Shown here piece by piece: positions 1-64,000 of a DNA stretch of 64,000 nucleotides. The first letter of the stretch is position 1. Every line of letters starts with the position of its first letter. The translations under genes and the position numbers were made by a program. The notes beneath the pieces are model-generated. The model was not told the origin of the DNA and ran no database searches. It saw only the letters and a list, made by a program, of their open reading frames with translations. Source of the DNA: Acidobacteriota bacterium (lineage in GTDB: Bacteria; Acidobacteriota; Terriglobia; Terriglobales; Acidobacteriaceae); assembly GCA_021792135.1 (NCBI GenBank), contig JAJYVF010000012.1, positions 62,001 through 126,000 of the forward strand, read 5' to 3'.

Positions 1-1258
1 TTCCCTGCGAGACCAGGGGGTTGACCGGACCGGCAGGCAGAGCGAGCGGGCCGGTGGCGCCGGGAGATTCGATGTACGGCCGAAAGGGGGCAGCGGTGTA
101 CGCCTCTTCCTGCTGTCTCTGCAGAGCAAGCTGCGCGGCAATGGCCGGATCGTCGCGGTCGTCAACCCGGCTCCTGACGCCCAGGAAGATGGTCCCGAGC
201 AGAACCACCGAGACGGCGAGCACCGGAATCGGCCTGCGCCATGGCCGGCGCTCGAGCCTGCGGTCGAGGAACGGCAGCAGGAAGAAGAGCAGGGCCAGAA
301 CGGCAGGAGTGATCACGACCGCGAACACCACCTTCGGCCCTTCCCAGAACTTGAGCCATTCGAACGCGGGCAGATAATACCACTCGGGCCGGGGCAGGTA
401 GTGCGTGTCCGCGGGGTTGGCGATGGGTCCCAGCCCCACCGGACGGGCGTATGCCAGGAATCCCAGACCCGCCATGAGGAGCAGCGCGAAAGCCATATCC
501 ATGAGAACCTGGCGCGGATAGAAGCCCTCGGGAGGGAGTTTGGGTGCTACGGGGTCTTCCTGGATGGGACCGGCTGCGCCAGCCTTGCGGAAGAGGAAGA
601 TGTGAATGGCGATAAAGGCGAAGATCGCCCCGGGCAGGACAAAAACGTGGGCGACAAAAAAGCGCGACAGGGTGAGGGTGCCGATGGTATCGCCGCCACG
701 CAGCAGGCGCGTGAGCCACTGGCCGATCCAGGGCACCTGGCCGACGATATTTGTCCCGACGGCGGTTGCGAAATAGGCCTTCTGATCCCAGGGAAGCAGA
801 TAGCCGGTGAAGCCCATGCCCAGCACGAAGAGGGAGAGCGTCGCTCCGGAGATCCAGAGCAGCTCGCGCCTGCCCTTGAAGGAGCCGTACAGGAAGGTTT
901 GCAGGAAGTGGAGGACCAGCACGATGATCATCGCGCTGGAGCCGTAGTAGTGGAGGCTGCGCAGGAAGTCGCCTGCCGCCACCTGTTTGGTGATGTAGGC
1001 AACGCTGGTGTGCGCGGTTTCCGCCGAGGGAACGTAATAGAGCGCGAGGCAGACGCCGGTGATGATCTGGGAGATGAAGATGAACAGCAGTCCCGAACCA
1101 AACACGTAGGCGAATCGCGCTCCGCCGGGAATCGGCTCGTCGAGGGATTCCCTCATCAGCTTGTCGACGCCGGCCCGCCGGTCAAGCCAGTGGAACAGGC
1201 GGGTTCGGGCACTGGCGCCGCGCGGGGCGGCAGAGGTTACTTCGTGCTTTTCATCCAC
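1..1258 (-). CDS. Cytochrome b of a Rieske/cytochrome bc complex (3' end outside window)
   Basis: Membrane subunit that passes electrons from quinol through two b hemes. The frame opens at a GTG 12 nt after the Rieske stop, with AGTGAGG in front, and stays open to the window edge (419 codons seen). Heme ligands are visible in SLHYYG and VLHFL (13 residues between the two His) and in VAHVFVL and AIHIFL (14 residues between), the second spacing being the cytochrome b6 type. The Qo motif PEWYYLP is present, so the subunit IV part is fused. Later residues form a charged region after the last clear helix. It is the third gene of the operon with the Rieske protein and the porin-cytochrome. The C-terminus is missing, so an added cytochrome c domain cannot be excluded. 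Confidence 0.93.
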   Translation of the reverse strand, partial: MDEKHEVTSAAPRGASARTRLFHWLDRRAGVDKLMRESLDEPIPGGARFAYVFGSGLLFIFISQIITGVCLALYYVPSAETAHTSVAYITKQVAAGDFLRSLHYYGSSAMIIVLVLHFLQTFLYGSFKGRRELLWISGATLSLFVLGMGFTGYLLPWDQKAYFATAVGTNIVGQVPWIGQWLTRLLRGGDTIGTLTLSRFFVAHVFVLPGAIFAFIAIHIFLFRKAGAAGPIQEDPVAPKLPPEGFYPRQVLMDMAFALLLMAGLGFLAYARPVGLGPIANPADTHYLPRPEWYYLPAFEWLKFWEGPKVVFAVVITPAVLALLFFLLPFLDRRLERRPWRRPIPVLAVSVVLLGTIFLGVRSRVDDRDDPAIAAQLALQRQQEEAYTAAPFRPYIESPGATGPLALPAGPVNPLVSQG

Positions 1259-1270
1259 GGTATCGCCTCA

Positions 1271-1840
1271 CTAACTCAGTTGTTCCTGGTTGGGCACATC
1301 GGAGCGGAAGTACTCGAAGTGGACCTGGAGCTTGCCCCCCTGGACTCTGGTGGGCAGGCGATCCATGGAACGCGGCGGTGGCCCAAAGACGTGCTGGCCG
1401 TCGGGGGCGAAGCGGCCGCCATGGCAGGGGCAGACGAACTCGTCCTGAGCCTTCTGCCAGGAGACGCTGCAGCCGAGGTGGGGGCAAATGGCAGAAAGAA
1501 CCTCCAGCTGGCCCTGCTGGCCGCGTGTGACATAGACCGACTGAGCCGAGACCACCTCGCGCCAGCCGTCACGCTGGGCAAAGGTGATGGTCTTGCGAAC
1601 GGGAGACGTCGAGCCGGCGAACTCGGTCATATCGCCGACGTCGGACCATTCCGTTCCGCTGGCTTTGGCGTAAAGCGGATAAAGGACATAGCGCAGCACC
1701 GGGATGGAGAGGAAAGCTCCCATGCCCGCGGTGCCGATGGCCATCAGCGCTCCGAAGAAGGAGCGCCGGTTGATGATGATGACATCCTTGCCGGCCGCGA
1801 CTCTTTCCGATGGTTTGCTGGTATTGATTTCCTGTTCCAC
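1271..1840 (-). CDS. Rieske [2Fe-2S] iron-sulfur protein of the bc complex
   Basis: 189-aa subunit that takes electrons from quinol at the Qo site and hands them to a cytochrome c. The cluster-binding motifs are CPHLGC (residues 119-124) and CPCHGG (137-142), giving two Cys and two His ligands plus the disulfide pair. The N-terminus has a twin-arginine stretch (NRRSFF, about residue 24) followed by one membrane anchor (about 28-50), as in Rieske proteins exported by Tat. It lies between the porin-cytochrome (9 nt gap) and cytochrome b (12 nt gap), so the three genes are surely one transcript. Family identity is certain. Whether the electron acceptor is soluble or membrane-bound is not shown here. 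Confidence 0.96.
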   Translation of the reverse strand: MEQEINTSKPSERVAAGKDVIIINRRSFFGALMAIGTAGMGAFLSIPVLRYVLYPLYAKASGTEWSDVGDMTEFAGSTSPVRKTITFAQRDGWREVVSAQSVYVTRGQQGQLEVLSAICPHLGCSVSWQKAQDEFVCPCHGGRFAPDGQHVFGPPPRSMDRLPTRVQGGKLQVHFEYFRSDVPNQEQLS

Positions 1841-1849
1841 GACGTTCTC

Positions 1850-3169
1850 CTAGAAGTTGAGCCAGAGGGCCATGAATGCGGTGTTGTTGTCGGAGGCGCT
1901 GCGCAGTGCGCCGTCGTAGTTGGTGCTGGAGCCGTTGAACTTGAAATAGCCCGAATAGTTCAGGTCGATATTGATGTTCTGCACCGGCCAGAAGCCGAAC
2001 TGGGCAATGTAGCCGCTGGTATCGGGATTGCCGTTCCTGCTGCCGGTGAGCGCAGCCGGCGCATAGAGAGCCGGGTCGGTGTTGCCGGTGGTGGAGAAGA
2101 GAGCGCCGGTGACCGTATAGCGGGTTCGCCAGTGGTAAGTGCTGTCGAATTTGAGAGTATTCAGGTGGTTGGATTTCGTGGTTGCGCCTTTGTTCAGATG
2201 GGTCGCATCCAGCTGCGATGCCTCGTGGATCCAGGTTCCGTGCATATCCAGGAGGTTCGGTCCGAAGGGGCGCTCGTACTGGAAATCAACGGAGGGATCG
2301 ATATAACTGTCCTGCGGACCGGAAATCGCTCCGGGGTAAGAACTGACATAAATCCCGTAAGTGCCCACCTCGAGATAATTGCCGGCCCAGGTCTGTTGCC
2401 ATGCCGCGCGCCAGTAAGGGGCGACCCCGTGGATGTTATAGCTCTGGTTAGTCCCGGTGACGGGCGTTGGCGCACCGGCGTGCTCGGTACGGTAGACGGT
2501 CAGGTCGGCGTAGAGATGGTCGTTCCACATGCCGTAACCGCCGACGCCGGCGACATCCTGGCCGAGGTTGCCATTGATCACGGGCGAGGCCAGTGGCGAG
2601 ACGCCGGATGCGGTCGAGATCCAGGGAAAGCCCCAGGCCGGCGTGCTGTTCCAGAGGTCTTCGACGGTCGGATTGTTATTAACGGTGATGCCGTAGTCGA
2701 GGTTCTGTCCGGCGAATTTGTGCTGATTGGCATAGCGAAGATCGGTATTATCCATGCCGAAGTGATCGTCGCTGTGGGTGTACGTGACCTGCGCGAGGGA
2801 GCCGAAGTGGGTGGCGAAGGCGCCCGCGAGGAAGATGCTGAGCTGCTGGGGGAACCCGGCAGCGTTGTTCTGGCTCGCCGGCTGATCGGCCTGGAACGCG
2901 GTGTTGGAAACGATGACCATGGCGGAGAGAGGGATGTATTTCGACAGAAGAAGATCGCGGGTATTGCCGACCTTGTCTTTTTTCGTCAGATCGGTGAGCA
3001 CATAGCCGTGGAGCTTGAAGTTACGGCCAAATGCAGTGAGCTCCGGAGGGTCACTGTGGCAGACGTTGCAGGAGAGGCCGGTCTGGCGCGCGAAGCTGGG
3101 AACGGCGCGCGCGTACTGCACTCCGAGAAGCAGGTATACCGAAGCAACAAGGGACAGGAGTTTCTTCAT
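1850..3169 (-). CDS. Cyc2-like outer-membrane monoheme cytochrome-porin fusion
   Basis: 439-aa exported protein. A signal peptide ends near residue 22, one heme c site CNVCH sits at 34-38, and the conserved string PELTAFGRNFKLHGY follows directly. The remaining roughly 380 residues have alternating hydrophobic and aromatic strands and end WLNF, as in outer-membrane beta-barrels. An N-terminal single heme plugged into a barrel is the layout of Cyc2, the iron-oxidising outer-membrane cytochrome, and of related proteins often listed only as cytochrome C. First gene of an operon with the Rieske and cytochrome b genes, which suggests electron exchange across the outer membrane. Substrate is unknown: Fe(II) oxidation is a hypothesis. 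A heme-bearing porin with another role is the alternative. Confidence 0.72.
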   Translation of the reverse strand: MKKLLSLVASVYLLLGVQYARAVPSFARQTGLSCNVCHSDPPELTAFGRNFKLHGYVLTDLTKKDKVGNTRDLLLSKYIPLSAMVIVSNTAFQADQPASQNNAAGFPQQLSIFLAGAFATHFGSLAQVTYTHSDDHFGMDNTDLRYANQHKFAGQNLDYGITVNNNPTVEDLWNSTPAWGFPWISTASGVSPLASPVINGNLGQDVAGVGGYGMWNDHLYADLTVYRTEHAGAPTPVTGTNQSYNIHGVAPYWRAAWQQTWAGNYLEVGTYGIYVSSYPGAISGPQDSYIDPSVDFQYERPFGPNLLDMHGTWIHEASQLDATHLNKGATTKSNHLNTLKFDSTYHWRTRYTVTGALFSTTGNTDPALYAPAALTGSRNGNPDTSGYIAQFGFWPVQNINIDLNYSGYFKFNGSSTNYDGALRSASDNNTAFMALWLNF

Positions 3170-3890
3170 TACTTACCCTCTCTGGAAATGCGGTTACAAC
3201 TTTAACAGGTGTTTCGGGGCCGGTCGGGGAGCCGTGGCAACGGGATCTCGCGCAGGGCCGGTCCGCGGCCGGGATCGCGTTGTCAGGACGTCCCCTTTGC
3301 TGTTGCCGCAAACCGATCATCCGAGCATCCGCGAGCGAGGGCGGCTCAGTTGTTTGCGGAAATCGTCAGCAGGCAGATTGCGCCGCGGGACGGGATTCCC
3401 GCTGTCCGGGAGGGGATCGGGATGGGAGCAGGATCCTGAGGGATTCGAGGGTGTGGGTCCGCACCACGAGAGGACTGCTTCGGGAGAACAGCAGAGGAAA
3501 CCGCTGCTTCAGGGAGAGAACCGCCTGCGACTCCGGGACGGTATGGGTATGGTGTTTGAATTCGGGCACCGATGCCAGTTGCGAGTGGCGCGGTTCCAGC
3601 CATAACCGTGCGGACTGAGTCCGGAGAGCCGCACCAGGGTGCTGCGCATGCCGGATCATTCCGATGCCCGGCCCCCGCAGAAGCACGGTAATCACGATTC
3701 CGAAGAGGACAGGGCAGCAGGGGCGCAGGAATACGCCTCCCGCGAAGAACCGGCGCCGTGAACCCGTTCCTGAAGCGGGCGGGTCGCGGCGCGGGCTGCT
3801 GTTGCCCCTCGTCAATGAAGTCCAGGTGCTCAAAGCGAATCGGAAATCCCTGTGTTCCTGGGGGTGGGGACCAGAAGCACGACCGGCTTA

Positions 3891-3896
3891 TTTATA
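3891..3896 (-). promoter_or_regulatory. Candidate -10 element for leftward transcription of the bc operon
   Basis: Reads TATAAA on the minus strand. A start about 7 nt downstream (near 3884) would put the centre of the adjacent CRP/FNR palindrome at about -47, close to the class II activator position of -41.5. No good -35 element is visible, as expected of an activator-dependent promoter. Inference from sequence only. Confidence 0.35.
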
Positions 3897-3923
3897 GATT
3901 AGTAACAGCGGGGAACTCCTTTC

Positions 3924-3939
3924 TGTGACGTGGATCACA
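3924..3939. promoter_or_regulatory. CRP/FNR-family binding site
   Basis: Perfect TGTGA-N6-TCACA dyad (TGTGACGTGGATCACA), identical in its half-sites to the E. coli CRP consensus. FNR-type proteins prefer TTGAT half-sites, so a CRP-like regulator fits better. It lies 755 bp upstream of the porin-cytochrome start with no confident gene between. The gene to its right ends convergently, so the leftward operon is the likely target. Confidence 0.6.
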
Positions 3940-4069
3940 ATGTTGCCGCGACGACCATGCGACGGTGGCCGCGGACTTCGGCACAGAAGCCCCAATTCCA
4001 CATTGCCAAAGGATCCACGAAACTGCAACTTCCTCGGGAGGACGTCTCGGATGAGACAACGCCGCCCGC

Positions 4070-5332
4070 TCAGCGCCTGTTCAGGGTGATCTGGAGGCGT
4101 GTGTCTTGCGGGAAGTCGATGTCGTGGCCTCTGCCGATCCAGCGGTAGTAGACCGACTTCGACAGTGCGTAGAATGCGAAGCCCCGGGCGACAGCCGCAT
4201 TGGCGGCAGCCATGGCAGCCACGCGCGCGGCAAAGCCGAAGCCGTTGCTGAGGACGCCGCCGTTGACCTGGTGGCTGGCGTCACTGCCATAGGTGTCGGC
4301 GGCCATCATTCCCAGAGCCAGCGGAGCGAGATATTTTTTCGGTCCCGAAGTGGCTTGCGCCGTGCCTTCGTCGGTGATTTTTACGTGGTCCCTGGAGGCT
4401 GTCTCGGCGGCGGAGAGATTGCCGTGAATGGCGGGAGCATCGTTTCGGGACATCTCCACGCGGCGAAAGGTGAAGCGCAGTTTCCCGTTGCGGCCAAACC
4501 ATCGCGCCGGCTGGGCCTGGGTGACGACCCCGTCCATTTGGGCACCTTCGGGAATGACCAGATCCTTGCCGTCCGGGGTAAGAAGCGGTTTTGTCAGCAC
4601 GGCCGTTACGGGCTGTCCCTTGCGGGCCGTGGCTGAAGTCAGTTCGGTCGTCAGCCGTGCTTCGATGACCCCGGTGGGTGTGGCGCCGTGGAGGTCAGCG
4701 AGCGGCAGAGGCGAAAACGGATGCGTCTCGCGGATATCCACCGGAGCGGTAAGCCGGGCATCGTATTCTGTCCCCGTCCAGATCATCATGGGGTGCCAGG
4801 GAAGCTGGTCGTAGACCCATCTCTGCAGCCGGTCGCCGAGGTTCGGATGGTGCACCGACTCGATCGCTTCGTGTTTGCCTTCCGCGATCTGGGTTTTGGT
4901 ACGGGCAATTAACGAAGGACGCTTCCCGGGCGCGCGCATGCGGACCAGGGTGGCATCCCTCTGGACCACGAGCGTGGTCATGGAGACGGGCTTCTGACCA
5001 GGGACGTCGATCGCGTCGAAGACGACGTCGGGCGCCACCGGCGGAGCGAAGTCGCCGTCGAGAAGGGCCTGGGTTTTGCTGACCATCGGGAGCCGGATCC
5101 TGCCGCGGATGACTCCTGAGATGCGGGTATTGACCGGCAGGACCTGATGGTCGAGCAGGTAAATGGGTGCGATCAGGCGGCCCTCAATCTGTTCGCCCGT
5201 CCTGACGCGATAGCGGTGATCGACCTGGATGCGAAGCGGGACTCCTGCCGGGATCTGCGCGACCTGGGCCGGCGCCGCCACTCCGGGAAACAGCGCAGCC
5301 AGAAGAAGGAGTTTCATTGCACGACCATCCAT
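4070..5332 (-). CDS. Secreted protein of unknown function
   Basis: 420 aa from an ATG at 5332 that has GGAGGG seven bases upstream; an in-frame ATG at 5317 is the alternative. The N-terminus (MKLLLLAALFPGVAAPAQ) is a signal peptide, so the protein is periplasmic or outer-membrane associated. The N-terminal third has beta-rich segments that recur in similar form (for example GVPLRIQVDHRYRVRTGEQI and the later region around LTTELTSATARKGQPVTAVL), suggesting a duplicated domain. The C-terminal part contains a Gly/Ala-rich hydrophobic stretch (GFGFAARVAAMAAANAAVARG). I do not recognise the family. It starts 75 nt after the YceI gene, in the same direction, so the two probably share a transcript. 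Confidence 0.82.
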   Translation of the reverse strand: MDGRAMKLLLLAALFPGVAAPAQVAQIPAGVPLRIQVDHRYRVRTGEQIEGRLIAPIYLLDHQVLPVNTRISGVIRGRIRLPMVSKTQALLDGDFAPPVAPDVVFDAIDVPGQKPVSMTTLVVQRDATLVRMRAPGKRPSLIARTKTQIAEGKHEAIESVHHPNLGDRLQRWVYDQLPWHPMMIWTGTEYDARLTAPVDIRETHPFSPLPLADLHGATPTGVIEARLTTELTSATARKGQPVTAVLTKPLLTPDGKDLVIPEGAQMDGVVTQAQPARWFGRNGKLRFTFRRVEMSRNDAPAIHGNLSAAETASRDHVKITDEGTAQATSGPKKYLAPLALGMMAADTYGSDASHQVNGGVLSNGFGFAARVAAMAAANAAVARGFAFYALSKSVYYRWIGRGHDIDFPQDTRLQITLNRR

Positions 5333-5406
5333 CCTGGCTCCCTCCGCGGGCTCGCGGGAAGCGCCGGCGTCTCCCCCGGGCCCGGAGAAAATCAGCACAA
5401 CAAGGT

Positions 5407-5985
5407 TCAGGCCGCCGGGCCGATCTGGCCTGTCAGAGTGAGATCGATCTTCACCTGCTTTGCCACCTTCAGGATGAAGATGCTGGGATCCTTGACTCCC
5501 CACTGAACATAGGGAATGACAAAGCTGCCAGTTGCCGTGCAGTGGCCGCCATCGATCTGGACGGTCATGGGCACGGTAACTTCATGCGGCCGGCCAATGA
5601 GCGTGAAGGTTCCCTTCACCTGGATCCGCGCGCTGCCCGAGCCGGGAATCTGTCCGGTATAGGAGGCCGGCGCGAAGACGATGTCCGGAAAGGCTTTCAC
5701 CCTGAGCTGATCGTTCTTCATCTTCTTGTCACGGCTCTTATCGCCGCTGTCGCCGCTGGCCGCCGACACTATGATCTTTCCGTTCATCTGCCCGGTGACG
5801 CGGTCGAAGGAGATGTCACCCGACGCGATGTGGAAGGTTCCGTTGACTTCGTGCGAACCGGTCAGGGAGAAGTGCACGGCGCTCTGACCGGCATCGATGA
5901 CGTAGTGGGAATCGTCGGCTACGGCACTGGACGCACCGGCGAAGACGATGAGCAGAATGCAGGCCAGCAGCGCTCGGTGTCCCAT
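5407..5985 (-). CDS. YceI-family periplasmic lipid-binding protein
   Basis: 192 aa. The start at 5985 (MGHRALLACILL) gives a clean signal peptide; longer upstream frames lack one. The mature protein follows the YceI lipocalin-like pattern: YVIDAGQSAVHFSLTGSHEV near the start, the VKAFPDIVF segment, FTLIGRPHEVTVPM, and a final strand. YceI proteins are small beta-barrels that bind isoprenoid chains such as octaprenyl compounds in structurally studied members. It is divergent from the isoprenyl diphosphate synthase gene 460 bp to the right, which is suggestive but not proof of a shared lipid. The secreted protein downstream is likely co-transcribed. Confidence 0.9.
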   Translation of the reverse strand: MGHRALLACILLIVFAGASSAVADDSHYVIDAGQSAVHFSLTGSHEVNGTFHIASGDISFDRVTGQMNGKIIVSAASGDSGDKSRDKKMKNDQLRVKAFPDIVFAPASYTGQIPGSGSARIQVKGTFTLIGRPHEVTVPMTVQIDGGHCTATGSFVIPYVQWGVKDPSIFILKVAKQVKIDLTLTGQIGPAA

Positions 5986-6447
5986 GCGTTTACGGTTCTC
6001 TGCCAGCGAGCCGAACAGGACAAGCGAACGCCGGTTGCGACGCTCCGCGTGGGTGTCGCCTGTATTCCTTCCAGTGTACAAATGCAAATTCCTCCCCGAG
6101 GTTTGGTTGAGATGCGCGGGATTGCCACGATTAATCTGACATGGAGAGCGTCCGGAGGTCATCGCCCCAGCCCTGTATGAAAAAAACATCACATTGCATT
6201 CATGCAGAAAACGACACCGCGCCCGGCCCCCATCCGGGAGCCGACGGGGCCGGTATCCGGCAAAGATGTCATTGTGCTGTCATTTGAGCTTAATGCAGGC
6301 GCGACCGCGCATGGTTTACTGGAGGTAAGGCAGCCAGAGACGACACAGGATTGAAGCGCAGACCAGCCTGACAGCTGGTGCGCGATGGACCTTTCGGCGA
6401 ATTACTCGTCCAAAAGAGACAGCTCGTCGAAGATGGAGTTCAGCTGC
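5986..6447. other. Divergent intergenic region with a Pho-box-like element
   Basis: Separates the leftward YceI gene from the rightward isoprenyl synthase cluster. The only strong signal is a direct heptad repeat at 6266-6283. In-frame starts for the synthase at 6385 and 6433 fall inside this interval and would shorten it. No confident sigma-70 promoter pair and no small gene were seen. Confidence 0.45.
6266..6283 (+). promoter_or_regulatory. Pho-box-like direct repeat (PhoB/OmpR-family site)
   Basis: ATGTCAT-TGTG-CTGTCAT: two heptads with an 11-base period, matching 13 of 14 heptad positions of the E. coli Pho box (CTGTCAT-N4-CTGTCAT). It lies 165 bp upstream of the chosen start of the isoprenyl synthase cluster. 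A TTAATG at 6290-6295 could be a -10, but it sits closer than the usual 10-11 bp. The OmpR-type regulator encoded at 13657 belongs to the family that binds such repeats. A link to phosphate is inference. Confidence 0.45.
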
Positions 6448-7374
6448 ATGGATTCAACACTGGCGAGCGCGCAGGCGCGGGCTCGGCTTCAGCAAGCTTT
6501 CAAGCGCAGTCTGCCGGTGGCACCCGGCACCGAGCAGCACCTGGCGGGAGCCATTCGCGAGACGCTGCGGCACCGCGGCAGCATGGTGCGCGCGGAGCTG
6601 GCGTATCGCGTGGCCCATTCCTTTGCGCAGCCGGAAGAACGGGCAGAGAGTCTGGCCATCGCCATCGAGTATTTTCACACGGCATCGCTGCTGTTTGACG
6701 ATCTGCCGTCGATGGACAACGCCACCGAGCGCCGCGGAGCGCCCTGCATCCATCAGCGCTATGGCGAAGGGGCCGCGATTCTGGCGGCCCTGGCGCTCAT
6801 CAATCGCGCCTACGCGCTGGTGTGGCAGGCGGTCGCCGGGCTTCCCACGGAAGTTCAGCAGACGGCGCTCAGCTATCTGGAGCGCAACCTTGGCCTGGCG
6901 GGCCTGCTGAATGGGCAGAGTCAGGATCTGCACTATGCCGCGCTGCCCGGCAGCCTGCGTATCCCGCATCAGATTGCCCTCGGCAAGACAGTCTCCCTGA
7001 TCCGGATTCCGCTGGTGCTGCCGGCGATTCTGGGTGGCGCATCACGGAGGGAGATCCGCCACCTCGAGTTCCTGGCTCTGTTCTGGGGACTCGGTTATCA
7101 GACGGTCGATGACCTGAAGGACGTGCTCTTCCCGGGTGGCGAAACGGGCAAGACCGGCGCGCGGGACGCGCAGCTCAACCGGCCCAATCAGGCGCTGTAC
7201 TACGGGATTCCCGGAGCCTTTGAGCGGGCCCGGCGCCTGATGTGTCTTGGAGGCAAGGTCATCTCCGGGCTGACGCGCCGCCGCGAATCTCTTGCGTTTC
7301 TGCTGGAGTCGCACCGCAGGTTCGAAAGCGAGATGGCCGGACTCTCCGAGGCATGCCCCGCCCCGAGTCTATGA
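6448..7374 (+). CDS. Short-chain isoprenyl (polyprenyl) diphosphate synthase
   Basis: 308 aa. Condenses allylic diphosphates with isopentenyl diphosphate. The first aspartate-rich motif is DDLPSMD (84-90), of the DDX4D type found in IspA-like farnesyl/geranylgeranyl synthases, followed by ERRG and a conserved His (102). GQSQDL (156-161) and the second aspartate motif DDLKD (221-225) are also present. I chose the ATG at 6448 because GGAG lies nine bases upstream; ATGs at 6433 and 6385 have no such site. The stop overlaps the ATG of the ABC permease (ATGA), so it is translationally coupled to an exporter. That makes a dedicated lipid product for this cluster plausible, but chain length cannot be read from sequence. 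Confidence 0.9.
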   Translation: MDSTLASAQARARLQQAFKRSLPVAPGTEQHLAGAIRETLRHRGSMVRAELAYRVAHSFAQPEERAESLAIAIEYFHTASLLFDDLPSMDNATERRGAPCIHQRYGEGAAILAALALINRAYALVWQAVAGLPTEVQQTALSYLERNLGLAGLLNGQSQDLHYAALPGSLRIPHQIALGKTVSLIRIPLVLPAILGGASRREIRHLEFLALFWGLGYQTVDDLKDVLFPGGETGKTGARDAQLNRPNQALYYGIPGAFERARRLMCLGGKVISGLTRRRESLAFLLESHRRFESEMAGLSEACPAPSL

Positions 7375-8483
7375 TTTTTGTAAAGCTGATTGTTACGAAT
7401 CTTCTGCGGCACCGCGTACGCACGCTCATCAGCGTGGCCGGCATTGCCTTCAGCGTGGCGGCGATGCTCACCGTAGTCACGATCCTGCAGGGCGCGGTGG
7501 GTATGTTTTCGGGGCTGCTCTCGACCGACAGCCAGATGATCGTCTTCGAGCGGAATGTCTCCGACCTCTTCTTCTCGAGCGTTCCCAATTTCGCCGTCCA
7601 GCAGATCCGCGGCTGGAGCATGGTCCGTCACGCCTCGCCGATGCTCTTCGGTGTCGTCTCCAGCTCCGATCATCCCATCATCACCTGCTTTGGCATCGCT
7701 CCGGACGACACCCGGCTGCGCGACGCGACCTGGGTCTCGGGAGACAGGAAGGCGTTCGCCAAAGATCCGAATGGAGTGGTGCTGGGACAGCGAGCCGCCG
7801 ATTTCCTGCACGCGCAGACGGGCAGCCACGTGGCGATCGGGAACGGCAGTTTCCTTGTCGTGGGCGTACTGAAGACGCGCAACGGATTTGAAGACGGCGG
7901 CGTTTTCATGCCGCTTGAGCGCGCGCAGGAGTTCTTTCACAAGAGCGGGGAATCCTCCGTCATCACCGTGAAGCTCACGAATCGCGATGAAGCGGAGGCT
8001 TTCAGGCGCCAGGTTGCACAGCAGTTTCCCGATCTGGTCGCGCTCAGGGACCAGGAGTTCGACCGCTCTTATACGCAGTTTCGCATCCTGAAGGCAACGG
8101 CCTGGGCGGTGGGCGGATGCGGCCTGATCCTCGGCGGCCTGGGTGTGGCCAACACGATGATCATGTCCGTCTTCACCAGGATTCGCGAGATCGCGATTCT
8201 GCGTGTGAACGGATTTTCGCACCGGCAGATCGCGGCGATCATTTTCGGTGAATCCGGAGTGGTGTCGCTGATGGGCGGAGTCGTCGGGTTGCTTGTGGGG
8301 ATCGTGGCGGTTCTGGCCCTGAAGGCGGTCCCGGCCCTGCACGGTTATGTGGATTCGCGTCTGCAGCCCTGGGTGATGCTCGCCGTGGTGGTGCTGGCCT
8401 GCGTGACCGGACTGGCCGGCGCACTGTATCCGGCCTTCTACGCCAGCCGTGTCCGGCCGGTGGAGGCGCTGCGCTTTGAATAG
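7371..8483 (+). CDS. FtsX-type (MacB/LolC/DevC-like) ABC transporter permease
   Basis: 370 aa. The start (MIFVKLIVTNLLRHRVRTLISV) overlaps the previous stop by four bases. The layout is that of FtsX permeases: one N-terminal helix (about 15-40), a roughly 200-residue periplasmic domain, then three C-terminal helices (about 245-365) with the typical VFTRIREIAILRVNGFSHRQI coupling segment between the first two. Such permeases do not import. They drive extraction or export of lipoproteins, peptides or other periplasmic substrates, or signal across the membrane. The partner ATPase follows directly. Substrate unknown; the neighbours hint at a lipid or a redox-complex component. Confidence 0.92.
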   Translation: MIFVKLIVTNLLRHRVRTLISVAGIAFSVAAMLTVVTILQGAVGMFSGLLSTDSQMIVFERNVSDLFFSSVPNFAVQQIRGWSMVRHASPMLFGVVSSSDHPIITCFGIAPDDTRLRDATWVSGDRKAFAKDPNGVVLGQRAADFLHAQTGSHVAIGNGSFLVVGVLKTRNGFEDGGVFMPLERAQEFFHKSGESSVITVKLTNRDEAEAFRRQVAQQFPDLVALRDQEFDRSYTQFRILKATAWAVGGCGLILGGLGVANTMIMSVFTRIREIAILRVNGFSHRQIAAIIFGESGVVSLMGGVVGLLVGIVAVLALKAVPALHGYVDSRLQPWVMLAVVVLACVTGLAGALYPAFYASRVRPVEALRFE

Positions 8484-9186
8484 CCATTCGCCCGCCAGGC
8501 TCGCCGGCATCCACGCGCCGGTCATCTCCGTGGACGACGTGTGGAAGAGCTACGACCAGGGAGCCATCCAGGTGCTGAACGGCGTCAGCTTCGGGCTGGC
8601 TGCGGGCGAGACAACGGCTCTCTGCGGGCCGTCGGGGTGCGGGAAGAGCACGCTGCTGCACTTGCTGGGCGGCCTCGATGAGCCGGATCGAGGCCGCGTG
8701 CTGGTCAACGGGCAGAACCCGAGCGACCGGCGCACCTCGCTGAAGCTGCTCCGTCACGAAGTGGGGTTTGTCTTCCAGTTGCACAATCTCATCCCGGATC
8801 TGACACTCGAAGAGAACTGCCTGATCCCGGCGGTTGCCGCCGGAACGCCTCGCGAGAAGGCCCGCGCCCGTCTGCTGCATCTGACCGAGCGTACAGGGCT
8901 GAGCCATCGCCTGAACCAGCGCATCCAGAAGCTCTCCGGTGGAGAGCGGCAGAGAACGGCGCTGTGCCGGGCGCTGATGAACAGCCCGCGCATTCTGCTG
9001 GCGGACGAGCCGACGGGGTCGCTGGATGAACGCACGAGCCGGCAAATCTTCGAGCTTCTGCTGGAACTGGTGGAGACGGAGCACATCACGCTGGTGATGG
9101 CCACCCACGACCAGTCGCTCGCGCGCCGCTGCGACCGGCTGGTGGAGATGCGGGATGGCCGGATCTGCGAGCCGGCCATGCTGTGA
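8476..9186 (+). CDS. LolD/MacB-type ABC transporter ATP-binding protein
   Basis: 236 aa. Powers the FtsX-type permease. Walker A GPSGCGKST (51-59), the Q-loop (FVFQLHNL), signature KLSGGERQR, Walker B ILLADEPTGSLD and the H-switch ATHD are all intact. I take a TTG at 8476 as the start: GGTGGAGG stands nine bases before it and it overlaps the permease stop. A GTG at 8449 is in frame but has poorer context. The next gene begins 9 nt after the stop. Everything points to one operon and an ABC exporter of two permease and two ATPase copies. Confidence 0.93.
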   Translation: MNSHSPARLAGIHAPVISVDDVWKSYDQGAIQVLNGVSFGLAAGETTALCGPSGCGKSTLLHLLGGLDEPDRGRVLVNGQNPSDRRTSLKLLRHEVGFVFQLHNLIPDLTLEENCLIPAVAAGTPREKARARLLHLTERTGLSHRLNQRIQKLSGGERQRTALCRALMNSPRILLADEPTGSLDERTSRQIFELLLELVETEHITLVMATHDQSLARRCDRLVEMRDGRICEPAML

Positions 9187-9195
9187 GCCATAGCG

Positions 9196-10593
9196 ATGGA
9201 GACGATGACGCTTCAATCCGGCATGGAGGCTCCGGCGGCGCTGCTGAACGAGCCGGCCCGCGTGTCGTCGCCTGCCGGGGCTGCTGCCTCGGAGCCGCTT
9301 TCAGTGCTGACGCTGGCGGCGTTGCATGCCGTGGGCTGGCTAACCGTTTCGAACTTCATCGGCGTGGGGCTGGCGATCCTGCTGCTCTGGCCGCGGGCCG
9401 GCGCATGGCTCGCGCCCTGGAGCTACGGGCGCTGGATGCCGGTGCACATGAACCTGCAGCTTTACGGCTGGACCAGTTTGCCGCTGGTGGCATGGCTGCT
9501 GAAGATTTACCGGGCCGATGGCGGAGGATTGGCACGCTGGAGCCGAACAGCGCTGGTGCTGTGGTCGCTGGCGCTGGGGCTGGGCTCGCTTTCCTGGCTG
9601 GATGGCCACTCGAGCGGCAAGCTTTTTCTCGACTGGAGCGGCTACGTCCGGGTCTTCTTCCCGCTTGCGATTCTCTTCCTGTGGGGCGTGCTGGCGGCGG
9701 CCTTCCTTTCAAATCGTCGCGGTGAGGGCAATGCGCTTCGGTGGTTGAAGCTCATTGGGCTCGTCCTGCTGCTTCTGGTGCCCTTCGCACTTTATGCCGC
9801 CTGCAGCCCTGACATTTACCCGCCGGTAAATCCGGACAGCGGCGGTCCGACGGGCGCCAGCCAGCTGGAGTCGGTGCTGATCATCGTTCTCATTCTGTTT
9901 CTTCTGCCCTATGGGGTGAGCCGGAGGATTGCGGCGCGCAGACGCTGGCTGGTGGTCTCATGGGTTGTTTTCGCCGCCGAAGGGCTGCTGTGCCTCGGGC
10001 TGGGGCGCGCTGACGTCAGCAATAATCGCCCCACGCAGTTCATCAGCCTTGGCAGCCTGCTGGTGTGGGTGCCGCTGATGCCCGCGTATTACACCTCATT
10101 CCAGTGGCAGGAGAACACGCGCCGCTGGCGCATGGCGGTTCTGGCGTGGTGGGCTGTGCTGATTCCCACCGGCTGGTGCCTGTTTCTTCCCGGCGTGCTC
10201 GACCGGCTGAAGTTCACCGATGGCCTGGTCGGGCATTCGCTGACGGCAATGGCGGGCTTTGCGACCAGCCTGCTGGTACTGCTGCTTATCGGTCTGACTG
10301 GCCCGGAGGACAACGTCTTTGCTTCCCGCTGGGCATTTGTCGCCTGGCAGGCCGGAACCGGTGTTTATGTGCTGATCATGCTGATCGCCGGCTGGATCGA
10401 GGGAGCCGATCCCGCTTTCACGATGGTGCCGAACACGACGCGCAACGTGATCTACGGAATCCGGCTCTGCTGCGGGATGGCGATGGCCGCCGCATCGGCG
10501 GAGTGGCTGTGGCGGCTGCATCTGCGCCTTCGCGCAGCGGTGGGTTCTTCAACGGGATACGCGTTTTCCACAGCCCGGGCTCGCGCGCAATGA
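9196..10593 (+). CDS. CcoN-like (cbb3 oxidase subunit I-like) membrane protein without CuB ligands
   Basis: 465 aa, about 12 membrane helices. The second helix region reads YGRWMPVHMNLQLYG, matching the CcoN heme-ligand helix (His84 here). A later segment, LKFTDGLVGHSLTAMAGF (His347 here), lines up with the CcoN heme helix TDWTVGHVHSGALGW, but the second His is replaced by Leu. The CcoN copper-site segments WYGHN and GPHHLHYT have no equivalents: the matching stretch reads RADVSNNRPTQF. So it looks like a heme-copper oxidase core that cannot form the CuB centre and probably does not reduce oxygen. It may still hold one heme. The stop overlaps the next start (ATGA). The alignment was done by eye. 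Confidence 0.75.
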   Translation: METMTLQSGMEAPAALLNEPARVSSPAGAAASEPLSVLTLAALHAVGWLTVSNFIGVGLAILLLWPRAGAWLAPWSYGRWMPVHMNLQLYGWTSLPLVAWLLKIYRADGGGLARWSRTALVLWSLALGLGSLSWLDGHSSGKLFLDWSGYVRVFFPLAILFLWGVLAAAFLSNRRGEGNALRWLKLIGLVLLLLVPFALYAACSPDIYPPVNPDSGGPTGASQLESVLIIVLILFLLPYGVSRRIAARRRWLVVSWVVFAAEGLLCLGLGRADVSNNRPTQFISLGSLLVWVPLMPAYYTSFQWQENTRRWRMAVLAWWAVLIPTGWCLFLPGVLDRLKFTDGLVGHSLTAMAGFATSLLVLLLIGLTGPEDNVFASRWAFVAWQAGTGVYVLIMLIAGWIEGADPAFTMVPNTTRNVIYGIRLCCGMAMAAASAEWLWRLHLRLRAAVGSSTGYAFSTARARAQ

Positions 10594-10997
10594 ACCCAAC
10601 CCGTCCCTGGATTCTCCTTTATCAGTGGGCTGCCGGCCTGTGCGATACGGCCACAGGCGCGCTGCTGATCGCCGCCCCGGCCTGGACCTTTGCGCTGATG
10701 AAGCTCACGGTCCTGCCCCGGCCGGTCGCCTTCGTGCGTTTCGTCGGAGCCTTCGTCTTCTGCGTGGGATTCACCTATCTGTGGGCAGCGGCTGGATGGC
10801 CGCTGAGCGAGTGGCGCGCGCAGTGGCGCATCACGGCGCTGATTCGAACGGCGGCTGCCCTGCTGCTGCTGTGGCAGATCGCTTCCGGCGCAATGGAACG
10901 CGGATGGATGGCGGTGCTCCTGACCGACGGTATTCTCGCGGCCTTCCAGTGGATCGGCCTCGCCCGGAACTGGCTCGATGCTGCGGCCCAGGGGTAA
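10590..10997 (+). CDS. Small four-helix membrane protein of unknown function
   Basis: 135 aa, almost entirely hydrophobic, with about four predicted helices and short loops (PLSEWRAQWR between the second and third). The ATG overlaps the stop of the CcoN-like gene by four bases, and its own 3' end overlaps the MFS-cytochrome start by 20 bases, so production of all three is coupled. No cysteine, heme or metal motif is evident. By position it could be an assembly or accessory subunit of a complex formed by its neighbours. I do not recognise the family. Confidence 0.85.
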   Translation: MNPTRPWILLYQWAAGLCDTATGALLIAAPAWTFALMKLTVLPRPVAFVRFVGAFVFCVGFTYLWAAAGWPLSEWRAQWRITALIRTAAALLLLWQIASGAMERGWMAVLLTDGILAAFQWIGLARNWLDAAAQG

Positions 10998-12903
10998 TGC
11001 GGTGAGGCGTGGGGAGAACTGGCGCGGCATCGTGCTGATCGCGTCGACCTATGTCTACTTTCTGATCTTTGCGCAGTTTGGATTCCTGAAGCGCCTCGAT
11101 CAGATCGGGATCGCCGGAGAGGCTCTGAAGCCGATCATGGCGGCGATGGCGCTGGGCGGCATTCTCGCCAGCCTCCTGGCCGCACGGATGAAAGCGGCAA
11201 CCGCGGCGCGGCGTCTGCGGCTGGCTCTGGGCGGCTGCGCGGCAGCGGCGGCGCTCTCGCTGCTGCCGCTGCATTCGGCGGGTTTTCTGGCGGTGTCACT
11301 GCTCATCGGCCTTTCGCTGGGCGGGCTCACCGTGACGCTGGTTGCGCATCTGCGTCTCTGGCTCGCCGGGGGACGGGCTCTGCTCGGTGTGGGCGCGGGC
11401 GCGGGCATCGGGTATTTCGTCTGCAATATCCCGCAGATCTTCGCCGCGCCTCCTCAGCGGATTGCACTGGTGGCGCTGGGCGCCTGCGCCTGCGGGCTCG
11501 CGGCTTCTCTGCAGACGGAAGAAGCTGCCGAAGCCCCGGTTGAGCTTCCTGAGCGGAAGGCGGCTCCGTTCAGTCTGGTGCTTGCCTCCCTCACGGCGCT
11601 GGTGTGGCTCGATTCCGCGGCGTTTTTCATCATTCAGAACTCGCCCGCGCTGAAGTCCGGCACCTGGGAAGGTGCGGCGCACCTGTGGCGGACGGGCGCG
11701 GTGCATCTTGCCGCGGCTCTGGGGAGCGCGTGGCTGCTGGCGCGGCGCGGGACGAGCCAGGTGCTGGCGCTCGCCTTTGCCTGTCTGGCAGCGGGTTGTC
11801 TTTTGCTGCTCGATCCGGCCCGGAGCGCGCCGGCGGCCGTCCTGTATCCCGCCGGAGTTTCGCTCTATTCCGTCGCGCTGGTGGCCTTTCCATCGCTGCT
11901 GATGCCGAGTGTTACACAGGAGCAGCGTTCGCGCCGAGCCGGATGGATCTATGCGGTGGCGGGCTGGGTGGGCTCGGCACTGGGGATCGGCATGGCCCAG
12001 CACCTGCACAGAGTTCCGCCGTGGTTCGTGGGTGCGGCGGCTCTTGTTTTCTTCCTGCCCTGGGTCTTGCGCTACGGTCGCGTGTACTGGCGGGAGGGCG
12101 CGGCGATCGGGGTGGTCCTGATCGCCGCTTTGGCCATCGAGCACATGCTCGGGGACGACCCGGCGGCGCCGCGAGCGGCTGAATCCGGTGCTGCCGCGAA
12201 GCTCGCCGCGATGGCGCGCGGCCGCAGGGTCTACATCGCCGAGGGTTGCATCAACTGCCATTCCCAGTACGTTCGCCCGCACTCGCCCGACGTGCAGATG
12301 TGGGGTCCGGCCGGCAATCCTGAGGCGATCCGCCGCGAAGATCCGCCGCTCATCGGGAATCGCCGCCAGGGCCCGGACCTGAGCCAGGTGGGCGCGCGCC
12401 GCTCTCCGCTCTGGCTGAAGATCCATCTCATCGACCCGCGAGCGGTCAGTTACGGATCCATCATGCCGAGCTACGCGTATCTCTTCCGCGACGGCCGCGG
12501 CGACGATCTGGTCGCCTATCTGGCGAGCCTGAAGAGCCCGGACAGCCTCAGCGAGATCCTGAAGCAGGCGGCAGCGTGGCAGCCGCCTCCGGCTGCGCTT
12601 GCCCAGGCAGGGCAACTCAACGGCGCGAAGCTCTTCAGCGAGGACTGCGCGACCTGCCACGATTCACATGGGTACGCCAGAACGCGCTGGGGCGCGGATT
12701 TCAGCAGGCTGCCGCCGGATCTGGCAGCGGCTCGATTCAGGCACATCCCGCGGAACCAGAGCACGGCGGAAAGGCGGGCGAGCCTGGCCCGGATCATCAA
12801 ATTCGGCCTGGCGGGAACCGACATGCCCGGGCACGAATATCTGCCGCCCGACCAGATTGAGGCGCTGGCCAGCGAAGTGATGGCGATGCGGCAGGGGCGT
12901 TAG
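10978..12903 (+). CDS. MFS-like membrane domain fused to CcoO-like and class I cytochrome c domains
   Basis: 641 aa. Residues about 15-395 form some 12 helices resembling an MFS transporter or permease. Residues about 410-535 follow CcoO/FixO: CINCHSQYVRP (heme site 424-428), RQGPDLSQVGARR, HLIDPRAV and GSIMPSY with the candidate Met ligand. Residues about 545-641 are a second cytochrome c with CATCH (557-561) and a Met in TDMPGHEYL. Normal CcoO is about 200 aa with a single anchor, so an MFS-like module has taken the anchor's place. An in-frame GTG at 11002 is the alternative start. Overlap with the preceding gene and the CcoN-like protein upstream argue for one membrane redox complex. No DNA anomaly suggests a chimeric artefact. 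Confidence 0.88.
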   Translation: MLRPRGNAVRRGENWRGIVLIASTYVYFLIFAQFGFLKRLDQIGIAGEALKPIMAAMALGGILASLLAARMKAATAARRLRLALGGCAAAAALSLLPLHSAGFLAVSLLIGLSLGGLTVTLVAHLRLWLAGGRALLGVGAGAGIGYFVCNIPQIFAAPPQRIALVALGACACGLAASLQTEEAAEAPVELPERKAAPFSLVLASLTALVWLDSAAFFIIQNSPALKSGTWEGAAHLWRTGAVHLAAALGSAWLLARRGTSQVLALAFACLAAGCLLLLDPARSAPAAVLYPAGVSLYSVALVAFPSLLMPSVTQEQRSRRAGWIYAVAGWVGSALGIGMAQHLHRVPPWFVGAAALVFFLPWVLRYGRVYWREGAAIGVVLIAALAIEHMLGDDPAAPRAAESGAAAKLAAMARGRRVYIAEGCINCHSQYVRPHSPDVQMWGPAGNPEAIRREDPPLIGNRRQGPDLSQVGARRSPLWLKIHLIDPRAVSYGSIMPSYAYLFRDGRGDDLVAYLASLKSPDSLSEILKQAAAWQPPPAALAQAGQLNGAKLFSEDCATCHDSHGYARTRWGADFSRLPPDLAAARFRHIPRNQSTAERRASLARIIKFGLAGTDMPGHEYLPPDQIEALASEVMAMRQGR

Positions 12904-12935
12904 CATGTTTTCCGGCGGTGCGCTCCGCGCAATGG

Positions 12936-13379
12936 CTACGCGCTGTTCCGGAACAGCAGGACGGCGGTGGCCAGAACCATCAGGCCAACCGCGACCATCA
13001 GGGCGTTGCCGTCCAGTTCCACGGTCCTGGCGGCGAGGCGAATCCGGAGCGGCGGGATGCCGTTGGGGTCATGGAAGGTGCCGGCATAGAGCCTTCGCAA
13101 GACAACGGCGGCGACGAAGCCAGCCATCGCGGTGGCCGTCAGCACGGCCGCAAGATAGAACCGCCAGCGCAGGCCAGGTCCCGGCCACCAGACCAGCAGG
13201 ACCTCGGGGACGGCCGCAAAAAGCAGCGTGAATCCCTGCCACACAACATGAAACCGGGCATGACCGGGCCAGAGCGGGTTGGTGGCATGGGTTCGGTTCA
13301 GGTCAATCGCGAGAGGCGTCAGCCCCTGGGTGCCGGCAAGGACCGAAAGCATGATCCTGGCGAGAAGAGCCCCTGTCAT
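12936..13379 (-). CDS. Four-helix integral membrane protein of unknown function
   Basis: 147 aa, about four membrane helices. A conserved-looking loop NPLWPGHARFHVVWQG after the first helix, and a DPNGIPPLRIRL loop before the last helix, are the only distinctive strings; the paired His residues could bind metal or heme, which is speculation. It converges on the MFS-cytochrome gene with a 32-nt gap. I do not recognise the family with confidence. It stands alone on its strand and is not part of the upstream cluster's transcript. Confidence 0.82.
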   Translation of the reverse strand: MTGALLARIMLSVLAGTQGLTPLAIDLNRTHATNPLWPGHARFHVVWQGFTLLFAAVPEVLLVWWPGPGLRWRFYLAAVLTATAMAGFVAAVVLRRLYAGTFHDPNGIPPLRIRLAARTVELDGNALMVAVGLMVLATAVLLFRNSA

Positions 13380-13656
13380 GGGCGTATTGTATTGAACCCG
13401 CCGAGGCGGAAGTCGGCAACCTGCGTCTCACCATTTCCAGTGGTTGCCGTCCAAACACGGAAGCATGGGGACCTCCCCGGATGAAGCATTTGTAATGCGA
13501 AAGAAAGCCTGAGGCTCGTGTTCGGAGTAGTCTGTGAAGCAGAGTATGCCCTTGCGCAGGATCGGGGACGCGGCAGCCGCCAGCCCCGCCGGAGGAGCAG
13601 GTCAGGGCGCGCTGAAGCTGCCTCGGGTGGACGGGATAGGAGAGGGAAGAACGGAA

Positions 13657-14331
13657 ATGCGGCTCCTGGTCGTGGAAGATGACAGTACCATTCGCGAATT
13701 TCTTACCCGCGCTCTGGCGGAATCCGGCTTTGGCGTGGATGCCTCCTCGCTGGGAAGCCAGGCGGAGAAGATGGCACTGGAGGGCGTGCACGATGCGCTG
13801 ATCGTGGACCTGACGCTCCCCGATATGGATGGTCTCGAGCTGATCCAGCGGCTGCGGGCGCAGGGGGTAGGCTCGCCGGTGCTGATTCTATCGGCCCGGC
13901 GCTCGGTGGATGAGCGCGTGCTGGGGCTGGAGCGCGGCGGCGACGATTACATGACCAAGCCCTTCGCGGTGGCCGAGCTGCTGGCGCGGGTGCGGGCGCT
14001 GCTGCGGCGCAGCACCCCCACCCAGTCGGAGGCAACGCGGCTCCGGGTGGCCGATCTGGAGATCGACCTGATCCGCCGCGAAGCCCGCCGGAGCGGAACG
14101 GAAATCCAGCTCACGCAGCAGGAGTTCGCCCTGCTCGAGTACCTGTGCCGGAATGCAGGGCGCGTCGTGACCCGGGCCATGGTGCTCGACCATGTGTGGA
14201 AGATGCGCATCGATACTTCCACCAATATTGTGGATGTCCATATCCACCGCCTCCGCAACAAGGTCGATCGCGATTCCCAGCAGCCGCTCATTCGCACGAT
14301 CCGCGGAGTCGGGTATGTTCTCAAGGATTAG
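13657..14331 (+). CDS. OmpR/PhoB-family two-component response regulator
   Basis: 224 aa. The receiver domain (1-115) has acidic residues D8-D9, the phosphoacceptor D51 (IVDLTLPDMDG) and the switch Lys in MTKPF. A winged-helix DNA-binding domain (about 130-222) ends VDVHIHRLRNKVD...IRGVGYVLKD, typical of OmpR-type regulators, which bind direct repeats of about 11 bp. I chose the ATG at 13657 (MRLLVVEDD), which has a purine-rich ribosome site upstream; the frame extends further 5' without domain content. Its stop overlaps the kinase start by 17 nt. Targets are unknown, though two 11-bp-period repeats occur in this window. Confidence 0.95.
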   Translation: MRLLVVEDDSTIREFLTRALAESGFGVDASSLGSQAEKMALEGVHDALIVDLTLPDMDGLELIQRLRAQGVGSPVLILSARRSVDERVLGLERGGDDYMTKPFAVAELLARVRALLRRSTPTQSEATRLRVADLEIDLIRREARRSGTEIQLTQQEFALLEYLCRNAGRVVTRAMVLDHVWKMRIDTSTNIVDVHIHRLRNKVDRDSQQPLIRTIRGVGYVLKD

Positions 14332-15844
14332 CCGCAGCTTCTACCGCACGTCGGCCTGGAGGCTGGCGCTGCGCAGCACTCTGGTCTTTGCCGCCGGCAG
14401 CGCGGCTGTTTTCCTGGTGATGTATATCGTGGTGGCGCGCACGGTGCAGGAGCGCAGCGATTCCTGGCTGATCGGCGAGAGCGAGACCCTGAAACAGGTG
14501 GCGCTGAACACGCCCCGCGACGCCCTCTACGACCGCATCGTGGAGGAAGTCGCGGAGCTGGCCTCCCAGGAAGTCTCCTACGATGCCACCGGCCATCATG
14601 TGGTGGGCAACACGGTCTTCTTCGCCCAGACGGAGGGACGGGCGAAGGCGCCGGTGTGGGTGGGACCGCCCGACAGCCAGAAATTTCTGGACGCGATCCG
14701 CAGCCGCAGGATCTCGCAGGGAGCCCCGGTTTCGATCCGCGTTCCGGGGTGGAAGGCCCCCTTCCGCGTTGTGGCCGCCGATATGGCCCCCGGAGCGGGG
14801 CACATTTATCTGGGTCTGCTGGATTCGGCGGCAGCAGCGCTGATGCGCCGCCTGCTCCTGCGCTTCGTTCTGGGCTGGATGTGCATGGTGGCCTTTGGAT
14901 TCTTCATCACGCTGATGGGTCTGCGCCGCATGTTGCGCCGCGTCGATGCGATTACCGGCGCCGCCGCCGCGATCCGCTCCGACGATCTGAGCACCCGCGT
15001 GCCAGTGGAGAACCAGCGCGATGAGGTGGCGCGGCTGGCGCGCACCTTCAACAACATGCTCGACCGCATCTCGTCGACGGTGAACCAGCTGCGGACCCTT
15101 ACCGACTCCATGGCGCACGACCTGAAGAGCCCGATCACCACGGTGCGCGGCAATCTGGAGATTGCGCTCTCGCTCGACGACCGCAACCAGTCGGCGGATC
15201 TGGTGGCGGGCGCCATCGAACAGCTGGACCGGCTGTCGGAGGTCATCACCACTTCCCTGGATGTTGCCGAGGCCGACGGCGGCGCGCTTCGCCTCCGCAT
15301 TGCCAGCCTCGATCTCGGAGATCTGGTCGGGCGCGTGACGGGCCTGTACGCTCCGGCCTTTACCGAGAACCAACAGCGGCTCAGCGTCGTGGTGCCGGGG
15401 CCGGTACCGGTCCGTATGGACGTCTCGCTCTGCAACCGGATGCTCTCCAATCTGATGGAGAACGAGCTGCGCTATGCCGGTTCCGGCTCGCAGGTATCCG
15501 TTACCGTCAGCACGGCGGGAGATCGGGCCTGCATCACGGTGGAAGACGACGGCGCGGGATTTCCCGCCGATCTGCTCATGCCTGCGGCGACCGGCGACGG
15601 GGCGAACGGCGCGTCGCCGCCGCGGGTCTTTCAGCGATTCGTCAAGGGCAGCCATTCGCAGGGACACGGGCTGGGACTGGCGTTTGTGAATGCCGTGGCT
15701 GTTGCACACGGCGGGCGAGCCATCGCGCGCAACGGCGACCCCGGCAGGCCGCCGCGCCGCGGCGCGCAGATCGTCATCGAGCTGCCGCTCGCTCCTCGTG
15801 TATCGGACGAGGAGAATTGTGACGTTCAGCTGACAGCCCCGTGA
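14315..15844 (+). CDS. Sensor histidine kinase, partner of the upstream regulator
   Basis: 509 aa. Helix 1 (about 20-40), a periplasmic sensor region of about 140 residues, helix 2 (about 185-208), a HAMP linker, a HisKA domain with the phospho-His in DSMAHDLKSP (His268), and an ATPase domain with the N-box (NLMENELRYAG), DDGAGFP and GHGLGLAFV. It starts at an ATG inside the 3' end of the response regulator gene, so the pair is co-translated. Overall it resembles CusS/QseC-like kinases. The signal is not evident from the periplasmic sequence. Confidence 0.95.
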   Translation: MFSRISRSFYRTSAWRLALRSTLVFAAGSAAVFLVMYIVVARTVQERSDSWLIGESETLKQVALNTPRDALYDRIVEEVAELASQEVSYDATGHHVVGNTVFFAQTEGRAKAPVWVGPPDSQKFLDAIRSRRISQGAPVSIRVPGWKAPFRVVAADMAPGAGHIYLGLLDSAAAALMRRLLLRFVLGWMCMVAFGFFITLMGLRRMLRRVDAITGAAAAIRSDDLSTRVPVENQRDEVARLARTFNNMLDRISSTVNQLRTLTDSMAHDLKSPITTVRGNLEIALSLDDRNQSADLVAGAIEQLDRLSEVITTSLDVAEADGGALRLRIASLDLGDLVGRVTGLYAPAFTENQQRLSVVVPGPVPVRMDVSLCNRMLSNLMENELRYAGSGSQVSVTVSTAGDRACITVEDDGAGFPADLLMPAATGDGANGASPPRVFQRFVKGSHSQGHGLGLAFVNAVAVAHGGRAIARNGDPGRPPRRGAQIVIELPLAPRVSDEENCDVQLTAP

Positions 15845-15964
15845 TCAGGCTCCTGAGCAGGAGCGGAGTCGGCGCCTGCCGCCCGTCGTCGACGATGCGT
15901 CCGCCCACAGGGCAGGAGCTGTGAAACAGAAGCTGCGGGGCAAGCTGGTAGACTCGTAAGCGCA

Positions 15965-16603
15965 ATGGCCTTTGTCCTCTACCTGGTCGCTGCGGTTGTG
16001 GCCTATCTGCTGGGCTCCATTCCTTTCGGGTATCTGCTGGTTCGCCTGGTCCGCAAGGAGGACATCCGCGAAAAGGGCAGCGGCAACATCGGCGCCACCA
16101 ATGTGATCCGCTCCGGCTCGAAGGGACTGGGTGCGGTTACCTTCCTGCTGGATGTGCTGAAGGGCTATGCGGCGGTTCTGTTCTGCGGATGGCTGACCGC
16201 GGGCAAGGGGGCCGAGGGCCACATCAATGCCATGGCGCTGGGCGGGCTGTGCGCCATCCTCGGTCACATCTACACGGTTTGGCTTCACTTCAGGGGAGGC
16301 AAGGGAGTGGCAACGGCCTTCGGCGTGTTTCTGGCGCTGGCCCCCGGGGCCGCGCTGGCGGGATTGGGTGTCTTTGCGGTGATCTTTGCTGTCTCGCGCT
16401 ATGTTTCCCTGGCCTCGATTCTGGCCGCCCTGGCCTTTCCCGTCTTTGCTCTGCTGATGCCGCCCGCGCCCCGCACGCCTTTTGCCACAGCTGTTCTCTT
16501 CCTCGTTCCGCTCATCGTCATTGCGAAGCATCGCCAGAACATCGCGCGGCTGATCAGTGGGACGGAATATCGTTTCGGCAAGACAAGGACCGGCGCGGCA
16601 TGA
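15965..16603 (+). CDS. plsY: Glycerol-3-phosphate acyltransferase PlsY
   Basis: 212 aa. Transfers an acyl group from acyl-phosphate to glycerol-3-phosphate, the first acylation of phospholipid synthesis. Three signature loops are seen: GSIPFGYLLVR, KGSGNIGATNV (about 37-47) and GHIYTVWLHFRGGKGVAT (about 99-116). Five membrane helices, the usual number and length. The stop overlaps the gpsA start (ATGA); gpsA makes the glycerol-3-phosphate substrate, so the two steps are co-encoded. Confidence 0.97.
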   Translation: MAFVLYLVAAVVAYLLGSIPFGYLLVRLVRKEDIREKGSGNIGATNVIRSGSKGLGAVTFLLDVLKGYAAVLFCGWLTAGKGAEGHINAMALGGLCAILGHIYTVWLHFRGGKGVATAFGVFLALAPGAALAGLGVFAVIFAVSRYVSLASILAALAFPVFALLMPPAPRTPFATAVLFLVPLIVIAKHRQNIARLISGTEYRFGKTRTGAA

Positions 16604-17607
16604 GCCGGGTCGCCGTCATGGGCAGTGGCGCCTGGGGCACCGCGATTGCCATCAGCCTCGCGCGCCGCGGCGGGCACCAGGTTGTCCTCTGGTCCTGGGC
16701 GAAGGATATCGCGCGGACCATGCGCGAGTTCCGCGAAAACACCGTCTTTCTGCCCCGCTTCGAACTGCCCGAGTCGATTGCCGTAACCGATGACGCGGCC
16801 GAGGCCCTGAGCGAGTCGGAATTCGTCGTCAGCGTTACGCCTTCGCAGTTTGTGCGTTCGTCGTACCGGCAGTTTGCGCCTCACCTGCGCCCGGGCCAGC
16901 TGCTGGTCAGCGCGACCAAGGGCCTGGAGGACGGCACTTTCCTGCGGATGAGCCAGGTGATCGCCGAGGTTCTGGCGGAGCACGGGCTCGATCTGCCCTG
17001 CGGCGTTCTGAGCGGCCCGTCCTTTGCGCAGGAGGTCGCAGCCGGTGCTCCGACGGCCATTACCATCGCGTCGGCCAGCGCGGAGCTTGCCGCGCGAGTC
17101 CAGGGCGAGTTCTCCAGCAGCTCGCTGCGGCTCTACACCAATGACGATGTGATCGGCGTCGAGATGGGCGGATCGCTCAAGAACGTCATCGCCATCGCGG
17201 CCGGCATTGTCGCCGGCCTCGACCTTGGATACAACAGCAACGCCGCGCTCATTACCCGCGGCATTGCCGAGATGACCCGGCTGGCCGTGGCCTGCGGCGG
17301 TCGGCGCGAGACCCTGGCCGGGCTTTCCGGCATCGGGGATCTGGTGCTGACCTGCACCGGCTCGCTCTCCAGGAACCGCAGCGTCGGCATGGGGCTGGGG
17401 CGGGGGCTGAAGATCGGCCAGATTCTGGAGGAACTGGGGGGGCGGGTAGCCGAAGGAGTGCGCACCACCTCCGCGGCGCTGGGGCTGGCGCGCCGCTACG
17501 GCGTGGAGATGCCCATCACCGAGCAGATGGATGCTATCCTGACCCGCGGCAAATCCCCCGAAGCCGCCATCGAGGAACTGATGCAGCGCCCCGGCCGCGA
17601 CGAATAG
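16600..17607 (+). CDS. gpsA: NAD(P)H-dependent glycerol-3-phosphate dehydrogenase
   Basis: 335 aa. Reduces dihydroxyacetone phosphate to glycerol-3-phosphate for phospholipids. The N-terminal Rossmann motif VMGSGAWGTAIA (6-17) is clear. The catalytic Lys lies in GGSLKNVIAI, and the C-terminal helical domain has the conserved AEMTRLAVACGG and GDLVLTCTGSLSRNR strings. The ATG at 16600 overlaps the plsY stop. Length and motifs are standard. Confidence 0.97.
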   Translation: MSRVAVMGSGAWGTAIAISLARRGGHQVVLWSWAKDIARTMREFRENTVFLPRFELPESIAVTDDAAEALSESEFVVSVTPSQFVRSSYRQFAPHLRPGQLLVSATKGLEDGTFLRMSQVIAEVLAEHGLDLPCGVLSGPSFAQEVAAGAPTAITIASASAELAARVQGEFSSSSLRLYTNDDVIGVEMGGSLKNVIAIAAGIVAGLDLGYNSNAALITRGIAEMTRLAVACGGRRETLAGLSGIGDLVLTCTGSLSRNRSVGMGLGRGLKIGQILEELGGRVAEGVRTTSAALGLARRYGVEMPITEQMDAILTRGKSPEAAIEELMQRPGRDE

Positions 17608-17790
17608 GGGCTGCGGGCAAGCAGAGGTCCACTTGCCCCGAATCGCCTTCAAATTCCTGTGATTTTCCCGGTTAACCTCTCCCCGTTCGGATCACCCTCT
17701 AACACATTTGTGTGAATCAGATTTTCGGCAATTCTCCGTAGACTATCGATGGGCGGGTTTGCGCGGACCCACTAACGAGAAGGAGTCCAT

Positions 17791-18837
17791 ATGCAGGACA
17801 CATCTCGCCAGTTATCCCGGAATGTTCCCTCACCGGAAACGGCACGGATTCGCCGAAGTGTCTTCGCGCGCTTTCTTTCCGTCTGCGGAGCTGTGGCCGC
17901 CATCGCGGCCGCCGTGACCGTGGCCACCCAGAGAATCAGCGGCTCCGAGGGAGCCGGCGAGCTCGCAGGGGTCGTCGCCGGCCTGATCGGGAGCGCCATT
18001 GCGGCGCTGCTCTGGAGCCTCACCTATGAGCGCCGGCTGCATGAACTGATTCGCGCCATGGATCGCGGCCTGCCGCTCAGCAGCCCGGAGACCTCCGGCG
18101 GCGATCTGCCGGATCGCCTTCTCGAGGAAGTCGTTCAGGCATGGCAGCGCGCGCTGGTGGCGCTGGACGAGCGCACGCGCCAGAAGCGCGAAGAGGCGCG
18201 GCGCAGCTATCAGGCCCTCACGGAGCTGATTCGCATGATGGCCAAAGCCGTCGATGAACGAGTTCCCTACCTGCGCGGACATTCCGAGCGCGTCGCGGAA
18301 TACGCGGGCTCGATTGCGCGGGAAATGGGACTTGGCGAAGAGCAGGTGGAGCGGATTCGGCTGGCCGCCCTGCTGCACGACATCGGCATCCTCGGCGTGG
18401 ACGATTATGTTGTCCTGAAAGAAACGCCGCTCTCACCCGAGGAATTCGAGATCGTGAAGGCGCATACCGTCCGCGGCGCGGCGATTCTGCGCCCCATTGC
18501 CATGCTGCACGACCTGATCCCCGGCGTGGAGCTGCATCACGAATCCCTGGACGGCCTCGGGTACCCGTATGGTCTCCGGGGCGACGATATCCCGCTGATG
18601 GCGAGGGTCGTCGCAGTTGCGGACTCCTTTGATGCCATGACCACCCCGCGCCCCTGGCAGGCAGCCATGAATGCCGACTACGTGATTCAGATCCTGGGCC
18701 GTCAGGCAGGAACGCGGTACGACGCCGCGGTGGTGGCGGCGCTCACCAGCCTGGTGCGCAGTCATGCGATGGAGGTGAAGGAGAACCGGGTTCCGGTGTC
18801 GTTCCGGATGCGAGCGCCTTTGACCGATTCGGTTTAA
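17791..18837 (+). CDS. Membrane-anchored HD-GYP domain protein with an altered HD motif
   Basis: 348 aa, preceded by GAAGGAG. Two N-terminal helices (about 28-80) and a linker are followed by an HD-GYP domain (about 145-330), a class that hydrolyses cyclic di-GMP. The HD pair is at 196-197 (LLHDIGILGVDD) and the second motif HHESLDGLGYP at 249-259 is intact. The Lys that normally follows the HD pair (HDIGK) is Ile here, which may lower activity or change metal use. No receiver, GGDEF or PAS domain is attached. It stands between gpsA and ftsY with gaps on both sides, so it is likely transcribed alone. Confidence 0.9.
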   Translation: MQDTSRQLSRNVPSPETARIRRSVFARFLSVCGAVAAIAAAVTVATQRISGSEGAGELAGVVAGLIGSAIAALLWSLTYERRLHELIRAMDRGLPLSSPETSGGDLPDRLLEEVVQAWQRALVALDERTRQKREEARRSYQALTELIRMMAKAVDERVPYLRGHSERVAEYAGSIAREMGLGEEQVERIRLAALLHDIGILGVDDYVVLKETPLSPEEFEIVKAHTVRGAAILRPIAMLHDLIPGVELHHESLDGLGYPYGLRGDDIPLMARVVAVADSFDAMTTPRPWQAAMNADYVIQILGRQAGTRYDAAVVAALTSLVRSHAMEVKENRVPVSFRMRAPLTDSV

Positions 18838-18998
18838 GGCCCCGGTCGGCCCGGCTGCATCCGCGGTCTATCCCGTTTGAGCGAAATTCATGAATCGCCG
18901 CATCCCGAGGGCACTGGCTGGCGCCTGGCATGCCGGGTACCATGCTTGCCCCGGAAAGGCCGTAAACTCAGCATCAGATGCGGTGAGGTTTTTTTCTC

Positions 18999-19964
18999 AT
19001 GATTCAGACGTTGTTTGGCAGCCTGAAGGAACAGCAGGAACCGGAAAAGAAAAGCATTTTCGAGCGGATGCGCCAGGCCGTCACGCGCACCCGCGAAAAC
19101 CTGGAAGAGCGCATCGACAGTGTGCTGGCGATGACGCGCACCGTGGACGAAGCAGCGCTGGAGGAGCTGGAGATGAGCCTGATCGCCTCCGATCTCGGCG
19201 TGAATACGGCCGCGGAGATTGCCGCCAACCTGCGGGAACGCGCCAAACGCCAGCAGATTCGCGACGGAGCGGAGCTGAAGGAGCTGCTGAAAGAGCAGAT
19301 TCAGACGATTCTGGACGAAAACAACCGGCCGGCGGCGGTGGTCAACACCCCGCCGGAAGTGATCATGATGGTCGGCGTCAACGGAACGGGCAAAACCACC
19401 ACCAGCGGCAAGCTGGCTGCGTATTATCGGGCTCAGGGCAAAACCGCCCTTCTGTGCGCGGCCGACACGTTCCGGGCCGCGGCCATCGAGCAGCTGGAAG
19501 TCTGGGGCGAGCGCAGCGGCGTGGAGATGATTCGGACGAAGCAAGGCGGCGATCCGGCGGCGGTTCTGTTCGATGCCCTGACCGCGGCAAAGGCCCGGCA
19601 GAACGACGTGGTCATCGTGGACACCGCGGGCCGGCTGCATACCAAAACCGGCCTGATGGCGGAACTGGACAAGATGCGGCGAACCGCGCAGAGGCTGATC
19701 CCCGGCGCGCCTCATGAGGTGCTGCTGGTGCTCGATGCCACTACCGGACAGAACGGGTTGCAACAGGCGCGGCTGTTTACGGAGTCCGCCGGTGTGACGG
19801 GGATCGTGCTGACCAAGCTGGACGGAACCGCCAAAGGGGGCATCGCGGTGGCGATCGCCCGCGAGATGCAGCTGCCGGTGCGTTTTGTGGGCGTGGGCGA
19901 AGCTCTCGAGGATCTGCTGCCGTTCGACAGCGCCGCTTTTGCCAGCTCACTGCTGGAGGCGTGA
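18999..19964 (+). CDS. ftsY: Signal recognition particle receptor FtsY
   Basis: 321 aa. GTPase that docks SRP-ribosome complexes at the membrane. The NG domain is complete: P-loop GVNGTGKTTT, DTFRAAA, DTAGRLHTKTGLMAEL, TKLDGTAKGG and the closing GVGEALEDLLPFD. The acidic N-terminal A domain of E. coli FtsY is absent, with only a short charged helix (EKKSIFERMRQ) that can contact membrane, which is common outside Gammaproteobacteria. The ribD start lies 34 nt downstream, suggesting co-transcription. Confidence 0.97.
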   Translation: MIQTLFGSLKEQQEPEKKSIFERMRQAVTRTRENLEERIDSVLAMTRTVDEAALEELEMSLIASDLGVNTAAEIAANLRERAKRQQIRDGAELKELLKEQIQTILDENNRPAAVVNTPPEVIMMVGVNGTGKTTTSGKLAAYYRAQGKTALLCAADTFRAAAIEQLEVWGERSGVEMIRTKQGGDPAAVLFDALTAAKARQNDVVIVDTAGRLHTKTGLMAELDKMRRTAQRLIPGAPHEVLLVLDATTGQNGLQQARLFTESAGVTGIVLTKLDGTAKGGIAVAIAREMQLPVRFVGVGEALEDLLPFDSAAFASSLLEA

Positions 19965-19998
19965 TGAATTCCGCCTTTCGCAAGGTGAAAGGGAAATC

Positions 19999-21162
19999 GT
20001 GCAGAACGAAACCGAAGGTGTCCTCAGCGACGAACACTGGATGGAACGGGCCCTGGGTCTGGCGCAGCAATCCGTGGGGCTGGCATCTCCCAACCCCGCG
20101 GTTGGCTGCGTACTGGTGAAGTCCGGCAAGCCGATCGGCGAGGGCTTCCACGAATACGACAAGCTGGATCACGCGGAAATCGTCGCACTGAAACGAGCCG
20201 GCGAGGCAGCGCGCGGCGCAGCCGCCTACATCACGCTCGAGCCATGCTGCCACACGGGCCGGACGGGTCCGTGTTCGAAGGCGCTGGTCGATGCCGGAGT
20301 GGCCTCGGTGGTGGTGGCCACGCTCGATCCCAATCCGGCGGTCAGAGGCGGAGGGGTTGCCCGGCTGCGCGAAGCCGGGATCGCCGTAACAACCGGGGTG
20401 CTGGAGCGCGAGGCGCGCAGGCTCAACGACGGCTTTGCGCGCCACGTCCGCACCGGGCTGCCTTTTGTGAATCTCAAGGCGGCGGTTTCTCTGGACGGAC
20501 GGATTGCGCCACCCCCGGGCAGCACCCCGCGCGGGGCTCCGGTGTATCTGACCGGCGAAGAGTCGCGCGCCGAAGTGCAGCGCATGCGGCACCGTGCGGA
20601 CGCCGTGATTACCGGGATCAATACCGTGCTGCAGGACAACCCGCAACTGACGGATCGCTCCGGCCTGCCGCGGCGCCGGCCGCTGCTGCGGGTGGTTCTG
20701 GACTCCGCGCTGCGCATCCCGCTCGACACCAAACTCGTGCGCACGGCGCAGGACGATGTGCTGATCTTCTGCACCATCTCGCCCACGGAACGGCAGCGCA
20801 CGCTGGAAGCCATGGGCGTGCGGGTGGAACGGCTGGAATCCGCCGGAGCTACCGGCGCGGACTCGTGGAGCCCCTCCGCGCGCCGCAGCGGAGTTTCTCT
20901 GCGGCATGCACTGGAGCGCCTGGGCGAGCTGAATCTCCTCTCGGCGATGACGGAAGCGGGCGGACAGCTCAACAGCTCCGTGCTCCGCGAGGGCCACGCC
21001 GACAAGCTGACGCTCTTTTACGCGCCGCTGTTTCTGGGATCTCATGCGGTTCCGCTGCTCCAGGAGGGGATTCCCGGTCCGCTGCTGACGAAACCTCCCG
21101 CCCTGGACTGCATCGGACAGGACGTGCGCATGGAGGCGTATCTGCGCGATCCGTGGGTGTAG
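19999..21162 (+). CDS. ribD: Riboflavin biosynthesis deaminase/reductase
   Basis: 387 aa. Two steps of riboflavin synthesis in one chain: deamination of the pyrimidine intermediate, then reduction of the ribose side chain. The deaminase zinc site is HAE (58-60) plus PCCHTGRTGPC; the reductase domain (from about residue 150) opens VNLKAAVSLDGRIA. I use the GTG at 19999, which has AAGGTGAAAGGG upstream. The ATG at 20041 would also keep both domains. ribE follows after 22 nt, so they form an operon. Confidence 0.95.
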   Translation: MQNETEGVLSDEHWMERALGLAQQSVGLASPNPAVGCVLVKSGKPIGEGFHEYDKLDHAEIVALKRAGEAARGAAAYITLEPCCHTGRTGPCSKALVDAGVASVVVATLDPNPAVRGGGVARLREAGIAVTTGVLEREARRLNDGFARHVRTGLPFVNLKAAVSLDGRIAPPPGSTPRGAPVYLTGEESRAEVQRMRHRADAVITGINTVLQDNPQLTDRSGLPRRRPLLRVVLDSALRIPLDTKLVRTAQDDVLIFCTISPTERQRTLEAMGVRVERLESAGATGADSWSPSARRSGVSLRHALERLGELNLLSAMTEAGGQLNSSVLREGHADKLTLFYAPLFLGSHAVPLLQEGIPGPLLTKPPALDCIGQDVRMEAYLRDPWV

Positions 21163-21184
21163 GCGCAGGCCGTAATCTGAAGAC

Positions 21185-21841
21185 ATGTTTACCGGAATCA
21201 TTGAAGCCACAGGAGCGGTCGTCAGCCTTGAAGCCCGAAGCGGGCCCACGCGCATCGGCATCTCGGCGCCCGCGTTCATCGAGCGGCTGCGGACAGGCGA
21301 CAGCATCGCCGTGAGCGGCACCTGCCTGACGGCGCTTGAATTTGCCGCGCCGGTCTTCTACGCCGATCTGGCGGCGGAGACGCTGGCGCGGACTTCTCTG
21401 GGGCGGCTGAAAAAAGGCTCCATCGTGAACCTCGAGCTGCCCACCCCGGCCGGGACCCCGCTGGGCGGCCACATGGTGCAGGGGCATGTGGACGGGTGCG
21501 GCGAACTGGTCTCCTTCGATCCGGTGAATCCCCAGGCCGAGCCCGAACTGACGGACTGGTGGCTGCGCGTGCGCATTCCGGAGAACACGCGGCGTTTCGT
21601 GGTGGAAAAAGGATCGATCGCCATCGAGGGGATCAGCCTCACCATCGCATCGTGGGACGGGGAAGTAGCGGGCATCGCCATTCTTCCCCACACCCGCAAC
21701 CTGACCAATCTGCGCGTCCTCCAGCCGGGGGATCCGGTCAATGTGGAGGCCGATGTGCTGATCAAGCTGGCGCTCGAACAGCAGCGGCAGCGGCCGTTAT
21801 TCGAACTGACGGTCGATTATCTGGTGGCGAACGGCTACTGA
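21185..21841 (+). CDS. ribE: Riboflavin synthase alpha chain
   Basis: 218 aa. Joins two lumazine molecules to give riboflavin. Two tandem lumazine-binding barrels: the first opens MFTGIIEATGAV and has the GGHMVQGHVDG loop near its end; the second begins WLRVRIPENTRRFVVEKGSIAIEGISLT. Length and duplicated layout are those of the family. It lies directly after ribD. No FMN riboswitch was noticed in front of the pair. Confidence 0.96.
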   Translation: MFTGIIEATGAVVSLEARSGPTRIGISAPAFIERLRTGDSIAVSGTCLTALEFAAPVFYADLAAETLARTSLGRLKKGSIVNLELPTPAGTPLGGHMVQGHVDGCGELVSFDPVNPQAEPELTDWWLRVRIPENTRRFVVEKGSIAIEGISLTIASWDGEVAGIAILPHTRNLTNLRVLQPGDPVNVEADVLIKLALEQQRQRPLFELTVDYLVANGY

Positions 21842-21911
21842 TTCGGAGAACGGCGCATCGCAGCTGCGCTGCGTGTCCGGGGCAATACGGTTCGAGGCTT
21901 CGCGGCCCTGA

Positions 21912-23123
21912 TTACTGGGGCGTGATGATGCCGCCGACAGGCATCCGCCGGGGATATTGCTTTTCCTGCGGCCGCCTCAGGCGCAGGGCTTCCGCGATGG
22001 CGTCGGTGTACTTGAGCCCGGAGCCGGTGTTGAACAGCACCACCCGGTCGCTGGCGGCGAGGAAGCCTTCCCTCAGGAGGCGATCATAGGCGGCTGTGGC
22101 CGCCGCTCCTTCAGGACAAAGCAGAAGTCCCTCATACCGCGCCCAGTCCAGCAGCGAGGCAAGAATGGCGTCATCGGGCACATCCACGACCGTGCCGCCG
22201 GAGGCGCGGACTATTTCGAGGATGAGCGCATCGCCATAGGGCTTCGGTACCCGCAATCCGGAGGCGAAGGTAGCGGCATTTTCGAACATCCTGGCCGCCG
22301 CGGCTCCTTCCTTCCAGGCACGGGAGACGGGCGCGCAGCCGGAGGACTGGACGGCGATCATCTTCGGGCGCCGGCCGGAGACCCAGCCCATCTGCTCCAT
22401 CTCGTCAAAAGCCTTCCACATACCGATGAGGCCCACGCCGCCGCCGGTGGGGTAAAAGACCGCGTCGGGATAGCTCCAGCCCAGCTGCTCGACGAGTTCG
22501 TAGCCCATGGTTTTTTTGCCCTCAACGCGGAAGGGCTCCTTCAGGCTGGACACGTCGAACCAGCCCTCGCGCTCGCGGCCCTCGGCGACGGCGCGGGCAC
22601 AGTCGGAGATGAGGCCGTCGACCAGGGTCACGTGCGCGCCGTAGGCGATGCCCTCGAGGTAGTTGGCCATGGGCACGTCGCGGGGCATGAAGAGGTGGGC
22701 CTCGATGCCGGCCGCGGCGGCGTAGGCGGCAAGCGCGCCGGCGGCGTTCCCCGCGGAGGGCACAGCGAGCTTCTTCAGTCCGTACCAGCGTGCCAGGGTG
22801 ACGGCCAGCGACATGCCCCGGGCCTTGAAACTGCCGGTGGGATTGTCAGCCTCCTCCTTAATGAACAGCCCGGAATGGCGGCGGCTGGGCAGCATTGGGG
22901 TCCAGCCTTCGCCGAGGGTGACCGGTTCGGCATCGGGAAGCACGGAGGCATAGCGCCACAGCGAGGGCGGCGCATCCGGGCCGGGCTTGCTGGCGCGGGC
23001 GAGAGCGGCAGGGTCATAGCGGACCCACAGGGGCGCGGCGCAGGCCGGGCAGACGGTTGCGGGCGAGCCGGCGGAGATCCGGGCCTGGCAGCGGGAGCAC
23101 TCAAGAAAAGCGACGGCAGGCAC
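21912..23123 (-). CDS. thrC: Threonine synthase
   Basis: 403 aa PLP enzyme converting O-phosphohomoserine to threonine. The PLP Lys is in DNPTGSFKARGM and the phosphate-binding loop in PTGGGVGLIGMW. A CSRC...CPAC zinc-ribbon-like N-terminal stretch (about 9-28) is characteristic of the archaeal-type/class II threonine synthases of this length. It converges on ribE with a 70-nt gap. Nothing in the surroundings suggests an operon. Confidence 0.93.
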   Translation of the reverse strand: MPAVAFLECSRCQARISAGSPATVCPACAAPLWVRYDPAALARASKPGPDAPPSLWRYASVLPDAEPVTLGEGWTPMLPSRRHSGLFIKEEADNPTGSFKARGMSLAVTLARWYGLKKLAVPSAGNAAGALAAYAAAAGIEAHLFMPRDVPMANYLEGIAYGAHVTLVDGLISDCARAVAEGREREGWFDVSSLKEPFRVEGKKTMGYELVEQLGWSYPDAVFYPTGGGVGLIGMWKAFDEMEQMGWVSGRRPKMIAVQSSGCAPVSRAWKEGAAAARMFENAATFASGLRVPKPYGDALILEIVRASGGTVVDVPDDAILASLLDWARYEGLLLCPEGAAATAAYDRLLREGFLAASDRVVLFNTGSGLKYTDAIAEALRLRRPQEKQYPRRMPVGGIITPQ

Positions 23124-23286
23124 GGATTCAGGATACCGGAGCGGGCAGCCGGTAGCGGACAGGATTCAGCCAGTCAGCAGGTCAGCGAGTGAGCGGAGCG
23201 GCGGGCGCGCCGACGGCTGACAGTTCTGGAGGCTTTCTGAAACAGAAGAGCCCCACCGCATTTCCGCCGGAACAGCCCCTGGGCTT

Positions 23287-24543
23287 CTAGTGGCTGGGCG
23301 GCGGAGCGGGATGCGGGTTGTCGGCTCGATCGAGGGAGGCAAACTGCGGCCCCAGGCCGGCAAGGGCCTTGCGCAGGCCGTCCTCGCTGAATTGATCGAA
23401 AACGATTCTGCCGTGGGCATCGATGAGCACGAGGAGCGGGAGGCCCAGCTCGCCGAAGGCCTGGCCGATGGAGCCGGTATCGTGGGTGTTCGGCCAGGTG
23501 TAGTGGTGCTGCGCGAGGAAGGTGCCGGCGGCTTTCGCATCCTCGTCCTCATCGATGGAGAGAAGCACCAGGCCTTTGGGGGCGGCTTCCTGTTCCAGCT
23601 GCGCGAGCCAGGGCAGGCCCTCGACGCAGGGGGCGCACCAGGTGGCCCAGAAATCGAGCAGCACCGGTTTTCCGCGCCAGGAGGAGAGCGGCGCGGTTTT
23701 GCCATCGGCTCCGACGAGATGGACCTCGGGAGCGGTTTGGCCCGTCAGATCGACGCCCAGGATCCTGTCGCTGAATTTCGCGACCAGCTTCACGTCGGGC
23801 AGCGGGTCGAAATGGAAGAGCGCTTCCGGCAGGGCGGTGTTCAGCTCGGCTGTGGTCCAGGTGGTAACCGCGTCGATGGCAAGCGGGATCTGCGCGCTGC
23901 CCGCAAGCATGAAGGATTTCTCGTGGCTCACGGTCCGGAGCACGGCCCAGGTGGACTTGTCGATCCAGAGGGTCTCGTTGCGGGAGGCTCCTGCCATGAC
24001 GGGACCGCGGCGCGGCGTGGTGTTCACCTGCACCACGTAGCAGGGAATCGCGATCCCGTTCTGAAAGATGGTTTCGTCGGGAAGGCGAGTGGCGGCGCTG
24101 TAGTGCGCAGAGAAGGTCGCGAACTCCGTGCGCAGGCCGAATGCGTGCAGCGCAGCCGACTCATTGAACGGCGTCGTCCGGGGCGGTTCATAGCCATTGT
24201 CGGGGGCCGGCTCCCGCGTGTAGGCGTGCTCCTCGGGATGGACGTCCCAGGCGGTTCTGCCGTCAGAGATGTGGAAAGCGGACCCCGTTTCGGAATGCCC
24301 CTCGTAATGGTATTTGTTTCCGGTGGCGGCACTGATCATGACGGTCTTCTTCCAGGTCCGCGAGTAATCGTTCGTCATGGTTTGCTCTTCGGTGGCCACA
24401 AAGTACCAGGATTGGGCGGCGGCGTACTGCTGACCCATTTTCTGCAGGATCGAGAGTCCGTCGAGCGGAGCTGTGGCGCCGCTCTGGGCCGGAAGAGAGG
24501 GAACTGCAAGCAAGATGCACAGAGCCAGCCGAGCAGGATTCAT
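23287..24543 (-). CDS. Secreted TlpA-like thioredoxin fused to a LolA/MucB-like domain
   Basis: 418 aa. A signal peptide (1-20) is followed by a beta-rich domain of about 230 residues that resembles LolA/RseB-type lipoprotein carriers, with long hydrophobic strands. From about residue 270 a TlpA/ResA-like thioredoxin domain begins (LTGQTAPEVHLVGADGK) with the redox motif WCAPC (Cys303 and Cys306). TlpA-type proteins act in the periplasm, reducing disulfides or serving cytochrome maturation. This two-domain combination occurs in several Acidobacteria-type proteins of unknown client. The C-terminus ends His/Pro-rich. Confidence 0.88.
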   Translation of the reverse strand: MNPARLALCILLAVPSLPAQSGATAPLDGLSILQKMGQQYAAAQSWYFVATEEQTMTNDYSRTWKKTVMISAATGNKYHYEGHSETGSAFHISDGRTAWDVHPEEHAYTREPAPDNGYEPPRTTPFNESAALHAFGLRTEFATFSAHYSAATRLPDETIFQNGIAIPCYVVQVNTTPRRGPVMAGASRNETLWIDKSTWAVLRTVSHEKSFMLAGSAQIPLAIDAVTTWTTAELNTALPEALFHFDPLPDVKLVAKFSDRILGVDLTGQTAPEVHLVGADGKTAPLSSWRGKPVLLDFWATWCAPCVEGLPWLAQLEQEAAPKGLVLLSIDEDEDAKAAGTFLAQHHYTWPNTHDTGSIGQAFGELGLPLLVLIDAHGRIVFDQFSEDGLRKALAGLGPQFASLDRADNPHPAPPPSH

Positions 24544-24692
24544 GGAATCGCGCCTCCCGCCACCTGGCCCATAAGGTACCGCAATTTCCGTTACCGATCA
24601 TGGCTTCCGGGATGATTCGCGTCCCGTGCCCGCGGCTGCTGGCGGGCGACTGGCGGTGCCTGTAAGCTGATACGGGTTTGCGGAGGAGAAGC

Positions 24693-25121
24693 ATGGATCG
24701 ATCGCGAAGGATGATGTGCCAGGCATTGCCGCTGCTGGTGGCGGGAGTGGCGGAGCGGGCGTGGGGCGCCGAAGAGACGCTGACGTCGTTTGCGAAGCCG
24801 TTCGACGCGCTGCCGGTGCATCGGAGCGGTCAGAACGAGTCGCGGCCGATCCTGAACGGCATTACGCATGCGGGCTGCCTTCTGGAGGTGCATGAGACGA
24901 CGCTGGCGCCGGGGGCGATACCGCATCCGCCGCATCATCATGAGCATGAGGAGATGTTCCTGATCGAGAAGGGCACCGTGACGGTGACCATCGCCGGCAA
25001 GTCGACGGAGCTGGGGCCGGGCTCGGCGGCGTTCGTCCGCTCCGGTGAGGAGCACGGCATCCGCAACACGGGGCGGGAGGCGGCGCTGTACTTCGTGGTA
25101 GCGATCGGGGCGGAGAAGTGA
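24693..25121 (+). CDS. Exported cupin-domain protein
   Basis: 142 aa. The ATG at 24693 has GGAGGAG seven bases upstream. The N-terminus (MDRSRRMMCQALPLLVAGVAERAWG) looks like a Tat or Sec signal ending near residue 25. The cupin_2 barrel carries both motifs: HPPHHHEHEEMFLIEKG (metal-binding His and Glu) and SGEEHGIRNTG. Such small cupins bind a divalent metal and may be dioxygenases, isomerases or sugar-binding proteins; the function cannot be told. It faces the VTT gene convergently with a 37-nt gap. Confidence 0.88.
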   Translation: MDRSRRMMCQALPLLVAGVAERAWGAEETLTSFAKPFDALPVHRSGQNESRPILNGITHAGCLLEVHETTLAPGAIPHPPHHHEHEEMFLIEKGTVTVTIAGKSTELGPGSAAFVRSGEEHGIRNTGREAALYFVVAIGAEK

Positions 25122-25158
25122 AGCGATTCCTCGATCACGACCCGCAGGCGAAGAGTGC

Positions 25159-25830
25159 TCAGGCGGCGCGAGACTCTGTCTGGTTGGCGGGCTGGCTGTG
25201 GCGGTGCTGGTCGTGCCTGTATTTCCAGATGCCAAAGAGGGTGGCAGCGGCCATCAATCCGATGAAGGAATCAAGGATCACATCGGACCAGCCGGAGAGG
25301 TATCTGTGCCAGAGGCGCAGGATCTGGTGGTCATAGATGGTTGCCAGCGCCGCTTCGACGCCGTAGCGAAGGCTGCGGGCGAGGCCGAGGGCGACGATGA
25401 GCTGTCTGCGGGTAACGCCGAGGGCTCCCGCGCCGAGCAGGAAGGGCAGCAGAGGGATGGGCGGGGGCAGGAGCGCGGCAATCATCACGGTGCGGATGCC
25501 GTGGCCGCGAATCCAGCGGGTGACGCGCTCGCGCAGGCGCTTCCTGATGTGGTGCTCGAGCATGGCTTCGCCGCCCTTTTTGCCGGCAGCCCAGGTGAAG
25601 TAGCCGCCGAGCACGCTGCCGGAGAGGGCAGCAAGGGCCAGCAGCCACGGCCATTCGGCGTGGGCGCCAAGCACCAGAATGAGGATGTCGGTACTGCCGG
25701 GAATGGGCAGTGGGATGGGCGAGGAGTCGAGCAGGGCGATACCGAAGACGCCCGCGGCTCCGAAGTGAAGAAGCCATCCTGGAAGGAGGCGGCGGAGGCC
25801 CCCGGAAGCCGCTTTCGCTGCAAAGTGCAC
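25159..25830 (-). CDS. VTT (SNARE-associated/DedA-like) membrane protein
   Basis: 223 aa, about five hydrophobic segments. The string LLDSSPIPLPIPGSTDILILVLG and the Arg-containing later segment (GLARSLRYGVEA) are typical of the VTT/DedA fold, now linked to moving lipids such as undecaprenyl phosphate or phospholipids across the membrane. I use a GTG at 25830 with AGGCAAGG in front. A start at 25926 would overlap mqnA by 53 nt and add an Arg-rich non-conserved tail. Probably co-transcribed with mqnA. Confidence 0.83.
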   Translation of the reverse strand: MHFAAKAASGGLRRLLPGWLLHFGAAGVFGIALLDSSPIPLPIPGSTDILILVLGAHAEWPWLLALAALSGSVLGGYFTWAAGKKGGEAMLEHHIRKRLRERVTRWIRGHGIRTVMIAALLPPPIPLLPFLLGAGALGVTRRQLIVALGLARSLRYGVEAALATIYDHQILRLWHRYLSGWSDVILDSFIGLMAAATLFGIWKYRHDQHRHSQPANQTESRAA

Positions 25831-25873
25831 CCTTGCCTGGACGCGAGTTGCGCGACGCGGGTTTGCCTGAAGT

Positions 25874-26746
25874 TCAGAGGAAGCGAAGGGTGGGGGCCTC
25901 GGGCAGAGCGCGGCATTCCGCGCCATAGCGGTAGAAAAGCTCGAGGCCGCTGAGGCACGGCCCGTCGAGCACGTACCAGATGTTCTCGGAGAGATAGGCG
26001 CGGATGGTTGCGCGGGGGACCGGCACGCGCCCGGACCATTCGGCGGCGAGGTCGTCGATGTGCGCGAGACCGGAATCGCGGGAGCGCTGAAAATCTTCGA
26101 CCAGCTGCGCGGCGGAGACAGCCGACGATGTGAGCGCCTCAGGGCTCACGCCCCAGAATGCCGAGACCCAGACGGTGCCGGTGAAGGTATGCCACTCGTG
26201 AGCGAGATCGAGGTAGAGCAGACGTTCGCCGGTGCGCTGTTCGCGGGCCGCGCGGTCCTCGAGCGCGTAGAGGGCCGGATCGCCGATGAGGAGCGCGGCA
26301 TCGGCGACGCGCAGCATGGGCTCGAGATCGGGAGCATGCGGCACGTATTCGGGACTGCGCTTCCAGAAGCGGCTGAAGAGGATGCGCGTGTACGCGGCGG
26401 AGGTACGGGATGCGGTGTCGAGGGCGACGCGGCGCACGCCGGCGATTCCGTCGGGAGGACGCACGACGAGAACGATGGAGCGGACGCGGTCGCGCGAGGC
26501 GATGGTGCAGCCGGGAATGACGGTCAGCGAAGGCGTGGAGGCATAGGAGGCCACGGGAATGAGCCCGATGTCGGCTTCGCCGGAGGCGAGCTTCGCGGCG
26601 CATTCAGAGGGAGTATCGGAGGAGAGCACGTAGCGCTCGGCGAGCCGGGAGCGATCGGGCTCGTGGTCGAAGCTCCACATCAGCGGAGCGGGATTGAGGA
26701 AGTGGATGGCGGAAACGCGAAGGCGATCAGGCGGTTGCAGGCGCAC
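25874..26746 (-). CDS. mqnA: Chorismate dehydratase MqnA (futalosine menaquinone pathway)
   Basis: 290 aa. Turns chorismate into 3-enolpyruvoylbenzoate, the first step of the futalosine route to menaquinone. The opening RVSAIHFLNPAPLMWSF, the SGEADIGLIPVASYA segment and ALLIGDPAL are characteristic of the MqnA periplasmic-binding-protein-like fold. No signal peptide, so it is cytoplasmic. It suggests that menaquinone is the quinone used by the bc complex in this genome. No other mqn genes are in the window. Confidence 0.92.
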   Translation of the reverse strand: MRLQPPDRLRVSAIHFLNPAPLMWSFDHEPDRSRLAERYVLSSDTPSECAAKLASGEADIGLIPVASYASTPSLTVIPGCTIASRDRVRSIVLVVRPPDGIAGVRRVALDTASRTSAAYTRILFSRFWKRSPEYVPHAPDLEPMLRVADAALLIGDPALYALEDRAAREQRTGERLLYLDLAHEWHTFTGTVWVSAFWGVSPEALTSSAVSAAQLVEDFQRSRDSGLAHIDDLAAEWSGRVPVPRATIRAYLSENIWYVLDGPCLSGLELFYRYGAECRALPEAPTLRFL

Positions 26747-26795
26747 TTCTCAGTGTACCGGGTGGCTTCCGTAACTTCAGCGAGGCTGCTTTCGC

Positions 26796-26824
26796 TTGAC
26801 CCCGGACTGACGGAACGCTAATCT
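26796..26824 (+). promoter_or_regulatory. Sigma-70-type promoter for dprA
   Basis: TTGACC, a 17-base spacer, then TAATCT. Transcription would start near 26831, about 57 nt before the dprA ATG. Spacing and both hexamers are close to consensus, and the site lies in the divergent gap between mqnA and dprA. Confidence 0.5.
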
Positions 26825-26887
26825 CCGGGCAACGTTCATGCACAATCAGGCACCAGACGGATCCATCCAGGGGGGCATGCTGCCCCG

Positions 26888-28066
26888 ATGAGCGGGGTCG
26901 CGTCTTCAGGTGCGGCGGTGCGCGAGGCATCCTTCGAGGAGCGCCATGCATGGCTGGCGCTGGCACTGACACCAGGCGTGGGGCCGCGCCGCCTTCTCCA
27001 TGCTGTGGAGCGCTGCGGGCGCGCAGCGGCGGTGCTGCATCTGCCGCTGACGGAACTCGAAGCCATGCAGCTGCCCGCGCAGGCAGCACAGTTCATTGCC
27101 TCGGGAGAGGCGGCGCACGCGGCCGACCAGGAGCTGGAGAAGCTGGCCGGAACCGGGGCAGCGATTCTGACCTACGGCGATGAACAGTATCCGGAGCGGC
27201 TGCGGCAGATCTTCGATCCGCCCGCCCTGCTGTGGGTGCGCGGGGATGCGGCTCTGTTGTCGCAGCCCTCGATTGCGGTGGTGGGCACGCGGCATCCAAC
27301 GCCGTACGGCACGGGAATGGCGGAGAAATTGTCGCGCGAGCTGGCGCTGCGCGGGCTCATGATTCTGAGCGGCATGGCGCGCGGCGTGGACACGGCGGCG
27401 CACAAGGGAGCCGTCGCGGCGAAGCGGCCGACGATTGCGGTGTGGGGAACGGGCGTCGACGTGATCTATCCCAAAGAGAACAAGTCGCTGGCGGAGCAGA
27501 TCATTGCGGGGGGCGGGACGATTATTTCCGAACTGCCTCTGGGCACCTTTCCGGCGCCGCAGAATTTCCCCAGACGCAATCGGATCATCAGCGGGATGAG
27601 CATCGGGGTGCTGGTGGTGGAAGCGGCCGAGTACAGCGGCACGCGGGTGACGGCCCGCTGCGCGATCGAGCAGAACCGCGAGGTCTTTGCCGTGCCGGGC
27701 AACGTGACGACGAAAAATGCCTGGGGGCCTAACCTGCTGATTAAACAGGGAGCCAAGCTCACGTCCTGCTGGGAGGACGTGTGGGAGGAACTGCCCGGCG
27801 CGATCCGCATGGCTCTGGAGCAGAGCAACGGATTTGCATCCGAAGGTGGCTCTGAGGCATCGTTATTCGAGGAATCCCCGCTCCCGCCGTCGGAGGCGCG
27901 CGTTATGGCGGTGCTTCGTCAGGATGAAGCGCTGCAGATGGATGAGATTCTGGAGAAGCTTGAGCCGGAGATGAGTTCTTCGGAGGTCTTTACTGCGTTG
28001 TTCGAGCTGGAGCTGGCGGGACGCATACGACAACTTCCGGGACGAAATTACGTCAGGAGCTTCTGA
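26888..28066 (+). CDS. dprA: DNA processing protein DprA
   Basis: 392 aa. Loads RecA onto incoming single-stranded DNA during natural transformation. The Rossmann-like core is clear: VGTRHPTPYGTGMAEKLSRELA, SGMARGVDTAAHKGA, YPKENKSLA, ISELPLGTFPAPQNFPRRNRIISG and the AVPGNV segment. An N-terminal helix-hairpin-helix-like region (about 25-75) and a C-terminal winged-helix-like domain (about 320-390) complete the standard layout. topA follows 154 nt downstream, the common dprA-topA order of bacteria. Confidence 0.96.
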   Translation: MSGVASSGAAVREASFEERHAWLALALTPGVGPRRLLHAVERCGRAAAVLHLPLTELEAMQLPAQAAQFIASGEAAHAADQELEKLAGTGAAILTYGDEQYPERLRQIFDPPALLWVRGDAALLSQPSIAVVGTRHPTPYGTGMAEKLSRELALRGLMILSGMARGVDTAAHKGAVAAKRPTIAVWGTGVDVIYPKENKSLAEQIIAGGGTIISELPLGTFPAPQNFPRRNRIISGMSIGVLVVEAAEYSGTRVTARCAIEQNREVFAVPGNVTTKNAWGPNLLIKQGAKLTSCWEDVWEELPGAIRMALEQSNGFASEGGSEASLFEESPLPPSEARVMAVLRQDEALQMDEILEKLEPEMSSSEVFTALFELELAGRIRQLPGRNYVRSF

Positions 28067-28220
28067 GGGAGGTCGCGCGTCCTGTGGGCAATGAGCAGCG
28101 CCATGGAGTGCCCGCCTGTGGATCAAAATGGCGGGACGTGGTAGCTTCCGGAAAGAACGATCGCGAAAGTGAATAGTGGGCCGGCCTCGCGCAGAGGCAC
28201 CGTTGCCCGCTCAAAGGGAA

Positions 28221-30824
28221 ATGATGAGCAAATCGCTGGTCATCGTCGAGTCGCCCGCGAAAGCGAAGACGATCAACAAGTATCTGGGCAAAGACTTCCT
28301 GGTGGAGGCCTCGCTGGGTCATATCAAGGACCTGCCCAAAAACAAGATTGGTGTGGATCTGGAGGACGGCAGCTTCGAGCCGGAGCTGATCGTCATTCCC
28401 GGCAAGGAAAAGGTTGTTGAGAAGCTGAAGAAGCTGGCGAAGAGCGCGCAGAGTGTCTATCTGGCGCCTGACCCGGACCGCGAAGGCGAGGCCATCGCCG
28501 CGCATCTGGCCGATGAGCTGAGCGATGTGGTGAAGAAGAGCGCGGTGCGCCGGGTAACCTTCAACGAGATCACCGCGAAGGCAGTGAAGGCCGCGTTCGA
28601 ACACGCGCGCAATCTCGACAAAAACCTGGTGGATGCGCAGCAGACGCGGCGCGTGCTGGACCGCATCGTGGGATACCAGATTTCACCGCTGCTGTGGGAT
28701 AAGGTGCGGCGCGGGCTCTCCGCGGGCCGCGTGCAGACGGTGGCCCTGCGCCTGATCGTCGAGCGGGAGCGCGAGATCAAGGCGTTCGTGCCGGTCGAGT
28801 ACTGGACCATCGACGCCGATCTGCATCCGAAGAAGGGCCACAACTTCACGGCGCGGTTCACCGGCATTGACGGAAAGAAGACCGAGATTGGCAATGCCGA
28901 ACTGGCGCATGAGATTGAAGCGCAGCTGAAGAAAGCCGCGTGGCGCGTTCGCGAAGCGGAGAAGCGCGAGCGGCGGCGCAATCCGCTGCCTCCGTTTACG
29001 ACGAGCAAGCTGCAGCAGGATGCGTCGCGGGCGCTGGGCTATCCGGTGAAGCGGGTGATGGGCGTGGCGCAGCGGCTGTATGAAGGCGTGGAGCTGGGAC
29101 CGGAAGGCTCGGTCGGCCTGATCACTTACATGCGTACCGATTCGACGCGCGTGTCGCCGGAGGCACTCGAGAGCGTTCGCGGCTGGATCGGCGAGAAACT
29201 CGGGTCGCAGTATCTGCCTCAGTCCGCCAACATCTATCGCTCGAAGAAAGATGCGCAGGACGCGCACGAAGCGATCCGGCCCACGAATCCGGAGCTGCAT
29301 CCGGACGATGTCAGGAAGTATCTGAGCGATGAGCAGTACAAGCTGTACAAGCTGATCTGGCAGCGGTTCGTGGCATCGCAGATGGTTCCCGCGGTCTTCG
29401 ATCAGACGATTGTCGATATCGCCGCGCAGGCTGACCGGCGCTACGACTTCCGCGTCACGGGATCGGTGCTGAAGTTCGACGGCTTCCTCAGGGTCTACGA
29501 CGAGACGCGCGATGCGAAGGACGAGGACGATGAAGCGCTGCAGCATAAGCTGCCGCCGCTCGAAGCAGGCGATCCGCTGACGCTGCGCGCGCTCAAGCCG
29601 GAGCAGCACTTCACGGAGCCGCCGCCGCGCTACAACGAAGCGTCGCTGGTGAAGGAACTGGAAGAGCGCGGCATCGGGCGGCCGTCGACCTACGCTGCGA
29701 TCATCTCGACGATCCAGGAACGCGAGTATGTGCAAAAGACCGGCAAGGGCCGGGCGGGGAAGTTCTATCCGACGGAGATCGGCATGGTGGTGACGGACCT
29801 GCTGGTTGCCAACTTCCCCTACATCTTCGATCCGCAGTACACGGCGCGGCTCGAGGAGGAGCTGGACGAGATCGAGGAAGGCAAGGAGCGCTGGACCGAT
29901 CTGCTGAAGGGCTTCTACGGTCACTTCGAGAAAGAGCTGAAGTATGCCGAGAAGCACATGGAAAACGTCAAGCGGATGGAGAAGCAGACGGATGAGAAGT
30001 GCGATCTCTGCGGCTCACCGCTGGTGCTGAAGTGGGGGAAATTCGGCTCCTTCTACGCGTGCAGCGCGTACGACAGAAACGACCCCAACAGCTGCAAGTT
30101 CACGAAGGAAAACACCATCGATCTGCCGGATCTGGAAACGGCCGACGCCCAGGACACCGACAAGGACGAGGAATATTGCGAGAACTGCGGCCGTCCGATG
30201 GTGTTGAAGCGCGGACGCTTCGGCCAGTTCATGGCCTGCACCGGCTATCCGGAATGCAAAACGACGAGGCGCCTGGACCAGAAAGAGCAGCAGAAGCCGC
30301 CGCAGCCGCTCGATGAACTGTGCCCGCGGTGCGGGAAGAATCTGGTGCTCCGGCATGGCCGGTATGGCGAGTTCGTCTCCTGCTCGGGCTATCCGAAATG
30401 CAGGTACATCAAGCAAAACACCACGGGCGTGAAGTGTCCGGAGTGTGGCGTGGGCGAGGTCGTCGAGAAGAAGGCGCGGCGCGGGAACGTGTTCTACGGC
30501 TGCTCGGAATACCCGAAGTGCAAGTTCACCTCGAATTACAAGCCGGTCGATCAGAAGTGCCCGGAGTGCGGCAGTCCGTATCTGCTGGAAAAGACACTGA
30601 AGTCGGGTGTGTACCTTGTCTGCCCGAATAACAGGAAGAGCTCGGCCGAAACCGAGGAGGAAGCTCCGAGGAAAAAGAAGGGCAAGGCGGCCGCGGCTGC
30701 GGATGGCAAGGGCGAAGTCGCATGCGCCTTCACGAAGCGGATTGGGGATGCTCCTGCGCCGGCTCCGCCGCCGACAGCGGCAACCCACGGGCCGGTGGTG
30801 GCAGAAGAGCAGACTGTCGCCTGA
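28221..30824 (+). CDS. topA: DNA topoisomerase I
   Basis: 867 aa type IA topoisomerase that relaxes negative supercoils. The toprim domain opens LVIVESPAKAKTI and has the DPDREGEAIAAHL acidic motif; the catalytic Tyr is Y303 in ITYMRTDSTRVS. After about residue 590 there are five C-terminal cysteine-rich modules (CDLCGSP, CENCGRP, CPRCGKN, CPECGVG and CPECGSP with matching distal Cys), the last with a degraded distal half. The ATG at 28221 (AAAGGGAA before it) is preferred over ATG 28224 next to it. Confidence 0.97.
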   Translation: MMSKSLVIVESPAKAKTINKYLGKDFLVEASLGHIKDLPKNKIGVDLEDGSFEPELIVIPGKEKVVEKLKKLAKSAQSVYLAPDPDREGEAIAAHLADELSDVVKKSAVRRVTFNEITAKAVKAAFEHARNLDKNLVDAQQTRRVLDRIVGYQISPLLWDKVRRGLSAGRVQTVALRLIVEREREIKAFVPVEYWTIDADLHPKKGHNFTARFTGIDGKKTEIGNAELAHEIEAQLKKAAWRVREAEKRERRRNPLPPFTTSKLQQDASRALGYPVKRVMGVAQRLYEGVELGPEGSVGLITYMRTDSTRVSPEALESVRGWIGEKLGSQYLPQSANIYRSKKDAQDAHEAIRPTNPELHPDDVRKYLSDEQYKLYKLIWQRFVASQMVPAVFDQTIVDIAAQADRRYDFRVTGSVLKFDGFLRVYDETRDAKDEDDEALQHKLPPLEAGDPLTLRALKPEQHFTEPPPRYNEASLVKELEERGIGRPSTYAAIISTIQEREYVQKTGKGRAGKFYPTEIGMVVTDLLVANFPYIFDPQYTARLEEELDEIEEGKERWTDLLKGFYGHFEKELKYAEKHMENVKRMEKQTDEKCDLCGSPLVLKWGKFGSFYACSAYDRNDPNSCKFTKENTIDLPDLETADAQDTDKDEEYCENCGRPMVLKRGRFGQFMACTGYPECKTTRRLDQKEQQKPPQPLDELCPRCGKNLVLRHGRYGEFVSCSGYPKCRYIKQNTTGVKCPECGVGEVVEKKARRGNVFYGCSEYPKCKFTSNYKPVDQKCPECGSPYLLEKTLKSGVYLVCPNNRKSSAETEEEAPRKKKGKAAAAADGKGEVACAFTKRIGDAPAPAPPPTAATHGPVVAEEQTVA

Positions 30825-30875
30825 TTGCGTTGCGGAAGCTCAGCCTTGCAGTCCGCGAACAACGAGCGGTGAGCC

Positions 30876-31403
30876 ATGCCCGTACAAATCGGAGCTAAAC
30901 CGGACAGTGGTTTCGACGATCCGCTCGGAATTCTGAAGGATTGTCATCGCCGCATCGAGCGCTTCCTCGGCGTCCTGTGCCTGGTGGCGGAGCGAGGCAC
31001 GGGCCGTGCTCTGAGCGCCGACGAAGCGGAGGCGGCAAGGGCCGCGCTGCGCTACTTCCGCGAATCGGGTCCGCGCCACAACGCCGATGAGGAAGAGTCG
31101 CTGTTTCCTCGTCTGCAGCCGGCGGCGGAGATCGTGGCCCAGGTGGAGCGGCTGGAGGATGAACATTCGCGCTCCGCGCAGCTGCACGAGTCGGTGGACA
31201 GGCAGTTCACTGTGTGGCTCGCTGATGGCGCACCGCAGGACCACGATCGGCTGCTGCGGGAAACCGCCGAACTGCGGGAGATGTACGCGGGGCACATCCG
31301 CCTGGAGGAAGACGTGGTCTTTCCGCATGCCGCGGCCGTTCTGGAGCCGCAGGTCATCGCGGAAATGGGAGAGGAGTTTCGGGCCCGGCGAAACCGCACC
31401 TGA
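30876..31403 (+). CDS. Hemerythrin HHE-domain protein
   Basis: 175 aa, cytoplasmic, one four-helix HHE domain. Candidate iron ligands are visible in order: LKDCHRRIE, GPRHNADEEESLFP, LEDEHSRSA and YAGHIRLEEDVVFP. Such proteins bind a di-iron centre and handle oxygen, nitric oxide or iron. It follows topA by 51 nt, and ends against the porin terminator. No regulatory site was identified. Confidence 0.88.
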   Translation: MPVQIGAKPDSGFDDPLGILKDCHRRIERFLGVLCLVAERGTGRALSADEAEAARAALRYFRESGPRHNADEEESLFPRLQPAAEIVAQVERLEDEHSRSAQLHESVDRQFTVWLADGAPQDHDRLLRETAELREMYAGHIRLEEDVVFPHAAAVLEPQVIAEMGEEFRARRNRT

Positions 31404-31419
31404 TGCCGCGAGGCCGTTC

Positions 31420-31450
31420 AAAAAAGTGGGGCATCCTCGGCGGATGCCCC
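31420..31450 (-). terminator. Rho-independent terminator of the porin gene
   Basis: On the minus strand: GGGGCATCC, a 5-base loop, GGATGCCCC, then AC and a run of six T (31425-31420). Nine base pairs with no mismatch. It sits 27 nt after the porin stop. The reverse direction lacks a T run, so it serves the leftward gene. Confidence 0.85.
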
Positions 31451-31476
31451 CTTCTGTCAGGTGGATCAGAGCTGAA

Positions 31477-33294
31477 TTACGGCAGGTAGTAACGGAACGA
31501 AGTCCAGAACATGTTGTCGATGCCGTTGGCGCCGCCGCCGGGGTTGGTTGTGCCCCCCGCGCCCGACCACAGGTCGCGCTCGAAGCGGCTGTACTGCAGA
31601 CCGAAGCGCAGGCCCCCGCGGGGGCCGTTGTAGAAGTAGTACCAGTCGCCCGCGGTGAACTCCTGGACGTCCTTGTTCTGGTTGCCGCAGTCGGCGGGAC
31701 TGGACGGCGAGAAACCATTTCCACCGTTGACCGCGCTGGTCCCGGGAAAAGGCTGGGTGTTGCAGCCGGTCATGGTGGTCATCGGCGAACCGTAGCCGAT
31801 CTTGCCCCAGTAGTCGCGGTAGACGTAATCGCCGCCGTAATTGAGGTAGATCATCAGCCGGCGGGTGGGGAACAGTTCGAGAGTACTGAGGGCGGAGAAA
31901 GCCTTCAACGGGTCGAGTTCGCCGTCGGGCCGCAAGGTGACGTCAGCAATGGTCGAGGAGCCGTAGCGGCCCATGCCCTTGCCCCAGAGGCCCTTCAGGC
32001 CGACCGAGACCTTCTTGCTGGCAAACGGGACGCGGAAGCCGCCACCGATGCCCGCGCCCGGAATCGTGTCGTTATAGGCGCCCGTGGAAGACTTGGCATT
32101 GGGATAAACGCGGGCGCGGAAATTGCGCTCGATGCCGAAGAGCTCCCAGTGGCCCCAGCCGGGCTGCCAGGCAATCTTGGCGATGAAATCGGGGGAATAG
32201 TTGAAGGAGTAATTGGCAGTGGGGTTAAACAGGCCTCCGCCCGCGCCTCCGGAACCGATGATCAGATTGGTGGGGAGGTTGCTGCCGGCCGGGTTGAGAG
32301 TTTCGGCATTCTCAGCCGAAGCGCCGATCCAGAAGGTGTTTCCGAGGTCCTTGCTGACGCGGAAGCTGTACTGGCGAGTCCATACGAAGCCGGCTTCGTA
32401 CTGAGGGTCGATGGTGGCCGGCAGAATCTCGGTTCCACGCGTGAGGCCCTGGGTGGTTTCCGAGGCCAGCGACCAGCCCTGACCTCCGGAGACATCCCAG
32501 CCGCTGCTGAACAGCGCATCCGCCCACAGCTGGCGCTGGCGAAGCACATAGCTGTTGGACTGGTTGTTGTTGGAGGTGATGCCGGTGCCCAGCCAGTCCA
32601 TCTCGTAGTAGCCGGACAGGGTTGTGCTGGCCAGCTTGCCGGTCGCCTTGAGCGCGAGCCGGGACTGACGGCCGGTTCCCTGGAATGCGCTCATCTGCGC
32701 ATTGTCGGAATTCGCCAGTGGAACGCCGGTGAAGGGGGTGTTGATACCGCCGCCGGTGGCTCCCTGCTGCCACACAGTTTCGGCCGCGATGAAGCTGCCT
32801 GTCGGAGAGATGGTGACGCCCCTGAAGTGGATGGCGTCGGGATTCTCGACGGCGTGCCGGATCTCCGTCTGCTGCTTCTGAACGCTGCTGATGATCGCGG
32901 TGGCGGAGCTGCTGCTGGATTTCAGATCGCTGACCGAACTCCGCAGGCTGGAAACGGCCTGGGTGTTGGCGGAGAGCGTCTGCTGCTCCTCGTTGGCGGC
33001 CTGTTGGGCGGCCTGGGCAGCCTGCTGCGCCTGTTGAGCTGCCTGTTGCGCCTGCTGCAGCTGAACGTCACGCTCGGTGAGCTGCTGCTTCAGGTCATCG
33101 ATCTGGCCACGCTGCGATTCCATCTCCTGACGCAGCTCTTCGATCTGCGATTCGAGGGACGGTTTCATGGCCACCGTCCTGCGGTGGTGAGCTCTCTGCG
33201 GTGTGGCGTCGGGGCTGGCGGTCGATTGCGCGTATCCGCCGGCAAAAGTCATAGCCAGTGCAAGCGCAGCAACTGCCTTCACATTGTTGGTCAT
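31477..33294 (-). CDS. Outer-membrane porin with N-terminal coiled coil
   Basis: 605 aa. The ATG at 33294 follows AGAGAGG; signal peptide to about residue 22. Residues about 45-150 form a coiled coil, with a Gln/Ala block (79-101) built of QQA/QAA repeats, then Ser-rich linkers. The rest is a beta-barrel of aromatic-bounded strands ending RYYLP, with the string HFRGVTISPTGSFIAAETVW entering it. The type is seen in many Acidobacteria-like outer membranes. The coiled coil may link the trimer to peptidoglycan. Three 11-bp direct repeats lie upstream and a strong terminator downstream, so it is a single-gene unit. Substrate not known. Confidence 0.87.
   Translation of the reverse strand: MTNNVKAVAALALAMTFAGGYAQSTASPDATPQRAHHRRTVAMKPSLESQIEELRQEMESQRGQIDDLKQQLTERDVQLQQAQQAAQQAQQAAQAAQQAANEEQQTLSANTQAVSSLRSSVSDLKSSSSSATAIISSVQKQQTEIRHAVENPDAIHFRGVTISPTGSFIAAETVWQQGATGGGINTPFTGVPLANSDNAQMSAFQGTGRQSRLALKATGKLASTTLSGYYEMDWLGTGITSNNNQSNSYVLRQRQLWADALFSSGWDVSGGQGWSLASETTQGLTRGTEILPATIDPQYEAGFVWTRQYSFRVSKDLGNTFWIGASAENAETLNPAGSNLPTNLIIGSGGAGGGLFNPTANYSFNYSPDFIAKIAWQPGWGHWELFGIERNFRARVYPNAKSSTGAYNDTIPGAGIGGGFRVPFASKKVSVGLKGLWGKGMGRYGSSTIADVTLRPDGELDPLKAFSALSTLELFPTRRLMIYLNYGGDYVYRDYWGKIGYGSPMTTMTGCNTQPFPGTSAVNGGNGFSPSSPADCGNQNKDVQEFTAGDWYYFYNGPRGGLRFGLQYSRFERDLWSGAGGTTNPGGGANGIDNMFWTSFRYYLP
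32992..33060 (-). repeat. In-gene Gln/Ala codon repeat within the porin coiled coil
   Basis: Tandem short repeats of CAG/GCC-type codons encode QQA and QAA units in the N-terminal coiled coil of the porin (residues about 79-101). Copy number could vary between strains by slippage. It causes no frameshift here. Confidence 0.6.
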
Positions 33295-33637
33295 TGAACC
33301 TCTCTCGATGAATGTGCAAGTACGGTGAACCACCGATCCAGTTCGGGGGAACTGTCAGGCGGGCAGGGGTCCCTCGCGCGGTCAGGCCGCAGAACATGCG
33401 CCATTCCCATGGAGGCCCGGTACCCAAGCTGGATGGTCGCAGCCGTTTGTGAATATTCGGAGAATTTGCGTTGAATGTTCGGGAAAAAACGCCCGCGTGC
33501 ACCGGCAGTTCAGAACGCAGATGGAATCAACGCGGCATCAACAGCCTGCGATCCGGAGCAAACCGCGCGCGGCGGTCTTCCTCCTTCTGCGAATTTGTTC
33601 CTGGGAGCGATATATTTTCGCGGAGCCCGGCCGCGGG
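33295..33637. other. Intergenic region upstream of the porin
   Basis: 343 bases between the porin start and the 3' end of the PIG-L gene, both leftward. Contains three 11-base direct repeats (33451-33483). No small gene seen. Confidence 0.5.
33451..33483 (-). promoter_or_regulatory. Three phased 11-bp direct repeats upstream of the porin
   Basis: On the plus strand GAATATTCGGA, GAATTTGCGTT and GAATGTTCGGG follow one another without gap, each 11 bases. Repeats of one helical turn are the normal binding pattern of OmpR/PhoB-type regulators. The site lies about 157 bp upstream of the porin ATG. The middle unit is the least conserved. Function is inferred from spacing alone. Confidence 0.4.
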
Positions 33638-36469
33638 TCAGCGCAGGCCGGGATTCTTCGAGGCGCTGATCAGATTCACCAGCAGCCGATAGCCGCCGGG
33701 AACCGCTTCGGGAAGCTGGCGGTAGACGGCATAGGCCATATACAGGTAGATTCCCTTGCCATAACGCGCGTAGAGCAGGCCGCCCTTTTGCGGATCCTGT
33801 CCGGGATCATGCGTCTCGGTCAGCGGCGTGTACTGCGACGGCCAGGACTCGAGGAAGGAGTGACCGCGCTCCTCGATCCATCCATTAAAGTCGGCCGAAG
33901 TGATGTGATTCGGCCAGTTGAAGAGAGCGTTGGCGGGATCGAGCAGCGTGACAGGTGCGTTCTCGTCGACGACCTTTTCCGGGTTGCCGCCCAGCGCAAG
34001 GGGCGAGGGTGCGGGAAATGCCGTTCGCTGATACTGCACCAGCAGCGTTCCGCCGTTATGCACGTAGCCCAGGAGGCGCGGGGTAGCAGCCGCAAGATCG
34101 GGGCGCGAGGAGTAGGCGCGAATGCCGACGACGATGGCGTCGTAGGCGGCGAGATCGCCGGTGGCGAGATCGGAAGGCGTGAGCAGATGCGGGTCAATGC
34201 CGATCTCCGCCAGATCCGCGGGGACCAGGTCGCCGGTTCCCATGATGTAGCCGACCCTGAGGCCCGCCGGGATCTTCACGTCTACGCCGCGCAGCCGGCA
34301 GGTGGCCGGGCTGTAGAGGTAATACGGGCGCACGCCCGGGTAGCCGACGGTCGTGAATCCCTGGCTGAAGCGGGCGTTGCCGCTCTGGGCGACCGCCTCA
34401 ATGCGGTAATCCCGATCGGCAAACTGGCTGGGGTGCAGCACGAAGCGGAAATCGCGGCCGCTGTGGGCAGCCAGCCGAAAGGGCGCATCGGCGGGATCGG
34501 CGCTCCAGCCGGCGGGAAGGTTCAGGTGGAGCGTGCCGTCGGCTTCGTCCTCCTGCTCATTGCTGACGGTCACGGAGAAGGGAATCGCGGAGGACCCCAG
34601 CGGCGCAACGGCCGCCGCGGCAGGCAGGTTGACGGAAAGCTGCGGCACTACAGCGAGCGGCTGATAGACGCCGCCGATTCCGTGAACGCGGTGTACGGTC
34701 TGGACCACCTGGCCGAGCCGGATGGGCACGCCCATGTAGCGGAACTCCGCCCAGCCGGCGAGCGGATACGGCGCCAGGGGCTGGTCAATCCAGCGCGGAT
34801 CGCTGATGTTGTAATACGCCTGCTCGGTGTTGGGGCGGCTGAAGTAAGGCTGCGTCACGCGTGCATCGCGTGGCACGTAGACGCGGAAGATCGCATCGCC
34901 GGCATTGCTGCCGATGGCCTCCAGCCCGGGCGCGCCCAGGCGGGTGATCTGCCAGGGAACACCGTCGTTGTCCTCGAGCCAGGTGCGGGTGAGCTGCACG
35001 GCATCGGGGCGGACGGCCCATGGAGAGGCCGCTGTGACATGCACGCGAACGTCGATCTCCGCTCCGGGAGTGACGGTCGTCGGCGTATCCTGGGGAACCA
35101 CCGAGGGCATGGGGTTGGCGCCCGAATCAGTGCGCGGCATGACGAGAGCATTGACCTCGAGGCCGAGAGCCTCAGCCAGCGCGGTGTTGAACTGCGCCAG
35201 CTTGATATTCAGCTCGTGGACAACATTGCCCTTGTCATCCGCGCTGAGCGCGCTGGCGTTCACGGCATCGATGAGCTGCTGGGTTGCCTTGTACCCGGCG
35301 GCCAGCTCGGGCGCGATCTTCTCGGCATGTGCGGGCAGATCGCTGTACAGGGCGACGTTCACGTGCCGCTGGATCTGTTTGAGGCCATCGACCAGAAACC
35401 CGGTGTCACCGGAGTGCACCAGCGAAGCGATCCCGACCAGCGATGTGTCGATACCCTGGAAGAAGGAATCTTCCCTGTCCGGGGAGCTTACCCGTGAGCC
35501 GTAGCGGTGATAGGAGACATTGACAGGACCCGGAAGCGGGATGGTCCCGCCGCCGTTCTGCGACTTCTGCAGGCCCCATCCGGTGCGCGCCATCTGGAGA
35601 TACGACTCGCCGAGGAGCGGGTCCCAGGTCCCTTCGGGAATTTCGACGGTGCTGGCTGGGAAGCTGTTGCTCCACTGCTTTGTGACGTAGTCGTAGAAGC
35701 GGACCGGCGACCACTTGTTGGTGGCATAGTCGAAGATGCCTTTGCTGCTGGGCGTGAAGAAGGGCGTGCGGGCATAGACCTTGAGCGGCGACCAGGGACG
35801 GAGTCCGGCGGCAATCTGATCGGGGCAGACGCTGGGATCGCCGGCGGCGTTGAAGGCTTCCTGATTCATTTCGCCCGAGACCTGGTGCTGGCCGTGGCCG
35901 TCGGTGATGTTTCCTGTGAATGTGGAGGCCAGAACGAGCGGCCGGTATTCGCGGACAACGCGCACCACATCGCACAGCACACGCTGCTGGCCCCATTTCT
36001 GGTGGGCTTCCTCAATCGTCTTCGAGAAGCCGTAGTCGGCGACGGTGCCGAAAAACTGCTTCGTGCCCGAGTACTGGTCGGCGAGCAGCAGCTCGTTGGT
36101 GCGGATCAGCCCCAGAGCGTCGTCGCTCTCATCGGACATGGCGTTCTGCCCGCCCTCGCCGCGGGTGAGGGTGAGGATGGCGGTGCGTGCGCCGGCTCCG
36201 CGCGATTCCAGCGCCAGCATGCCGCCGTCCTCGTCGTCGGGGTGGGCGACGATGAACAGCAGGCTGGCCCACGTGTCGAGCTTGCGCAGCGTCTGGGCGA
36301 GGCCGTCGGCGCCGCGATCGGCGGGCAGCGTGTGCGCGTCTGCCGAGGCTTCGATCTGCGTCTGCCAGGGGACGACCTGCGCGGAGGCAGCCACGCAGAG
36401 GGTGGAAACCGTAGCAAGGGCCAGGGCTGACCGGACCCGCCGTGAGCACGAGAGAGGAACGGATGCCAT
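33638..36469 (-). CDS. Secreted PIG-L/LmbE-family deacetylase with long C-terminal domains
   Basis: 943 aa. A signal peptide (1-30) is followed by a PIG-L domain (about 55-330) with AHPDDE at 75-80 and HGQHQ further on, the zinc-binding pattern of N-acetylglucosaminyl deacetylases such as MshB and LmbE. Middle regions are beta-rich, Ig-like (for example VTVSNEQEDEADGTLHLNLP). The C-terminal part (about 750-943) resembles a class I glutamine-amidotransferase-like fold (YDAIVVGIRAYSSRPDL, NGGTLLVQYQRT) but no catalytic Cys is apparent. Probably acts on an external glycan. The start is fixed by the signal peptide; the frame runs on upstream without domain content. Confidence 0.9.
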   Translation of the reverse strand: MASVPLSCSRRVRSALALATVSTLCVAASAQVVPWQTQIEASADAHTLPADRGADGLAQTLRKLDTWASLLFIVAHPDDEDGGMLALESRGAGARTAILTLTRGEGGQNAMSDESDDALGLIRTNELLLADQYSGTKQFFGTVADYGFSKTIEEAHQKWGQQRVLCDVVRVVREYRPLVLASTFTGNITDGHGQHQVSGEMNQEAFNAAGDPSVCPDQIAAGLRPWSPLKVYARTPFFTPSSKGIFDYATNKWSPVRFYDYVTKQWSNSFPASTVEIPEGTWDPLLGESYLQMARTGWGLQKSQNGGGTIPLPGPVNVSYHRYGSRVSSPDREDSFFQGIDTSLVGIASLVHSGDTGFLVDGLKQIQRHVNVALYSDLPAHAEKIAPELAAGYKATQQLIDAVNASALSADDKGNVVHELNIKLAQFNTALAEALGLEVNALVMPRTDSGANPMPSVVPQDTPTTVTPGAEIDVRVHVTAASPWAVRPDAVQLTRTWLEDNDGVPWQITRLGAPGLEAIGSNAGDAIFRVYVPRDARVTQPYFSRPNTEQAYYNISDPRWIDQPLAPYPLAGWAEFRYMGVPIRLGQVVQTVHRVHGIGGVYQPLAVVPQLSVNLPAAAAVAPLGSSAIPFSVTVSNEQEDEADGTLHLNLPAGWSADPADAPFRLAAHSGRDFRFVLHPSQFADRDYRIEAVAQSGNARFSQGFTTVGYPGVRPYYLYSPATCRLRGVDVKIPAGLRVGYIMGTGDLVPADLAEIGIDPHLLTPSDLATGDLAAYDAIVVGIRAYSSRPDLAAATPRLLGYVHNGGTLLVQYQRTAFPAPSPLALGGNPEKVVDENAPVTLLDPANALFNWPNHITSADFNGWIEERGHSFLESWPSQYTPLTETHDPGQDPQKGGLLYARYGKGIYLYMAYAVYRQLPEAVPGGYRLLVNLISASKNPGLR

Positions 36470-36520
36470 GAGCGTGACAAGCCAGTGTATCGTGTTGCGA
36501 TCTGGTACAAAGGGCAGAAC

Positions 36521-37939
36521 ATGGCTAGCCCATCCGCAGCGCCGGCGAATCCCGGCCCGAACTCCCTTCCGGGCGACGGGCCGCCGCACCTCGAGCGCCG
36601 CATCGGGCTGGCCAACGCGGTTACGCTGAACATGATGTACATGATCGGCGTGGGGCCGTTCATCACCCTGCCGCTGATCGTGACAGCCATGGGTGGATCG
36701 CAGGCGCTGCTGGCATGGCTGGTGGGGGCCTTTATCGCGTGCTGCGACGGGCTGGTCTGGGCGGAGCTGGGCGCGGCGATGCCGGAGGCCGGGGGGTCGT
36801 ATACCTTCCTGCGCGAGATCTACGGCCGCGAGGGCGCCGGCCGGTACGTTTCCTTTCTGTACATCTTTCAGCTGGGCTTCAGCGCGCCGCTGTCGATGGC
36901 CTCCGGCTGCATTGGATTTGCGGAATTCGCATCCGTGCTGTTTCCGAAGCTGGCCCATCCGTTGTTTGCGGCCTGGCCTGACGGAGTTCGCTGGACCAAT
37001 GTGCTGGCCGCCGCGACCTGCCTGGTGATTGTCGGCATGCTCTACCGGGATATCCGCGCCATTCTGCGGATGGCGTGGGTGCTGTGGGCCGGCGTGATGA
37101 CGGCTATGGGCATTGTGCTGGTTGCCGGCCTCACGCATCTGCACCCGCATCTGTTACGAATCCCGCCGCATGCCTTCTCGATGAGCCCGGCCTTCTTTGC
37201 CGGTCTGGGATCGGCGACGCTGATTGCCACCTACGACTACTGGGGCTACTACAACGTCTGCTTCCTGGGCGGTGAGATTCGCTCGCCGGGGAAGACGATC
37301 CCGCGTGCGGTCCTGATTTCCATTGCCGCCGTCGCTCTGCTGTACATCGCCATGAACATCAGCGTCCTGGGCGTGGTTCCGGCGCACGAGATGAGCCGCA
37401 CCGCGGTGGCCGACATGGTGGGGAGAACGCTGGGGCCGCGGGCAGCGATCGGCATCGCCTGCCTGATCATGTGGACGGCCTTCTCGTCGGTGTTTGCCTT
37501 GCTGATGGGCTACTCGCGCGTGCCCTACGCGGCGGCGCTGGACGGGAACTTCTTCCGCGTCTTCGCGCATCTCCATCCCCGGCGGCATTTCCCGGACGTG
37601 GCGCTGCTGGCGCTGGGCGCGGCAGCCATGGTGTTCTGTTTTTTCCGCCTTGCGCAGGTGATCGCGGCTCTGGTGGTGATCCGCATCGTGCTGCAGTATC
37701 TGCTGCAGCAGGTGGGCGTGATCCTGCTGCGCGTGCGGCGGCCGAAGATGCCGCGGCCTTTCCGTATGTGGCTGTATCCGCTGCCCCCGCTGCTGGCGCT
37801 CGCGGGCTTCTTTTTCATCCTTGTGTCGCGGCCGGAAGCGCGCCGGGAGTTTCTCTATGCGATTGCGGTCGCCATCGTCGGGAGCGTCCTCTATTTTGCC
37901 CGGGCCAGAAAGCGCGGGGAGTGGCCGTTTACCATTTAG
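36521..37939 (+). CDS. APC-superfamily amino acid permease
   Basis: 472 aa with 12 hydrophobic segments. The N-terminal RRIGLANAVTLNMMYMIGVGPFITLPLIV is the typical first helix with the unwound G-rich binding site, and ELGAAMPEAGGSYTFLREIYG matches the helix 2/loop signature. The start at 36521 is chosen because domain homology begins shortly after; GGGCAG precedes it. Divergent from the PIG-L gene by 51 nt. Substrate cannot be assigned. Confidence 0.92.
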   Translation: MASPSAAPANPGPNSLPGDGPPHLERRIGLANAVTLNMMYMIGVGPFITLPLIVTAMGGSQALLAWLVGAFIACCDGLVWAELGAAMPEAGGSYTFLREIYGREGAGRYVSFLYIFQLGFSAPLSMASGCIGFAEFASVLFPKLAHPLFAAWPDGVRWTNVLAAATCLVIVGMLYRDIRAILRMAWVLWAGVMTAMGIVLVAGLTHLHPHLLRIPPHAFSMSPAFFAGLGSATLIATYDYWGYYNVCFLGGEIRSPGKTIPRAVLISIAAVALLYIAMNISVLGVVPAHEMSRTAVADMVGRTLGPRAAIGIACLIMWTAFSSVFALLMGYSRVPYAAALDGNFFRVFAHLHPRRHFPDVALLALGAAAMVFCFFRLAQVIAALVVIRIVLQYLLQQVGVILLRVRRPKMPRPFRMWLYPLPPLLALAGFFFILVSRPEARREFLYAIAVAIVGSVLYFARARKRGEWPFTI

Positions 37940-37956
37940 CTCTGGGGAGGTGTGCC

Positions 37957-38316
37957 GTGGTCGAGTTATCGATCTTCGAGGGGAAGCTGGTGCTCGACGT
38001 TCAGGGAGCCGACAAGCTGTGGGCGCTGAAGAGCTCGCTCGAGATCCCGCTCGAACACATCACCGGGATTCGCGCCGATCCCGAAATCGCGCGCGGATGG
38101 TTCCACGGCATTAGGCTGCCGGGAACTTTTGTGCCGGGGGTGATCACCGCGGGGACCTTCTATCAGCACGGGCAGCGCCTCTTCTGGGACGTGCACCATC
38201 CGGACAAAACCGTTGTGATCGAGCTGCGGGATGAACGCTATAACGAGCTGATTGTCGAAGTAGCCAATCCGGACGCCGCAGTGCGGCTGGTGGAGTCCAT
38301 GGGGCCGCGGACGTAG
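37957..38316 (+). CDS. Small cytoplasmic protein of unknown function, PH-like
   Basis: 119 aa from a GTG at 37957 with GGGGAGG six bases upstream. Beta-rich, no signal peptide or helix long enough to span a membrane. The order of strands (VELSIFEGKLVLDV, SLEIPLEHITGIRADPE, KTVVIELRDERYNELIVEV) and a closing helix (NPDAAVRLVESM) are like a bacterial PH domain; this is a by-eye fold guess. It follows the APC permease by 17 nt and precedes mobA by 3 nt, so it is within an operon. Confidence 0.85.
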   Translation: MVELSIFEGKLVLDVQGADKLWALKSSLEIPLEHITGIRADPEIARGWFHGIRLPGTFVPGVITAGTFYQHGQRLFWDVHHPDKTVVIELRDERYNELIVEVANPDAAVRLVESMGPRT

Positions 38317-38319
38317 CCT

Positions 38320-38964
38320 GTGAACGCCTTCATTCTGGCCGGCGGGCAAAGCACCCGCATGGGCCGCGACAAGGCTCTTCTGGAGTTTCAGCACACGCCG
38401 CTAATCGCCCGTGCCGTCGACTGTCTGCGGTCATTACCTCTCAGCGCGAGAATCTGCGGTTCCCGTCCCGATCTTGCCCGCTTTGCGCCGGTCATCCCCG
38501 ATCGTTTTCCGGGCTGTGGTCCGCTCGCCGGCATCGAGGCGGGGCTTGCGGCTACCGACGCCGCCCTGAACCTGTTCATCCCTGTCGACATGCCGGACCT
38601 CCCGGTGGAATTTCTCCGCTGGATGATCGCCCGCGCCGAGGCGTCGGAGGCTGTGGCGACGATCCCGTGTCTGGGCGGCCGTGCCCAGCCCCTGTGTGCC
38701 ATCTACAGCCGCCGCCTCGCGCCGGGGCTGCGCAGCGTGCTGGGGAGCGGCCATTACAAAGTCATGGCGGCGATTGCGGCGGCTGCCGCGTCCCTTGCTG
38801 AGAGAGCCGACTCGTTTCAGATGGAATCCGTGGCGGCTGCTCTTTCGCCGGGGCTGTGGCCGATGAACCCGCCTCTGCGCCAGTGGTTCCGTAACCTGAA
38901 TACCCCGGCTGACCTTGAGCTTGAATCCGCACCTGGAGCGGGCGGCCGCAATCCAATAAGCTGA
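38320..38964 (+). CDS. mobA: Molybdenum cofactor guanylyltransferase
   Basis: 214 aa. Adds GMP to molybdenum cofactor to form the MGD form. The nucleotide-binding opening FILAGGQSTRMGRDKALLEF is the family signature, followed by the conserved GCGPLAGIEAGL and PVDMPDLP (Mg site) strings. GTG start at 38320, immediately after the preceding stop. It implies molybdoenzymes of the DMSO reductase family elsewhere in the genome. Confidence 0.92.
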   Translation: MNAFILAGGQSTRMGRDKALLEFQHTPLIARAVDCLRSLPLSARICGSRPDLARFAPVIPDRFPGCGPLAGIEAGLAATDAALNLFIPVDMPDLPVEFLRWMIARAEASEAVATIPCLGGRAQPLCAIYSRRLAPGLRSVLGSGHYKVMAAIAAAAASLAERADSFQMESVAAALSPGLWPMNPPLRQWFRNLNTPADLELESAPGAGGRNPIS

Positions 38965-38978
38965 AGCCAGGAATCCAC

Positions 38979-39791
38979 GTGGCCATTTCTCCCGAAATCC
39001 CGGTCGAAGTTGTCTCCGGGGCCAACGGCAGGCCGGAGCGCCAGCCTTATATTGCCTTCGAGCACGTCTGCAAGTCCTTCGGCAGCCTCGAGGTCCTGCA
39101 CGACATCAGCTTTCACGTCATACCGGGCGAAACCCTGTGCATCCTGGGCCGCTCCGGCGTCGGCAAATCCGTCGCATTGCAGCACATCATGGGCTTTCTC
39201 AAGGCCGACTCCGGACGCATTCTGGTTGCCGGGGAGGACATCACGCACTACGACGAGCGGCAGATGCAGTCCATCCGCCGCAAAGTCACCATGGTCTTCC
39301 AGAACGGGGCCCTGTTCGACTCGCTGACGGTCGGCGAAAATGTGGCTTTCCCGCTGCGCGAAGGGCGCGGCCTGGCGGAGGACCAGATTCAGCAGATCGT
39401 TCGCGGATTGCTGGAGATGGTGGGCGTTGCCGACATGATGGACCTGCTGCCCTCCGACCTCTCCACCGGCATGAAGCGCTCGGTCGCGATTGCCCGCGCC
39501 CTGGCGGCTGAGCCGGAAGCGATTCTGTACGACGAGCCCACGACCATGGTCGATCCGCTCATCGCGCGACTGCTGGTTGACCTGATCCAGAAGCTGCAGA
39601 ACCAGCTGAACCTGACCAGCATCGTCGTCACCCACGACATGCGCGTCGCCGAGCGCCTCGCCGATCGTATCCTCTTCCTGCACCAGGGCCAGGCTCAGTT
39701 CTTCGGCACGATGGAGGAGATGAAGCGCAGCGACGATGAGGTACTCCGGCAGTTCTTTGAACTGGATGAGCTGAAGCTGCCGCCGGTGTAG
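38979..39791 (+). CDS. MlaF-like ABC transporter ATP-binding protein
   Basis: 270 aa. Walker A GRSGVGKS (57-64), signature LSTGMKR (161-167) instead of LSGGQ, and Walker B AILYDEP (181-187). The LSTGMKR form and overall pattern match MlaF/Ttg2A, the ATPase of the lipid-moving Mla system. The MlaE permease and MlaD partner genes are not beside it. GTG start at 38979, 14 nt after mobA, so probably the last gene of that transcript. Confidence 0.88.
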   Translation: MAISPEIPVEVVSGANGRPERQPYIAFEHVCKSFGSLEVLHDISFHVIPGETLCILGRSGVGKSVALQHIMGFLKADSGRILVAGEDITHYDERQMQSIRRKVTMVFQNGALFDSLTVGENVAFPLREGRGLAEDQIQQIVRGLLEMVGVADMMDLLPSDLSTGMKRSVAIARALAAEPEAILYDEPTTMVDPLIARLLVDLIQKLQNQLNLTSIVVTHDMRVAERLADRILFLHQGQAQFFGTMEEMKRSDDEVLRQFFELDELKLPPV

Positions 39792-39878
39792 CCAGGAGAC
39801 GGCCGGGGTTCTGGCAGTGGCTCGGAAACACCGACCCACCGAAGCGGGCAGCCGGCCCCCCATTGCTACACTAAGCTG

Positions 39879-41525
39879 GTGAAGATCGCGCTCGCCCAGA
39901 TCGATCCCACCGTCGGGGATTTCCGCGGCAACACCGCGAAAATTGTGGACTTTACCCGCCGGGCGCGCGAGGGCGGCGCCGATCTGGTGCTCTTTCCCGA
40001 GCTCGCTGTCTGCGGCTACCCGCCTGCGGATCTGCTGGAGAAATCATCCTTCGTCGCGCGCTGCGGTGAAGCGGTCTGCGAGATTGCCCGCGCCACCGCC
40101 AGGGACTCCATCGGCGTCATTACCGGCTACGTGACTCCGGCCGAGCACGGAGCCGGCAAGCACGTCAGGAACTCCGCGGCGCTGCTGCGGCACGGGCACG
40201 TCGAGTTCGTGCAGTCCAAGCTGCTGCTGCCCTTCTACGATGTCTTCGACGAGCAGCGCTACTTCGCTCCCGCCACCCGGCAGCGCGTCTGCCATCTGGA
40301 CGGGCATCCTGTCGCGCTCACCATCTGCGAAGACGCGTGGAATGACAAGAGCTTCTGGGAGAACCGTCTCTACGCCGTCGATCCGGTCGAGGAGCTGATA
40401 CGCCAGGGCGCGGGCCTGATCCTGAACATCTCCGCCTCGCCCTGGTGGCGCGACAAACGCGGGCTCCGCCGCGAGATGCTGGCGGCCATTGCCAGGCGCA
40501 ACCGCGTTCCGGTCGCCATGGTCAACCAGGTGGGCGGGAACGACAGCCTGATTTTCGATGGCTCCAGCATGGTCTTCGGGCCCGACGGGGAGGTCATCGC
40601 CCAGGCCAGGAGCTTCGATGAGGACCTGATCTTCGCGGATCTCGACACATTCTCCGGCGAACTGCGCCAGCAGACCGGCGATGAAGACCAGGCCATGATC
40701 GATGCGCTTACGCTGGGCACCCGCGATTACGTCCGCAAGTGCGGATTCTCGCAGGCCGTCGTCGGCCTCTCCGGCGGCATCGATTCGGCCCTGGTCGCCA
40801 CGATTGCGGTGCGCGCGCTGGGGCCGGAAAACGTGACGACGCTGGGCATGCCCAGTCCGTATTCCTCGCAGGGATCCATCGACGACAGCCGCCGGCTGGC
40901 CGAAAACCTCGGCATCCGCTACGAAGTCGTCCCCATCAGCGATATCTTCCGGCAGTTCAACCAGGCGCTCGCGCCGCTCTTTGCCGGCCGGCAGCCGGAC
41001 ATCACCGAGGAGAACATCCAGTCGCGCATCCGCGGCACGCTGCTGATGGCGTTCTCCAATCAATTCAATGCGCTGGTGCTGACCACCGGCAACAAGAGCG
41101 AGATGTCCACGGGCTACTGCACGCTCTACGGCGATATGGTCGGAGCCCTTGCGGTGATCGGCGACGTCTTCAAAACGCGTGTCTACGGCCTCTGCCGCTG
41201 CCTCAACGCGGAAAGGGAAGTGATCCCGCGGGCCATTCTCGAAAAGGCGCCTTCCGCCGAACTGCGCCCCGGGCAAAAGGATACCGATACGCTGCTCCCC
41301 TACGAGCAGCTTGACCCCATCCTCGAAGCGTATGTGGAGCGCTATGAGACTCCCGAAGCCATAGCCGCCGAACGCAGCCTCGACCTCGACACAGTGCGCG
41401 CGGTGGTCAGGATGGTCGAGCGCAGCGAATACAAGCGCCAGCAGGCCGCACCGGTGCTCAAAGTCACCCCGAAGGCCTTCGGGATGGGGCGCCGGTTTCC
41501 CATTGCGGTTAGAGTTCAGGTTTAA
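39879..41525 (+). CDS. nadE: Glutamine-dependent NAD+ synthetase
   Basis: 548 aa. Final step of NAD synthesis using glutamine. The N-terminal nitrilase-type glutaminase domain (1-about 250) has FPELAVCGYPP and the nucleophile in TICEDAWND; the C-terminal synthetase domain has the ATP-binding GLSGGIDSALVA. Ends RRFPIAVRVQV. GTG start at 39879. Length and domain order are standard for the two-domain form. Confidence 0.96.
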   Translation: MKIALAQIDPTVGDFRGNTAKIVDFTRRAREGGADLVLFPELAVCGYPPADLLEKSSFVARCGEAVCEIARATARDSIGVITGYVTPAEHGAGKHVRNSAALLRHGHVEFVQSKLLLPFYDVFDEQRYFAPATRQRVCHLDGHPVALTICEDAWNDKSFWENRLYAVDPVEELIRQGAGLILNISASPWWRDKRGLRREMLAAIARRNRVPVAMVNQVGGNDSLIFDGSSMVFGPDGEVIAQARSFDEDLIFADLDTFSGELRQQTGDEDQAMIDALTLGTRDYVRKCGFSQAVVGLSGGIDSALVATIAVRALGPENVTTLGMPSPYSSQGSIDDSRRLAENLGIRYEVVPISDIFRQFNQALAPLFAGRQPDITEENIQSRIRGTLLMAFSNQFNALVLTTGNKSEMSTGYCTLYGDMVGALAVIGDVFKTRVYGLCRCLNAEREVIPRAILEKAPSAELRPGQKDTDTLLPYEQLDPILEAYVERYETPEAIAAERSLDLDTVRAVVRMVERSEYKRQQAAPVLKVTPKAFGMGRRFPIAVRVQV

Positions 41526-41530
41526 GAATC

Positions 41531-42502
41531 ATGTTCCGAAAGGACGCTATGCAGCTTCGTTCCACCCTCTGTGCCCTCGCCGCCGTTGCGGCGCTTGCCT
41601 TTCCCGCCTCGTCCTTTGCTCAGGCCGCTCCCCCGCCGCAGAACCCCGCCGCTCCGGCCGGGCCGCAGTTTCCGCCCGTGCAGCCGTCGAACTTCACTGC
41701 GGCCGCGCCTGCGAAAGCCGACGTCGAGGCCTTCCTGCACACCTCGTGGGGCTACGATCCGAATCGCGTCTGGGAGGTCTACGCCATCCAGAAAACGCCG
41801 GCCGCCGGCATCAGCAAAGTCGTGGTGCTGGTCGCCGAGAAGCAGAACCCGCAGCAGATCGCGAACCTTACCTTCTTTGTGACCCCCGACGGGCGGCACC
41901 TCATCTCCCAGGAAGCCGTGCTGGACTTCGGCCCGCGTCCGTACGCCGAAAACTACCGCATCCTGCAGCAGCGCGCCGACGGCCCCTTCGAGGGCGCAGC
42001 CAGCAAGCAGTTTGAGCTGGTGGAGTTTGCCGACTTCCAGTGCCCCCACTGCAAAGAGGCCGAGCCCATCGCCCAGCGGCTGATGAAGGACTTCCCCCAG
42101 GCGCGTTTCGTCTTTGAGACCTTCCCCCTGGTCAACATCCACCCCATGGCTTACAAAGCCGCCGCCTGGGGCAACTGCGTGGCGCAGCAGAACGGCAGCC
42201 CGGCTTTCTTCAAGTACGCGGATTCGGTTTTCGCCGCGCAGAGCGAGCTGGAGGGCCAGGGCGCCGATCAGGCTCTCCGCAACGCTGCCACTGCCGCCGG
42301 CGCCGATCCGGACAAGATCGCCGCCTGCGCCGATTCACCGGCCGGCAAAGCTGCGGTCGATGCCTCCCTGCGCCTTGCCCAGGATCTGAACGTCGACGAA
42401 ACGCCGACCCTCTTTATCGACGGTCGCTCGGTTCCGATGATGGCGCTTCCCTACGAGCAGCTGAAGAGGATCGTCGAGTACCAGTTCTCGCTGGACAAGT
42501 AA
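41531..42502 (+). CDS. Exported DsbA-like thioredoxin-fold protein
   Basis: 323 aa. A signal peptide (to about residue 30) is followed by an Ala/Pro-rich linker, an N-terminal region of about 100 residues, and a thioredoxin-4/DsbA-like domain with FADFQCPHCKEAEP (Cys171 and Cys174). The cis-Pro loop is DETPTLFIDG. Likely a periplasmic disulfide oxidase or isomerase. It starts 5 nt after nadE. A strong terminator follows. Confidence 0.92.
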   Translation: MFRKDAMQLRSTLCALAAVAALAFPASSFAQAAPPPQNPAAPAGPQFPPVQPSNFTAAAPAKADVEAFLHTSWGYDPNRVWEVYAIQKTPAAGISKVVVLVAEKQNPQQIANLTFFVTPDGRHLISQEAVLDFGPRPYAENYRILQQRADGPFEGAASKQFELVEFADFQCPHCKEAEPIAQRLMKDFPQARFVFETFPLVNIHPMAYKAAAWGNCVAQQNGSPAFFKYADSVFAAQSELEGQGADQALRNAATAAGADPDKIAACADSPAGKAAVDASLRLAQDLNVDETPTLFIDGRSVPMMALPYEQLKRIVEYQFSLDK

Positions 42503-42525
42503 GCGCGAATCGCCGGAAAACCAGC

Positions 42526-42557
42526 GGGGCGGACCCTTCGGAGGTCCGCCCCTTGTT
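42526..42557 (+). terminator. Rho-independent terminator after the DsbA-like gene
   Basis: GGGGCGGACC, a 7-base loop, GGTCCGCCCC, then TTGTT. Ten perfect base pairs, 24 nt after the stop. Ends the nadE-DsbA transcript. Confidence 0.8.
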
Positions 42558-42641
42558 CCTGAACCAGATCTGCCCGGCCCCCGGGAGATTTCCGGCGATT
42601 CAGTTGATTTTGCGGTGACCGGGTGGTCGGTGATGGGGCTC

Positions 42642-43052
42642 TCACCGCCCCCGAAAGACCGCCCCATCCACAGCCAGGTAGCCTGGGCCGTCGGCCAGGA
42701 GCAGCAGGGCCACGGCCAGCAGGCCGAGCGGGAACTCGAAGCCCCCGGGGCCGGTCAACCCGTGGCGCAGATGCACTTTGAGGATGGCGACGGTCATGTC
42801 GATGGCGACGCCGATGGCGGCAATGGGGGTCAACAGCCCCAGAATGAGCACAATGCCGCCAAAAAGCTCAGTAAACGCGGCTACATAGCCCAGCCAGTAG
42901 GGAAGCCCCATGTGGGCCACCATGTGCGCGAAGGTGTAGAGCGACCCCCGGGGGATCACCTTTATCCAGCCATGGGCCAGCATGATGGAGCCCAGCGCGA
43001 GCCGTCCTGCCAGCGCCGCTGCCGGCCGAAATCGTTCAATATGCGTCTGCAA
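42642..43052 (-). CDS. DoxX-family membrane protein
   Basis: 136 aa, four helices. The first region RLALGSIMLAHGWIKVI and the GGIVLILGLLTPIAAIGVAIDMTVAI segment are typical of DoxX/DoxD-like proteins, some of which work with thiosulfate:quinone oxidoreductases or in oxidative stress. The start codon is TTG at 43052, chosen because GGAGGG stands six bases before it. Single gene, leftward, against the terminator of the DsbA-like gene. Confidence 0.87.
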   Translation of the reverse strand: MQTHIERFRPAAALAGRLALGSIMLAHGWIKVIPRGSLYTFAHMVAHMGLPYWLGYVAAFTELFGGIVLILGLLTPIAAIGVAIDMTVAILKVHLRHGLTGPGGFEFPLGLLAVALLLLADGPGYLAVDGAVFRGR

Positions 43053-43398
43053 GTGCCACCCTCCGCCGAAAATTCGGCAAATCTCATGGAATCAGAGTGA
43101 AAACGCTCTCCGGGGGAAAGAATCAGGAGTGCTCCCATGGTACAGCCTGAGCTGCCCCGGCTGACGCCCCGGGGAACCCGCTGAATTCACGGTCGGCGGG
43201 CGAGGAATCCAACAGAGTGAGGAGGCAGGAAAAGCGGACGCCTGGCTCCCGCGGCTGCCTCAAGAAGGGGCGAAACTACGGTGAAATTGACAGGGAGAAG
43301 AGACGGCGAATACGAAACGGAGCCGGCTCGGGAATCAAACCGTTGAGAAACGATCACTTAGCGTGGGCGATCCCTCGGCCCTCCCCAGCATTTTTCTC
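43053..43398. other. Intergenic region left of the small-gene promoter
   Basis: No gene seen. A TTGACA at 43287-43292 with TACGAA 18 bases later (43311-43316) could be a weak rightward promoter. The short frames here have no ribosome site and unlikely composition. Confidence 0.4.
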
Positions 43399-43427
43399 TT
43401 GATTTCCGTAGAAAAAATACTTAGAAT
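43399..43427 (+). promoter_or_regulatory. Sigma-70-type promoter of the 75-aa gene
   Basis: TTGATT, 17-base spacer, TAGAAT, in an AT-rich island within GC-rich DNA. Expected start near 43434, giving a leader of about 80 nt before the ATG at 43515. Strong by sequence. Confidence 0.6.
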
Positions 43428-43514
43428 AATAAAGTTTGTGACTTCCCGGGGCGGGACTGTCCAGGTTCCCGGCTTTCTGTACGTCACTTTCAAACAACAG
43501 AGGGTACATCAGAA

Positions 43515-43742
43515 ATGGCAAAGCGTCGTGGCAATCCTAACTGGGGCAAACCAGAGCCCATCGGGCCGGTTGTGCCTACCGTAACTTCCTTTGAGCAGGT
43601 GATCAAGGAATTCAAGCTCACTCCGGATCAATTTGTCCGCTCCACTCGGCTGCGCGAGTGGGCCCGTCGGAACCGTAATTCGAAGTACATCCCCGAGTCG
43701 CTCCTGGAGGCGTGGGGCTTCGAGATCGAATCCACTCTCTGA
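43515..43742 (+). CDS. Small basic protein of unknown function (75 aa)
   Basis: 75 aa, basic N-terminus (MAKRRGNPNWGK) and a helical rest (TSFEQVIKEFKLTPDQFVRSTRLREWARRN...). CAGAGGG lies upstream of the ATG. It has its own promoter (43399) and a perfect terminator (43767), so it is clearly an expressed single gene. No cysteine, signal peptide or known motif. The charged helices suggest contact with nucleic acid or ribosomes, which is only a guess. Confidence 0.82.
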   Translation: MAKRRGNPNWGKPEPIGPVVPTVTSFEQVIKEFKLTPDQFVRSTRLREWARRNRNSKYIPESLLEAWGFEIESTL

Positions 43743-43766
43743 TTCGACCGCAGGGATTCCGCGTCA

Positions 43767-43797
43767 GACGCCGCCTTCGGGCGGCGTCGCTGCTTTT
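43767..43797 (+). terminator. Rho-independent terminator of the 75-aa gene
   Basis: GACGCCGCC, TTCG tetraloop, GGCGGCGTC, then GCTGCTTTT. Nine perfect pairs with a stable UUCG-type loop, 24 nt after the stop. Confidence 0.85.
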
Positions 43798-43825
43798 AGG
43801 GCCTCCTCCGCAGGCTTCTGACTCT

Positions 43826-43962
43826 TCCTCTCCTGCCTTTCCTGACCCAATCCCGCATTGATCTGCACTGATTACTTTCGGAACTAAGTCGCTCACACTC
43901 CTCTCCTGCCTTGCCTGGGGCAATCCTGCGTGTAGTTACTTTCGGGATCTAGATTGCCCACA
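43826..43962. repeat. Degenerate direct repeat, period about 73 bp
   Basis: TCCTCTCCTGCC occurs at 43826-43837 and again at 43899-43910. Each copy is followed by CCTG(A/G), then CAATCC(C/T)GC, and then (A/G)TTACTTTCGG with AT-richer flank (43871 and 43936). The ATTACTTTGG element recurs near 44003 and TTACTTTGGG near 44060 outside the main pair. Non-coding. Role unknown. Confidence 0.5.
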
Positions 43963-44203
43963 TTATCTTTGGCTTAGTGGCTAGTTGCAGGACACTCCCC
44001 CATTACTTTGGTGGGAGCTTGCCCCCAACTGTGTGATTTACGTAACCAAGGTTCTCTCTTACTTTGGGTTTAACACTCAGAGCGAACGGTTCGACCAGCT
44101 CTGGCGGGGATTTTCGGGATGCAATCCAGGTAAGGCGGAGGCAGCCAGGGGGACCCGGCCAGGGCAACCGAACTCGTCTGCCCGAAGATCGAGGCTGATC
44201 CTG

Positions 44204-45220
44204 ATGAAAATGCTCCCCTGCCCGGTTCTCTTACTCTCATTCATTGCTGCTCCAGCCTTTGCTAACGTCACCGTCAGCAGCCCTGCGAACAACACTGAGG
44301 TAAGTTCGCCCTTTCAGCTCTCAGCCTGGGCTGCGCCCTGTTCCGGGCAGCCCATCGCCGCCATGGGCTATTCCTTCGATAACAGCTGGGATACGACCAT
44401 TGTGAAGAGCACTTCCGTGCAGACAAAGGTTGTGTCGGGAACCGGCGTTCACGTTCTGCACGTCAAGTCCTGGGGCAACCAGGGAGCGGCCTGCGTCACG
44501 GATGTCTCGATCACCGTCACGCCTCCCCCCGCCGGTCCGGTTGTTCCCTCCGAGGCCATCAGCGTCAGCAACATTCAGGGGCTCAACAACTGGAGGGCTG
44601 CGTATGACACCGCGACCGGCAGCGCCGGAGGCTCGATGGGAGCGATGGAGCTGATGAACTCGCCATCGCGAACCGGCCAGGCGCGTGCCTTTGCCACCAG
44701 CTTCAGCAACTTTGGCGGTGAACGCTACTTCGTCTCCTTTGGCGACGACACCCAGGCCACCAATTTCCTCTACGACGGCTGGGTCTACATCCCCGGAACC
44801 GCGGCGCAGATCGCCAATGTCGAAATGGACATGAACCAGACGATGCCCAACGGCCAGACGGTCATCTTCGGGTTCCAGTGCGACGGCTGGTCGCGGACCT
44901 GGGATTACACCGCGAACAACGGCACTCCGCAGCGGCCGGTGGATACCTGGATCCATTCCCAAGCTCCGTGCAACGTGCACACCTGGGCTACCGACACCTG
45001 GCACCACGTGCAGGTCAGCTACTCGCGCGACGATGACGGCAACGTGACCTATAAGTCGGTGTGGCTGGACGATGTGCAACAGAGCATCAACGCCACGGTA
45101 CCTTCGGCCTTTGCGCTTGGCTGGGGACCTGTGTTGCTCACCAATTTCCAGATTGACGGCGCGACCGTCAGCGGATCGTCCGTGGTCTACCTGGACGACC
45201 TCACCATCTACCGCTGGTAG
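44204..45220 (+). CDS. Secreted protein with Ig-like and lectin/LamG-like domains
   Basis: 338 aa. The ATG at 44204 begins a clear signal peptide (MKMLPCPVLLLSFIAAPAFA). Residues about 21-110 form an Ig-like domain (VTVSSPANNTEVSSPFQLSAWA). From about 125 the strand pattern resembles a concanavalin A/LamG-like jelly roll ending VVYLDDLTIYRW. Cysteines are few (PCSG, AACVTD, FQCDGW, APCNVH) and could form two disulfides. Probably an extracellular binding protein. A strong terminator follows; repeats lie upstream. Confidence 0.85.
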   Translation: MKMLPCPVLLLSFIAAPAFANVTVSSPANNTEVSSPFQLSAWAAPCSGQPIAAMGYSFDNSWDTTIVKSTSVQTKVVSGTGVHVLHVKSWGNQGAACVTDVSITVTPPPAGPVVPSEAISVSNIQGLNNWRAAYDTATGSAGGSMGAMELMNSPSRTGQARAFATSFSNFGGERYFVSFGDDTQATNFLYDGWVYIPGTAAQIANVEMDMNQTMPNGQTVIFGFQCDGWSRTWDYTANNGTPQRPVDTWIHSQAPCNVHTWATDTWHHVQVSYSRDDDGNVTYKSVWLDDVQQSINATVPSAFALGWGPVLLTNFQIDGATVSGSSVVYLDDLTIYRW

Positions 45221-45238
45221 ATACGGGCTCTCTCCAAC

Positions 45239-45274
45239 GCGGGCAGGCCTCTGTCCTGCCCGCTCTTTCTTTTT
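45239..45274 (+). terminator. Rho-independent terminator of the secreted protein gene
   Basis: GCGGGCAGG, 7-base loop, CCTGCCCGC, then TCTTTCTTTTT. Nine perfect pairs and a good T tract. Confidence 0.88.
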
Positions 45275-45304
45275 CCTGCCGAACGGCCTCTTCCGGCCCG
45301 AAGC

Positions 45305-46198
45305 TCAGTTCAGCGAGATGGAGCCGGCCACATAGCGCGAGCCATAGAAGCTCGCTCTGACCATCACGCGCGATCCCTCATGCAGATCGGGGCTGACCGG
45401 GAAGAGCGCCGGATCGAAGCTGATGCGGTAGTCCTGGTCGTTCTGCGGATCGTGCACCACCATCAGGCTGGAGTGCGTATCCAGATACACGATGGTGCCG
45501 GTGAACAGGAACGACGCGCCTGGAGTGGCAAGAATCGTAATTTGGCTGGCAACGCCGCCGCCCTGGTTGTTGGCGTCGAACTGGACCGTCACGAGGGATC
45601 CGGGCTGCAGGTCGGATGTACCGAGATTGGCCGCAACGAAGGCCCGCTGGCCCACGCGCGCGATGGAGGCGTTCGCCGGCACGGCGAGCGTGACCGGCTG
45701 CTGGGAGATGCTGTCGCGCACCGTGAGCTGGCGCGTGCCGGGATCGTAATTCACCACCTGGCCCTGGCACTGGCCCGTGGGCGCCTGGGAGAGCATGTGA
45801 ATGCTCTGCGCGAATACACCGTCTCCGTCCAGCACCGTCTCCACCGAGGCGTGATCCCCCGTCCGGAGGTCATCGATCGGAATCTTCTTCCCGTCGCGGT
45901 ACATCCGGGTGCGCACGTCGTAGAGGATCTTCATGGGCTGGCTGCCGAAGACATCGAGCACCAGCTGGTCCCGGACGGGGTCCACCTTGTGGATCACGCC
46001 GCCGATGACCGTGGTTGTTCCGCGGGGCAGCGGCGGCAGCGGCGGCAAAACGGCTGCGAGATTGTCAGGCCCGGGCGCGCCGAGATCGGCCGTCACTGCC
46101 GCCCGTGCGTCCGCATTCGGGTCAGACTGAGCGCCGGCGAAGGGCATGCAGAGACATGCCACGCTGCCGAGCGCCACCAGCTGAAAGAGACGAGTCAT
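45305..46198 (-). CDS. Secreted protein of repeated beta modules (DUF5666-like)
   Basis: 297 aa. The ATG at 46198 with GGAAAGGG upstream starts a signal peptide (to about residue 23). The rest holds several OB-like modules of about 70 residues with a repeating pattern, for example TTVIGGVIHKVDPVRDQLVLDV, GQCQGQVVNYDPGTRQLTVRD and FLFTGTIVYLDTHSSLMVVHD. This resembles DUF5666-type repeats. Function unknown. Divergent from the TPR gene. Confidence 0.85.
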   Translation of the reverse strand: MTRLFQLVALGSVACLCMPFAGAQSDPNADARAAVTADLGAPGPDNLAAVLPPLPPLPRGTTTVIGGVIHKVDPVRDQLVLDVFGSQPMKILYDVRTRMYRDGKKIPIDDLRTGDHASVETVLDGDGVFAQSIHMLSQAPTGQCQGQVVNYDPGTRQLTVRDSISQQPVTLAVPANASIARVGQRAFVAANLGTSDLQPGSLVTVQFDANNQGGGVASQITILATPGASFLFTGTIVYLDTHSSLMVVHDPQNDQDYRISFDPALFPVSPDLHEGSRVMVRASFYGSRYVAGSISLN

Positions 46199-46384
46199 GC
46201 AACAGACCCTTTCCGGTTGTCGAATTTCAGCATCCATTGGATGGCGCAGCGGGGCGCGGGGTGGCCTGAGCGTGTGCCGCCGGGCGGAAGTTTGTCGGGC
46301 GGGTGGCAACACTTTCGCGCCTTCTGCATCCAAGATCATTACCTCGGAACCTGCCCGGGCAGACGGAAGGTAAGTTCAGGACGA

Positions 46385-47587
46385 ATGATTGCTACACGAT
46401 GGAGTTTACTGGCTGCAGTGATTGCGGGCCTGGGGCTTCAGCCTCTCGGGGCTCAGGGCCTCAGGATTGCGATTCCCCGTCCCAGCCACCTGACTCCGGT
46501 GCAGCGGCTCAATCGCGAGGGCGTCGAGCAGGTCCGGCGCCATCGCTACGACAAGGCCGAGGCGCTTTTCTATAAGGCGTACCTCTACGATCCGGCCGAT
46601 CCGTTCACGCTGAACAATCTGGGCTATGTCGCCGAGCTGCAGGGCCAGCTCGATCGCGCGGAGAAGTTCTACGCGCTGGCGTCGGAACAGAGCAGCGATG
46701 CCGATATCGCTCTCAGCAGCAGGAAGGACCTCCAGGGAAAACCGATGACCTGGGCGCTGAGTAATCTGAAGGATCTGCCCATGCGCATCAATCGCATGAA
46801 TGTCGATGCGATGGATCTGCTGTCGCAGAACCGCAATGCGGAAGCCGATCTGCTGCTGCAGCATGCGCTGGCCATGGATCCGCGCAATGTCTTCACGCTG
46901 AACAATCTCGGAGTGGCGAAGGAGGCCGGCGGGTACTACGAGGAGGCTCTGAGCTATTACGAACAGGCGGCCAGCGCGCATTCAGGAGAGCCGATTCTTG
47001 TCACGCAGAACGACGCCTGGAGAGGCAAGCCGGTCAGCCAGATGGCCGAGGAAAGCGCGAAGCGGCTGCGCAGGCGCATGCGCGGCCTGGATACCGCCGA
47101 GGCCCGAGCCGCGCTGATGAACCTGCGCGGCGTGACGGCAGCCAACGAAAACAACTGGCCCGCGGCGAGGGAATACTTTCTTAAGGCCTACTCGATTGAT
47201 CCAGCCAACGCGTTCTCACTCAACAATGCCGGCTACGTTGCGGAGCGGGAAGGCGATCTGGAAACCGCGCAGTTCTTCTATGCGCGCGCCCGCCAGGCGC
47301 AGGGCGCCGATGCCCGCATCGGCCTGGCGACGCAGCGCGCGGTCGAAGGAACCCATCTGGTCGCGGTTGCCAGCGACAACAACGACAAGGCGGAGGAGCA
47401 GATCGATCTGAACAGCGAGGCCCGCCGCCACGAGAAGCGGCCTGTCGAACTGCTGAATCGCAACGGCACGCCGGTGGCCGGCGCTGCGCCCAGACCCGCT
47501 CCATCCGGTCAGCCTGCGGCAACCCCTGCGCCGAACGTTCAGCCGTTGTCCACGCCCGGGCCGCCCGGCCCACAAACGCCTCAGTGA
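46385..47587 (+). CDS. Secreted TPR-repeat protein
   Basis: 400 aa. Signal peptide MIATRWSLLAAVIAGLGLQPLGAQG. Three TPR-like clusters recur, each with the string FTLNNLG or FSLNNAG (about 78-86, 170-178 and 270-278) around PADPFTLNNLGYVAELQGQLDRAE-type helices; a Pro/Ala-rich tail (from about 355) is likely disordered. TPRs serve protein-protein contacts. The stop overlaps the next gene's GTG start (GTGA), so the two are coupled. The client is unknown. Confidence 0.88.
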   Translation: MIATRWSLLAAVIAGLGLQPLGAQGLRIAIPRPSHLTPVQRLNREGVEQVRRHRYDKAEALFYKAYLYDPADPFTLNNLGYVAELQGQLDRAEKFYALASEQSSDADIALSSRKDLQGKPMTWALSNLKDLPMRINRMNVDAMDLLSQNRNAEADLLLQHALAMDPRNVFTLNNLGVAKEAGGYYEEALSYYEQAASAHSGEPILVTQNDAWRGKPVSQMAEESAKRLRRRMRGLDTAEARAALMNLRGVTAANENNWPAAREYFLKAYSIDPANAFSLNNAGYVAEREGDLETAQFFYARARQAQGADARIGLATQRAVEGTHLVAVASDNNDKAEEQIDLNSEARRHEKRPVELLNRNGTPVAGAAPRPAPSGQPAATPAPNVQPLSTPGPPGPQTPQ

Positions 47588-48714
47588 ACCCCGGGGACCT
47601 GTTGCCATCCATGCCGAAGCCGGTTGCTCTGTCTGCTCAGCACGAAGCCATGATCGCCCTTTCACGCCTGCTGATTCCCCGGCAGCAGGATGCGCAGACC
47701 CGCTCAGGGCTGGAAGCGGAGATCGGCACCCTCGGTAAATCGAAGTTTGACGAACTGGCGGAGCTTGCCAGTCTGAATCACGTCATCGTGCGTGTCATGG
47801 AAGTCATGCTGGGCATCTTCCGCGAAGCTCACGACGACGAGCGCACGCAGTGGGCCGAGGCCGCGCTGGCGACGGAGCGCGCGCGCATCGGCAATGCCCT
47901 GTCGTTCCTCGACGCAGTCTGCGCGGCGATCACCGATGAAGGGTACGACGCCACGGTGATCAAGTCGCTCGATCACTGGCCGGATATCGGGAGCGACCTC
48001 GATCTGTACACCAGCGCCAGGCCCGAGGAGATCAGCCGCCTGATGCAGCGGCGCTTCCAGGCGCGGATTGCGGCGCGGAGCTGGGGAGACCGCCTCGCCT
48101 GCAAATGGAACTTCAATCTTCCCGGACTGCCCGAGGCGGTGGAGATCCACATGGGCCGTCTCGGCCAGACCGGCGAACAGCTGGCCATCGCTGCTTCGGT
48201 GCCACGCCGCGCCCAGGCCGTCTCGGTCGCAGGCCGGCATTTTCGTGTGCCGTCTTCCTCCGACCGGCTGATGATCTCCACCCTGCAGCGCATGTATCGG
48301 CATTTCTATTTCCGGCTGTGCGACATCCTCGACAGCGCCGGACTGGCCGAGAGCGGCAGTATCGACTACCAGGATCTGGAGCGCTCGGCGAAGACCGCCG
48401 GCATCTGGGAGGGCGTTGCCACTTACCTGGTCATCGTCTCGGATTATGTGCAGCAGTACCGCGGGGACGGGCTCAGCCTGCCGGCACCCGTGAGGAACTC
48501 AGCGCGGTTCGGCGGCGAGCTGATCTACTTCGCCAGAAGTTTCCTGCGCGTGCCCATCCTGCCGCAGTCCGCCAGCCTGTGGGGCACGCAGCTGACGGGC
48601 CTGCTTCGCAGGCGGGAGATTGAGAGCAGTGCCCGCCTCGGGCTGTTGCCGTGGCTGGCCACTGCCGCGGCGGTCGGCCAGAAGATCACCGGCAGCGACA
48701 AGGGCATCTGGTAG
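47584..48714 (+). CDS. Uncharacterised nucleotidyltransferase-like protein
   Basis: 376 aa, cytoplasmic. The string DHWPDIGSDLDLYTS (about 131-145) matches the GSDxDL signature of pol-beta-type nucleotidyltransferases, particularly the uncharacterised NTP_transf_5-like group. Upstream helices precede it; the C-terminal half is helical (LISTLQRMYRHFYFRLCDILD). Could add nucleotides to a small molecule, sugar or protein. GTG start coupled to the secreted TPR gene, an odd pairing of compartments. Confidence 0.8.
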   Translation: MNPGDLLPSMPKPVALSAQHEAMIALSRLLIPRQQDAQTRSGLEAEIGTLGKSKFDELAELASLNHVIVRVMEVMLGIFREAHDDERTQWAEAALATERARIGNALSFLDAVCAAITDEGYDATVIKSLDHWPDIGSDLDLYTSARPEEISRLMQRRFQARIAARSWGDRLACKWNFNLPGLPEAVEIHMGRLGQTGEQLAIAASVPRRAQAVSVAGRHFRVPSSSDRLMISTLQRMYRHFYFRLCDILDSAGLAESGSIDYQDLERSAKTAGIWEGVATYLVIVSDYVQQYRGDGLSLPAPVRNSARFGGELIYFARSFLRVPILPQSASLWGTQLTGLLRRREIESSARLGLLPWLATAAAVGQKITGSDKGIW

Positions 48715-48844
48715 AAGCCGGAACGGTAGACTATCCGGGTGCACCCCGCGTCTCCGGGTGGCTGCGCGGCAGGCTGTCGTCCGGACCGGGAACAGCGCAG
48801 GCCGGCCTCTGAGATTCACAAGGGCCGGCACGGCTCGAGGTGGG

Positions 48845-50539
48845 ATGGATCCGACAAGCAGGCGTAATTTTCTGAAGTTGTGTGCCGCATCGGTCCCGAG
48901 TCTTGTTGTTCCCCGGCATCTCAGGGCTGCCGGAACCGGCAGTGATGCGCCGCCCACCCGGACGCCCGCATCGATCGACCGCTATATCGATCCGCTGCCG
49001 ATCCCGAAGCGGCTGGCTCCCACCGAGGGAAGCGGGCGCGCGGAGATCTACCGCGTCCGCATGATGGAGTTTCGCAGGCCGCTGCATTCTCAGCTGCCGC
49101 CCACCACCCTGTGGGGATTCGAGGGCCAGTATCCCGGTCCCACCTTCGAGGTCTGGCGAGGCCGCCCGGCCGTGGTGTACTGGGAAAACCAGCTTCCGGA
49201 GAAGCATCTCTTCATGATCGATCCCCGCATCCATGGCGCGATGCCGCCGACGCCCGCCGTCCGGACGGTGCCCCATCTCCACGGTTCGAGAACGCGATCG
49301 GAGAGCGACGGCCTTCCCGAGAAGTGGTTTACCCCGGGCACATCCGTCCGCTATTCGTATCCCAACCAGCAGCCCGCGGCGACGCTCTGGTACCACGACC
49401 ACGCGCTGGGCATCACGCGGCTGAATGTCTATGCCGGGCTTTCCGGCCTTTATCTGCTGCACGACGACGAAGAGCGACGGCTGGAGCTGCCCTCGGGCGC
49501 ATACGAGATTCCGCTGGTGCTGCAGGACCGCACCCTCGACGATCAGGGCCAGCTGGTCTACCGGCCCACCTTCGAGGACGGGAAGCCGGCGCCCGCCGGA
49601 ACCTGGGCGCCGGAGTTCTTCGCCGAACTGCCTGTGGTCAACGGCGCGATCTATCCGCATCTCGAGGTGGAGCCTCGGCCCTACCGATTTCGTGTTCTCA
49701 ACGGAGCGAATTCGCGCTTCTTCAACCTTTTTCTAAACCTCGCGAAAGGGCCCACGGATGTTCCCTCGCTGGTGAACTTTCACCAGATCGGCACGGACGG
49801 CGGCTTTATGGCGAAACCGGTCGAACTGACCCACCTGCTGCTGGGTCCTGCGGAGCGGGCCGACCTGATCGTTGACTTTTCAGGCCTGGAAGGGAAGGTC
49901 GTTACCCTGTCGAACAATGCCCCGGCCCCCTATCCCGGGTGGTCGATGCTCAACCCGAATCATGCGCGGCTCTACGAGCTGATGCGGTTTCCGGTGAGCC
50001 TTCCTCATTCGGGCGGGCGCAGAATTTTCAGCCTGCCTGCGCCGCCGCCTCCGGAGCTGCCCGACCCCGCGCAGGCGGCCACCACGAGGGACTTCATCCT
50101 CGCGGACCATCTCGACAGCCAGGGCAGGACCCTCGCGGTGCGCATCAACCACAAGGGATATGACGACCCCGTGACCGAGGTCGTCCGGCTGGGTTCGACG
50201 GAGAAATGGCGCTTCATCAACACCACCGACGACGCCCATCCCATGCACCTGCATCTGGTGCAGTTCGAGATCCTCGAACGCCAGGGCTTTGACCCCGCTG
50301 CCCTGATGACGCGCGGGAAAGTCGTGCTGATCGGCACTCCGCGCGGTCCCGAGGCCAACGAGATCGGTCGGAAAGATACGGCCATCGTGAATCCGGGCGA
50401 TGTGCTCACGGTCCTGGTGCGCTTCGACGGCTATGCGGGCCGCTATGTCTACCACTGTCACATGCTGGAGCACGAAGACAACGACATGATGCGGCCTTAT
50501 GAGGTCAGCCCCGCCGGACCGCGCCCGACGGAATGCTGA
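48845..50539 (+). CDS. Tat-exported multicopper oxidase
   Basis: 564 aa. The Tat signal SRRNFLKLCAAS lies at the N-terminus. Copper ligand motifs are present in order: PHLHG (with HGSR), WYHDHALG, HPMHLHLVQF and YHCHMLEHEDNDMM, giving the T1 copper and T2/T3 cluster. The layout is like CotA, bilirubin oxidase or copper-oxidase types of about 500-560 aa. Oxidises phenols, bilirubin or metals such as Mn or Cu(I). ATG at 48845 chosen because it starts the Tat signal. Followed 61 nt later by the luciferase-like gene. Confidence 0.92.
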   Translation: MDPTSRRNFLKLCAASVPSLVVPRHLRAAGTGSDAPPTRTPASIDRYIDPLPIPKRLAPTEGSGRAEIYRVRMMEFRRPLHSQLPPTTLWGFEGQYPGPTFEVWRGRPAVVYWENQLPEKHLFMIDPRIHGAMPPTPAVRTVPHLHGSRTRSESDGLPEKWFTPGTSVRYSYPNQQPAATLWYHDHALGITRLNVYAGLSGLYLLHDDEERRLELPSGAYEIPLVLQDRTLDDQGQLVYRPTFEDGKPAPAGTWAPEFFAELPVVNGAIYPHLEVEPRPYRFRVLNGANSRFFNLFLNLAKGPTDVPSLVNFHQIGTDGGFMAKPVELTHLLLGPAERADLIVDFSGLEGKVVTLSNNAPAPYPGWSMLNPNHARLYELMRFPVSLPHSGGRRIFSLPAPPPPELPDPAQAATTRDFILADHLDSQGRTLAVRINHKGYDDPVTEVVRLGSTEKWRFINTTDDAHPMHLHLVQFEILERQGFDPAALMTRGKVVLIGTPRGPEANEIGRKDTAIVNPGDVLTVLVRFDGYAGRYVYHCHMLEHEDNDMMRPYEVSPAGPRPTEC

Positions 50540-50600
50540 GCTGCAGCCCCGTGCTCGCCCGGGTCTGGAGCGAAAACCCGCCAGGTTCATCTAACCGTCC

Positions 50601-51635
50601 ATGGGTCTGCCTGTTTCGGTTCTCGATCTTGTGGGAATGCGCTCCGGCGAGCCGGCCGGGAGCGCCATCGCGCGCTCCGTCGATCTGGCGCGGCACGCGG
50701 AGCAGTGGGGCTACCGCCGCTTCTGGCTGGCCGAACATCACTCTATTGCCGGCCTGGCCTGCTCGGCCACGCCGGTGCTGATCGGCCACGTGGCCGGCGC
50801 GACCAGGACGATCCGCGTGGGCAGCGGCGGCGTCATGCTGCCCAACCACGCACCGCTGGTGGTGGCCGAGGAGTTCGGCACCCTGGAGGCGCTGTTCCCC
50901 GGCCGCATCGACCTGGGGCTGGGGCGCGCGCCGGGCGGTGATTTCCATACCATGCGGGCGCTGCGCCGCGACTTCCGGCAGAGCGGCGACGATTTCCCCG
51001 AGCTGCTGGAGGAACTGCGGACCTATTTGGGCGACGAACGGCCGGGGCAGGTGGTGAAGGCCTTTCCGGGCCAGGGAAGCCACGTGCCGATTACGCTGCT
51101 GGGTTCCAGCGATTTCAGCGCGCGGCTGGCGGCGATGCTGGGGCTGCCCTTCGCCTTTGCGGCCCACTTTGCGCCGGATCTGTTACTCGCAGCGACGCGG
51201 CTCTACCGCGTTCACTTCCGGCCCGGCGAAGTTCTTCCGCGGCCGTGGCTGATGGTTGGGATTCAGGTGATCGCAGCCGAAACCGATGCGGAAGCGCGGC
51301 GGCTGTTTACCACCCCGCAGCAGCGCTTCCTGCGGCTCATTCGCAGCCAGCCCGTGGAGCTGCTGCCGCCCGTCGACTCGATGGACGCCATCTGGGCCGG
51401 CTGGGAGCGCGCCGCGGTCGAAAGCAAGCTGCGGGCGGCTATTGTGGGATCGAATGCGACGGTGAAGGCGGGCCTTGCATCGCTCGCCGCTTCCACTGGC
51501 GCCGACGAGGTCATCGTGGTCACGGATACATGGGATCACGCCGCCCGGCTGGAGTCATACCGGCGGGTTGCCGAGATTGCGGCAGAGCTGGCGACCCCGT
51601 CGGCGGAGCTGTCGGAAACGCCGGGGGTTCGCTGA
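50601..51635 (+). CDS. Luciferase-like (LLM) flavin-dependent monooxygenase
   Basis: 344 aa. TIM-barrel of the bacterial luciferase family: [12 protein letters not shown] at the start, [18 protein letters not shown], and [39 protein letters not shown] are characteristic of the MsnO8-like group. Uses reduced flavin from a separate reductase. Substrate unknown. Likely transcribed with the multicopper oxidase, although no functional link is evident. Confidence 0.9.
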
Positions 51636-51678
51636 CCGGAAAAGAAGGGAGGAAGGAAGTTCCGAGGAGCCTGGAAGC

Positions 51679-51906
51679 TCAGGGATGGGAGGCGCTGGCA
51701 ATCTGCGCTGCCCGGGCGCGCTCAGCGGCCACCTGGCCGGCATGCAGACGCAATCCGGCAAACGCGGCTCGGCAGACGCCGTACGCCACAAGGACCCCGA
51801 AGGCGAGCGAGGCAAAAATCGCGCATACCAGCATCAGCGAATTGACCAGGTCCTGCATATGATGCAACATCTTCCGAACTTGCGGGAGGTTGGAACTCTC
51901 CGCCAC
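51679..51906 (-). CDS. Small single-helix membrane protein
   Basis: 75 aa, GTG start at 51906 with GGGAAG next to it; an ATG at 51870 (CGGAAG upstream) would give 63 aa. One membrane helix (about 24-46, SLMLVCAIFASLAFGVLVAYGV) and a basic Ala/Arg-rich tail. Divergent from uvrA. It is plausible because it occupies an otherwise empty 400-bp gap and has gene-like composition, but no family is known to me. Confidence 0.55.
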   Translation of the reverse strand: MAESSNLPQVRKMLHHMQDLVNSLMLVCAIFASLAFGVLVAYGVCRAAFAGLRLHAGQVAAERARAAQIASASHP

Positions 51907-51945
51907 CTTCCCTACGATGTCATTCTTAGCAGAAACGGGCGTACG

Positions 51946-51975
51946 TTGACCCGCTTTTCTGTTGCCGAATAAGAT
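51946..51975 (+). promoter_or_regulatory. Sigma-70-type promoter for uvrA
   Basis: TTGACC, 18-base spacer, TAAGAT. Start near 51982 would leave about 98 nt of leader before the uvrA ATG. No LexA box was recognised beside it. Confidence 0.45.
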
Positions 51976-52080
51976 ACCGGAAGGAAAATCTCTCCCGATT
52001 CTAGCCAGACTTTCCCATTTTGCAACTGGTAACGGGTGCTGTTTTCTGCAACTTTTGGTTCAACGTAATCTCCTGTTTCA

Positions 52081-54983
<2,903 letters not shown>

Positions 54984-54987
<4 letters not shown>

Positions 54988-55916
54988 ATGCCGAGGCCAA
55001 TGATCAACCCGAAACCGGCCGGGAACTGGAAAACCAGCACCTGTTTCCGGAGAACAATGGCTGGACGCCCGTAGAAACGGCGCCGCTGGAACCCGTCCGC
55101 TTACCTGCGCGCGCAACCGGGCACATCCCCAACCTCGGTCACGCGCTGGTCTTCTTCCTGCTGCTGGTTCCTTCGTTCATCGGCGGCTACCTCCTCAGTT
55201 TTCTCCTGCTTCTGGCCATTCTGCATCCGCACAACCCGCACCTGCTTGTGGAGCGCATGGGGCGGGAATTCCGCTATGCCATCACCCTGCAGGCCGTCGT
55301 TTACGGAGTGCAGTGGGTGCTGGCCGGGATCGTCTTCTGGCTCTGGTGGGGCAGGTCGCTGGCGCAGGGTGTCCACTGGCGCAGCGAGGAGGCGCGGCAC
55401 TGGTTTTTCCGTCTGGCGGTGCTGGGCCTGGCCACCGGGCTGGCCATGACGCTCATCGGCAATTTCGTCCCCATGCCGAAGACCCCGCCCATCCTCCAGG
55501 ACCTGACCAAATCGCAGCTGGGCGCATGGCTGATGATGATCTTCGGTATCACCCTCGCGCCTCTGACCGAGGAACTCGCCTTCCGCGGCTTCCTGCTCAT
55601 GAGCCTCGTAAATTTCTTTCGCTGGCTGCAGCGTCGGGGAGCGATCGATGAGGCGGCGGTGCGTAGCGTGGGAATTCCGATCTCCATCGCCGTCACCTCC
55701 CTCGCCTTTGCCATGGTTCATTCCGGCCAGGTTTCGCACTCCTGGGGACCGCTGCTGCTGATCGGCATGGTCAGCGTGGTCCTGTGCATCGTGCGCCTTG
55801 CCATGGACTCGGTGGCCGCGGGAGTGGTGGTGCATGCCGCCTACAATTTCACGCTCTTTGCCGCGCTGCTGGTCCAGACCGACGGCTTCCGGCATCTTCA
55901 GAAGCTCAACGGGTGA
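54984..55916 (+). CDS. CPBP-family intramembrane metalloprotease
   Basis: 310 aa, about eight hydrophobic segments. The CPBP/Abi motifs are present: [10 protein letters not shown] (EExxxR), FAMVHSG and VVVHAAYN (His ligands). Related to CAAX prenyl endopeptidases, but in bacteria they also process peptides or give self-immunity. Coupled to uvrA by a 4-base overlap. Substrate unknown. Confidence 0.92.
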
Positions 55917-55990
55917 AGGCCAGGCACCACGGAACAGGCAGGAGGCAAGAAGGGAATACAGGCCGCGGACCACAGCCACGGAGGGGAGAG

Positions 55991-56467
55991 ATGTCGACTC
56001 GGGTGTTGCGTCTTGAGGGGCTTCCGGCGGGCCGCGATGCGGGCCTGCTCGCGCTGCGGGTGATCGTGCCAGGCTCGCTGTTCCTGAAACACGGTCTGGA
56101 GAAGCTGTTCACTTTTGGGGCGATGTCGGCGCACTTCCCTGATCCGCTGCACATTGGCGCAGTGCCCACCCTCATCTTCGCGATGGTGGCCGACGGCATT
56201 TGCATGCCGCTGCTGATTCTCGGACTGGCCACGCGCTGGGCCGCGGCCTGGGAGTTCGTGAATCTGCTGGCGGCGTGGTCCTTCGCGCATCACTTCCAGT
56301 TCTTCGGGCGCGGCGCCGATCACGGCGAGCTGATTGTCGTGTATCTGGGCACGATGCTGGCGCTGTTTCTCGCGGGCCCGGGGAAATACAGCGTGGATGG
56401 CTGGATGGAGCGCCGGGACCGGGTGAGCACGGAGGAGCCGGCGGCTCGTTCTGCTATGCTCAGGTGA
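55991..56467 (+). CDS. DoxX-like membrane protein
   Basis: 158 aa, four helices with LALRVIVPGSLFLKHGLEKLFTFGAM and a Met/Leu-rich second region, the DoxX pattern. GAGGGGAGAG immediately precedes the ATG. Distinct from the DoxX protein at 42642 (low identity by eye). Probably in the same transcript as uvrA-CPBP and the following MFS gene (2 nt gap). Confidence 0.87.
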   Translation: MSTRVLRLEGLPAGRDAGLLALRVIVPGSLFLKHGLEKLFTFGAMSAHFPDPLHIGAVPTLIFAMVADGICMPLLILGLATRWAAAWEFVNLLAAWSFAHHFQFFGRGADHGELIVVYLGTMLALFLAGPGKYSVDGWMERRDRVSTEEPAARSAMLR

Positions 56468-56469
56468 CG

Positions 56470-57723
56470 ATGGCTGCCAGGGCCGGCATCTCGCCTCGCA
56501 TGACGGCGGCTCGCACCGCGGGGATCGCGCTCTTTCTGCTGACCAGCCTGAACCTGTTCAACTTTATCGACCGCTATGTGCTGCCTGGCGTGCAGCCTCT
56601 CATCCAGCGGGACTTCCGCATCAACGACGCGCAGGCGGGGCTGCTGACCTCGGCGTTCTTCTTCACCTACATGGTGGTGGCTCCACTCACCGGATGGCTC
56701 GGTGACCGGCTGCCGCGCAAGCCGCTGATTATCATCGGGGCGCTGATCTGGAGCGCCGCCACGCTGCTCACCGCGCTGGTGCGCAGCTACGAAACACTGC
56801 TCGTCCGTCACGCCGCCGTCGGCATCGGCGAGGCGACCTTCAGCATCTTCGCCCCGGCGCTGCTGGCGGACTTTTACCCGGAAGAAGACCGCAACCGCGT
56901 TCTCACCATCTTCTATCTTTCCATCCCGGTCGGCGGCGCTCTCGGCTACCTGCTGGGTGGCGGACTGGGCCAGCGCTATGGATGGCGCATGCCCTTCTAC
57001 GTGGCCGCATTGCCCGGAGTGCTGATCGCCCTGGGATTCTGGCTCTTCGTGCGTGAGCCGCAGCGAGGCAGCGCCGACACCGTCCAGGCGACCGCCGACC
57101 GGGCCAGCTTCCGGGGGCTGTTCCGCAATCCGGCTTACTGGACGGCCACCCTGGGCATGGCCATGTGGACCTTTGCCGTCGGCGGCATCTCCACCTGGCT
57201 GCCGACCTTCTTCCGCCGCTTCGCCGGTTACTCCGTCGCGGGGGCCGGACTCACCGCGGGCGAGATCACCGCCGTGGATGGGTTGCTGGCCACCATCGCC
57301 GGCGGCTGGCTGGCGCAGATCTGGCTCCGGCGCAACCATCGCGCCCTGTATCTGATCTCGGCCTGGAGCGCGCTGCTGGCCATCCCCTTTGCCCTCGCCG
57401 TCTTCTTCGGCCCCGCTCGCTGGTTGCTGCCGGGGGCCTACCTGGCGGAGTTCTGCATCTTTCTCAACACCGGGCCGCTGAACGCGGCAATCGTAAATTC
57501 CGTGGCAGCCCCCATCCGCTCGACGGCAATCTCCCTCAACCTGCTGGTCATTCACCTGCTGGGCGATTTCCCTTCGCCGCACCTCATCGGATGGATCTCC
57601 GACCGGCATAATCTCCGTGTCGGCCTCGGGGCAACGCTGGTCTCGCTCGCGGTCTCCGGCGTAATCCTTCTCGGAGGCGCCCGCTTTGCGCCGGCGCTGG
57701 CGGATCGGGACGCGCAGGGCTGA
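56470..57723 (+). CDS. MFS transporter (Spinster-like)
   Basis: 417 aa, 12 helices. LNLFNFIDRYVLPGVQPLIQRDFRI and the loop GWLGDRLPRKPLIIIGALIWS match the Spinster-type MFS signature, with a second loop motif in the C-terminal half. Such members move sphingolipid-like or other amphiphiles in eukaryotes; bacterial substrates are unknown. ATG at 56470 chosen; an ATG at 56500 is also in frame. Confidence 0.9.
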   Translation: MAARAGISPRMTAARTAGIALFLLTSLNLFNFIDRYVLPGVQPLIQRDFRINDAQAGLLTSAFFFTYMVVAPLTGWLGDRLPRKPLIIIGALIWSAATLLTALVRSYETLLVRHAAVGIGEATFSIFAPALLADFYPEEDRNRVLTIFYLSIPVGGALGYLLGGGLGQRYGWRMPFYVAALPGVLIALGFWLFVREPQRGSADTVQATADRASFRGLFRNPAYWTATLGMAMWTFAVGGISTWLPTFFRRFAGYSVAGAGLTAGEITAVDGLLATIAGGWLAQIWLRRNHRALYLISAWSALLAIPFALAVFFGPARWLLPGAYLAEFCIFLNTGPLNAAIVNSVAAPIRSTAISLNLLVIHLLGDFPSPHLIGWISDRHNLRVGLGATLVSLAVSGVILLGGARFAPALADRDAQG

Positions 57724-57726
57724 CCG

Positions 57727-58920
57727 ATGCATGGGCTGGCCGCGGCATCGGTGATTCTGAGCTGGGCGCTTGCCGCCTTCTGGAGCTGGTGCGGCCTGAT
57801 GGCGGCTCGCCACCTGCCTTCCCTGCCGAATCTGCTGGAATCGACGCCGCAGAAGGCCGCCGGTGACCCGGAAAGGCTCCCGGAAGTGACCGTGGTGGTC
57901 CCCGCGCGGAATGAAGCTCCGGCGGTTGAGGATTGCCTGCGATCGCTGCTGGCGCAGACCGTTCCCGTGGCGATCGTGGCGGTCGACGATCGTTCCACCG
58001 ACGAGACCAGCACGATCCTCGATCGCATCGCCCGCGAGGCGCAGGCCAGGGGAAAGCTGCTGACCGCGCAGCATGTCGAGGCGCTGCCCGAGGGCTGGCT
58101 GGGCAAGCCGCATGCGATGGCGCTGGGCGCGCGGCAGGCGGCCACTCCCTGGCTGCTGTTTACGGATGCGGATGTGATCTTCGGGCCGGAGGTGCTGGAG
58201 CGTGCGCTGCGCTACGCGCGGGAGTCCGCCGTCGATCATCTTGTGCTGATGCCCACCCTGATCCTGCGCACTCCGGGCGAGAGCATGATGACCGGCTTTC
58301 TGCAGTGCGTCTCGCTGCTGTGGTGGCGCCCGTGGCGGGTATCGGATCCCGGGAGCAGGGAATCCATCGGCATCGGTGCCTTCAATCTGATGCGCAGCGG
58401 CGTCTACCGCGCGGTGGGGGGATTCGAGGGGCTGCGGATGGAGGTGCTCGACGATGTGCGCATCGGCGTGGAGGTGAAGCGGGGCGGATTCCGGCAGGCG
58501 GTTGCTTTCGGGCCAGGCCTGATCCGGCTCCACTGGGCCTCTGGCGCGCTGGGCATGGCAAGGAACATGACCAAGAATTTCTTTGCGGGCTTTGCCTTTC
58601 GGCCTCTGCTGCTGATCTGCGGCTGGCTGGGGCTGGCGCTGCTGTGCTTCGCCCCCCTTGCGGGCCTCTTCGCGGGCTGGCCTGTGCGCGTGGCCAGCCT
58701 GGTTTCGCTGGCCATGATCGCTCTCCACTACCGCTGCGCGGGAGAGCGGTTCGGCGGTCCGGGCGCTGCGTGGGCGTTCTCCATGCCGGTGGCCGCGGCC
58801 CTGGTGTTATGGGCCATGCTGCGCTCGATGGTGGTGACCCTGGCCCGGGGTGGCGTGGTGTGGCGGGGAACGTTCTATCCTCTGAGTGAGCTGCGCCGGA
58901 ATGCGGGGCCGGTCCGCTGA
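57727..58920 (+). CDS. Membrane family-2 glycosyltransferase
   Basis: 397 aa. An N-terminal helix, then a GT-A domain with [30 protein letters not shown] and the DxD equivalent LFTDADV; the catalytic region includes [16 protein letters not shown]. Three C-terminal helices anchor it. Similar in outline to CrtQ/HpnB-type transferases that glycosylate carotenoid or hopanoid lipids. It is 3 nt after the MFS gene and 40 nt before ispG, so an isoprenoid lipid acceptor is plausible but unproven. Confidence 0.9.
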
Positions 58921-58960
58921 TCCCCCTTTGCCTTCCGGTAAACTGGAGGCGAGGGTTTCT

Positions 58961-60204
<1,244 letters not shown>

Positions 60205-60208
<4 letters not shown>

Positions 60209-61239
60209 GGCAAAGTCATCCCCAGGCCCACAAGGTTCGCCGCGGCGATGATGATTAGCATTCCCGCCCACAGCAGGCGAACCGGCCGCCCGCGCGCCGA
60301 CTTCCACTCGCCCAGCGACAGCCCGACCAGGCCGCCGAAGAGCACATACAGGCTCATGTGCAGCATCCAGTTCACGAAGAACAGCCGTGCCGGGATGTTG
60401 GCCGCGCCCCACGCGTAGAAGAAGAACTGGAAATACCACATGATGCCACCCGAGGCCGCCATGGCGGTGTTCAGCAGCACGCGCGAGGCAGGCTGCGCCA
60501 GATCGGCCCGCAGGGAAAGATCCCTCCTGAAGCCGAGCCGCGAGAAGCAGTAGATGAAGTTGACGATTCCGCCGCCGCCCATGATGATCACGTAGCTGGG
60601 CAGCGCCGCGTACAGCGGCTTCACTCCCTCGCTCAGGGCGGCCGCCGCCATGGGCCTCGCCGCATCGATGGCAAACGACATGCCCGACGAGAAGATGCCG
60701 CACAGAATGGCCAGCAGCAGTCCCTTGCGGAGGCTGAACTCCTCGGTTCTCACGCCCATCTGCTGCTCTTTCTGGTGTCCGGCCCAGGAGACGATCGCAA
60801 TCCCCGCCAGCGCCACCAGAATCCCGGCAATCGTAAAGAGCCCGCCGCGGCTGGTGAATAAATAAGCCAGCTGCCCGTGAAGGATGGGCGGGATCAGTGT
60901 GCCGACGACCAGCGTGACGCCGATCGCAACCCCAATGCCCAGCGACATGCCCAGGTACCGCATGGTCAGGCCGTAGCTCACGTTGCCCACCCCCCACATG
61001 CAGCCGAAGAGGAAGGTGCGCGCCAGAACGCCCGAATCGATGCCGGCGTAGAAGGCTCCGAACTGCGGCAGCAGAATGAGCGAGACCGCAGAGGGCAGAA
61101 TGACCCAGGAGAAAATTCCGGCGACCGCCCAGGTGGTTTCCCATGTCCACTTTCTTACCTTCTCAATCGGCGCATAGAACGAGGCGGCGCACGCCGCACC
61201 CGCCATATGCCAGCCGATCCCGGCCACAATCGAAGCCAT
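60205..61239 (-). CDS. rhaT: L-rhamnose/proton symporter RhaT
   Basis: 344 aa, ten helices. [23 protein letters not shown] and the [29 protein letters not shown] segment are signatures of the RhaT family. Imports rhamnose released outside the cell. Last gene of the leftward operon with GH105 and GH106 enzymes. Confidence 0.92.
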
Positions 61240-61323
61240 GAGGAGTCCCTTTGCCTTCAGAAATTGTCAGAACTGCTCGAACTACCCAGGACGGCTGGAT
61301 CGCTCATCGGCCGCCGGTTTCTC

Positions 61324-62622
61324 TCAGTGTCCCTGCGCGCTTAGCTGTTCCACCTGAGCACCCGCCAGGAGGAACGCGCCGACTCCGTAGTTGAAGCTCG
61401 AGGAGGGCAGATAATGGGCCGGTCCCGCCCCGGTCTGCTGGATATTTCCCAGCCGTCCATCGGCGTAAATCTGTTCCACCAGGCCGCGCCATGCGCGGGC
61501 GATGACCGGCATATAGGTCTTGCGGTTCAGAACGCCCTGGTTAACGCCCCACGCCAGCGCAAAGGTCATCAGCGCGGAGCCTGACGTCTCCGGCTGCCGA
61601 TAATCTTCAGCATCGAGCAGGCTCGAATGCCACAGGCCGCTCCGGCGATCCTGGAGCGGCCGGATGGCCGCTGCCATCTCGCGCAGCTGCTCCTCAAAGC
61701 GCGCCCGGTCCGGATAGACCCTGGGCATGTACTCAAGAGTGCGCGCAATCCCGGCCATCACCCAGCCGTTGCCCCGCGACCAGAAGATCGGGTTGCCGTG
61801 TTCGTCGTTCTTATGCAGCCACGTCACATCGCGAAAGTAGAGATGATGCTGCGGATCGTAGAGCAGATGGGAAGTCTCCCACCAGTGCCTGTCCAGATAG
61901 TCGAGATATTTCGTCTCGTGGGTGGCCGCGAACATCCGCGACCAGACCGGCGGAGCCATGAAGAGCGCGTCGCACCACCACCAGGGAATATGCGCCTGCC
62001 CCTCGGGGATCGGCGCCTCCGCCCCCGCCAGAAGGCTGTCCAGCGCCGCCTGCGTGGGTGCAATCTTCTTCGGCGCCAGGTTCAGCAGGTACAGCTCCAG
62101 GTAGGTCTGCCCAACGCTCTGATCGTCGGCGTTGGGATGCTCGGACCGGAGCTGCCAGTCGAACTTGCTGGCCATCGTCTCCATCGCTTCGCGGTAGCGG
62201 ACATCTTCGAGCGCCGGCGAGGCCGCCATGAAGCCGGCGTAGAGGGTGCTCCAGGTCCAGGTGCGGTCGAAGAACGGCCGCGCTGCGGTTAGCTCCCAGC
62301 CGGCCACCTTGTGCATCGCGGCCTGCACCTCGGCGCGCTTCAGCGCCCCCGAGAGCCTTGCTTTGGGGCCAGGATGGGCGGGTGCATCACCTTCGTGATC
62401 GGCGATGTCGCGGTCGATTCCCTGCTGCTCATCCGGGGTGATCTGCGAAGCCTTCGCCTGCGGCATCGCCGCGTGCAGCTTCGCCGCCGGAAGCGCAAGC
62501 GCTACCAGGCAGAAAAAGGCCACCAGGCGGCGAATCGGATTCTGTCGGTAAAAATGCATGCGGGACGCGATGTACGGCTGCGCACACCATACTGGAGCGG
62601 ATTCGGAAAGGTCAACTGGCAT
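61324..62622 (-). CDS. GH105 unsaturated rhamnogalacturonyl hydrolase
   Basis: 432 aa, exported (hydrophobic segment RLVAFFCLVALALPAA about 31-46). AAGGA lies before the ATG at 62622; an ATG at 62559 would start closer to the signal and may be the true one. The (alpha/alpha)6-barrel of YteR/RhiN is seen in WWWCDALFMAPPVWSRM (with catalytic Asp) and FWSRGNGWVMAGIARTLE. Removes the unsaturated galacturonic acid from rhamnogalacturonan fragments. 41 nt after the GH106 gene. Confidence 0.92.
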   Translation of the reverse strand: MPVDLSESAPVWCAQPYIASRMHFYRQNPIRRLVAFFCLVALALPAAKLHAAMPQAKASQITPDEQQGIDRDIADHEGDAPAHPGPKARLSGALKRAEVQAAMHKVAGWELTAARPFFDRTWTWSTLYAGFMAASPALEDVRYREAMETMASKFDWQLRSEHPNADDQSVGQTYLELYLLNLAPKKIAPTQAALDSLLAGAEAPIPEGQAHIPWWWCDALFMAPPVWSRMFAATHETKYLDYLDRHWWETSHLLYDPQHHLYFRDVTWLHKNDEHGNPIFWSRGNGWVMAGIARTLEYMPRVYPDRARFEEQLREMAAAIRPLQDRRSGLWHSSLLDAEDYRQPETSGSALMTFALAWGVNQGVLNRKTYMPVIARAWRGLVEQIYADGRLGNIQQTGAGPAHYLPSSSFNYGVGAFLLAGAQVEQLSAQGH

Positions 62623-62662
62623 TTTGTTTTCCTTTTGAAAACAGAATAGGCCGATGAGTTTG

Positions 62663-64000
62663 TCAGGGCGTGCCCTCCGCTGTCTCCTGTCTCCTCTCCT
62701 GCTGCGAGACCAGGCGCAGCGGGCCGAGGATCCCCGACGGCAGCGGCTCCAGATGGTCCGTGTCCTGCGGTGCGAAGCGCCGCCCGTAGCGCAGCCACAG
62801 CAGCCGATAATCGGGCCTCCCCTCGCCGGCCAGTTCATTAATTGCGGTGTTCGCCACAACGATCTTCAGTTCGTTGGCGCCCGGATGCAGGAAGCGCGCG
62901 ATATCGAGAGCGAAGGGCGGGTGCCACACCGAACCCGCGAGCGTGCCGTTCACATAGACCAGCGCGGCATCGCGCAGCGGCGCATCCAGCCAGGTTCTCA
63001 TGCCGTTTTCGTGCAGCCCCGATCGCCGGACCGGTGTGCCCACGCCGAAGTCCAGCAGCACCGAACCTGCATGGGCCACCTCCGCCGGGATTTCCACGCT
63101 GCGCCGATAGGTCGCGGTACCCGAGTAGTACCGCCCCGGCGCCGCGTCGGCCCAGGAGTGCAGCGCCGGCATCGTCTCGGTGTAGCCGGTCTTGTCCAGC
63201 GTGACTTCCCAGTCGCGGCTCAGATCGATGGCCGCGAAATTTGCCGCCGCGCCCGATGCTTCGGCCGGAGCGTGATCCGAAAACACGACGACGCGCGATT
63301 CATAGGGAGCGAGCGTCATCCGCAGCGAGGATCCGCGGCCCGCGCCCGACACTTTCCCGCTGAAGGCGTCCCACCAGGCTGCCTCCGGCCTGCTGGTGCG
63401 GAAGGCCGCGGTAAAGCTGTGCGGCCGATTATCCGTGTTCGCCAGGAAATAGATGTCCGCGTCGGCAAGCTTCCGGTGGATGAAACCGACCTCCGGAGCG
63501 GCCGGGCTGAGCGACACATCCGGCTTCAGGAATCTGCCGATCGCCGCGCCCAGATCGGCAGTCTGCTCGACCAGCACCGCATCCTTCGAGCCCGGCGCAA
63601 ACAACTCGCGCGAAATCGCCTGCACCGCCGCCGTGTCCCGCTGCGACTCCAGGAATCCAGGCGCCCGCGAGGGCTCGCGCTCCGTGGCCAGCACGATGCC
63701 GCCGCCGCGCGCATACTGCTCGATGCGCCGATAGGTCCTGAGCGGTAACCGCTCGATGTTGGGAATCACCAGCACTGGATAATGAACGCCGACCCGGTCG
63801 ATGGCCTCCGAATCGATGAAGTCGTAGTTATACCCGGCATCGAGGATGGCCGGCACCAGCTCGGGCCCAAGCATGCCGGGCATCCGACTGGTCACGCTGG
63901 CGTGCCCCGGCCGGAACTGCGCCTGCGCATCTTCCTCCGGCAGCAGCACCGCGATGTCGTTTGCCGGCCTGCCCTGGCGGAGGATCCAGCTCATGCGGGT
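62663..64000 (-). CDS. GH106-type alpha-L-rhamnosidase, C-terminal part (5' end outside window)
   Basis: About 445 codons to the window edge; the frame is open at the edge, so the N-terminal catalytic part is missing. The visible portion has an Asn/Asp-rich domain (EEDAQAQFRPGHASVTSRMPG) and a C-terminal jelly-roll ending GPLRLV, as in GH106 enzymes that cleave terminal rhamnose from pectin. Together with GH105 and RhaT it forms a rhamnogalacturonan utilisation operon. The family call relies on the C-terminal two thirds only. Confidence 0.85.
   Translation of the reverse strand, partial: TRMSWILRQGRPANDIAVLLPEEDAQAQFRPGHASVTSRMPGMLGPELVPAILDAGYNYDFIDSEAIDRVGVHYPVLVIPNIERLPLRTYRRIEQYARGGGIVLATEREPSRAPGFLESQRDTAAVQAISRELFAPGSKDAVLVEQTADLGAAIGRFLKPDVSLSPAAPEVGFIHRKLADADIYFLANTDNRPHSFTAAFRTSRPEAAWWDAFSGKVSGAGRGSSLRMTLAPYESRVVVFSDHAPAEASGAAANFAAIDLSRDWEVTLDKTGYTETMPALHSWADAAPGRYYSGTATYRRSVEIPAEVAHAGSVLLDFGVGTPVRRSGLHENGMRTWLDAPLRDAALVYVNGTLAGSVWHPPFALDIARFLHPGANELKIVVANTAINELAGEGRPDYRLLWLRYGRRFAPQDTDHLEPLPSGILGPLRLVSQQERRQETAEGTP

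Follow-up and report, generated by a model that had tools for sequence, protein, structure and literature searches.

The window analysed here, a 64,000-nucleotide stretch of an acidobacterial contig (G000:C74:62001-126000), carries at its left end three minus-strand genes encoding a Cyc2-like protein, a Rieske iron-sulfur protein and a cytochrome b, with gaps of 9 bp between cyc and the Rieske gene and 12 bp between the Rieske gene and the cytochrome b gene. The features of this locus, in window coordinates, are:

1850..3169, minus strand: gene encoding a Cyc2-like fused monohaem cytochrome-porin of 439 aa (ATG at 3169, stop codon ending at 1850)
3104..3169, minus strand: signal peptide, residues 1-22 (by inspection; helix 2-19 in the AlphaFold2 model)
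3002..3103, minus strand: cytochrome segment, residues 23-56, with AVPSFARQT (from residue 22), CNVCH, PEL and FGRNFKLHGY (from the sequence; motif as in PMC8406198)
3056..3070, minus strand: CNVCH, putative haem c attachment site, residues 34-38 (from the sequence)
1850..2941, minus strand: predicted outer-membrane barrel, residues 77-439 (AlphaFold2 model and porin matches)
1271..1840, minus strand: gene encoding a Rieske iron-sulfur protein of 189 aa, GTG start (PF00355, E = 1.1e-12, 48.1 bits, cut-off 20.3)
2..1258, minus strand: cytochrome b part of an 893-aa cytochrome b-(cytochrome c)4 fusion (PF00033, 166.8 bits; the reading frame crosses the left edge)

The Cyc2-like protein begins with a hydrophobic helix that, by inspection, ends in ARA before residue 23 and is followed by VPSFARQTGLSCNVCHSDPPELTAFGRNFKLHGY; its C-terminal residue is Phe, and CNVCH is its only CXXCH motif. 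The signal peptide, this single motif and the string FGRNFKLHGY (residues 47-56) are all as described in the first-pass annotation, which had also placed the Rieske and cytochrome b genes directly after cyc, an arrangement confirmed by the short gaps, the shared strand and the Pfam matches. Cyc2 proteins have been defined as porins of at least 365 aa with one haem site, an AXPXFAR[Q/K][T/Y] motif before CXXCH and PXL after it (PMC8406198). In the window protein, AVPSFARQT is followed by GLS and then by CNVCH, PEL is found at residues 42-44, shortly past CXXCH, and the length of 439 aa exceeds the minimum of 365 aa in the FeGenie rule; the same source places the motif five residues upstream of CXXCH, a distance that fits here if counted from Arg. 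In an alignment of 36 rows, 17 of the 37 columns covering residues 20-56 were invariant, as compared to 76 of the 383 columns after them, and no other part of the protein of equal length is as conserved as the cytochrome segment. No family for the protein was found in Pfam or NCBIfam, and a phmmer search against PDB sequences returned no match of weight (best E 0.32); neither a promoter and terminator search of window positions 3100-4200 nor an Rfam search of positions 1-8000 gave a match. Upstream of cyc, on the same strand, are genes encoding a YceI-domain protein (PF04264; 5407-6192) and a family-less 477-aa protein (4070-5503), approximately 900 bp from the cyc start.

The AlphaFold2 model, built from the window protein and 35 relatives, is barrel-like and of middling confidence (mean pLDDT 69.1, pTM 0.71); across the five models the mean pLDDT varied between 39.5 and 69.1, and values for the haem segment lay below 50. 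DSSP assigned 17 strand segments between residues 81 and 438, or 16 if the short segment 287-290 is joined to 293-302, and the protein is thus by prediction a 16-stranded, OprO/OprP-like porin fused to a cytochrome. In Foldseek, general porins came first among the PDB entries, with Omp-Pst2 at E 1.4e-9 and TM 0.60 (target length). VIA-align returned 50 porins between Z 22.9 and 20.7, in effect tied, which include OprB (Z 22.9), OprO 4rjx (21.9), 5o78 (21.8), OprO 4rjw (21.5) and OprP 2o4v (21.3). OprO/OprP have been named as a structural match for the Cyc2 of PV-1 (PMC8406198) and 5O78 as one for the Cyc2 of At. ferrooxidans (PMC10654088); since porins in general score about equally, the matches to these structures support a porin barrel only. 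The barrel-like remainder claimed in the first-pass annotation is therefore predicted, and a fold without a barrel did not occur in the prediction; the name Cyc2-like is supported by motif, length, single haem site and predicted porin barrel, the structure matches adding a porin barrel and nothing more specific. Matches to general porins are also what can be said for a rival reading, in which the protein is a diffusion porin whose haem is structural and which only happens to be encoded together with a housekeeping complex III; we consider this highly improbable, given that conservation is concentrated in the cytochrome segment and given the distribution and the operon replacement described below.

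The complete reading frame of the cytochrome b gene is found at L039:10578-13259 (minus strand) on the same contig. The 893-aa product contains CXXCH at 428, 555, 696 and 820, within four Cytochrom_C stretches, and the three linkers between these four domains, whose limits were set by hand, measure 34, 48 and 31 residues and consist of 59-74% Ala and Pro. Matches above the cut-offs to PF00355, PF00033 and PF00032 (Rieske protein and N- and C-terminal parts of cytochrome b) identify a bc complex, and its c-type cytochrome subunit is represented by the four cytochrome c domains of the fusion; the periplasmic cytochrome that the first-pass annotation had proposed to seek beyond the left edge is thus present, tethered to cytochrome b. 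Elsewhere in the window (9196-12903), a gene encoding a 465-aa protein without a Pfam match, in which several hydrophobic stretches can be seen by eye, is followed by one encoding a 641-aa protein that combines a weakly MFS-like part with a FixO-like monohaem part and a cytochrome c domain, an unusual cbb3-like fragment.

A scan of species genomes yielded 36 loci, all in Acidobacteria records, including the isolate Acidipila rosea (L024), which carries the operon. Among the 26 close loci (L003-L028), cyc, the Rieske gene and the cytochrome b gene were found in this order on one strand in all 24 that were long enough to show the order, the other two ending at contig edges; retention of gene, motif and order in 24 of 24 close-orthologue loci is more than would be expected by chance. 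The fusion contained four CXXCH motifs in 20 of 21 complete reading frames and three in the remaining one (L016), while three further reading frames were cut. Six of the 10 other loci (L029-L038) had a different Rieske-cytochrome b pair within 4 kb, two lay at contig edges, and two (L037 and L038) had none; no cytochrome b was present in the stretches read of L037, L038, L099 and L105.

Across 150 genomes of family f1, which is the family of the source genome and, judging from record titles, probably the Acidobacteriaceae, the Cyc2-like protein (E up to 1e-30) was found in 34, the cytochrome b (E up to 1e-60, up to six first-look candidates scored per genome) in at least 33, both in at least 29 and neither in 112 among the matches listed, a co-occurrence with a Fisher p of 1.2e-21, uncorrected for kinship. 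A cytochrome b gene was found on the same strand within 4 kb for 34 of the 40 loci encoding the protein in this family; two loci were at contig edges (G511:C459 and G388:C13), and four showed no cytochrome b near cyc in the stretches read (G435:C5, G399:C17, G411:C184 and G411:C128, the last on a contig that starts 2.7 kb before the gene). The 5.1 Mb source genome has four PF00033 matches, and by our own estimate such closeness would arise by chance at about one locus in a hundred; chance pairing of cyc with cytochrome b was rejected on the 34 linked loci. A housekeeping role as complex III was likewise rejected for the bc complex on its distribution: with up to six candidates scored per genome, the cytochrome b was found in 33 of the 150 family genomes, 29 of them with cyc, which also argues against the diffusion porin. 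The connection with the quinone pool proposed in the first-pass annotation is strongly supported by this linkage across the family. Together, the predicted fold, the haem site, the operon and the co-occurrence point to the protein as the outer terminus of an electron route leading to the quinone pool, and we consider it very likely that it serves as a dedicated outer-membrane conduit of the bc complex.

Three operon architectures were found, the window locus representing type I; one genome, G521 (L095), has the type I genes with cyc last and five CXXCH motifs in the fusion. In type II, cyc is accompanied by genes encoding a cupredoxin-like protein, a GltD-like flavoprotein with iron-sulfur sites, a Rieske protein, cytochrome b6, subunit IV, an octahaem cytochrome and a c-type lipoprotein (called by inspection). 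Type III consists of cyc, a small monohaem c cytochrome, the Rieske gene and a cytochrome b with one c domain, an order seen in all five loci read (L090-L093 and L133, the last cut within cytochrome b). The source genome also carries a type II operon on contig C2, in which cyc encodes a 447-aa protein 49% identical to that of the window. Type II genes were found beside cyc in three other families (f26, f35 and f79; L096-L098), and a distant protein with FARKY in place of FARQT was linked to type II genes in three of four loci examined (L103, L104 and L106, and not L105); as these loci adjoin type II genes, the link between cyc and the bc complex is wider than the family. The type II GltD-like flavoprotein encoded at L040:14961-16928 has 4Fe-4S sites, suggesting an NAD(P)H-linked step beside the Rieske/cytochrome b6 complex.

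Four genomes of the family (G130, G171, G416 and G488) contain the cytochrome b without a Cyc2-like protein. In G130, the genes for monohaem c, Rieske protein and cytochrome b are preceded by two genes. One encodes an MtrA-type decahaem cytochrome that matches TIGR03508 with 258.9 bits (cut-off 192.2); the product of the other, 750 aa long, ends in VRYAF, as a barrel would, and has only a weak GSU2204 match. From these sequences we infer an MtrAB-like pair, with the 750-aa protein as the putative barrel. No outer-membrane conduit was recognised in the place of cyc in the stretches read of G171, G416 and G488; a 942-aa protein found in this place in G416 (L108) was considered as a barrel and rejected, being a Big_3_5 repeat protein. 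In G512, a second copy of the complex is associated with a distant relative of the Cyc2-like protein that contains ARRY..CYACH (L111). The exchange of one conduit for another, seen in single cases only, is the best sign that this place in the operon is one for an outer-membrane conduit, and the replacement of cyc by an MtrA-type set further argues against a porin that merely shares the operon. MtrAB, MtoAB and PioAB are likewise outer-membrane electron conduits, and G130 has an MtrA-type decahaem cytochrome and a barrel-like protein in the same operon place; however, these systems consist of two proteins with ten haems, whereas the Cyc2-like conduit would be one protein with one haem.

A profile of 25 rows matched at least 115 of 396 Acidobacteriota genomes (up to four candidates scored per genome). 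Among the matches listed, 14 exceeded 400 bits and spanned the profile, and most others covered the N-terminal part; most of the 20 matches of this N-terminal type that were read have FARKY or a similar string in place of FARQT. Homologues were also found in nine plasmid records, from Caballeronia (two), Acidiphilium (two), Paraburkholderia, Ideonella, Methylocystis, Polymorphobacter and a record of At. ferrooxidans. These proteins are 30-39% identical over 93-96% of the query and share the N-terminal haem segment. However, the regions differ from the window locus in that a small c-type cytochrome gene comes next in seven of the eight opened (it is upstream in Paraburkholderia) and in that no Rieske or cytochrome b gene is annotated alongside in what is an incomplete gene table. 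The protein in the At. ferrooxidans YQ-N3 plasmid record is identical to that of Acidiphilium cryptum pACRY03 and has the same neighbours (L082 and L083), which may reflect either recent transfer or a mixed culture; for the copy in Acidiphilium multivorum (L087), the annotation gives two CDS. A published similarity network has Burkholderiales, Hyphomicrobiales and Acidiphilium among the neighbours of At. ferrooxidans Cyc2 (PMC10654088).

In a tree of 61 rows, constructed without verified Cyc2 proteins and without the third-architecture proteins L090-L093 and rooted by choice on the FARKY rows, the window type (22 rows), the second operon type (group B, 10 rows) and the FARKY type (17 rows) split off at 100/100, 100/99 and 100/99, respectively. 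Group B was joined (100/99) by another four rows, of which three came from type II operons, and the plasmid proteins grouped with that of G072 (100/100). Left out beforehand were L001, L002 and L039 (copies of rows that were kept), L028 (partial) and 11 near-duplicates dropped by eye (L004, L005, L007, L010, L015, L017, L018, L019, L065, L066 and L071); the plasmid proteins were added by hand, minus the second Caballeronia record, L083 (same as L082) and L087 (gene split in two). The first 50 residues of L084 were removed, and the start residues of the other rows were picked by script. Owing to a number of long branches, and to a warning by the tool that such branches meet, we make no claim on the order of the basal groups. 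One published acidobacterial Cyc2 has been assigned to cluster 3 (PMC9671151); as far as titles and the beginnings of abstracts in the open-access literature go, no report of Cyc2-like genes in a bc operon of Acidobacteria was found.

The window protein shares with the Cyc2 proteins of At. ferrooxidans and M. ferrooxydans PV-1 and with Cyt572 of Leptospirillum a signal peptide, one CXXCH, AXPXFAR[Q/K][T/Y] and PXL, as well as a length above 365 aa and a predicted porin barrel of about 16 strands. However, while the partners of Cyc2 are Cyc1, rusticyanin and an aa3 oxidase, the partner here is a Rieske/cytochrome b complex; the gene order of the rus operon (cyc2-cyc1-cup-cox..., with rusticyanin; PMC10654088) is not found, as the Rieske and cytochrome b genes come next. 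A further related system is provided by the pet and petII bc1 complexes of At. ferrooxidans and its proposed Fe(III)-reducing route, in which a bc complex is likewise linked to Cyc2 or Cyc2B (PMC8790237), although At. ferrooxidans has separate rus and pet operons and free carriers, as compared to one operon and a tethered four-domain tail here.

The presence of all published sequence features of Cyc2 is consistent with electron uptake, in which the protein would oxidise extracellular Fe(II) as in At. ferrooxidans, with the bc complex driving electrons uphill to quinones and oxidases taking the rest. Fe(II) oxidation has been demonstrated for three Cyc2 proteins, one per cluster (PMC8406198), and the fact that characterised Cyc2 proteins oxidise Fe(II) points against outward flow (PMC8406198, PMC7029218). 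RuBisCO large-chain matches above the cut-off in two of the 34 carrier genomes (G273:C92; G438:C254 and C132) were also counted for uptake. So was the origin of many related MAGs, which, judging from their isolate codes, we take to be mine waters. The six PF00115 oxidase matches in the source genome are a further point for uptake, but none is on this contig, unlike in the rus operon (PMC10654088). Moreover, no RuBisCO match was found in the other 32 carrier genomes, including the source genome, a count that covers RuBisCO as the sole fixation pathway and includes 11 of 34 genomes outside the class of 90% completeness and 5% contamination. Fe(II) oxidation by Acidobacteriaceae was not found in open-access titles and abstract beginnings, and uptake appears rather unlikely, though it is a live rival explanation.

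Outward flow, with quinol as the donor and Fe(III) or a like compound as the acceptor at acidic pH and low oxygen, is favoured over inward flow because no RuBisCO match was found in the source genome and related acidobacteria have been reported to reduce Fe(III); we consider it roughly twice as probable as inward flow, and, given a dedicated conduit, we put its chance of being the main direction at slightly better than even. Reduction of Fe(III) at low oxygen is reported for Acidobacterium capsulatum and for species of Acidicapsa; in At. ferrooxidans reducing Fe(III), Cyc2, Cyc2B and the petII bc1 complex have either been detected or been given a proposed role (PMC8790237). A metagenome study held acidobacterial Fe reduction likely (PMC3669403), while the authors of another study, who found mtrA and mtrB candidates in Acidobacteria without a complete mtr/omc operon, doubted iron reduction of the Shewanella kind (PMC5900883). 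The source genome itself has an MtrA-type operon (L123; G000:C41:70000-86000) that encodes, in one run, a decahaem cytochrome (10 CXXCH, 260.7 bits), an 882-aa protein without CXXCH that ends in HYEF, small c cytochromes and reading frames with 13 and at least 11 CXXCH motifs. Iron could also be incidental, the substrate being humic substances, a redox shuttle, Mn or a partner in direct exchange; Cyc2 has been proposed for Mn(II) and cathodes (PMC9040806, PMC5371394), and homologues occur on plasmids of soil and sludge bacteria, but no feature of the locus names a substrate and iron reduction is what has been reported for related acidobacteria (PMC8790237), so that we regard this as rather improbable.

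The best overall explanation, and probably the correct one, is an outer-membrane electron conduit of the Rieske/cytochrome b complex, with outward flow favoured. In the outer membrane, the monohaem Cyc2-like porin would pass electrons to, or take them from, a partner outside the cell that is probably soluble; the four c domains on their Ala/Pro-rich linkers would carry electrons over the periplasm, replacing a free carrier; and the Rieske/cytochrome b complex would join these domains to the quinone pool. Gene order, domain content, conservation and co-occurrence are direct results and the porin fold is a prediction, from which we infer haem attachment, membrane location, electron transfer, the reach of the tail and partner contact.

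The operon also points to the inner-membrane complex that is the probable partner of the outer-membrane protein, and it can be tested in a carrier that is in culture, Acidipila rosea (L024). As a tentative generalisation, Acidobacteriota may possess a general module that equips a Rieske/cytochrome b complex with an outer-membrane conduit of its own, unrelated kinds (Cyc2-like, MtrAB-like) being swappable; the window version, with four c beads on a leash, would tether quinol oxidation to the outer membrane and might serve Fe(III) respiration in acidic soils and mine waters. The use of Cyc2 as a genetic marker of Fe(II) oxidation has been advocated (PMC7029218). Should Acidobacteriota employ Cyc2-like proteins on the outer side of a complex that oxidises quinol, then to interpret every such gene as an Fe(II) oxidase would be to reverse some of the iron cycle of acidic soils, peat and mine waters.
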